From Cyanobacteria bacterium SW_9_44_58 (lineage in GTDB: Bacteria > Cyanobacteriota > Cyanobacteriia > Cyanobacteriales > Rubidibacteraceae), in the NCBI GenBank assembly GCA_003021905.1, contig PXPI01000098.1, forward strand, positions 1 to 34,551: a DNA stretch of 34,551 nt, given 5' to 3'. The notes beneath the pieces were generated by a model, which was not told the origin of the DNA, did not search any database, and saw only the letters and a list, made by a program, of their open reading frames with translations. Of this stretch, positions 1 through 34,551 are shown one piece after another. A program made the position numbers and the translations under genes. Positions within the stretch are counted from its first letter, which is position 1, and each line of letters starts with the position of its first letter.

Positions 1-21
1 TCCCGTCTGTGGGATTAGGAA

Positions 22-261
22 GTGTCAGACGGGCTTATCCCGCAACTTCTGTTTGAGTCCCGAATCCAACGTGCTGGCTTCCGTTGGAGTGGATCAAGAA
101 TTGTACATCCAAAGCTTCCTGAATCCATTCCTCATCTGTCCCTGACAAATCTTAAAATTGGTCAAACCATGTTGGATTTAGAATTTGAACGGTCCAATGG
201 CGCAACCGCTTGCCGGGTTGTTCGTAAACGAGGAAATTTGCGAGTCATCATCGAAGCTTGA
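22..261 (+). CDS. Short unrecognised ORF or 3' tail of a longer gene
   Basis: A 79-codon reading frame begins at a GTG and ends 2 bp before the convergent corA stop. The same frame is open from base 1 but is broken by a TAG at 16-18, so it is either a short protein, the end of a gene interrupted by a nonsense codon, or the end of a gene whose frame shifts here. The C-terminal half (a Leu-rich strand pattern followed by RKRGNLRVIIEA) looks like the last beta strands of a larger enzyme. From memory it recalls the C-terminus of glycogen-debranching-type glycosidases, but I cannot confirm this. The GTG has AGGA only one base away, too close to act as a normal ribosome site, which argues against a true start at 22. 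Most of any parent gene lies outside the window. Confidence 0.35.
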   Translation: MSDGLIPQLLFESRIQRAGFRWSGSRIVHPKLPESIPHLSLTNLKIGQTMLDLEFERSNGATACRVVRKRGNLRVIIEA

Positions 262-263
262 TT

Positions 264-1475
264 CTAGGAGGTAAATTTGCCCTTGCGGCGGCGAGGAAAG
301 CGGAATTTCTTTTTCTTTTGAGTCGCTTTTTCAACAGTGGGATCAATCGTATCAAATCGCTTTAGCCAACCATTGCGCCAGAAAAAGAACATTAATCCAA
401 ATGCAACGCTTGCCATTACCCCCAGCGTAATAAAATATCCCCACTTCCAACTTAATTCCGGCATGTATTCAAAATTCATGCCGTAGACCCCAGCAATAAA
501 AGAAAGGGGAATAAAAATACTAGAAATAATGGTTAAAACTTTCATAATTTCATTCATTTTATTGCTCATGGAAGAGAGGTAAACATCCATTAAATTTGAC
601 GACAATTCTCGGTAGCTTTCTACAATATCCAAAAGTTGGATGACGTGATCATAACAGTCCCGAAAGTAGATTTCCACATCAGAACTAATTAAATCGCTAC
701 CACTTCTCATTAGCGTGGTAATAACACTTTGTTGGGGCCAAATGGTACGTCTTAAAGCTAATAATTCCCGTCGGATTTTATAAATTTTTTCTAAGGTGCG
801 ATAAGTAGGATGAAAAACAACTTCATTTTCTAATTCTTCAATTTGTTCTCCATAGTCTTCTAATACGGGGAAGAAATTATCAATAATCGTATCTAATAAT
901 AAATAACTTAAATAGTCTACACCGGAAGTGCGAATTTTTCCCTTATTATTTTTTAAACGTTGTCGTACTGGATCAAAACAGTCATGATTCGGTTCTTCTT
1001 GAAACGTTAATAAATAGTTTTTTCCTAAAACCAAACTCACTTGCTGAGAATAAAATCCATCTTCTTCCGGTTTCGGTTGGACTAAATGAATAATAATAAT
1101 TAACTGTTCGTTATAGTCCTCTACTTTCGGACGTTGCGGCGCATTAACCACATCTTCCAATAATAAGGGGTGGAGCTTGAAAATTTGTCCAATTTGTTTT
1201 AAAATTGCCTCAGATCCTAATCCTTGTACATCCAACCAAGAAGCGGAATTACTTGCTAAATAATACTCACAGTCGGAGGGGGATATATTAACTTTTCTCA
1301 CAGCATGTTTTGGATCATAGTCAATTAAAATTAATTGCGATGGGCTGGCATCTTCTTCAATCCATAAGGTTCCAGGTTCACTACCAGGGACATCAAAAAA
1401 GTAGTCAAAATAAAAATCTTTATCTTCGTTATTTTCTTCAATAAAATTGGAATCAAAATTTGGAAATTGTGTCAT
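264..1475 (-). CDS. corA: CorA-family magnesium/cobalt transporter
   Basis: This is a 403-residue CorA-type divalent cation channel of the inner membrane, which moves Mg2+ (and Co2+) into the cell as a pentamer. The long N-terminal part (about 1-300) is the cytoplasmic funnel and long-helix region. Two membrane helices sit at the C-terminus (about 310-330 and 347-367), and the diagnostic Gly-Met-Asn selectivity motif is at residues 332-334, followed by the acidic periplasmic loop EYMPEL. The tail is very basic (KKKKFRFPRRRKGK), as expected for the cytoplasmic side. Length and motif order fit full-length CorA. It is divergent from dnaA with only 27 bp between start codons, and its stop lies 2 bp from the convergent ORF at 22-261. 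Family assignment is firm; metal preference is inferred. Confidence 0.95.
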   Translation of the reverse strand: MTQFPNFDSNFIEENNEDKDFYFDYFFDVPGSEPGTLWIEEDASPSQLILIDYDPKHAVRKVNISPSDCEYYLASNSASWLDVQGLGSEAILKQIGQIFKLHPLLLEDVVNAPQRPKVEDYNEQLIIIIHLVQPKPEEDGFYSQQVSLVLGKNYLLTFQEEPNHDCFDPVRQRLKNNKGKIRTSGVDYLSYLLLDTIIDNFFPVLEDYGEQIEELENEVVFHPTYRTLEKIYKIRRELLALRRTIWPQQSVITTLMRSGSDLISSDVEIYFRDCYDHVIQLLDIVESYRELSSNLMDVYLSSMSNKMNEIMKVLTIISSIFIPLSFIAGVYGMNFEYMPELSWKWGYFITLGVMASVAFGLMFFFWRNGWLKRFDTIDPTVEKATQKKKKFRFPRRRKGKFTS

Positions 1476-1502
1476 AATTAAAAGATTATTTTTATATTAA
1501 TA

Positions 1503-2855
1503 ATGAAGCATTCAGCACATCAGCTTTGGCAAAATATTCTTGAACGATTACAACCTCAATTGAGTCTTCCGACCTTTGAAACATGGCTAAAAAGTGTTAT
1601 ACCAAAAAGTTTTAATAAAAATAAGTTAGTAATTTGCGCCCCGAATCCATTTTCTCGAAATTGGTTACAAAAACATTACCTCCCTTTAATTACGAAAACG
1701 GCACAAGAATTAACGAATTCATCTCTAAATATTCAAATTACAACTGCTTCTTCGGTAGCAGGAAATTCTGAAGAAATTCCTTTAACTTGGTGGAAAGAGA
1801 GTGAAAATTATATCAATAGCTTATCAGACGATCGCGCTTCTGAACAGACACTCAATCCGAAATATACCTTTTCTGATTTTGTTGTTGGCCCCAATAACCG
1901 CATGGCCCACGCGGCTTCCCTAGCTGTGGCGGAATCTCCCGGTCGAGAATTTAATCCTCTCTTTATTTGCGGAGGCGTTGGATTAGGGAAAACCCATTTG
2001 CTGCAAGCCATTGGTTACTCTCGTTTACAATTCTATCCCCAAGCCAAGGTTTGTTACGTTTCCACAGAACAGTTTACCAATGACTTAATTAATGCCATTC
2101 GGCGCGATCAATTGCAACAATTTCGAGACCATTATCGAGCAACCGATATTCTGCTCATTGATGACATTCAATTTATTGAAGGCAAAGAATATACCCAAGA
2201 AGAATTTTTTCATACCTTTAATACTCTCTACGAAGCCGGAAAACAAATTGTTCTCGCTTCTGATCGCCCACCCAAACAAATTCCCAGTTGTTCAGAAAGA
2301 CTTTCCTCTCGTTTTGCCATGGGATTCATTGCCGATATTCAACCCCCTGATTTGGAAACGCGAATGGCAATTTTACAAAAAAAAGCAGAGTACGATAACA
2401 TCCCTTTATCTTTCAACATTATTGAATATATTGCCAGAAATTACCCTTATAATATTCGAGAATTAGAGGGCGCTCTAACCCAAGTTAGAGCTCACCTATC
2501 GTTATCCGGTTTACCTTTAAGTCTGCAAAATGTTGCTTCTCTTTTAAATCCAGCCCATATCAAAATTGCCACTTCACCTGATAAAATACTACAGGTTACT
2601 GCTGAATATTTTCAAGTGCCAATAGAAGACTTAAAAGGAAGTTCTCGTCGGCGAGAAATTAGTTCCGCGCGACAAATTGGCATGTATTTAATGCGCCAAT
2701 ATACGAATTTAAGTTTGCCAAAAATCGGAGAAGTATTTGGCGGCAAAGATCATACGACAGTCATGTATAGTTGTGAAAAAATTGCCCAACAGCAAAAACA
2801 AAATCCAGAGTTGAATCAAACCCTGCGTCAACTCAGCGATCGCATTGTTTCTTGA
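1503..2855 (+). CDS. dnaA: Chromosomal replication initiator DnaA
   Basis: DnaA is the AAA+ ATPase that binds DnaA boxes and melts the origin. The 450 residues show the usual four domains: domain I (about 1-80), a short linker, the AAA+ domain with Walker A GGVGLGKTH (157-165), Walker B LLIDD (217-221), sensor 1 around LASDRPP (251-257), arginine-rich ERLSSRF (265-271) and sensor 2 NIRELEGAL (317-325). The C-terminal DNA-binding helix-turn-helix carries the family signature GGKDHTTVMYSCEKI (413-427). The ATG has no clear Shine-Dalgarno and the leader to the divergent corA start is 27 bp, so its promoter probably lies inside corA. I saw no cluster of DnaA boxes, so nothing here marks an origin. 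The last 28 bp overlap the convergent glycosyltransferase gene. Confidence 0.98.
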   Translation: MKHSAHQLWQNILERLQPQLSLPTFETWLKSVIPKSFNKNKLVICAPNPFSRNWLQKHYLPLITKTAQELTNSSLNIQITTASSVAGNSEEIPLTWWKESENYINSLSDDRASEQTLNPKYTFSDFVVGPNNRMAHAASLAVAESPGREFNPLFICGGVGLGKTHLLQAIGYSRLQFYPQAKVCYVSTEQFTNDLINAIRRDQLQQFRDHYRATDILLIDDIQFIEGKEYTQEEFFHTFNTLYEAGKQIVLASDRPPKQIPSCSERLSSRFAMGFIADIQPPDLETRMAILQKKAEYDNIPLSFNIIEYIARNYPYNIRELEGALTQVRAHLSLSGLPLSLQNVASLLNPAHIKIATSPDKILQVTAEYFQVPIEDLKGSSRRREISSARQIGMYLMRQYTNLSLPKIGEVFGGKDHTTVMYSCEKIAQQQKQNPELNQTLRQLSDRIVS

Positions 2856-4072
2856 GAATTAATTACAGGGGTGAGAACTTTTTCATATTGTTGAGCAATT
2901 TTAGACCAATTGTGGTTTTTGGCAACCAAGGCTGTTGCATTTTGAGAGAGTCGTTGGCGCAGTTGGGGATCTTGAAATAGACGCCCAATGGCATAAATGT
3001 ATTCTTCCAAGCGGTTAGCCCGCATAGCGGCAAGATTTGCTGTTGCCCCATCCACATTTAATCCTTCCAAAGCGCGATCGCTGCCTACTACAGGAACGCC
3101 AATTGCCATTGCCCGCAATGTGGCAAATTTCATTCCTAATCCAGCTTGGATAGGTAAAACACAAACGGTACTTACTGTCAGCATCTGTTGTAAAGAAAAC
3201 TCTGTCGGCACCACTTCTATACCAGATATTTCTCCCCAACTCGATAAACTGGCGGGAATTCCTAACAACTTCAAATTTATTTCGGGATAACGTTTTTTTA
3301 CTTCAGGAAATACAGACTGACATAAAAAATTGACTTCATCAGTAACTGCTAATTCTTCTTGATGACTAACATAAATTAATTGATAGCCACCGGGATCATA
3401 AGTTCGTGTTGGATATAGTTTTAAATCAATACCATTGGGGATGACAGTAACTGGTTTTTCTGTATCTAGCGCTTTAATCTGCTGTTGATCTTCTATGGTA
3501 GTTGTTACCAAAGCTGAAAATTTCGAACAATAGTTTTGTTCATAGCGTTTGAGTAGAGGAAGGTTTAATTGTTCTCGAATAGTTTTTTTAGTAGTAGTTG
3601 GTCGTTCTAAAAATTTTTGACAAGTTCCGTAAATTGAGCCATGAATATTAATAATAGTCTTTATTTTATTTTGCCATTCCGGACGAACATAAATTTCATT
3701 GATGCTATGTTCACAAGTAATCACATCAAATACTTTTTCAGCAACTTTTTCATCAATCCATTGTTGCATTTGCGGAGAATAGTAGGATAAAGTACTTTTC
3801 GGCGTTCCTTCTTTTAAAAGTTGTCCTAACCGTTTTGCCCGATTTACGATTCCCCGACGACTTAGTTGTTGATGGTGCGGAAAAATCACTAAATCTTCCA
3901 CCCACTGCCGCAACGTCTCAATATGACTATCTTTTGCCATTTGGTAGTGTTGTGCCACTAGCGTTACTTCATGACGTTCACTTAGATTTTTCATCAAGTT
4001 GAATGTCCGAGTTGGGATAGAAGTTTGGGCATAAGGAGAAGGCAGAACTGCTGAAATCATTAAAATTCTCAT
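2828..4072 (-). CDS. Glycosyltransferase, GT4-like (GT-B fold)
   Basis: A 414-residue retaining-type glycosyltransferase, probably working on a cell-surface or exported polysaccharide. The N-terminus MRILMISAVLPSPYAQ is the typical first strand and loop of the acceptor domain. IPNGID (211-216) is the usual interdomain signature, and the donor domain follows with VLPIQAGLGMKFATLRAMAIG around 305-325 and SDRALEGL at 331-338. In most GT4 relatives the LEAMA position carries a glutamate; here it reads LRAMA (Arg320), so substrate binding may differ. The ATG is supported by AGGA a few bases upstream on the minus strand. The gene converges on dnaA and its last 28 bp are shared with it. Acceptor and sugar cannot be told from sequence. 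Confidence 0.85.
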   Translation of the reverse strand: MRILMISAVLPSPYAQTSIPTRTFNLMKNLSERHEVTLVAQHYQMAKDSHIETLRQWVEDLVIFPHHQQLSRRGIVNRAKRLGQLLKEGTPKSTLSYYSPQMQQWIDEKVAEKVFDVITCEHSINEIYVRPEWQNKIKTIINIHGSIYGTCQKFLERPTTTKKTIREQLNLPLLKRYEQNYCSKFSALVTTTIEDQQQIKALDTEKPVTVIPNGIDLKLYPTRTYDPGGYQLIYVSHQEELAVTDEVNFLCQSVFPEVKKRYPEINLKLLGIPASLSSWGEISGIEVVPTEFSLQQMLTVSTVCVLPIQAGLGMKFATLRAMAIGVPVVGSDRALEGLNVDGATANLAAMRANRLEEYIYAIGRLFQDPQLRQRLSQNATALVAKNHNWSKIAQQYEKVLTPVINSQETMRSLS

Positions 4073-4520
4073 CTTGGCTTCCTGATAGTTAACAGACAGG
4101 TCAAATTACTCATTAATTTTAGGGCTGGGTCCTATTTTATAATTAAAAAGCATAGCAAAATTTCAGGATAATCAACGAATATTGTTTTTCATGCGAATTA
4201 AATAGTATTGCCTCGATCGCGCTTTAAAAATTTAAGCAAAGATAAATATTCTTAGCGGTTATTAACAAGCTTGATTACTATCTTTCATCTCACTTTTTAT
4301 AACCGAGGATTTGACAATTAATCCAATAATTATCCCAAAGTCCTTGACTTGTTTTAAGTAACTGATTAAGCTGAACATCTTAGGAATTTCTTTAAAAGTA
4401 CGCGATCGCGCCACTTAAACCATGAGCACGATCGCGTTTTCCTTATTAAATTTTATCTCGAAAATGCAACAGCCCTGCCAATAGTGGGGGATAGTAACTA
4501 GTTGCTAAGCACAGTAGAGA
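4073..4520. other. 448-bp spacer between divergent-side glycosyltransferase start and gcvP stop
   Basis: No conserved protein is visible. The half near 4073 must hold the promoter of the minus-strand glycosyltransferase, but I could not pick a convincing -35/-10 pair. Three HIP1-type sites occur (about 4213, 4402 and 4429). The longest small frame with an ATG is on the minus strand at 4262-4378 (38 codons, with a short hydrophobic stretch FGIIIGLIV); it has no ribosome site and I do not call it a gene. A hairpin near the gcvP end is listed separately. Confidence 0.5.
4400..4437 (-). terminator. Possible gcvP terminator built from two HIP1 sites
   Basis: A 9-bp stem (ACGCGATCG at 4400-4408 with CGATCGCGT at 4429-4437) encloses a 20-nt loop. 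On the minus strand it lies about 85 bp beyond the gcvP stop and is followed by ACTTTT, a weak U-tract. Because both arms are HIP1 palindromes, the pairing may be a by-product of HIP1 abundance rather than a selected terminator. Confidence 0.3.
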
Positions 4521-7454
4521 CTATTCCTCTTTATAGGTCTCCATTCCCACACAGGAACAGACTAAATTGCGGTCGCCAAAGGCATTATCAACGCGTCCCA
4601 CAGCAGGCCAGAATTTATGTTCCCGCAACCAGGAAGCGGGATAGGCAGCTTGTTCACGAGAATAAGGATGTTGCCATTGATCGCAAATCAGCATCTGATG
4701 CGTATGAGGCGCATTTTTTAAAGGATTATCCGTTGGATCGACCTCTCCAGATTCAATCGCGGCAATTTCTTGGCGGATGGCAATCATGGCATCACAGAAG
4801 CGGTCTAATTCTTCTTTGGACTCGCTTTCTGTCGGTTCCACCATCATGGTGCCTGCCACCGGCCAAGAAACCGTTGGGGCATGGAAACCAAAGTCCATCA
4901 ACCGCTTGGCGATATCATCCACGGTAATGTCGGCACTCTTCTTCACTGGACGCAAGTCGATAATGCATTCGTGGGCAATGAGACCGGAATTGCCTTTGTA
5001 CAATACCGGATAATGTTCATCCAAGCGGCGAGCAATATAGTTGGCGTTGAGAATTGCTACCTTGCTGGCGTGAGTAAGACCTTGGCCGCCCATCATGGCA
5101 ATAAACATCCAAGAAATGGGTAGAATACTGGGACTTCCCCAGGGCGCAGCCGCTACGGCACCAATGCCCTTTTCGCCGCCAGTTTCAACGAGCGGATGAC
5201 GAGGAAGGAACGGCCTTAAATGCTGTTGAACCCCAATGGGTCCCATTCCTGGCCCACCGCCACCATGGGGAATACAGAAGGTTTTATGCAAGTTAAGGTG
5301 GCAAACATCGGCACCATAGTCCCCAGGACGGCACAAGCCCATTTGGGCATTCATATTTGCCCCATCTAGATAAACTTGTCCCCCATGCTGGTGAATCGTA
5401 TCGCAAATGGTTTTGATTTCCGTTTCAAATACGCCATGTGTGGAGGGATAGGTAACCATTAAGGCGGCGAGATTGTTACTGTATTTTTCCGCTTTCGCCC
5501 GTAAGTCCTCCAGATCAATATCTCCGCGATCATTACAGGTAATGGGCACCACTTTCATCCCACACATCACAGCACTGGCTGGGTTTGTACCGTGAGCCGA
5601 TTCCGGAATCAAACAGATATGGCGATGCCCTTCACCTCGCGTTTCATGATACTGCCGAATTACTAGTAGTCCTGTATATTCTCCTTGTGCTCCGGCGTTG
5701 GGTTGCAAGGAAATATCAGCAAAGCCCGTAATTTCCGCCAGCCAGGTTTCCAGCTGTTGGAAAAGCGTTTGATAACCCTGAGTTTGCGATTTCGGGGCAA
5801 AGGGATGGATTTTTCCAAATTCCGGCCAGGTTACCGGAAACATCTCCGCTGCGGCATTGAGCTTCATCGTACATGATCCCAAAGGAATCATGGAAGTAGT
5901 TAAAGAAAGGTCTTTACTTCTCAGATGGGTCAGGTAACGCACTAGTTTGGTTTCCGAGTGATACTGATTAAAGACCGGTTCTGTCAGATAGTCGCTCGTC
6001 CGGTTAAAGGGCGCTGGAAACTCAAACGTAAGTTCGGGAACCAGTTCTTCTAGCGAGAAGGGAAGTGTCTCTTGTCCAGCAAAAATTTGCAAGAGCGTAG
6101 TGACTTCTTCTATGGTTGTAGTTTCATCTAAGCTGATGCCTATCGCCCCATCGGCATAATCTCGCAAGTTGATCCGATTCGCTTGCGCCGCTTGCAGAAT
6201 CGCTTTTTGTTGACGCGGCGCGTTGTCGGTTTCCACTTTTAAAGTGTCAAAGTACGGCTCAGAAGCAATTTGGTAGCCGATGCGTTTTAATCCTTCGCCT
6301 AAAGTAACTGTCATGCGATGGACTCTTTCGGCAATGCGCCGGATGCCGTTCGGTCCATGATAAACCGCATAGCTAGAGGCAATTACTGCAAGCAAGACTT
6401 GGGCCGTGCAAATATTGCTGGTTGCGCGATCGCGCCGGATGTGCTGCTCTCGCGTCTGCAACGCAAGGCGGAGCGCCGGATTGCCTTGCGTATCCTTGGA
6501 AACGCCAACCAGTCGTCCCGGAATTTGCCGTTTATATTTCTCTTTGGTGGCAAAATAAGCAGCGTGAGGACCGCCATACCCTAACGGTACCCCAAACCGT
6601 TGGGTACAGCCCACTGCAATATCTGCGCCCCATTCTCCCGGTGGCGTTAATAAGGCTAAACTCAGCGGATCGGCGGCAACCGTAACTAACGCGTTTTGTT
6701 CATGGGCTTTTTCCACAAACTCGCGATAGTCGTAAATTTTGCCTTCTGTGGTTGGATATTGAAGCAGTGCGCCGAAAATGGGCTTGCTAAAGTCAAATTC
6801 TCGGTGATCGCCGACAATAATTTCAATGCCTAAAGGTTTGGCGCGGGTTTGTAAAACTTCAATCGTTTGAGGATGACAGTTTTCCGAAACAAAGAAGCTA
6901 GTGGACTTGCTTTTCGAGGCAGCGACACTCATGCTCATAGCTTCTGCCGCTGCCGTTGCTTCATCCAGCAATGAGGCATTGGCAATTTCCAACCCGGTTA
7001 AATCAGTAACCATGGTTTGGAAATTCAGCAACGCTTCTAAACGCCCTTGGGCAATTTCTGCTTGATAAGCGGTGTAAGACGTGTACCACCCGGGATCTTC
7101 CAAGATATTCCGTTGAATCGCTGGGGGCGTAATGCAATCATGATACCCCATGCCGATAAAAGAGCGAAATACCTGATTTTCAGACGCGATCGCGCCCAGT
7201 TGTTTCAAGGCTTCATGTTCACTTTTTTCCGCAGGCAAATTTAAAGCTTTTTGCAAGCGAATTGAAGTGGGAACCGCTTGATCAATCAGTCCATCGAGAG
7301 AGGAAAATCCCAACTCGGTTAGCATTTTCTCAATTTCTTCTGGGGTGGGATCAACGTGACGCTGCACAAACTGATCCGCTAACCCAAGCGTTTCCTCAAC
7401 AGGAGAACGCTGGTTTTTTGTTGCTTGTTCGGTTCTGGAATCTAAATTCACCAT
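4521..7454 (-). CDS. gcvP: Glycine dehydrogenase (decarboxylating), P protein of the glycine cleavage system
   Basis: The P protein decarboxylates glycine with PLP and passes the aminomethyl group to lipoyl-GcvH; in cyanobacteria this serves photorespiratory glycine breakdown. It is the long single-chain form with two aspartate-aminotransferase-fold halves (about 20-480 and 490-970). The PLP lysine is in [13 protein letters not shown] (Lys724 counted from the chosen ATG), followed by the Gly-rich [12 protein letters not shown] loop. I chose the ATG at 7454 (977 aa, [10 protein letters not shown]). An in-frame GTG at 7478 would add 8 residues, and neither start has a clear ribosome site. It lies 99 bp downstream of gcvH on the same strand, so the two are probably co-transcribed; gcvT and lpd are not in the window. 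The identification is certain, the start less so. Confidence 0.97.
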
Positions 7455-7553
7455 AGAAAACGGATATATTGACGACACAAAAGAGTGACAAGTGGGCTTG
7501 TATCAATTTGTAACAAATTTGCCGAGAACAGTTTAAAATTGGCCTGTTTTGTT

Positions 7554-7943
7554 TTATTGTCCTTCGACTTTAGCCCGATATTCATCTGCCGAAAGGACGT
7601 CATTTACTTCCTCAGGATTGCTCGTTTGCACTTTTAAAAGCCATCCCTGGCCATAGGGATCTTCTGCAATGGTTTCCGGGGCATCCACAACGGCAGCATT
7701 TTGTTCGATAACTTTGCCCGAAACCGGCGCATACATATCTTCTACTGCTTTTACTGATTCCACCGTGCCAAAGGTTTCTCCTTTTTCCAGGGTCTCATCA
7801 ACATCAGGAAGCTCTACAAAAACAATGTCTCCCAACTGATCAACGGCAAAGGCACTAATGCCGATAGTTGCCGTTTCTCCTTCGACACGAACATATTCGT
7901 GAGAATCGAGGTATTTCAAATCATTTGGATATTCCAGTGCCAT
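7554..7943 (-). CDS. gcvH: Glycine cleavage system H protein (lipoyl carrier)
   Basis: GcvH carries the aminomethyl group on a lipoyl-lysine between the P, T and L proteins. The 129-residue product has the lipoyl-lysine signature [17 protein letters not shown], with the modified lysine at residue 65 counted from ATG 7943. It also has the usual [11 protein letters not shown] strand and a C-terminal acidic helix. The frame stays open to a TTG at 7961, but the minus strand has AAAAGGAG directly in front of ATG 7943 with 5-base spacing, and that sequence would have to be coding if the TTG were used. The start at 7943 is therefore preferred. It is the first gene of a gcvH-gcvP unit and is divergent from yebC. 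Confidence 0.97.
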
Positions 7944-7948
7944 CTCAT

Positions 7949-7956
7949 CTCCTTTT
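7949..7956 (-). promoter_or_regulatory. Shine-Dalgarno of gcvH that fixes its start
   Basis: On the minus strand AAAAGGAG is followed by five bases and then ATG. This places translation start at 7943 rather than the upstream in-frame TTG at 7961. Confidence 0.8.
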
Positions 7957-8101
7957 GACAATTGCTATCATTCCTAGAGGGAAGTCGTACCCTACCCTGC
8001 TTAGTTTACAACTCATTGGAGTGGAACTAAAATCTCTAGCTCTGCTGATCAGTAATCGGGTAATTATTCACCAATCGCGAAGACGGAGTTACTAACTCAA
8101 A

Positions 8102-8860
8102 ATGGCAGGACATAGCAAATGGGCAAATATTAAACACCAAAAAGCACGCATGGATGCGAAAAAAGGGAAAACCTTTACCCAACTTTCCCGTGCCATTATT
8201 GTTGCCGCTCGCAATGGGGGACCAGATCCCGAAACCAATTTTCAACTGCGAACTGCCATCGACAAAGCCAAGGCTTGCAGTCTGCCCAATGAAAACATTG
8301 AACGCGCTATTGCCAAAGGGGCAGGGACTTATGGCAGTGATGAACAACAATTGGAATCCATCCGTTATGAAGGATATGGACCCGGCGGTATTGCCATTTT
8401 AGTCGAAGCTCTAACTGATAATCGCAATCGTACCGCTGCCGATTTGCGGTCTGCTTTTTCCAAAAACGGCGGCAATTTAGGAGAAACCGGCTGTGTCAGC
8501 TGGATGTTTGAACAAAAAGGCGTCGTCCGTCTAGAAGGAAACCTAAACGAAGACCAATTGTTGGAAACCTGTGTGGAAGGCGGCGCCGACAATTATGAAT
8601 TCAATGCGGATTCGGGAGTGGAAGTCTTTACAGAGCCAACGAATTTAGAGCATCTCAATCAAACCTTACAAGACAAGGGATTCCCGGTTAAAGAGGCCGA
8701 GTTGCGCTGGTTAGCCAATAATTACATTCAAGTTGATGATCCTGAGCAAGCGCGATCGTTAATTAAATTAATGGAAATGTTGGAAGGGCTTGATGATGTT
8801 CAAAATGTTACAGCTAACTTTGAAATGGCTAATGAACTTGTTCTGGAAAATAGTAAATAA
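8102..8860 (+). CDS. yebC: YebC/TACO1-family translation or transcription regulator
   Basis: A 252-residue YebC-family protein. The N-terminal signature MAGHSKWANIKHQKARMDAK is nearly invariant in the family, and the three-domain arrangement (N-terminal helical hairpin, then two alpha/beta domains with GYGPGGIAI at about 95 and GCVSWMFEQKG at about 137) is complete. Family members are described as DNA-binding regulators and, more recently, as ribosome-associated factors that help translation through proline-rich stretches; which applies here is unknown. It is divergent from gcvH. GGAG occurs 13 bases before the ATG, too far to be a strong ribosome site, but the conserved N-terminus fixes the start. 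Confidence 0.95.
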   Translation: MAGHSKWANIKHQKARMDAKKGKTFTQLSRAIIVAARNGGPDPETNFQLRTAIDKAKACSLPNENIERAIAKGAGTYGSDEQQLESIRYEGYGPGGIAILVEALTDNRNRTAADLRSAFSKNGGNLGETGCVSWMFEQKGVVRLEGNLNEDQLLETCVEGGADNYEFNADSGVEVFTEPTNLEHLNQTLQDKGFPVKEAELRWLANNYIQVDDPEQARSLIKLMEMLEGLDDVQNVTANFEMANELVLENSK

Positions 8861-8868
8861 GGAAGTGA

Positions 8869-8914
8869 GGGGATATTGGCAGTATCAATGATGGCTTGAA
8901 AATTGATGCTCCCC
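8869..8914 (+). terminator. Possible nested hairpin after yebC
   Basis: GGGGA (8869-8873) can pair with TCCCC (8910-8914), and inside it ATCAAT (8884-8889) can pair with ATTGAT (8902-8907). There is no T-run after it, so it is a structured 3' end at best, not a clear intrinsic terminator. Confidence 0.25.
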
Positions 8915-8969
8915 CTGAGGAAAAACCGGTAAATTCATGTAAAAATTCGTAACAGCTAGGGGAACATTT

Positions 8970-9425
8970 GTGCTAAAAATTAATCATCAGGCTCTAATCA
9001 GCTGTTACCAGGCAATAAATCATCAGAATACTATGTCAAATTCGGAAACGTTAACTTTTCCCTCCTCAGTTCAGTTTTCTGCTGCCACCGAAACCGAATC
9101 TCGCCCTTGGGGCTCTTTTACCACACTCGAAGAAGGCAATGGCTATAAAATTAAACGCATTGAGGTAAAACCGGGCAATCGCCTTAGCCTTCAAATGCAC
9201 CACCATCGCAGTGAACATTGGATCGTTGTTTCTGGCACGGCTAAAGTAATTTGCGGGGATCACGAACACATCCTTACGAGCAATCAATCGACGTATGTTC
9301 CCCAATGTACTGCTCACCGTTTAGAAAATCCAGGGGTCATTGACTTAGTTCTCATTGAAGTGCAAAATGGAGAGTACTTGGGCGAAGATGATATTATTCG
9401 CTTCCAAGATGATTATGCTCGCTAG
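8970..9425 (+). CDS. Cupin-domain protein, type II mannose-6-phosphate isomerase-like
   Basis: A single-domain cupin of 151 residues. Motif 1 is visible as GNRLSLQMHHHRSEHWIVVSG (His-His-His then Glu, the usual metal ligands) and motif 2 as STYVPQCTAHRLENPG. The sequence around WGSF and the order of strands match the C-terminal cupin of GDP-mannose pyrophosphorylase/phosphomannose isomerase proteins, which often exists as a free protein in cyanobacteria. The catalytic role of the free form is not established. The start is uncertain: GTG 8970 has AGGGGA six bases upstream, while ATG 9033 removes 21 residues that look poorly conserved but lacks a good ribosome site. The A-type Fe-S carrier begins 2 bp after its stop, suggesting co-translation. 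Confidence 0.85.
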   Translation: MLKINHQALISCYQAINHQNTMSNSETLTFPSSVQFSAATETESRPWGSFTTLEEGNGYKIKRIEVKPGNRLSLQMHHHRSEHWIVVSGTAKVICGDHEHILTSNQSTYVPQCTAHRLENPGVIDLVLIEVQNGEYLGEDDIIRFQDDYAR

Positions 9426-9427
9426 CC

Positions 9428-9760
9428 GTGGAAATGATTCAAATTAGTCAAGCAGCTCAACAAGAAATTAGGCGGATTCAAAGTACCCGCGAGCAACTGA
9501 ATAGCTATCTTCGTCTTGATGTCAAAGAAGGTGGCTGTTCAGGACTTTACTATACGCTAAATTGGGAAACAGAAATTACCAGCCGCGATCGCGTTTATTC
9601 CCAAAAACATTTTTCTGTAATTATTGACGAACCAAGTCTGCCTTACCTGAACCAACTCACGCTAGACTATACTGAAGATTTGATGGGAGGGGGATTTCGT
9701 TTCAAAAATCCCCAAGCTTCTCAGAGCTGTAGTTGCGGCATTTCCTTCTCGTTAGAATAA
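9428..9760 (+). CDS. A-type iron-sulfur carrier (IscA/SufA/HesB family)
   Basis: A 110-residue A-type carrier that would accept and deliver Fe-S clusters. The three cluster-binding cysteines are present: Cys37 in KEGGCSGLYY, and Cys101 and Cys103 in SQSCSCGISF, separated by 63 residues as in the family. The usual CGCG is CSCG here. The start is a GTG two bases after the stop of the cupin gene; an ATG two codons later is an alternative. No own ribosome site is visible, so translation is probably coupled to the cupin gene. It could serve as any of IscA, SufA or ErpA; the sequence does not separate them. Confidence 0.9.
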   Translation: MEMIQISQAAQQEIRRIQSTREQLNSYLRLDVKEGGCSGLYYTLNWETEITSRDRVYSQKHFSVIIDEPSLPYLNQLTLDYTEDLMGGGFRFKNPQASQSCSCGISFSLE

Positions 9761-9778
9761 GCTGCTTAGTCTCATTGA

Positions 9779-9808
9779 TTGACAACCCGATACAAATCGG
9801 GATAAAAT
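9779..9808 (+). promoter_or_regulatory. Promoter of the str ribosomal operon with an internal dyad
   Basis: TTGACA (9779-9784) and TAAAAT (9803-9808) are separated by 18 bp, a strong housekeeping-sigma promoter 75 bp before the rpsL ATG. The spacer contains a perfect inverted repeat, CCCGAT (9786-9791) and ATCGGG (9796-9801), which could be an operator. Confidence 0.7.
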
Positions 9809-9882
9809 GGGATGCTGTTGAATCATACTTTAGGCGACAGAGCACATCAAAATTTGAAACAGGAATTGTCTAAAGCTAACTC

Positions 9883-10254
9883 ATGCCCACAATCCAACAA
9901 CTGATCCGCAAAGAACGGTCAAAACTTAAGCAGCCAACCAAATCGCCCGCCCTGAAACAATGTCCGCAACGGCGAGGCGTTTGCACGCGCGTTTATACAG
10001 CAACGCCCAAAAAACCAAATTCTGCCCTGCGGAAAGTAGCAAGGGTGCGTCTAACCTCTGGATACGAAGTCACTGCCTATATTCCAGGGATTGGCCATAA
10101 TTTACAAGAACACTCAGTAGTCTTAATTCGAGGTGGCCGGGTTAAGGATTTACCTGGCGTTCGCTATCACATTGTTCGCGGTACGCTTGACACCACAGGC
10201 GTGAAAGATCGTCGTCAAGGACGGTCAAAATACGGAACGAAACGCCCAAAATAA
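9883..10254 (+). CDS. rpsL: 30S ribosomal protein S12
   Basis: S12 sits at the decoding centre of the small subunit. The 123-residue protein has the invariant [17 protein letters not shown] segment (Lys43/Lys44) and [12 protein letters not shown] (Lys88, Asp89). These lysines are the classic sites where streptomycin resistance arises, and they are wild type here; the aspartate is the residue that is methylthiolated in other bacteria. It is the first gene of rpsL-rpsG-fusA-tuf-rpsJ, behind a good promoter, and has a leader of about 68 nt. No strong Shine-Dalgarno is visible next to the ATG. Confidence 0.99.
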
Positions 10255-10275
10255 GCTCAATTTAGGAAATCGCTT

Positions 10276-10746
10276 ATGTCTCGTCGCAGTAACGTACAAA
10301 AAAGCCCAGTTCCCCCGGATCCAGTTTATAACAGCCGCTTAGTCAGCATGATGATCCGGCGGCTAATGATGGATGGAAAAAAATCACTGGCCTCAAACAT
10401 TTTGTATGAGGCATTTCAAATCGTTGAAGAAAAAACCAATAGTGATCCCTTAGAAACCTTTGAGCAAGCAGTGCGTAACGTCACTCCCCTAGTTCAAGTT
10501 AAAGCAAGACGCGTTGGTGGAGCCACCTATCAAGTGCCGATGGAGGTGCGTCCGGAAAGGGGAACCAGCTTAGCGTTGCGCTGGTTAGCGCAATATAGCC
10601 GCACTCGTTCCGGAAAAACCATGGCGGCGCGATTTGCCAATGAAATTATGGATGCCGCTAACGAAACGGGCAGCACAGTTCGGAAACGGGAAGAAACCCA
10701 TAAAATGGCGGAAGCTAACAAAGCGTTTGCCCATTATCGCTATTAA
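10276..10746 (+). CDS. rpsG: 30S ribosomal protein S7
   Basis: S7 nucleates assembly of the 30S head and contacts the E-site tRNA. The 156 residues match the normal length, with the N-terminal MSRR arm, the [22 protein letters not shown] segment and the conserved [12 protein letters not shown] strand-loop near residue 85. It follows rpsL by 21 bp, in the same operon. In other bacteria S7 can repress its own operon; I did not find a clear S7-binding structure in the rpsL-rpsG gap. Confidence 0.99.
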
Positions 10747-10867
10747 AGGGAAAACTCCTCCAACTAAGGGTAGTCTGACCTAAGATGGAAATGTAAAAAA
10801 AGTTATAAAATTGTAAACAACGCCAAATGTATATCAAAACCAGCACTGCTCAAATAAGGAGGTCACT

Positions 10868-12943
10868 ATGGCGCGTAATATCCCCCTAGAACGAGTCCGC
10901 AATATCGGTATTGCGGCTCACATTGATGCTGGGAAAACCACCGCCACCGAACGGATTTTATATTACTCAGGGGTTGCCCATAAATTGGGGGAAGTTCATG
11001 ATGGGAATGCGGTAATGGACTGGATGTCTCAAGAAAAAGAAAGAGGCATTACCATTACAGCAGCAGCAATTAGTACCAGTTGGCTCGATCATAAAATTAA
11101 TATTTTGGATACCCCTGGCCATGTGGACTTTACCATTGAAGTGGAACGGTCCATGCGGGTTTTGGATGGTGTAATTACTGTTCTCTGTTCTGTGGGCGGG
11201 GTACAACCCCAAACAGAAACGGTGTGGCGCCAAGCAGAACGCTACACTGTGCCCAGGATTTGTTTCGTTAACAAAATGGATCGCACTGGCGCTAACTTTT
11301 ATAAAGTCTGTGACCAAGTATGCGATCGGCTCCGTTGCAACGCAGTTCCCATTCAACTTCCCATTGGGGCAGAAAGTGAGTTTTTAGGACTTGTTGACCT
11401 AGTGGGGATGAAAGCCTATATTTATAACAATGATTTGGGAACCGATATTTCCATCACTGATATTCCTGAAGACATGATGGAATTGGCTCAGGAATATCAT
11501 GGCAAACTTGTTGAGGCTGTTGCCGAAACTGACGAAGAACTCCTAGAGAAATATCTTGCAGAAGAAACCCTTAACGAAGATGAAATCCGCAATGGGCTGC
11601 GGAAAGGTACCTTAAATCGGGAAATTGTCCCCATGTTGTGTGGGTCGGCATTTAAAAATAAGGGCGTCCAATTGTTGCTGAACGCTGTCGTCGATTATCT
11701 GCCGGCCCCAACGGAAGTACCGCCTATTGAAGGAGTACTTCCGGATGGAACTGAAGCCACGCGCCCCTCTAGCGATGATGAACCGTTAGCGGCTCTTGCC
11801 TTTAAGGTAGCAGCAGATCCCTACGGACGTTTAACGTTTGTACGCGTTTATTCGGGGGTTTTAGAAAAAGGCAGCTATGTCTATAACGCCACCAAAGACA
11901 AAAAAGAACGGATCTCGCGCTTGATTGTAATGAAATCCAATGAGCGCATTGAAGTAGAGGAGCTGCGAGCAGGAGAGCTCGGCGCGATCGTTGGCTTGAA
12001 AAACACCACCACAGGGGATAGCCTTTGCGATGAAAACAATCCCATTATCCTAGAGTCTATCTACATTCCAGAACCAGTCATTTCGGTGGCGGTGGAGCCA
12101 AAAACCAAAGCAGACATGGAGAAACTCTCCAAAGCCTTGCAAGCGCTAGCCGACGAAGATCCCACCTTCCGGGTTAAAACTGACGAAGAAACCAACCAAA
12201 CGGTAATCTCAGGCATGGGGGAACTCCACTTGGAAGTTCTGGTGGACCGGATGTTGCGAGAATTCAATGTCGAAGCTAACATCGGTCAACCGCAAGTGGC
12301 GTATCGCGAAACGATTCGTCAATCCGGAAATGCAGAAGGAAAATTCATTCGACAAAGTGGCGGCAAAGGACAATACGGTCACGTCATCTTGGAAGTTGAA
12401 CCCGGAGAACCTGGTAGCGGCTTTGAGTTTACCTCTAAAATTGTCGGCGGGGTCGTTCCAAAAGAATATATTCCCTCTGTGGAAGAAGGGATCAAAGAAA
12501 CCTGCGAATCTGGTATATTAGCAGGTTATCCCATGATTGATTTGAAAGTAACATTAGTTGATGGGTCCTACCATGATGTAGATTCCTCGGAAATGGCTTT
12601 CAAAATTGCTGGCTCGATAGGAGTTCGAGAAGCCGTTCAAAAAGCGAACCCCGTCCTATTAGAGCCCATGATGAAAGTGGAAGTTGAAGTTCCCGAAGAT
12701 TTCTTAGGGGACGTAATGGGGGATATCAACTCTCGTCGCGGTCAAATCGATAATATGAATACTGAGGAGGGAATTGCCAAAATTACGGCAGAAGTACCTC
12801 TCGCCGAGATGTTTGGCTACGCCACCGACATCCGCTCGAAAACCCAAGGCCGCGGCTTATTTACAATGGAATTCAGCCACTACGCTGAAGTTCCCAATCA
12901 TGTCGCCGAAGCTATCATTGCAAAAACACAAGGGAACGCATAA
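10868..12943 (+). CDS. fusA: Translation elongation factor G
   Basis: EF-G is the GTPase that drives translocation and, with ribosome recycling factor, recycling. The 691-residue protein has G1 AHIDAGKTT (17-25), G3 DTPGH (81-85), G4 NKMD (135-138), the EF-G-specific G' region and domains II to V, including the GGKGQYGHV segment of domain IV. The ATG is preceded by AAGGAGG (10856-10862) with five-base spacing, the best ribosome site in the operon. The 121-bp gap after rpsG is longer than elsewhere in the operon and may hold an extra promoter, but none is convincing. Confidence 0.99.
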
Positions 12944-12967
12944 TCTAGGAGATTTAAGGAATAACTC

Positions 12968-14197
12968 ATGGCACGCGAAAAATTTGAACGTACAAAAGAA
13001 CACGCCAACATTGGTACAGTCGGTCACGTTGACCACGGTAAAACAACCTTAACTGCTGCTTTGACATTGACCTTATCCTATTCGGGTCGAGCCAAAGCTC
13101 GTCAATATGAAGATATTGATACCGCTCCGGAAGAAAAAGCACGGGGAATTACCATTAACACGGCTCACGTAGAGTATGAGACCGATAAACGTCACTACGC
13201 TCACGTAGATTGTCCTGGGCACGCTGACTATGTCAAAAATATGATTACCGGCGCCGCCCAAATGGATGGGGCAATTCTCGTGGTTTCCGCCGCTGATGGT
13301 CCCATGCCTCAAACCCGTGAGCATATTCTCCTTGCCCGTCAGGTAGGAATTTCCAACTTAGTTGTTTTTCTGAATAAGGCGGATCAGGTTGATGATGAAG
13401 AACTGCTGGAATTAGTTGAATTAGAAGTTCGGGAACTGCTGAATGAATACGATTTTCCAGGAGATGAAATCCCGATCATTTCCGGTTCGGCACTAATGGC
13501 AGTGGAAGAACTCACCAAGAATCCGCAAATTGCCAGAGGCGAGAACAAGTGGGTTGATCCCATCTATGATTTAATGGATGCAGTGGACGATAATATTCCG
13601 ACGCCAGAACGGGATATTGATAAGCCCTTCTTGATGGCAGTGGAAGATGTGTTCTCGATTACCGGTCGTGGAACAGTCGCCACTGGTCGCATTGAGCGCG
13701 GCAAAGTTAAAGTCGGTGAAGAAGTAGAACTAATTGGTATTAACGACACTCGGAAAACAACAATCACCGGCGTAGAAATGTTCCAGAAAACCTTAGAGGA
13801 AGGAATAGCTGGTGACAATGTCGGTGTTCTACTCCGGGGGATTGAAAAAGATCAAGTTGAGCGGGGAATGGTAATCGCCAAACCTGGCTCAATTACCCCT
13901 CACACGAAGTTTGACGCCGAAGTTTATGTCCTGAAAAAAGAAGAAGGGGGTCGCCATACGCCATTTTTCGTTAACTATCGCCCTCAATTCTTTGTTCGTA
14001 CCACTGACGTCACCGGTACCATTGTTGGATTTACTGCTGATGATGGCAGTGCTGCAGAAATGGTCATGCCTGGCGATCGCGTCAGAATGACGGTAGAACT
14101 GATTTATCCCGTAGCTATTGAACAAGGTATGCGCTTTGCAATTCGTGAAGGCGGTCGTACCATTGGTGCCGGTGTGGTTTCTAAAATTGTAGAATAG
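12968..14197 (+). CDS. tuf: Translation elongation factor Tu
   Basis: EF-Tu brings aminoacyl-tRNA to the ribosome. It has G1 GHVDHGKTT (19-27), G2 region [14 protein letters not shown]3 DCPGH (81-85) and G4 NKAD (136-139). The length, 409 residues, is that of cyanobacterial and plastid EF-Tu, which carry an extra loop of about ten residues relative to Escherichia coli. AAGGA sits seven bases before the ATG. It follows fusA by 24 bp and is followed by a hairpin that may limit read-through into rpsJ. Confidence 0.99.
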
Positions 14198-14217
14198 CTC
14201 ACTTCTATAACCGTTTT

Positions 14218-14252
14218 AGAGCAGCAGCGGCTTTTGTCCCTGTTGCTCTTTT
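14218..14252 (+). terminator. Hairpin after tuf, partial terminator inside the str operon
   Basis: AGAGCAGCAG (14218-14227) pairs with CTGTTGCTCT (14240-14249) with one mismatch around a 12-nt loop, followed by TTT (T-run 14249-14252). It stands 21 bp after tuf and about 130 bp before rpsJ, so it would either end most tuf transcripts or stabilise their 3' ends. A second, weaker C/G pair (CCCCC...GGGGG near 14264-14292) follows. Confidence 0.55.
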
Positions 14253-14382
14253 GTTCGCTTATTGCCCCCCTTAAACCTCTATTTATGGGGGAACTTTCAT
14301 GGTTTGATTAACAACCAAGCCTAATCACTTTCTTCCAACTGCTTGTGAACCTCGAAAACTGAATTAATCTGAATTATTAATT

Positions 14383-14700
14383 ATGGCAACTATCCAGCAA
14401 CAAAAAATTCGCATCCGTCTTAAAGGATTTGATCGTCGTTTACTCGATACCTCTTGCGACAAAATCGTCGATACGGCACAACGTACTGATGCCAACGCAG
14501 TGGGACCAATTCCGCTGCCGACAAAGCGCAAAGTCTACTGTGTGTTGCGTTCTCCTCACGTGAATAAAGACTCCCGAGAACATTTTGAAACGCGAACCCA
14601 TCGTCGGATTATTGATATCTATCAACCGTCTTCTAAAACCATTGATGCGTTGATGAAGCTTGATTTACCAGCAGGAGTAGATATTGAAGTGAAGTTATAA
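14383..14700 (+). CDS. rpsJ: 30S ribosomal protein S10
   Basis: S10 is a small-subunit head protein and, as NusE, part of transcription antitermination complexes. The 105 residues show the standard [16 protein letters not shown] start, [29 protein letters not shown] centre and [19 protein letters not shown] end. In cyanobacteria S10 is often the last gene of the str operon instead of the first of the S10 operon, as here. The 185-bp gap from tuf contains a hairpin, so rpsJ may be made at a lower level or from its own promoter. Confidence 0.99.
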
Positions 14701-14718
14701 TTGAACGCCGATTATTTT

Positions 14719-14739
14719 CCCCCTTGATTAGGGGGTTTA
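14719..14739 (+). terminator. Intrinsic terminator after rpsJ
   Basis: CCCCCT (14719-14724) and AGGGGG (14730-14735) form a six-pair stem around a 5-nt loop, followed by TTTAGTTA. It lies 18 bp after the rpsJ stop and closes the str operon. Confidence 0.65.
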
Positions 14740-14752
14740 GTTAAATTAGGAC

Positions 14753-15166
14753 ATGGATGGAAAAAACTGGCCGATCCAAAATTTGCCTCGCCTCGACGAG
14801 ACAGTTGCCTCTCGCTTGCAAGAATTAGGCATTACAACGACTCAAGAATTACTCAAAAAAGCACAAAGCAATCGTGAAAAAGAAAAAATTGCCCATTATC
14901 TTGAACAAAAACCGCAACAAGTCAGTAAATGGGTGATAATGGCGGATTTAGCCCGAGTTCCCAGCGTTGGCTGTCAATATTGCGGGTTATTGCTGCATGC
15001 GGGGATTGGTTCCATTAAACAGTTAAGCCAAATGCATCCCCAAAAACTTCATCGCCAAGTGTTACACCTTCAGGTTTCTCTGTTTAAGCGACGAGATTAT
15101 TGTCCCTCTGTGGGAAGCATTCAACAGTGGATTCAACAAGCCAAACAATTGACAACTCATCATTAA
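14753..15166 (+). CDS. DUF4332 (helix-hairpin-helix) protein of unknown role
   Basis: A 137-residue soluble protein that fits the DUF4332 family. It reads as helix-hairpin-helix repeats: LPRLDETVASRLQELGITTTQELL (about 11-34) and ARVPSVGCQYCGLLLHAGIGSIKQLSQ (about 66-92). The second has the typical run of small residues in the hairpin followed by an AGI-type turn. Related folds bind nucleic acid without sequence preference, but no function is established for this group. The C-terminal half is basic and Gln/His rich. It starts just after the rpsJ terminator, with AGG two bases before the ATG, so it is probably transcribed separately or by read-through. Confidence 0.75.
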   Translation: MDGKNWPIQNLPRLDETVASRLQELGITTTQELLKKAQSNREKEKIAHYLEQKPQQVSKWVIMADLARVPSVGCQYCGLLLHAGIGSIKQLSQMHPQKLHRQVLHLQVSLFKRRDYCPSVGSIQQWIQQAKQLTTHH

Positions 15167-15239
15167 CCCCCCCAAAATTAGGAAAGAAATCGCAGGGAAC
15201 GAGGTTGAATAACATCCCTTTTATTCGGAATTAGTGATC

Positions 15240-16313
15240 ATGAACGAGACATTATTAGTGACTGGCGGGGCAGGTTTCATTGGTTCCAACTTTGTTCATT
15301 ATTGGTTAAGGAATCATCCCGATGATGCAGTGGTCGTGTTAGATGCACTGACTTATGCTGGGAATCGTGATAATCTCAAAGACTTAGAGAATAATCCCCA
15401 TTTTCATTTTGTAGAAGGCGATATCTGCGATCGCGCCCTGGTTGATGGGCTTCTTGAAAAATATAACATCAATATCATTGCCCATTTTGCAGCCGAATCC
15501 CACGTTGATCGCTCCATTTTAGCCCCTGACTCCTTTATTAAAACCAATGTCATGGGGACATTTACCCTGCTTGAAGCCTTCCGCAATTATTATCCGCAAT
15601 TAGATGGAAACGGACGATTTCTCCATGTTTCTACAGATGAAGTGTACGGTACCTTAGATGCTAATGATTCCGCTTTTCAGGAAACAACGCCCTATGCCCC
15701 CAACAGTCCTTATTCCGCTTCTAAAGCCGGGAGTGATCATTTGGTTCGCGCCTACTATTATACTTATGAACTTCCCACCTTAATTACCAATTGTTCCAAT
15801 AACTACGGCCCCTATCATTATCCCGAAAAACTCATTCCGTTGATATGCATTAATATTTTGTTGGGAAAATCCTTACCAGTTTATGGAGATGGTCAAAATG
15901 TTAGAGATTGGCTGTATGTTTTGGATCATTGTCGCGCCCTAGATACAGTTATTCAAAAGGGCAAGCCCGGCGAAACCTATAATATTGGCGGGAATAATGA
16001 AGTCAAAAATATCGAGTTGGTTAGAATGCTTTGTCAGTTAATGGACGAACTTGCCCCTGGCCTACCGGTATCTCCGGCACAAGAATTAATTACGTTTGTT
16101 AAAGATCGTCCCGGGCATGATCGTCGTTATGCCATCGATGCCAGTAAAATCCGAACGGAATTAGGTTGGGAACCTTCAGTAACGATTGAACAAGGATTAC
16201 GGCAAACTGTGCAATGGTATCTGGATAATCGCCATTGGTGGGAACCGTTATTATCCCAAGACTATCAAGCTTATTATCAACAAATGTATCACTCTCATTC
16301 GTCACAACTATAG
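15240..16313 (+). CDS. rfbB: dTDP-glucose 4,6-dehydratase
   Basis: An extended short-chain dehydrogenase that converts dTDP-glucose to dTDP-4-keto-6-deoxyglucose, the second step toward dTDP-L-rhamnose and related surface sugars. The NAD-binding GGAGFIG (9-15), catalytic Thr-Asp-Glu in STDEVYG (132-134) and the Tyr-x-x-x-Lys pair in YSASK (Tyr158, Lys162) are all present, as is the C-terminal [15 protein letters not shown] signature. I start it at ATG 15240 (357 aa); a GTG at 15234 adds two residues. No other rhamnose-pathway gene is next to it. Its last 19 bp overlap the convergent GT-C gene. Confidence 0.93.
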
Positions 16314-17950
16314 CGTTGATAAGGAATGCCAATGCGATAATAATTCGCGCGATCGCGCTGACATTTTCTAGTTTGATTTAAGTGCAATGTTTCCGGAAAT
16401 GCGACTTGTTTTAATCCAGTTCCAATTACCCAAACATTGGAAACCTTTAATGGCAATTGACTAATTTGATTCCAGATTTGATCATAGCCCTGATTGCGAT
16501 TGAGAAAGATAAATTTGCTAGTTAATGTTTCATTCCGAATATGATGGAGGGCTAAACCATAACTTAATCCTAGGGCTAAATCCATTTCATCTTGATAGCC
16601 CATAACAATTAAATTTGGTTCCGAAAATTGATTGAAGCGTTGTGCAGTCACCTCTGGTAAATAGGGTTTGAGAAAAAAAAGATTGGAAACGACAAATAAA
16701 CTGCTAATGATGCCTACTAATCCCGTTAGCCATGTTGGTTGATTAAGCTGTATTAATTGAAATTGCTTTGTCTGATTTGTTGCTAATTCCTGAAAAGATT
16801 GCGTTTTAGCTGTTAAAATTGCTCCTAACAGTGCACATACAGCAGGATAATAAACATAATTATAACGAGGCGCGATCGCGATATTTTTTTCTAATCCATA
16901 AATAATGAATAAAAATTGAAGCAATAGCAAGCTTAGATATAATGAAAGCGCTAATGTTGCTTTGCTAGTGGCATTACTCTGCAATAAATATCCATAGCGT
17001 ACACGAACTTGATAGAGTATCCATCCGCCAAAACTTAACATTCCAATTCCGGATAAAATTTGAATAAAAATCGATTGTTTTTCTACGGGAAAAGCCGACA
17101 TCATTACCAGAAATCCCAGCAATAATTGGTAAATGGGAGAAAATAAATCAACAGAAGGCAACCAATTTGTTTTGGCACTGGAAAAGTGAGTAATAACTGT
17201 GGGAAGCCAGGGCAAATAACTTAAAACAATACCAATCGTCACACTCAATAAAAATATTAATCGTCTCGGAGATTCCCAAAGAAAAAAGAAAAATAAAATA
17301 ATAATTTGGGCTGTAAAGGCAAGAAAGAAAAAATAATGGGTGTAACAACCTAAACTATTGGCAATTCCCCAAATCAACCAATATAAAATGGAATTGTGAG
17401 CCGGTTTTATAAGTTGGATTAAGGCAAAAAGAGCAATCGCAATTAAAATGAAAAGTAACGTATATTGTCGTGCTTCTTGGGATAAATAAACAGCAAATGG
17501 TGAAACTGCCATAAGGCCAGCAGCAACTAAACCGGCGTTTTCTGAAAAAGCCGTCCGATTGAGATGATATAATAATAAAATAGATAAAATCCCAAAAATT
17601 GCCGGTAAACTACGCAACTGAATCGCTAAAGAACTATCGAAAATGTTGAAACTTTGAGTAATGCCTAACCATTGGTGCATTAAACAAAAAAATAATGGGG
17701 GATGGGTTGATTGCTTTGCTAAAGCTTCCGCAATTACTGAGCAATTTTGCGATTGATAAGTAAAGAAATTGGGAATTTCTTGAATGGAAAAAACGGTTTC
17801 GCGGGGAATCACTTGATACCCTTGTCCCAAAGTAAATAAACCAGTAATAATTTCATCTAACCATAGCGATTTTTCGGCTAAATTGGTAAACCTTAAAACT
17901 CCCCCCAATAAAAAAAAACTAAATAAAATCAAGCGTTTTTGATAAGCCAT
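16295..17950 (-). CDS. Polytopic GT-C glycosyltransferase (GT39/ArnT-like)
   Basis: A 551-residue membrane protein with about ten to twelve hydrophobic helices and the GT-C signature after the first one: SLWLDE (Asp32/Glu33), followed in the next loop by THPPLFF (82-88). This pattern is that of dolichol- or polyprenol-phosphate sugar-dependent transferases of the protein O-mannosyltransferase/ArnT superfamily. The likely job is transfer of a lipid-linked sugar to a glycan or protein outside the cytoplasm; the acceptor is unknown. The C-terminal 130 residues form a soluble domain after the last helix (near residue 425). It begins 36 bp from the rsmH ATG in the divergent direction and overlaps rfbB by 19 bp at the 3' end. 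Confidence 0.82.
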
Positions 17951-17986
17951 ACCAAACCAAAACTGTCGTTATTTTCCGATGAAGCA

Positions 17987-18877
17987 ATGAATCAAGTTAA
18001 TTATAATTATCAATCTTTTTTCCATATTCCCGTTTTAATTGACGCTGTTATTGAGGGATTAGATATTAAAGAGAATGGGCATTATTTAGATGCAACTGTT
18101 GGCGGTGGCGGCCATAGCAATTTAATTTTAAAAACAGCAAAAAATGTCAAAATTACCGCCTTAGACCAAGATAAAAGCGCGATCGCGGCAACGAAAGAAA
18201 AACTAACCTTTGCCAATCGAAATCAAGTTGAATTTTATCATATTAATTTTGCCAATTATGATCCCAATGGTCAAAAATTTGATGGCATTCTGGCTGACTT
18301 AGGCGTCAGTTCGACGCAACTCGATACGACTGAGAGAGGGTTTAGTTTTCAAAAAGAAGCCAGTCTCGATATGCGAATGAATCCGGATCAATCCTTAACC
18401 GCAAGTGAGATTATTAATTATTGGGAAGAAAAGCGTTTGACCGATATTTTTTATCAGTATGGGGAAGAAAGATATTCTCGGAAAATTGCTAGGAAAATTA
18501 TCCAACAGCGTCCTTTTTATAGCACAACCGAATTAGCTAGCGCGATCGCGCTTTGTTTTCCCCCTAAACAGCGCTATGGCCGCATTCATCCGGCAACTCG
18601 CATCTTTCAAGCCCTCCGCATTGCTGTTAACAACGAATTAGACAACTTAAAAACGTTTCTTCAATTGTCTCCCAACTGGTTAAAACTAGACGGAAGACTG
18701 GTTATTATTAGCTTTCATAGCCTAGAAGATCGGTTGGTTAAACACAGTTTCCGGGAACATTCTCAACTGGAAGTTATAACCAAAAAACCCATTACAGCGA
18801 CTGCCCAACAGAAGCAGGAAAACTCTCGCGCTCGCTCTGCTAAGCTGAGAATCGCTAAAAAATTAATGCCAAACTAG
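17987..18877 (+). CDS. rsmH: 16S rRNA (cytosine-1402-N4)-methyltransferase RsmH
   Basis: RsmH (MraW) methylates C1402 in the decoding centre with SAM. Motif I ATVGGGGHS (36-44), ALDQDKSAI (58-66), the family-specific LADLGVSSTQLD (102-113), RGFSF (117-121) and DMRM (128-131) are present, followed by the inserted helical domain with HPATRIFQALRIAVN. I use ATG 17987 (296 aa). The frame continues upstream to a TTG at 17939, but that would overlap the divergent GT-C start and adds an unconserved leader. It is not next to ftsI/mur genes, as is common in cyanobacteria. Confidence 0.95.
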   Translation: MNQVNYNYQSFFHIPVLIDAVIEGLDIKENGHYLDATVGGGGHSNLILKTAKNVKITALDQDKSAIAATKEKLTFANRNQVEFYHINFANYDPNGQKFDGILADLGVSSTQLDTTERGFSFQKEASLDMRMNPDQSLTASEIINYWEEKRLTDIFYQYGEERYSRKIARKIIQQRPFYSTTELASAIALCFPPKQRYGRIHPATRIFQALRIAVNNELDNLKTFLQLSPNWLKLDGRLVIISFHSLEDRLVKHSFREHSQLEVITKKPITATAQQKQENSRARSAKLRIAKKLMPN

Positions 18878-18975
18878 GCAACGATTCAATATCGCTTAAG
18901 CTAAAATAGCGTTAACAAAACTAGCCTGTGCTACCATCTTGAGTAACATTAATTTCACTTGTTTCTTTTGAACCC

Positions 18976-19476
18976 ATGAGCAAGGTTTTGGTGCTAAACG
19001 CCTCTTACGAACCGCTCAACCTCACCAGTTGGCGACGAGCGGTTGTTTTGCTGCTCAAAGGGAAAGCCGAACAACTGGAATACAACGGGAAACTAGTGTA
19101 TACAGGCTTTCCCTTGCCCACAGTTATTCGTTTACGATACTACGTCCGAGTTCCTTATAAAGAAATTCCCTTAACCCGTCGGAACATTTTAGAACGAGAT
19201 AGTCATCGTTGCCAATACTGTGGTTATAAAGGAGAGCAACTCACCTTAGATCATGTTATTCCCCGTTCTCGCGGCGGTGGGGACAGTTGGGACAATATTG
19301 TTGCAGCCTGTGTACGGTGTAATGTTAGCAAAGGGAACCGTACGCCAAAAGAAGCAGAAATGCCTTTATCCCGTCAACCTCGTCGTCCTTACAGTAGTCT
19401 TCACTTTGAACTTGCCCGGCATATTCAAGATAATCGCAATCAAGAATGGCGCAAGTATGTTATTGGGATTCCATAA
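18976..19476 (+). CDS. HNH-domain protein (zinc-bound HNH endonuclease family)
   Basis: A 166-residue protein of a type widespread in cyanobacteria. The N-terminal 65 residues (VLVLNASYEPLNLTSWRRAV) are typical of this group. The HNH domain has two zinc-type Cys pairs, CQYC (79-82) and CVRC (112-115), the catalytic LDHVIPRSRGG (Asp92, His93), and an Asn/His-bearing segment SWDNIVAACVRCNVSKGNRTP. The nuclease centre appears intact. No partner methylase, mobile element or intron surrounds it, so it is probably a housekeeping nucleic-acid enzyme rather than a restriction or homing enzyme, but its substrate is unknown. Confidence 0.88.
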   Translation: MSKVLVLNASYEPLNLTSWRRAVVLLLKGKAEQLEYNGKLVYTGFPLPTVIRLRYYVRVPYKEIPLTRRNILERDSHRCQYCGYKGEQLTLDHVIPRSRGGGDSWDNIVAACVRCNVSKGNRTPKEAEMPLSRQPRRPYSSLHFELARHIQDNRNQEWRKYVIGIP

Positions 19477-19580
19477 CTTGTTCAACGAGAAAATGTTAAA
19501 TTATAATAGCACAGTTACCAGAACAAATCAAGGCAATTGGGCTTGTCTTTTTAGGAAAAGGCAATCACAATTCGATTCTG

Positions 19581-19610
19581 TTGATAACATGACGACTGAC
19601 TGTATATAAA
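19581..19610 (+). promoter_or_regulatory. Putative promoter of the DHH gene
   Basis: TTGATA (19581-19586) and TATAAA (19605-19610) with 18-bp spacing stand just before the ATG at 19625. The predicted leader would be only about 8 nt and no Shine-Dalgarno is visible, so the mRNA could be nearly leaderless. Confidence 0.4.
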
Positions 19611-19624
19611 GTTCTGGTTTAGAA

Positions 19625-20884
19625 ATGTCATCGAAATTAATTCAATCTTCCAACTCTTCTTACCGAGATGCTAATGGCAATGCCATTGAAGCAGAAAAAA
19701 CACCGGAAGACACCTCTTCCTCGTTTTCTGAAAACTCACAATGGAGTCACTCCTATGCCAATACTGATGCTTCTTTAGAAGCAATTATTGAAAGCTTCAA
19801 AAAAACGTTAGAGCGTCATCGCGGGGAAAGGCAACTTGTTATTATCCAAGACTTCCCAGATCCTGATGCCTTGTCTAGTGCTTGGGCTTATCAACTCATT
19901 GCTCAACAATATGAGATTCAGTGCGAGATTGTTTATGCTGGAATTCTTTCTCATCAGGAAAATATTGCTTTAGTCAAATTAACTGGCTTACCCGCTAAAC
20001 GATGGGGAATTCAAACCCTAAAAGAAAGGGATTTATCCGTTTATCAAGGATGTGTGCTTATTGACACTCAAGGCACCACTAGCCAGTTAATGCCGCTGGT
20101 ACGGGAACAAAAACTCCCGATTACGGTCATTATCGATCATCATACCGACCAAGGAGAAGTTGAGGCTGAATTTGTTGATTTACGGGCACAAACCCGATCA
20201 ACAGCAACAATTCTTACACAGTACATTCAATCGGGATTATTAAACTTCAATACCAGCAATAACAAGCATGTTAAGTGTGCCACGGCACTGATGCACGGCT
20301 TGCGATCCGATACAAATCGCTTAATGCAAGCCCAAGAAGAAGACTTCCTCGCTGCTGCCTATCTCAGTCGGTTTTATGACGTACAACTCTTAAATGCCGT
20401 TCTTCAAATGGCCCGCTCGAAGCGAGTCATGGATGTCATTGAACGGTCTTTGCGAAACCGCATTGTCAAGAATAATTTTTCTATTGCTGGGGTGGGTTAC
20501 TTACGCTACGATGACCGAGATGCAATTCCCCAAGCAGCAGATTTTTTAGTGACAGAAGAAAATGTTCATACAGCAGTGGTTTATGGGATTGTTCACAATG
20601 AACATGAGGAATTGGAAGTCGTTATTGGTTCCCTGCGCACGACAAAACTAACCCTTGATCCGGATGAATTTATCAAAGAAGCCTTTGGTCAAGATACCCA
20701 AGGACGCTATTTTGGCGGCGGACGCTACATGGCTGGCGGATTTGAAGTTCCTTTAGGATTCTTATACGGTTTTAATGAGCATTCTGAATATGCCAAGTTG
20801 AAATGGGAAGTCTTTGATACGCAAATTAAACAAAAATTGCTACGTTTAGTAAATCCGGATGATAGTGTCATTAATACTGATTAA
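19625..20884 (+). CDS. DHH-family phosphoesterase (NrnA-like)
   Basis: A 419-residue DHH/DHHA1 phosphoesterase. Metal-binding motifs are visible in order: FPDPDALSSA (Asp79, Asp81), VLIDTQ (Asp147) and the name motif IIDHHTDQG (Asp171-His172-His173). A C-terminal GGGR motif lies in RYFGGGRYMAGG. The family includes NrnA-type oligoribonucleases/pAp phosphatases and c-di-nucleotide phosphodiesterases; the substrate here cannot be decided. The first 50 residues are Ser/Asn/Glu rich and probably disordered. SixA begins 3 bp after its stop, indicating one transcription unit. Confidence 0.85.
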   Translation: MSSKLIQSSNSSYRDANGNAIEAEKTPEDTSSSFSENSQWSHSYANTDASLEAIIESFKKTLERHRGERQLVIIQDFPDPDALSSAWAYQLIAQQYEIQCEIVYAGILSHQENIALVKLTGLPAKRWGIQTLKERDLSVYQGCVLIDTQGTTSQLMPLVREQKLPITVIIDHHTDQGEVEAEFVDLRAQTRSTATILTQYIQSGLLNFNTSNNKHVKCATALMHGLRSDTNRLMQAQEEDFLAAAYLSRFYDVQLLNAVLQMARSKRVMDVIERSLRNRIVKNNFSIAGVGYLRYDDRDAIPQAADFLVTEENVHTAVVYGIVHNEHEELEVVIGSLRTTKLTLDPDEFIKEAFGQDTQGRYFGGGRYMAGGFEVPLGFLYGFNEHSEYAKLKWEVFDTQIKQKLLRLVNPDDSVINTD

Positions 20885-20887
20885 ATA

Positions 20888-21400
20888 ATGTCCCAACAAC
20901 TTTATTTGATTCGTCACGGAATCGCTGTGGATCGCGGTCTTTACGAAAAAGATGAAGATCGCCCGTTAACCGAGAAAGGGCAGAAGAAAACGACTAAGGT
21001 TGCCAAGCAAATTGATGAAGTTGGTATCACCTTTGATATTATTTTAACCAGCCCTTTTGTGAGAGCGACACAGACAGCAGCAATTTTGCAAGAGGCGGGA
21101 CTAAGCAAAACTCTGGAATCCTTTTCCCCATTAGCCCCAGGCGGTGATATACAAGCGTGGCTAGACTGGTGGAACAATTGGCAACAAGAAACGAGTCCCC
21201 ACCAAGGAAGCGTTGCCTTAGTGGGGCATGAACCCGATTTGGGCAATTGGGCGGAATTGCTGGTTTGGGGAAGTATTCAGGAAAAATTGATTATTAAAAA
21301 AGCAGGCATTATTGGCTTAAATTGTCCTGACAATTACTCGCCATTGGGAACAAGCAAGTTATTTTTATTGACCCCTCCCAAATGGTTTTTAAAGGAGTAG
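20888..21400 (+). CDS. sixA: SixA-type phosphohistidine phosphatase
   Basis: A 170-residue histidine-phosphatase-superfamily protein. The catalytic Arg-His-Gly is at 9-11 (LIRHGIA), with Arg59 in TSPFVRATQTA and the second histidine in VGHEPDLG (His114). The short length and DRPLTEKGQKKT segment match SixA, which removes phosphate from His-phosphorylated signalling or PTS-type proteins. It starts 3 bp after the DHH phosphoesterase, which suggests co-expression. It ends 13 bp from the convergent tRNA-Thr gene. Confidence 0.88.
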   Translation: MSQQLYLIRHGIAVDRGLYEKDEDRPLTEKGQKKTTKVAKQIDEVGITFDIILTSPFVRATQTAAILQEAGLSKTLESFSPLAPGGDIQAWLDWWNNWQQETSPHQGSVALVGHEPDLGNWAELLVWGSIQEKLIIKKAGIIGLNCPDNYSPLGTSKLFLLTPPKWFLKE

Positions 21401-21413
21401 TTTAATCTGAGAA

Positions 21414-21485
21414 AGCCAGCAAGGAGATTTGAACTCCTGACCTACCCATTACGAGTGGGTTGCTCTACCACTGAGCTATGCTGGC
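21414..21485 (-). tRNA. tRNA-Thr (anticodon CGT)
   Basis: Read on the minus strand, a 72-nt cloverleaf folds cleanly. The acceptor stem GCCAGCA pairs with TGCTGGC and the discriminator base is T. The D arm is GCTC...GAGC, the anticodon stem ACCCA/TGGGT has loop CTCGTAA (anticodon CGT, reading ACG), and the T arm AGGAG/CTCCT has loop TTCAAAT. No CCA is encoded. It lies 45 bp downstream of the inositol-monophosphatase gene on the same strand. Confidence 0.95.
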
Positions 21486-21530
21486 ACACTGCTACCTATA
21501 GCACCGGAGGAGCATTATAACGTACTTTCC

Positions 21531-22361
21531 TCAGTTTTGGGGAGTCATTGCTTGTTTTCCAATGGATTGCACTAAGGGATGAAAAATGGGAATCAAGTCA
21601 CCGCGACTAACCACTAATGTCGGCAACGGTTTTTTACCGTAATTTTCTCCCGGTTGCAGGGGAAAAACGCTTTCTGGTGTGAGGAAAACAAATTGACCGC
21701 CGGCTCCTTGTACAATTACCCATACAGCAGCCAAATCCCAAACTTTGGGGATTGCTTCGATCGCGCCTAACGCTGCGCCGCTCGCCACCAGTAAAAAACT
21801 ATAGGTACATACGCCAACAATTCGCGTTTTACAGGGCAAGGATTGCTCTAAAATCGAGGTGCTGCGGGCACATAAGCTAAATAAATGACTTTGACTGGGA
21901 TCATCGGGACTACTGGCAATGGGTTCTCCGTTGCGATAGGCGCCATTTTCTCCCGCTAAGCCAGAACCGGTTAGCCAAAAGCCGTGGAACGATTGTTGCA
22001 GAATGGGAAAATGAACATAGCCAAACACTGGCATGCCCCGATACAGCAACCCTAAGGAAATTCCCCAAACGGGAATGCCGCGGGTAAAGTTGGTGGTGCC
22101 ATCAATGGGATCAATCACCCAACACCATTCTTTATCGGGAAAGACATGAACGGTTTCTTCCGTCAGAACGCCATGATCCCGAAAACGAGACGCGATCGCG
22201 CTTCGAATTTGCTCATCCGCCCACTGATCCGAATTCGTAACTAACGAACCATCGGGTTTTTCTTGAGCTTGTACCTTGCCAAATTGGGTTGCCAGGGTTT
22301 CCCCTATTTGTTGGGTTAGGGTTTGGCTAAATTCTAAAGCATCCTGTAAAACTTGTTCCAT
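21531..22361 (-). CDS. Inositol-monophosphatase-family phosphatase
   Basis: A 276-residue Mg2+-dependent sugar/inositol phosphatase fold. The family signature VIDPIDGTTNF gives Asp84 and Asp87; Glu69 in TEET and Asp209 in KVWDLAA complete the metal site. Cyanobacterial relatives act on inositol phosphates, histidinol phosphate or fructose bisphosphate; the exact substrate is unknown. The frame is open upstream to 22598, but that stretch is inside the BCD transporter gene and looks non-coding in this frame. ATG 22361 shares one base with the transporter stop (TAATG), a typical coupled arrangement. Confidence 0.88.
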   Translation of the reverse strand: MEQVLQDALEFSQTLTQQIGETLATQFGKVQAQEKPDGSLVTNSDQWADEQIRSAIASRFRDHGVLTEETVHVFPDKEWCWVIDPIDGTTNFTRGIPVWGISLGLLYRGMPVFGYVHFPILQQSFHGFWLTGSGLAGENGAYRNGEPIASSPDDPSQSHLFSLCARSTSILEQSLPCKTRIVGVCTYSFLLVASGAALGAIEAIPKVWDLAAVWVIVQGAGGQFVFLTPESVFPLQPGENYGKKPLPTLVVSRGDLIPIFHPLVQSIGKQAMTPQN

Positions 22362-23860
22362 TATCCGTCTAAATCCCCTTCCATAACTGTCGAAACTGCT
22401 TGATTGGTAGAAGTGCGAAACTCTGAGACATTTACCCGATTTAAAAGCGCGATCGCGCCAATCATTCCCAAAGCCTGCAATCCAAAGACTAATCCATAAG
22501 CCAATACCGGTGCTGTAAATAAGGCTTTGCCAACATCTAAGACAACACCGCCAGCAATTGTAGCAAACGCGCGGGATAATGCCTGAGCTAACCCCCAAGC
22601 GCCAATAAAGGTTCCTGCTGTTTCTGCGGCAGTCAAACCCAACATTAAACTAATGGCCCCAGTGGTTGTCAAACCCGCGGCTAAACCAAACAGAAATACA
22701 GCCGACTTGAGTATCATCGCTTGTTGGGTAAACCCAGCTAGAATAATTAAAATAAACGTTGCTGCCACCAACAAACATCCTAAGCGGGCAGTATTTTGTT
22801 TCCCTAAACGCGGAACGACTAAAAAGCCCGTACTACTCACGCCAATCAGAGTTCCTAAGCCCCAAAAGGCATTCAATTGGGCTGTTTGCGAAATCGGCAA
22901 ATCAAACACTTCTCCGCCGTAGGGTTCTAAAACAGCTTCCTGCATGAACAAACTAACGGTCATCATCATCAGGAAACTAAAAAACAGCCCTGTTTGCCGA
23001 CTGGCGGTTAAAACCTGAATTGCCCCCTTTAAGGTTACCTTATCTTCTCGCTCGGCAACCCGAGAGCGGCTTTTATAACGGGAATACTTTTTCTCAATGC
23101 CCCAAGTCGCTAAAAAGGCTAATCCTAAAACCACTAACGGAATTAGTAAAAATAAACGGTTAATCCCTCCTTGCAGTGCCTCAATCGGCGTTGGGATAAC
23201 TTTTTCATTGCTGAGTAACAAACTCCCAACATTGGCACTCCAAATCACGCCATCTTGCTGTAAACTTTCCAGGAGAATGCCGCCGCTAACACCGCCAATA
23301 ACAATTCCCACCATTAACATTGACCAAGTGGTTCCCACCAGCTTAGAACGATTTTCTTCTTCTGAGACATCAACTAATAGGGCGGCAAAAAGCGTTGAAC
23401 TGGAACTTAAGGCTAAGCCATAAAGGATAAAAATTAATCCTAATAAACCAGTTAGAATGACTGTTTCAGGGGTCCAAATCCAACTGCCTGCTTCGCGCAC
23501 TGCTTTTCCCAACTGCCACATTAGTTGGACTGCTAAAAAGACAGCAACGCTAAATAATGCTGTTCCAATCCAGACGTAGCCGCTGCGATGCAGCCCAAAT
23601 ATCGGCTTCGCATCAGACATTTGACCAAACCAGACTCGTGCCGGTGCGACAAATTGGTGCAACGCTAGCGTTCCGGCAGCAACTGTGGCGGGAATCCCCA
23701 ACTCGCTAATCATCACTCGGTTAAGAACCCCGAGGGTTAGAATTGACATTAAACCTAACCCCATTTGAAATAACCCCAAGCGAAACATAGTGAGCAATTT
23801 CACTTGGGGAGACGATATCGGTTGTTCCGGTGAAGAAACATTGAGGTCGCTGGTTGCCAT
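22361..23860 (-). CDS. BCD/PucC-family transporter (MFS fold, chlorophyll-binding type)
   Basis: A 499-residue, roughly twelve-helix protein. The N-terminal block RLGLFQMGLGLMSILTLG and LNRVMISELGIPATV, then APARVWFGQMSDAKPIFG with the LHRSGYVWIG turn, are diagnostic for the BCD family (bacteriochlorophyll delivery, PucC, LhaA), which in phototrophs helps load pigment into light-harvesting complexes. In cyanobacteria such proteins are thought to handle chlorophyll, but the partner complex is not known. A basic cytoplasmic loop (KKYSRYKSRSRVAERED) divides the two halves. It is divergent from the metal-uptake locus and coupled to the phosphatase gene downstream. Confidence 0.88.
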   Translation of the reverse strand: MATSDLNVSSPEQPISSPQVKLLTMFRLGLFQMGLGLMSILTLGVLNRVMISELGIPATVAAGTLALHQFVAPARVWFGQMSDAKPIFGLHRSGYVWIGTALFSVAVFLAVQLMWQLGKAVREAGSWIWTPETVILTGLLGLIFILYGLALSSSSTLFAALLVDVSEEENRSKLVGTTWSMLMVGIVIGGVSGGILLESLQQDGVIWSANVGSLLLSNEKVIPTPIEALQGGINRLFLLIPLVVLGLAFLATWGIEKKYSRYKSRSRVAEREDKVTLKGAIQVLTASRQTGLFFSFLMMMTVSLFMQEAVLEPYGGEVFDLPISQTAQLNAFWGLGTLIGVSSTGFLVVPRLGKQNTARLGCLLVAATFILIILAGFTQQAMILKSAVFLFGLAAGLTTTGAISLMLGLTAAETAGTFIGAWGLAQALSRAFATIAGGVVLDVGKALFTAPVLAYGLVFGLQALGMIGAIALLNRVNVSEFRTSTNQAVSTVMEGDLDG

Positions 23861-23959
23861 TATTGTTTACTCAAGTCTTGCCAAGCCTACAAGTCCTGAT
23901 TTTAACGCAAGATAAGGAATTCATTTCTGTTTGTAAGCTGATGCCGGAGGCTTGAGTTA

Positions 23960-23981
23960 GCATCCCCTAGGGGGGTATTGC
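23960..23981 (+). promoter_or_regulatory. G/C-tract dyad, candidate CsoR/RcnR/InrS-type operator
   Basis: The core CCCCTAGGGG (23964-23973) is a perfect palindrome, extended to GCATCCCC...GGGGTATTGC with outer GCA/TGC arms. Such C/G tracts flanked by AT are the hallmark of operators bound by CsoR-family metal sensors. It stands about 57-78 bp before the lipoprotein start, upstream of a possible -10 TATAGA (24006-24011). The assignment is by resemblance; no CsoR-type gene lies in the window. Confidence 0.45.
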
Positions 23982-24037
23982 ATGTTGTAGGAAAAGTTAG
24001 CAAACTATAGAAACGAACCAATTAAGGGAGTATTATT

Positions 24038-24883
24038 TTGCAAAAACGAGCGTTATTGACTTCTTTATCTCTCGGATTGCCTCTATTCGCTTTCGGATGT
24101 GCTTCCAATACCACTGGCGAGGGTGAAACCAGCGGCAGCAATGAAACCGCTTCCGCAAATGGAACAGGAAGGATTAATCTGGTTGCCAATGGGGAAGCCT
24201 TTGTTCGACAAGGGTTTGTTACGAAAGATGGTTGGCAAATTGATTTTGATCATGTTTATGTCACCCTAGACGATGTCAAAGCCTATCAAAGTGACCCTGC
24301 GTTTGACCCTGATCAAGATGAAGAAATCCAAGCCCAAAATGAAGTTACTTTAGTCAGTGATCCCACGACCGTAGATTTGGCGAAAGGCGGAGAAAATGCC
24401 GATCCGATTATGGTAACCCAAGAGAAAGGAAAAGCAGGATTTTATAACGCCATTAGTTGGAAATTAGCAACACCTGAACAAGGAGAGCAAAATAGCGCCA
24501 TTGTGTTAGACGGAACCGCCCAAAAAAACGGACGTACCATTGATTTTGTTCTCAATTTAGATAAGTCCATTGCTTATAAATGCGGTGAATATGTGGGCGA
24601 TGCGAGAAAAGGATTTTTAGAAGCAGATAGCAAAACCGAATTAGAAACCACTTTTCACTTTGACCATATTTTTGGAGATGCCCAAGCCCCTGCTGATGAT
24701 GCCATTAATACCGGTGCCGTTGGATTTGAACCGATGGCAAAACTCGCGGATAACGGAACACTTAAAGCAAATTTACAAACGTTACAACAACAACTGTCTT
24801 CTGAAAATTATCAAACCCTGGAAAAGGCCATTAAAGGGTTAGGTCATGTTGGCGAAGGACATTGTGCAGAAACGACAACTTAA
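24038..24883 (+). CDS. Secreted putative lipoprotein of a metal-uptake locus
   Basis: A 281-residue exported protein. It has a signal peptide of about 20 residues ending LFAFGC (Cys21, an imperfect lipobox), then a Ser/Gly/Asn-rich linker to about 45 and a beta-rich domain. Conserved-looking blocks are DGWQIDFDHVYVTLDDVKAYQ, YKCGEYVGDARKGFL (Cys182), FHFDHIFGD (His207, His210) and the end GHVGEGHC (His270, His275, Cys276); these His/Cys clusters suggest metal binding. TTG is the start: it has AAGGGAG seven bases upstream and no other usable start follows before the signal. It is followed 16 bp later by the NikL-like gene and then cbiM, so it probably captures or delivers Ni2+/Co2+. I do not recognise a named family with confidence. 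Confidence 0.65.
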   Translation: MQKRALLTSLSLGLPLFAFGCASNTTGEGETSGSNETASANGTGRINLVANGEAFVRQGFVTKDGWQIDFDHVYVTLDDVKAYQSDPAFDPDQDEEIQAQNEVTLVSDPTTVDLAKGGENADPIMVTQEKGKAGFYNAISWKLATPEQGEQNSAIVLDGTAQKNGRTIDFVLNLDKSIAYKCGEYVGDARKGFLEADSKTELETTFHFDHIFGDAQAPADDAINTGAVGFEPMAKLADNGTLKANLQTLQQQLSSENYQTLEKAIKGLGHVGEGHCAETTT

Positions 24884-24899
24884 TCGGAATTAATGCGAT

Positions 24900-25370
24900 A
24901 TGCGCTGGCAATTGTTTCTTTCTTTAGCGGTTTCTCTGTTGAGTACTCCCCCTGCTTTGGCACACGGTGTCGCGATCGCGCATCGTCAAACCAGTGCCAT
25001 TGAAATTCGCGCCACCTACGATAACGGCGACCCCATGTCTAATGCCCAAGTTGTTGTTTATGCGCCGAATAATCCTGCCGAACCTTGGTTAAAAGGAACC
25101 ACAACAGAAAAGGGAACTTTTGCCTTTGTTCCGGATCGCAAAATGCAGGGAGCTTGGGATGTAAAAGTTCGTCAGTCGGGGCATGGCGATTTAATTAGTA
25201 TTCCTGTAGAAAATGCAGAAACCGCTTCTTCTCAGCAGACACAAGCCGGTAACCGTTGGCAAGGGGGCAACTATACGCCGTTGCAAAAAGCAATAATGGC
25301 TGCCTTAGGCGTTTGGGGATTTATTGGCACTGGTTTATTCTTTGCCCGTAATAAGTCTAACAATTCATAA
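24900..25370 (+). CDS. NikL/CbiL-like accessory protein of a Ni/Co ECF uptake system
   Basis: A 156-residue secreted, C-terminally anchored protein. The signal peptide ends PALA, so the mature protein would begin His22-Gly-Val-Ala. A carboxypeptidase-regulatory-like beta sandwich follows (about 30-105, with TTTEKGTFAFVPDR), then a Gln/Ser linker and one membrane helix (about 130-149). This layout, and the free N-terminal His, match the extra component found beside CbiM/NikM in nickel and cobalt importers. Its stop overlaps the cbiM start by one base (TAATG), which strongly supports a shared function. Its exact role is not established. Confidence 0.7.
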   Translation: MRWQLFLSLAVSLLSTPPALAHGVAIAHRQTSAIEIRATYDNGDPMSNAQVVVYAPNNPAEPWLKGTTTEKGTFAFVPDRKMQGAWDVKVRQSGHGDLISIPVENAETASSQQTQAGNRWQGGNYTPLQKAIMAALGVWGFIGTGLFFARNKSNNS

Positions 25371-26017
25371 TGCATATTCCAGACGGTATTCTTCCACCGA
25401 CAGTTGCCATTGGCGGTTATGCCATAACTGGCGGGATGATTTGGTATTCTTTGCGAAAAATTAATCAGTATGGCGACCCTAGCGAACAAGTTCCCAGAGC
25501 ATCTTTACTCACAGCGGGCTTTTTTGTCGCTTCCTTAATTCATATTCCCATTCCCCCTTTTAGCATTCATTTAATTTTGAATGGTTTAGTGGGCGTTGTA
25601 TTAGGGTATTTTGCTTTTCCCGCCATTCTCATCGGTTTGTTTTTTCAAGCTGTAATGTTCCAACATGGCGGCCTTTCTTCTTTGGGAGTCAATGCGGCAA
25701 TGATGGGAATCCCTGCTATTTTGGGATATCATTTGTTTCAACTTCATCAATCTTTTCCCAAATCGCAACGGTGGACGAGTGTTTTTGCGTTCCTTGCCGG
25801 CGCCGGGGCGCTAGGACTTTCAGCGATTATTTTCACCGTATTGGTTGTTACAACAATTCCGGCAGACATGAATGCGACATTAGAACGCAATGCGATTTAT
25901 CTGGGGTTAGCGGGTTATAGTGTGCAAGCACTTATTGAAGGGACTTTCACCACGCTCTTAGTGTCCTTTTTCCAACGAGTCAAACCGGAACTGCTCTCTC
26001 ATTCAATTGACAAGTGA
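25370..26017 (+). CDS. cbiM: CbiM/NikM-type Ni2+/Co2+ substrate-binding membrane component
   Basis: A 215-residue CbiM-family S component. The invariant N-terminus MHIPDGILP is present; in the known structure the amino group and His2 of this loop bind the metal together with an inner histidine, for which His67 (SIHLILNGLVG) is the candidate here. His99 in FQHGGL is also conserved-looking. Six or seven hydrophobic helices follow. Normal partners are CbiN, the CbiQ T-component and the CbiO ATPase. None is in the window, so CbiM here either works with an ECF module encoded elsewhere or alone with the NikL-like protein. Ni2+ versus Co2+ cannot be decided. Confidence 0.85.
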   Translation: MHIPDGILPPTVAIGGYAITGGMIWYSLRKINQYGDPSEQVPRASLLTAGFFVASLIHIPIPPFSIHLILNGLVGVVLGYFAFPAILIGLFFQAVMFQHGGLSSLGVNAAMMGIPAILGYHLFQLHQSFPKSQRWTSVFAFLAGAGALGLSAIIFTVLVVTTIPADMNATLERNAIYLGLAGYSVQALIEGTFTTLLVSFFQRVKPELLSHSIDK

Positions 26018-26050
26018 TACTTAACAATGAACAATTGAGATTAATGTTCG

Positions 26051-27268
26051 TTGGAAAGAAAGGCTTTGAGAACCAAACATAAACTTGTTATCTTTTTAGG
26101 AATTATTGTTAGTGTTGTTTTGACTGTGCAAACGGTTGCCAATAGCTATTCCTTATCTCGCGATCAAGAAATTCGGGGAACTTGGTTAACCAATATTGAT
26201 AGTGACGTTTTATTTTCAAAGAAAAGCATTGAAAACGCTTTAGACCGTTTAGATGAGATCAATTTTAATACGGTTTATCCCACGGTTTGGCAAGGAGGAT
26301 ATACGCTTTATCCCAGTGATATAACAGAAAGTATTTATGGAAAAAGTATCGATCCTGATCCCCATTTTCAAGATCGGGATATGTTAGAAGACATTATTAA
26401 TAAAGGACATCAATTGGATCTGACAGTTATTCCTTGGTTTGAATTTGGGTTTATGCAACCGGTTGATTCACCCCTGGTTAAACAACATCCGGAATGGTTA
26501 ACGGAACGTCGAGATGGAAGCCAAGTTGAAATTAAAGGAGAAGATAAAGTTGTTTGGTTGAATCCATTTCATCCAGAAGTCCAAGGATTTATTCTAGATT
26601 TAGTAACAGAAATTATTAGCAAATATGATGTGGATGGCATTCAATTTGATGACCATTTTGGTTTACCAGTTGCCTTTGGCTATGATGACTACACAAGGAA
26701 ACTTTATCAACAACAAATGAATGTTACCCCCCCGCAAGATCCGCGAGAGACGTTTTGGGTGCGTTGGCGCGCGGATCAGTTAAATGACTTTATGGGGAGA
26801 GTCTATCATACCATTAAAGCTGCTAATCCCGATTGCTTAGTTTCCGTTTCACCGAATCCGTTACATTTTGCCTTGCCAGCCCATCTACAAGATTGGTTAA
26901 CTTGGGAAGAAAGAGGGTATATTGACGAATTGGTTTTGCAAGTTTATCGCACTGATATGGCGCGATTTTCCGATGAATTAAAACGCACAGAAGTACAATT
27001 GGCAAATTCAAATATTCCCGTTGCCATTGGCATTTTAAGCGGTTTAAAGAATCGTCCCACTCCCATAGAACTCATTGAAAAACAAGTGAAAGAAGTGCGC
27101 GATCGCGGCTTTAATGGCGTGTCTTTCTTCTTCTATGAAAGTCTTTGGAAATGGGGAGAAAAATCGGCATTGCAACGAGAACAAGCCTTTTATGATCTCT
27201 TTTCATCTCCAGCCAGTCGAGAAGCGTATTCACCCACTCAAATGCCTAATAAAAGACAAAATAATTAA
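26051..27268 (+). CDS. Exported GHL10-type (family-10-like) glycoside hydrolase
   Basis: A 405-residue TIM-barrel hydrolase of the GHL10 (DUF187) type. An N-terminal signal or anchor helix covers about 12-30. The barrel then begins with REIRGTWLTNIDSD-like sequence (first strand), NFNTVYPTVWQGG, LTVIPWFEFGF, VWLNPFHPEVQ and DGIQFDDHFG (195-204), the last with the expected catalytic-site aspartates. Relatives act on cell-wall or envelope glycans, but substrates are mostly unproven. The start is a TTG at 26051; there is no good ATG before the signal segment. It follows cbiM by 33 bp and may share its transcript, yet no functional link is evident. It ends 17 bp from the convergent pyrFE stop. 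Confidence 0.82.
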   Translation: MERKALRTKHKLVIFLGIIVSVVLTVQTVANSYSLSRDQEIRGTWLTNIDSDVLFSKKSIENALDRLDEINFNTVYPTVWQGGYTLYPSDITESIYGKSIDPDPHFQDRDMLEDIINKGHQLDLTVIPWFEFGFMQPVDSPLVKQHPEWLTERRDGSQVEIKGEDKVVWLNPFHPEVQGFILDLVTEIISKYDVDGIQFDDHFGLPVAFGYDDYTRKLYQQQMNVTPPQDPRETFWVRWRADQLNDFMGRVYHTIKAANPDCLVSVSPNPLHFALPAHLQDWLTWEERGYIDELVLQVYRTDMARFSDELKRTEVQLANSNIPVAIGILSGLKNRPTPIELIEKQVKEVRDRGFNGVSFFFYESLWKWGEKSALQREQAFYDLFSSPASREAYSPTQMPNKRQNN

Positions 27269-27285
27269 TCTTTAAAAGTTGCAAA

Positions 27286-28698
27286 TTACTCTTGTTTTAA
27301 TCGCTGATATTGTTCGTGACTGATTCTTCCCGCTTCATATAATGTTTCATTAATTTCGGAAATTGTTAGAACAGAATGAGCACGATAGCCTTGAGATTGC
27401 AAATTATTTTTAACGCCCTTTTCATGATCAATAAAGACAACAATATCTTCTACCTTTAATCCCTGAGATTCAAGTTTTTCTGCCCCTTCGATCGCGCTTT
27501 TGCCGCTAATTAAAATATCATCAATGACAACAACGGTTTCTCCAGGTTCAAAATTGCCTTCAATGACTCGCCTGGTGCCGTGGGCTTTGACTTCTTTTCG
27601 GGGATAAATCATGGGACGATGCAAGCGCAAGGATAATCCGGTAGCTGTGGGAAGCGCTCCATAAGGAATGCCGGCAATGCGATCAAATTGTAAAGTTTCT
27701 AAAATTGCTACATAAGCATTCAAAACTTGTTGGAAAATCTGTGGTTGGGAAATAATTTTTCTTAAATCAATATAATAGGGAAACTTCTCCCCAGAGGCTT
27801 GGATATAATCTCCAAATAAAATACAGTCGAGATCGTAGAGTTGTAAAATTAAAGATTGATGGGAATGTCCCTTCAGCAAACAAACATCGCTTGTCCAAAT
27901 TTGACAGAATCCCTCATTTCCTTGCATGACATCTTGACGTACATTATTAATACTATGATTTAATTCCATCAAATCTTCTTCTAGGGTTTCTTGTTTTAAG
28001 AAATCTTGCGGAATGGGAATTAATAATCCTTCTCCGGTCTGATTAAAACCAGAGGCGACAATTGGGGCAATTTCTGTGGATGTCCATAAACTGCGGGCAA
28101 GGATGAGATGTTCTGGGGCATTTTGGCGGACTTGCCTGAGAACATTGGCATCATTTGTTCCCACTTCCAGGGCGATCTGTTCTGGGGTTCCCCATTTTTG
28201 CACTTCTTTCACCAATTCTAAATAAAGGGGGGAATTGGCATTGGGATAATCTTGGATAACCGAAGCTGTGGGGTTAGAGGTGCGACAAGTAATAAAAACG
28301 GTTTTATCGGGATATAAGAGAAACGGCGCAACTTGATCTTGTCCGGAAAATGGATTAATGGTAATTGCATCAACGTTCCATTTTTCAAATGCGGTTGCTG
28401 CAAAAAGTGTATTTGTATTTAAGTCGCTATGTTTGGCATCTAAAATAATGGGAAGAGAAGAAGGAATTAGAGATAAAATGTTTTCCAACAGTTCCATTCC
28501 GGAAGCGCCCATTGCTTGGTAAAATCCGAATGTTGGCTTGTAGGCGCAAATTTTATCTTGGGTTTTTTCAATAATTAATTGCAACCATTCCCAGGGATCT
28601 GTTCCTGGGGGAATCATTTCAGGATTGGGGTCAAGGCCGAGAATTAGTAAGGTATTATTCTGCGCGATCGCGTGTTCTAATTTATCGGTAAAACTCAT
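27286..28698 (-). CDS. pyrFE: Bifunctional OMP decarboxylase / orotate phosphoribosyltransferase
   Basis: A 470-residue fusion that carries out the last two steps of UMP synthesis in reverse order of domains. Residues 1-270 are an OMP decarboxylase of the long bacterial subfamily (GLDPNPEMIP at 21-30; catalytic DAKHSD at 87-92 with Lys89). Residues about 280-470 are orotate phosphoribosyltransferase, with RKEVKAHGTRRVIEG (catalytic loop, 367-381) and the PRPP motif VVVIDDILISGKS (389-401). Such fusions are known in cyanobacteria. The ATG overlaps the cupredoxin stop by four bases (ATGA), so it is translated from the same mRNA as the copper genes. Confidence 0.95.
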   Translation of the reverse strand: MSFTDKLEHAIAQNNTLLILGLDPNPEMIPPGTDPWEWLQLIIEKTQDKICAYKPTFGFYQAMGASGMELLENILSLIPSSLPIILDAKHSDLNTNTLFAATAFEKWNVDAITINPFSGQDQVAPFLLYPDKTVFITCRTSNPTASVIQDYPNANSPLYLELVKEVQKWGTPEQIALEVGTNDANVLRQVRQNAPEHLILARSLWTSTEIAPIVASGFNQTGEGLLIPIPQDFLKQETLEEDLMELNHSINNVRQDVMQGNEGFCQIWTSDVCLLKGHSHQSLILQLYDLDCILFGDYIQASGEKFPYYIDLRKIISQPQIFQQVLNAYVAILETLQFDRIAGIPYGALPTATGLSLRLHRPMIYPRKEVKAHGTRRVIEGNFEPGETVVVIDDILISGKSAIEGAEKLESQGLKVEDIVVFIDHEKGVKNNLQSQGYRAHSVLTISEINETLYEAGRISHEQYQRLKQE

Positions 28699-29216
28699 GT
28701 TTGTTGATCATTCACAATAATTTTCCCGCGATACATTTTCATACCGCAAGTAAATTCATATTCTCCCGTTTCTTGAGGCGTAAATTCCACACTTGTAATT
28801 TCATTTAATGCTAAATCCGCAGACCGATTAAAATCGGGAATTAATACTTGTTGTAAACAACTGCTGGGATCGCGCCGATGAAAGTTCATTCGCACCGGTT
28901 TCCCTGCCGTCACAATGACTTCTGTGGGATCGCATCCCCCATCTACTGTAATTGTCACCTGTTGGGTATCGTCTTTTTCTTCCGCTTTCTTGGCTGTTTT
29001 TTCGCTAAATAAAAACCACCATAATTCTAAACCGATTAAACCAATGCCGCCGGCAGTAACACCGATTTTAACGGGAAGCGGCTGTTGGATTTTTTGAAAG
29101 GGAGACTCTTGATTCGTATTGGCTTGGGCTGCGTGAGTGGGAACTACTGATAACAATATCAAAGTAATTCCTGTCATGCTTGATAATAAGAAACGCTTGA
29201 TTGGCAATGACAACAT
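28695..29216 (-). CDS. Membrane-anchored cupredoxin-domain protein
   Basis: A 173-residue protein encoded next to copA. Residues 8-28 form a signal or anchor helix (possible cleavage after THA), residues 50-70 a second hydrophobic helix, and about 85-170 a cupredoxin fold. The fold has Cys95, His113, Cys120 and the copper-site-like TCGMKMYRG (Cys157, Met159, Met161). Basic residues after the second helix (KTAKK) favour a cytoplasmic location for the cupredoxin domain by the positive-inside rule, which is unusual for this fold. Similar domains occur fused to copper P-type ATPases. It lies 44 bp after copA and overlaps pyrFE by four bases. It probably binds Cu+ for CopA or buffers it. Confidence 0.75.
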   Translation of the reverse strand: MLSLPIKRFLLSSMTGITLILLSVVPTHAAQANTNQESPFQKIQQPLPVKIGVTAGGIGLIGLELWWFLFSEKTAKKAEEKDDTQQVTITVDGGCDPTEVIVTAGKPVRMNFHRRDPSSCLQQVLIPDFNRSADLALNEITSVEFTPQETGEYEFTCGMKMYRGKIIVNDQQT

Positions 29217-29260
29217 CGTCTTATGTTTTCTATCCCTTTGTGTCCTTTATCTCTTTGCAG

Positions 29261-31537
29261 TTAATGAAGCTGGAACTTCCGCAACCGTAAGGCATTGGTT
29301 AACACGGAAACCGAACTGAATGCCATGGCTGCCCCAGCAATAATCGGATTCAGCAACCAGCCGAAAATGGGATATAAAATGCCCGCTGCAATCGGAATCC
29401 CGGCCACATTGTAAATAAAGGCAAAAAAGAGATTTTGTCGGATATTGTTCATGGTGGCGCGACTAAGTTGAATCGCTGCGGCAATGCCTTGTAAATCCCC
29501 CGAAATTAGCGTAATATCAGAAGTCGTAATGGCAATATCAGTGCCGGTGCCGATCGCGATCCCAATATCGGCTTGAGCTAAGGCTGGGGCATCATTAATG
29601 CCATCGCCTACCATGGCCACTTGTTTGCCTTCCTGTTGCAGGGCAACGATTTGTTGGGCTTTTTGATCGGGACGAACTTGGGACATGACTCGGGGAATTC
29701 CCACTTGTTGCGCGATCGCGTTGGCCGTTTTTTCATTATCCCCAGTAATCATTGCCACTTCCAAGCCTAACTTCCGCAGTGATTTCACTGCATCGGCAGA
29801 AGAGGGGTTTAGCGTATCCGCAAAGGCCATAATTCCTTCTAACTCTTCTTCTACAGCAATCCAAATGACAGTTTTGCCATCTGCTTCCCATTGTTTTGCT
29901 TTCTCAGCAAAGGGTTGCGTATCAATTCCCAGTTCTTCAAACCAGCGTGCTGTACCGATTTTGATGTTCCAATCGGAGACTGTGGCTTCCACGCCGCTTC
30001 CGGCAACAGCTTGAAAATCTTCGACCGTTCCTTGTAAAGACACCTGTTGGGATTTGGCATAGTCAACCGCCGCTTGGGCTAAGGGATGTTCCGATTGTTG
30101 TTCCACTAATGCCATTAATCGCAGCAACTTTAACTCATTTTTATGTTGACTGCCAAACGTCGTGACAAAATCAGTAACTTTCGGTTTTCCTTCGGTTAAG
30201 GTTCCGGTTTTATCCAAGACAATCGTGTTGAGTTTATAGGCAGCTTCCAGGCTTTCGGCACTTTTGATGAGAATGCCGTTTTCCGCGCCTTTTCCCGTTC
30301 CTACCATCACTGAAGTAGGCGTTGCTAAGCCTAAAGCGCAAGGACAAGCAATAATCAGTACTGCCACCATATTAATTAAGGCGAGGGTGGGATTTCCCAT
30401 GAGGTTAAACCACAGTAGGAAAGTGACGATCGCGATCGCGATCACTGCTGGCACAAACCAACCCGTGACTTGATCCGCTAAATTTTGAATGGGGGCTTTC
30501 GATCCTTGCGCTTGCTGCACCAACTGCACAATCTGCGAGAGTACCGTATCTTTTCCCACACGAGTTGCCCGAAACTTGAAACTGCCCGTTTTATTGATCG
30601 TTGCGCCAACTACCTCATCGCCAGCCGATTTTTGCACGGGAATGCTTTCCCCGGTTACCATACTTTCATCAATGGTAGAACTTCCTTCCACGACTTCCCC
30701 ATCCACAGGAATTTTTTCCCCAGGACGCACTTGAATCATATCGCCGATTTGCACTTGTTGAATGGGAATATCTTTTGCTTGGCCATCACGGATAACACGC
30801 GCTGAACGAGCTTGCAATCCAATCAATTTCCGTATGGCTTCCGACGTTTGTCCTCTTGCCCGATTTTCCAGAAAACGTCCCACTAAAATCAGCGTAATAA
30901 TCACCGCCGCGCTTTCATAATACACTTGCGGTTCCAGTCCTTGACGCCATAAAAAATCAGCAAATAAAGTGGCAAACAGGGAATAGAAGTAAGCGGCGCT
31001 TGTTCCCAATACAATTAAAGTATCCATGGTAGCCGCCCGATGCTTAAAGGCTTTCCAGGCGTTGCGATAAAAGGGATAGCCGCACCAAAACTGTACCGGT
31101 GTTGTCAGTAAAAACTGCAACCAAGGATTATGCAACCAAGCGGGAATCATGGGAATATCCAAGCCCGTCATCACGGGAAGAGACCCCACAATCAGAATGA
31201 TGGAAATGATGCCGCCGACACCAATTTTTCGTTTTAAATTTTTGGATTCGGCTTCTCTGGCAACAACTTCCGCATCTCCCCTGCCAGCCATCATCTCGTC
31301 TTGAGAATACACGGAAGCCCCATAGCCGGCATCCTCTACTGCCCCTTGAATGGTTTCGACAGTTGTTTGTTCCGGATTAAACTGAACCGTTGCTTGTTCC
31401 GCCGCAAAATTAACTTCACATTGTTCAACACCGGAAACGCTGCTAATAGCCTTTTCAATGGCATTGGCACAACCGGCGCAACTCATCCCTTCCAATTTCA
31501 GGGTAGTGGTATCGATAACAGAATCACGTTTTGTCAT
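29261..31537 (-). CDS. copA: Copper-translocating P1B-type ATPase
   Basis: A 758-residue Cu+ exporter. It has one N-terminal heavy-metal-associated domain with GMSCAGCA (Cys20, Cys23), two extra P1B helices, the actuator TGES (295-298), the membrane Cu+ site Cys-Pro-Cys (398-400), the phosphorylated DKTGTLTEG (Asp442), SEHPLAQA in the N-domain and [10 protein letters not shown] in the hinge. The ATG has GGAG eight bases upstream. It follows the multicopper oxidase gene by 59 bp, so both probably arise from the MerR-type promoter near 33060. It could be either a plasma-membrane exporter or a thylakoid supplier (PacS-like); its place among defence genes favours export. Confidence 0.95.
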
Positions 31538-31596
31538 TGCTATACTCCATTGCCAAATTCGTTATTTCACGTTGTTGGTCTAATAACTCAGTTCAA

Positions 31597-33024
31597 TTAA
31601 GATTGCATTGCGATTATTCCCATCATTCCTAATTCTTCATGATCTAAGATATGGCAATGATAAACGGTTTTTCCGACAAAATCTCGAAAGGGAATGCGAA
31701 TGCGAACGCTTTCTCCTCTTGGGACTAAAACTGTATCTTTCCAAGTTCGGTTTTCTACTGCTTGACCATTGCGGCTAACTACCTGAAAGCGATTGGTATG
31801 TAAATGAAAGGGATGATCCATCATTCCTGTATTAATGATTTCCCAATCTTCTACTGTATCCAGGAAAACTCGCGTATCCGTTCGTTGGGAATCATAAGCT
31901 TGTCCATTAATTAAAAATGTCATTCCTTGTCCGGGAACCATGCCATGATTTAACTTAAATTGCCGTACAGTTTTTGGTTCAGGCAATTCTTCCAGGGGAA
32001 TTAATTGTTTCGGTAAAGATAGCGGTTCAATTTCTTCTCCGGAATAGGTTAAGGTGGCGAGGGTTTCTGTTTCGTTGCCTTGATTTTTTCTTTCTCCCAT
32101 CATGCCATTTCCCATCATTCCCATCCCGACACGCTCATAAGGCAGGTTTAAAAGACGATAGCTTCCTGAGGATTGATTCCCTTGAATTAAAACTTCTGCT
32201 CTTTCTCCTGGGGATAATAATAATTCAGATTGCTCGATTGGAACAGAAGTTGCCCCGCCATCAGTAGCAATAAGATAGAAAGGATGATTTTCTAACTGTA
32301 ACCGATAGAAACGGGAAATAGAAGCATTAACCATGCGCAGTCTTAATAAGCCTCCCTTCGAGATCGAAAAGGAGGGATCCATTTGTCCATTGACTGTTGC
32401 CAATGATCCTTCTCTTCCCAGCATCATCCCTTTTTTCGTTTTTTGCCAATTCAGATCGAAATCTTTAAGGAAAACAAATTCTTCTTGGGCTTGTTTAATT
32501 TCGGGAATTTCATCCAATTTGCCGCGCACCGCAAAAGTTCCTCCTAATCCGCCGAAACATTGATCAGCAACATAACCGTGCAAGTGAGGATGATAAAAAG
32601 CAGTAGTGCTATGATGATTTTCGGGAATAGTAAATTCGTAGGTGTAGGTTTCTCCGGGAGAAAGTTGTAAAAAGATATGATCTGCCGGTTCTTGAGGAGA
32701 AATATGCAATCCATGGTAATGGATATTGGTAGGTTGTGATAAACGATTTGTTGCGCGTATGCGAACCGTATCCCCTGGCGAGGCTTCTAAACGAGGGCCG
32801 GGAATTTGTTGATTATAACTGAGTAAATTCCCACTGTGCCCATTAAAAGAAAATGTGCCCGAACCAATATTGAGATCCGCTTCTAACAGCCTATTTTCAC
32901 TTTTTAAAACTGGTGCGGCATTAGAAGAAGAGCTGGAGTTTGATCCTTGATTCATGCCGCACTGGGCAAGTAAAACACCTCCCAAACTACTGGCGCTTAG
33001 AAATAAAAACTGTCTGCGTTGCAT
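31597..33024 (-). CDS. Multicopper oxidase, Tat-exported, CueO/laccase-like
   Basis: A 475-residue three-domain multicopper oxidase. Copper ligands are complete: HYH (102, 104), HPHLHG (145, 147, 149), HPFHLH (404, 407, 409) and HCHILDHEELGMM (His456, Cys457, His458, His462 with axial Met467). It begins MQRRQFLFL, a twin-arginine motif, followed by LLAQC (Cys22), so it may be a Tat-exported lipoprotein; a Ser-rich linker follows. A Met-rich insert GMGMMGNGMMG (300-310) recalls the Cu+-binding Met loop of CueO, which oxidises toxic Cu+ to Cu2+. The gene is first in the copA unit and directly downstream of a MerR-type promoter. Confidence 0.93.
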   Translation of the reverse strand: MQRRQFLFLSASSLGGVLLAQCGMNQGSNSSSSSNAAPVLKSENRLLEADLNIGSGTFSFNGHSGNLLSYNQQIPGPRLEASPGDTVRIRATNRLSQPTNIHYHGLHISPQEPADHIFLQLSPGETYTYEFTIPENHHSTTAFYHPHLHGYVADQCFGGLGGTFAVRGKLDEIPEIKQAQEEFVFLKDFDLNWQKTKKGMMLGREGSLATVNGQMDPSFSISKGGLLRLRMVNASISRFYRLQLENHPFYLIATDGGATSVPIEQSELLLSPGERAEVLIQGNQSSGSYRLLNLPYERVGMGMMGNGMMGERKNQGNETETLATLTYSGEEIEPLSLPKQLIPLEELPEPKTVRQFKLNHGMVPGQGMTFLINGQAYDSQRTDTRVFLDTVEDWEIINTGMMDHPFHLHTNRFQVVSRNGQAVENRTWKDTVLVPRGESVRIRIPFRDFVGKTVYHCHILDHEELGMMGIIAMQS

Positions 33025-33051
33025 ATTCTCGTTCTAGCAGTTGACATCTCT

Positions 33052-33083
33052 AGCATAAACTCTCCAGTTAGGAGGAGAGTCTA
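33052..33083 (-). promoter_or_regulatory. MerR-type promoter and dyad of the multicopper oxidase/copA unit
   Basis: On the minus strand TAGACT (33083-33078) and TATGCT (33057-33052) are separated by 20 bp, longer than the normal 17 and typical of MerR-activated promoters. The spacer holds a 22-bp dyad, ACTCTCC-N8-GGAGAGT (33059-33080), with perfect seven-base arms. It reads toward the multicopper oxidase, whose ATG is about 28 bp downstream of the -10. Confidence 0.75.
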
Positions 33084-33139
33084 GGAGGATAAGCAGTCAT
33101 TTATTTGAAATGGGTTAATTATCAGATTGTTTTAATCCT

Positions 33140-33163
33140 AAAACCATGGGCTATAGCGGTTTT
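33140..33163 (-). terminator. Possible hairpin after merR
   Basis: AAAACC (33140-33145) and GGTTTT (33158-33163) pair around a 12-nt loop that contains the palindrome GCTATAGC. It lies 43-66 bp past the merR stop and is T-rich at its end, so it could separate the merR transcript from the multicopper oxidase promoter. The stem is short. Confidence 0.35.
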
Positions 33164-33205
33164 GACGCCCCAAAAAAACACTTTGAATTTAAGCAAACAA
33201 AGCGA

Positions 33206-33637
33206 TTAAGAATCACGATTGTTTTGAATAATCGGACAAATGCGATCATCGGGAGGAATTTCTAAAATCGGATCTGCCCCGGCAAGCAATGATTGAATTT
33301 GATTTTGCAGATGTTGTAAAGCTTGAATTTGATCATTAATTTGAGCAACTTTATCTTCTAGCTTTTGTTTCACATCTTGACAAGGCAACTCACCGCGATC
33401 GCGCACCGCTAAAAACTCTTTAATTTCACTTAAACTCATCCCTAAACTTTGTGCCTGTTTGATAAATTGCAAGCGAATTAGGGTCATTTTTTCCTCAAAT
33501 AAACGAAACCCGCCGCGCGATCGTTTCACTGCATGAATTAAACCTAAATCTTCATAGTAGCGGATGGTTTTAATGGATAAACCACTGCTTTTACTTAGTT
33601 CACCAATTTTAATTAAATTAGAAACGGTTGTTGACAT
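33206..33637 (-). CDS. MerR-family metal-responsive regulator
   Basis: A 143-residue MerR protein. The winged helix-turn-helix (KIGELSKSSGLSIKTIRYYEDLGLI, about 10-34) and wing RGGFRLFEE are standard, followed by SLGMSLSEIKEFL and a long dimerisation coiled coil (about 85-118). Putative metal ligands differ from CueR: Cys86 (GELPCQDV) lies where divalent sensors such as ZntR/CadR have cysteine and CueR has serine, and the C-terminus keeps only one cysteine, Cys134 in ICPII, lacking the first cysteine of the CueR loop. Its position between the small membrane-protein pair and the copper genes, plus two MerR-type promoters nearby, make it the likely local activator. The metal it senses is unsure. 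Confidence 0.9.
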   Translation of the reverse strand: MSTTVSNLIKIGELSKSSGLSIKTIRYYEDLGLIHAVKRSRGGFRLFEEKMTLIRLQFIKQAQSLGMSLSEIKEFLAVRDRGELPCQDVKQKLEDKVAQINDQIQALQHLQNQIQSLLAGADPILEIPPDDRICPIIQNNRDS

Positions 33638-33676
33638 ATTTAAATTGCCCTAATCATTGATCATTATATGTATAAA

Positions 33677-33964
33677 TTAGCGCTGACGTTTTTTCGGTGG
33701 ACGCATTTGCAACCACATCGCAATACCAGTGACAACTAAAATTAGAACACCAAAAGCGTTTAAGAATGGATAAATAAATGTCAAATCTACAGCCCCAAAT
33801 TTCCCTTTATGTAAATTCAATAACCAAAGAAACTGTTGCGTTTCTCCTGTCAGATTGGCAATTTGAAACAAAGACCCCGTAATTAAAGTAAGCAATAAAG
33901 GAAGTACCATAATTGGGGCAAACCAGCGATGAATTTGTCGTAAACGAGGCTTATTAAATGCCAT
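33677..33964 (-). CDS. Small PepSY-TM-like membrane protein
   Basis: A 95-residue protein with two membrane helices (about 17-35 and 64-85). The start KPRLRQIHRWFAPIMVLPLLLTLITG, with His12 and Trp13, followed by TGETQQFLWLLNLHKGKFG (His52) and a final GIAMWLQMRPPKKRQR, is the pattern of PepSY-associated transmembrane proteins, some of which carry haem and reduce metal ions. His12 and His52 are candidate haem or metal ligands. At this length it is a minimal version with no PepSY domain. It is 3 bp from the upstream secreted anchor protein and 39 bp before merR. A role in metal reduction or transport is only inferred. Confidence 0.65.
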   Translation of the reverse strand: MAFNKPRLRQIHRWFAPIMVLPLLLTLITGSLFQIANLTGETQQFLWLLNLHKGKFGAVDLTFIYPFLNAFGVLILVVTGIAMWLQMRPPKKRQR

Positions 33965-33967
33965 AAT

Positions 33968-34390
33968 TTATTGGTGGATTCGTTTTCTTAGAGCGTACAG
34001 AAAAAAGGGAGTTGTAATAATTAGACCCAGTATTGTTTCTCCTAAGGGCGGAATTTTACTAATTGTTACAACTTGGGCTTGTGTTGTCGATTGTTCTTCT
34101 ACTGCTTTAGTTGCTGTTTGATTGTTGATTTCAGAGCTAGATTTTTGAGACTGATTAGGGGAAGAAGATTGCTTTTTTTTAGTAGAAGAAGTATTGGATT
34201 GTGATTGATGATCGGTTTGAAATTGCTCAGAGGAATTAGATTCGGCTTGATTGGCTGAAGAATCCGTATTTTTACCCTCTGTTTCTTCTTTGTTTTCAAA
34301 GTGTCCTGAGTGAGCCAGCACTGGTGCACTAAGCAAAGCTGTTCCAGCACTAATTAAAGTATGTTGAGCGGATTTTGTGAGTTTCATCAT
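33968..34390 (-). CDS. Secreted, tail-anchored, low-complexity protein with His at its mature N-terminus
   Basis: A 140-residue protein of no family I recognise. A signal peptide (about 1-26) ends APVLA, so the mature chain would begin His-Ser-Gly-His-Phe. Residues about 32-108 are Ser/Gln/Asn/Glu-rich and presumably disordered. One membrane helix (about 116-133, ETILGLIITTPFFLYAL) ends in RKRIHQ, giving a periplasmic tether with the His-rich tip outside. It starts with ATGATG (start 34390), the nearest ribosome site is weak, and it is translated almost coupled (3 bp) to the PepSY-like protein. A MerR-type promoter stands directly upstream, so it is probably metal induced and could present copper or another metal at the membrane. 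Confidence 0.6.
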   Translation of the reverse strand: MMKLTKSAQHTLISAGTALLSAPVLAHSGHFENKEETEGKNTDSSANQAESNSSEQFQTDHQSQSNTSSTKKKQSSSPNQSQKSSSEINNQTATKAVEEQSTTQAQVVTISKIPPLGETILGLIITTPFFLYALRKRIHQ

Positions 34391-34417
34391 TTTTATTGGA
34401 GCTCAGAGTTGATAACT

Positions 34418-34449
34418 ATTGTAATTTCTCTACTTGACTGGAGACTCAA
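34418..34449 (-). promoter_or_regulatory. Second MerR-type promoter, upstream of the His-protein/PepSY/merR unit
   Basis: On the minus strand TTGAGT (34449-34444) and TACAAT (34423-34418) are again 20 bp apart. Across the spacer lies a degenerate copy of the dyad found at 33059-33080: AGTCTCC-N8-AGAGAAA, with the left arm 6 of 7 and the right arm 4 of 7 identical. The start codon is about 28 bp downstream of the -10, as at the other promoter. Confidence 0.6.
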
Positions 34450-34551
34450 TGTATTAGAGACTGTTCCTAAAGAAAATATAAAGAAGAGGCGCGATCGTTG
34501 ATAACAAGGGTCAAACTTGAAATAGATGCAACGATTCGCTATTAAAATGAC
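34450..34551. other. Window edge, no gene seen
   Basis: The last 102 bases are AT-rich with one partial HIP1 site (GCGCGATCG near 34489). No reading frame or hairpin stands out. It may be the upstream region of a gene beyond the window. Confidence 0.4.

Follow-up and report, generated by a model that had tools for sequence, protein, structure and literature searches.

A conserved cyanobacterial gene pair encoding a predicted His-starting tethered protein and a half-size PepSY_TM protein, with copper-type neighbours

The locus and its genes

The window analyzed here is the whole of contig C98 (34,551 bp), part of a 2.94-Mb cyanobacterial genome. Its three genes of interest, all on the minus strand, encode a small secreted protein (gene 1), a mini PepSY_TM protein (gene 2, hereafter mini-PepSY) and a MerR-family regulator. 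The coordinates confirmed the original prediction of three packed genes, with gaps of 3 bp and 39 bp, behind a MerR-type promoter. After a further gap of 181 bp, merR is followed by a multicopper oxidase (MCO) gene, mco, and then by copA and the gene of a cupredoxin protein. The features are as follows:

34418..34449, minus strand: MerR-type promoter/operator of gene 1, TTGAGT-20-TACAAT, imperfect dyad (sequence pattern)
33968..34390, minus strand: gene 1, 140 aa, secreted and C-terminally anchored protein with predicted mature N-terminus His-Ser-Gly-His (sequence, alignments, AlphaFold2)
34313..34390, minus strand: predicted signal peptide of gene 1, residues 1-26 (VLA before H27, by eye; A-H conserved)
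34310..34312, minus strand: H27 of gene 1, predicted first mature residue, with a second His at mature +4 (motif counts)
33974..34045, minus strand: C-terminal transmembrane helix of gene 1, residues 116-139, conserved GE...P (alignment, AlphaFold2)
33677..33964, minus strand: gene 2, mini PepSY_TM two-helix protein, 95 aa (profiles, model)
33929..33931, minus strand: H12 of gene 2, predicted cytoplasmic side (positive-inside rule, alignment)
33809..33811, minus strand: H52 of gene 2, predicted periplasmic side, LHxGxFG motif (alignment)
33206..33637, minus strand: merR-family metal regulator, 143 aa, C86 and C134 (profiles, alignment)
33052..33083, minus strand: MerR-type promoter/operator of the mco operon, TAGACT-20-TATGCT, 7/7 dyad (sequence pattern)
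31597..33024, minus strand: multicopper oxidase with the Met-rich stretch GMGMMGNGMMG, CueO-like but below the CueO cut-off (profiles, sequence)
29261..31537, minus strand: copA P-type ATPase with HMA CxxC, CPC, YN and MxxSS (profiles, sequence)
28695..29216, minus strand: cupredoxin-domain protein, weak EfeO match (profiles)

The ATPase reaches 668.7 bits with TIGR01511 (cut-off 397) and carries CPC, YN and MxxSS, which we take to be P1B-1 Cu(I)-type signatures, at positions 398, 709 and 738. Judged by these signatures and by the Met-rich stretch of the oxidase, the neighbours of the three-gene unit are of the copper type. The genome contains no full-length PepSY_TM match at E <= 0.001.

Gene 1, a predicted His-starting tethered protein

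Gene 1 had been predicted to combine a signal peptide, a mature HSGH terminus, a disordered linker and a tail helix, an organization recovered by eye and with AlphaFold2. The predicted signal peptide ends in PVLA, directly followed by H27-S-G-H; the AlphaFold2 model (28-row alignment) has low confidence as far as roughly residue 110, its sole confident helix spanning residues 116-139. A folded CopC-type beta-barrel domain was not found in this model, in which only the C-terminal helix is confident, and no family of Pfam or NCBIfam matched above its curated cut-off; matches under the cut-offs corresponded to unrelated families and were rejected, low complexity being their probable cause. In copper proteins of the CopC-like and His-brace types, the free N-terminal His is a copper ligand. 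Gene 1 would share this free terminus, if processed as predicted, but differs from them in having neither a confidently folded domain nor such a family match.

Regarding the N-terminus, two alignments were used: A2, a 22-row gene 1 profile whose rows were picked with an A-H...G/H motif filter and for a hydrophobic C-terminus, and A5, composed of 28 rows hand-picked from 45 named matches. All 40 distinct proteins of A2 and A5 have a His directly behind the residue of the predicted cleavage site, which is Ala in 38 of them and Gly in 2, and another His at mature +4, +5 or +6. Because the rows of A2 were chosen with the A-H filter, its motif is partly present by construction, and the motif was hence recounted on rows chosen otherwise. 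Ala, Gly or Ser followed by His, then by His at +4/+5/+6, is present in 55 of 61 distinct gene 1 frames located beside mini-PepSY and in 32 of the 38 gene 1 frames not selected by motif; among other frames of 80-160 aa from the named loci, 55 of 987 have it. The motif-less frames of L163, L184, L185, L195 and L206 are all without an N-terminus, and the frame of L160 is over-long, its motif (AHDGH) lying outside the scanned stretch. Eight homologues (L071, L084, L190, L191, L198, L220, L221 and L255) have only 4-20 residues ahead of the motif His and no evident signal peptide.

Mini-PepSY, a half-size PepSY_TM protein

The description of gene 2 as a 95-residue, two-helix PepSY-TM-like protein with two candidate ligand histidines was supported by the model, in which helices 5-39, 42-53 and 65-86 (mean pLDDT 87.8) form a hairpin with the short helix in between. 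H12 and H52 are its only His residues and both are near-invariant: among 87 homologues, the former is His in 83 (2 Lys, 2 gaps) and the latter in 86 (1 gap). As both termini are charged and hence probably cytoplasmic by the positive-inside rule, H12 would be located inside and H52 outside, giving the conserved His near both faces that are typical of PepSY_TM proteins. With 95 aa and three modeled helices, mini-PepSY has neither the four or more transmembrane helices nor the extracytoplasmic PepSY domain(s) that are hallmarks of this family.

The window protein matches PF03929 at E = 8e-4 and 19.8 bits, under the 28.8-bit cut-off, and all 62 homologues scanned match it at E <= 0.01. DUF4405 gave weak matches, at E 0.075 for the window protein (under cut-off) and at E <= 0.01 for 8 of the 62 homologues. 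The mini-PepSY profile matches the end of full-length cyanobacterial PepSY_TM proteins over LHxGxxG...TG..W, H52 aligning with the His of LHxGxxG; by inspection, the TM1 motif H...TG, which includes H12, is likewise common to both. One of these full-length proteins aligns with FoxB (7ABW) at E 1e-26, four His falling under His. A search of PDB sequences with the mini-PepSY profile gave nothing significant. With the two-helix model, Foldseek returned no PepSY_TM or other significant match and VIA-align only common helical arrangements, none of them significant; the model being a hairpin, these structure searches are uninformative. The closest named sequence comes from a Halothece MAG (83% identity).

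Conservation of the pair

Searching 388 genomes with the A2 profile, we found gene 1 in 38 at E <= 0.01 and, at E <= 1e-5, at 31 places in 27 genomes, all 27 of which have a strong mini-PepSY match. The side-by-side arrangement looked for in other cyanobacteria was found at 29 of the 31 places, where gene 1 lies immediately ahead of mini-PepSY, both on one strand and separated by less than 200 bp. The two exceptions (G295 and G348) have their gene 1 match beside an apparent mnmA. One of the 29 adjacencies, in G350, is a remnant. A tree of 131 proteins, from which identical proteins and those shorter than 80 aa were left out, requires 14 changes of the pair label, of which at least 6 fall on supported branches. 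Among viral contigs, 100 stretches fit a pattern and none was confirmed. It is confirmed that gene order, His motifs and operators (see below) are kept in other species beyond chance and, as far as sequences can tell, gene 1 and mini-PepSY are an old cyanobacterial module.

Copper neighbourhood of the pair

Neighbours were compared within a radius of 6 kb, with PcoA, PcoB, MCO, DUF411, cupredoxin and CopA counted as copper effectors and MerR/RppAB as regulators; the E-value limits of these labels were fixed after the unfiltered table had been inspected. Two sets of loci were used: a sampled set, covering 86 of the 103 strong mini-PepSY places among the matches listed (hand count, window included), and a named set, for which 80 of 115 loci were taken in. 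Named-set pairs were accepted with gaps up to 1253 bp (Moorena, with a gene fragment and an inserted gene), and a stricter limit would lower their number.

In the sampled set, ignoring kinship, a copper effector or MerR/RppAB is present at 24 of 29 pair loci versus 9 of 57 lone mini-PepSY loci (p 1.7e-9), and a copper effector alone at 17/29 versus 7/57. Counted by genus, the corresponding values are 12 of 14 pair versus 7 of 33 lone genera (p 6e-5) and, for effectors alone, 10/14 versus 5/33. In the named set, again ignoring kinship, 22/45 pair and 9/35 lone loci have a copper effector or regulator nearby (p 0.03), and 12/45 versus 7/35 a copper effector (p 0.34). The anticipated co-occurrence with metal genes hence holds in the sampled set, where the pair is mostly found near them, but only in part in the named set, where about half of the pair loci (23/45), including those of the Crocosphaera group and Moorena, lie away from the listed genes. 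When controlled for the tree, copper linkage was not significant (median p 0.25 for effectors and 1 with regulators), a test underpowered by its 6 supported independent contrasts.

Of the 27 gene 1 genomes, 18 contain DUF411, versus 96 of the 361 others (p 3.5e-5, ignoring kinship); DUF411 lies within 1 kb of a mini-PepSY match at 15 or more of the 132 places listed (hand comparison); none was found in the window's own genome. The copper-stress responders named for Pseudomonas aeruginosa include a DUF411 protein (PMC6444534). Moreover, a plasmid of Stanieria PCC 7437 carries a pcoA-type MCO gene, copB, gene 1 and mini-PepSY in a row. On plasmids of Picosynechococcus PCC 73109 and NIES-970, mini-PepSY and a gene for a His/Met-rich, apparently secreted protein adjoin rppAB-type genes, a copA-type MCO gene and copB; this upstream gene gave no match to the gene 1 profile.

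Regulator and operators

The regulator matches PF09278 (3e-21) and PF00376 (6e-13), having the HTH and DNA-binding domain of MerR proteins, and scores below the CueR profile cut-offs. Taking Cys112, Cys120 and Ser77 as the reference residues of CueR, which we assume them to be, C134 aligns with Cys120, an equivalent of Cys112 is absent from the alignment, and C86 aligns with the Ser of CueR (Ser77 equivalent) and with a Cys of the lead sensor PbrR. As it has no Cys112 equivalent and C86 instead of Ser, the regulator is a metal-type MerR by profile but, by its predicted ligands, not CueR.

The gene 1 and mco promoters each end 27 bp ahead of the start codon and both read TNGANTCTCC-N9-GAGANNTTANNNT, with a 20-bp spacer and an operator dyad placed between the -35 and -10 elements. 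Their own match to this pattern, which was derived from the two sites themselves, proves nothing, and the test is the relative L182 (a Halothece MAG): the simpler pattern GANTCTC-N10-GAGARNT occurs twice there, before gene 1 and before mco, with 0 matches in 200 shuffles of the locus. The operator pattern is present in 10 of 283 loci, 4 of which are overlapping copies of the window, the other six being L182, L187, L189, L190, L191 and L198. In L190, the site lies ahead of DUF411-MCO-MerR-gene 1-mini-PepSY, in L198 ahead of DUF411-MCO-MerR-gene 1-LTXXQ-type gene-mini-PepSY, in L191 ahead of MerR, gene 1, a like gene and mini-PepSY, and in L187 and L189 ahead of merR. In Waterburya and Xenococcus, DUF411, MCO, merR, gene 1 and mini-PepSY are co-oriented and follow a single operator-like site, and in the Halothece relative a DUF411 gene lies between mini-PepSY and merR. 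The genus mate G150 has kept mini-PepSY and merR, with neither gene 1 nor a match to the operator pattern.

In the window's own genome, the short form of the pattern has six matches, two of which are the gene 1 and mco sites; it is therefore not specific by itself. One match, at C5:693, lies within an apparent sensor-kinase gene, and the short pattern alone is hence no proof of an operator. A sigma-70 scan, which does not cover 20-bp spacers, gave 3 promoter-like sites versus 4.2 expected.

The unit had also been presented as a device with its own regulator. A MerR gene is part of it, but the common operator pattern makes the gene 1 unit look like one part of a two-operon regulon shared with mco-copA, rather than an isolated device. 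Gene content (CopA, CueO-type oxidase, MerR) and MerR-type operators with 20-bp spacers recall CueR-type copper regulons, from which the window differs by the cysteines of its regulator; we know of no counterpart of the gene 1/mini-PepSY pair in CueR regulons.

A second type of secreted partner

In four small picocyanobacterial genomes, tentatively of marine Synechococcus (L264, L266, L267 and L275), the gene ahead of a divergent mini-PepSY encodes a secreted HGKG/HGRG protein. Pfam assigned this partner to DUF3721 in both cases scanned (L266 and L267), and its ALA-HGKG sequence in L264 and L275 means that the processed form would also start with His. Partner and mini-PepSY genes overlap by 4 bp in L266, L267 and L275. 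DUF411 adjoins mini-PepSY in L265, L266 and L267; MCO and MerR genes are also present in L265 and L267, and a DUF305 gene in L267. No DUF3721-like frame was found in L265, and no paper on DUF3721 in the open-access collection searched. This handful of hand-chosen loci suggests that mini-PepSY may have a general role with His-starting partners.

Proposed mechanism

The pair is very probably a co-regulated metal-response module, and copper is its likely main metal. We tentatively favor a MerR-controlled module in which homodimeric mini-PepSY would carry electrons via haem and the His arm of gene 1 would present copper. Metal stress would lead MerR to switch on both operons. In size, mini-PepSY corresponds to half a PepSY_TM reductase lacking its PepSY domain; by pairing, two copies could rebuild four helices and four His, so that one b-type haem would be held by H12/H12' at the cytoplasmic face and another by H52/H52' at the periplasmic face, providing a transmembrane electron path. 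In the arm, the free N-terminal His and the second His (+4 to +6) would bind copper, the disordered linker would allow it to reach the periplasmic haem or the neighbouring CopA or oxidase, and the transmembrane helix would keep it beside mini-PepSY. The likely reaction would be reduction of Cu(II) to Cu(I) at the outer face, the Cu(I) being destined for export by CopA/RND and for oxidase metallation. Cu(II) reduction by the module seems doubtful to us and is the weakest step, since the neighbouring probable cuprous oxidase is expected to work in the opposite direction.

That mini-PepSY may well be a haem-binding dimer is suggested by analogy with known systems. As described in the portion of the source consulted, FoxB contains two haems, each between two conserved His, and CrpH is a PepSY_TM protein proposed to be a periplasmic copper reductase (PMC13038864). 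Mini-PepSY resembles both by its TM1 H followed by TG, by LHxGxxG...TG..W in its last helix and by conserved His on what are predicted to be both membrane faces. Unlike them, it has half the length and two helices, without PepSY domain or cavity, so that a dimer would be needed, and it has a separate tethered His partner. The ferrosome cytochrome FezC offers a working likeness, as a membrane cytochrome whose haem sites could be formed by homodimerization, according to a model; in the text consulted, the purified protein shows haem b spectra and is proposed to change the redox state of a metal (PMC11334425). FezC differs in being DUF4405-like and belonging to an iron organelle, and no His-starting partner is mentioned in that portion of the text.

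In a bolder version, which we consider unlikely as a whole, mini-PepSY would be half of a FoxB-type reductase, forming a symmetric two-haem wire only as a homodimer and served by interchangeable His-starting partners (gene 1 family, DUF3721). Together they would form a widespread cyanobacterial copper redox device and show how the duplicated PepSY_TM fold could have arisen.

The PepSY_TM fold and MerR copper regulons are of known kinds; what appears to be new is the combination of a half-size form and a tethered His partner, and, as originally stated, no described system with this pair was found in the open-access collection searched. If the proposed mechanism is correct, cyanobacteria possess a minimal transmembrane copper redox enzyme and a tethered N-terminal-His copper ligand of a new type. 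This would account for a hypothetical gene pair present on many chromosomes and some copper plasmids, introduce a further step in the control of copper by cyanobacteria, and offer a model of very small size for the PepSY_TM diheme core.

Alternative explanations

The main rival to the redox reading, although rather unlikely in our view, is a copper buffer or oxidase-maturation factor without redox chemistry: gene 1 would bind copper by its N-terminal His and hand it to MCO or CopA, and mini-PepSY would be a membrane dock whose His are structural or metal ligands. Such a role agrees with the metal-ligand-like terminus of gene 1 and with the presence of an MCO (CueO-like or PcoA-like) within 6 kb at 12 of 29 sampled pair loci versus 2 of 57 lone loci. 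It is less easily reconciled with the 17 of 29 sampled pair loci having no MCO within that distance (some contigs end early), with the other partners of mini-PepSY and with the match of its two His to PepSY_TM His motifs.

It is quite unlikely that the pair is a redox or haem module not specific for copper, mini-PepSY being a general small membrane cytochrome and the pair handling envelope stress or another metal, divalent according to the MerR cysteines. Mini-PepSY is indeed found in 233 of 388 genomes versus 38 for gene 1, its lone copies often stand beside unrelated genes, C86 aligns with the Cys of PbrR and with the Ser of CueR, and the 23 of 45 named pair loci away from the listed genes point the same way. 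Copper is favored by the copper-type neighbours (CopA, MCO, DUF411) of the window and the Halothece relative, which have a common operator pattern, and by the PcoA/PcoB-type neighbours on the named plasmids.

A signalling accessory, by which the pair would sense periplasmic metal and tune MerR or RppAB, seems very improbable. MerR/RppAB genes lie near 13 of 29 sampled pair versus 5 of 57 lone loci, and merR is divergent to gene 1 in several loci, but the pair has no signalling domain, the regulators vary between loci and MerR proteins sense metal in the cytoplasm on their own.

Finally, although the phylogeny-controlled copper linkage was not significant, chance neighbours hitch-hiking on copper islands without a joint function are extremely improbable, given the 29 of 31 adjacencies of two diverging genes across many genera and the fact that the two genes overlap by 4 bp in 7 of the 29 sampled pairs and in 9 of the 45 named ones.

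Genomic contexts of mini-PepSY and gene 1 homologues

Among the fetched loci, several carry mini-PepSY, the 95-residue two-helix protein encoded by gene 2, without the tethered gene 1 protein beside it. In the genus mate G150 (L049, 5553-6279, minus strand), mini-PepSY and merR are retained next to a Ca-type P-type ATPase gene (assigned by eye), with neither gene 1 nor a match to the operator pattern. In five other loci (L037, L107, L118, L121 and L128), the lone mini-PepSY adjoins a gene for either an oleate hydratase (annotated in L037, with the same protein in L118) or an NDH-2-like oxidoreductase, the latter identified by eye; these neighbors hint at other redox roles of mini-PepSY.

In small picocyanobacterial genomes (L264, L266, L267 and L275), the gene of a DUF3721-type secreted protein, labeled by Pfam in L266 and L267, is followed by a divergent mini-PepSY. 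DUF411 adjoins mini-PepSY in L265, L266 and L267, MCO and MerR genes occur in L265 and L267, and a DUF305 gene in L267.

A divergent soluble form of gene 1 adjoins mini-PepSY in L123 (6401-6640) and L127 (6397-6618); it is charged, with a signal peptide and the motif SHEGHSH and without an anchor. RppAB-type genes adjoin both pairs, and PcoAB lies nearby in L123 and ~4-5 kb away in L127. Eight homologues (L071, L084, L190, L191, L198, L220, L221 and L255) keep the A-H motif behind only 4-20 residues, with no evident signal peptide. An LTXXQ/CpxP-like protein, its Pfam match examined in L198 only, is encoded between gene 1 and mini-PepSY in L191 and L198 and just upstream of gene 1 in L169. Gene 1 relatives in L165 and L166 adjoin an apparent mnmA gene, and no mini-PepSY was found within the fetched 12 kb around them.

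Two further genes of the window deserve mention:
24900-26017, plus strand: another protein with a predicted mature start (LA|HGVAIAH) and a hydrophobic stretch at its C-terminal end; its gene overlaps that of a CbiM-type cobalt/nickel transporter at the latter's start.
27286-28698, minus strand: a single 470-residue protein combining OMP decarboxylase and phosphoribosyltransferase domains, a pyrF-pyrE-like fusion.
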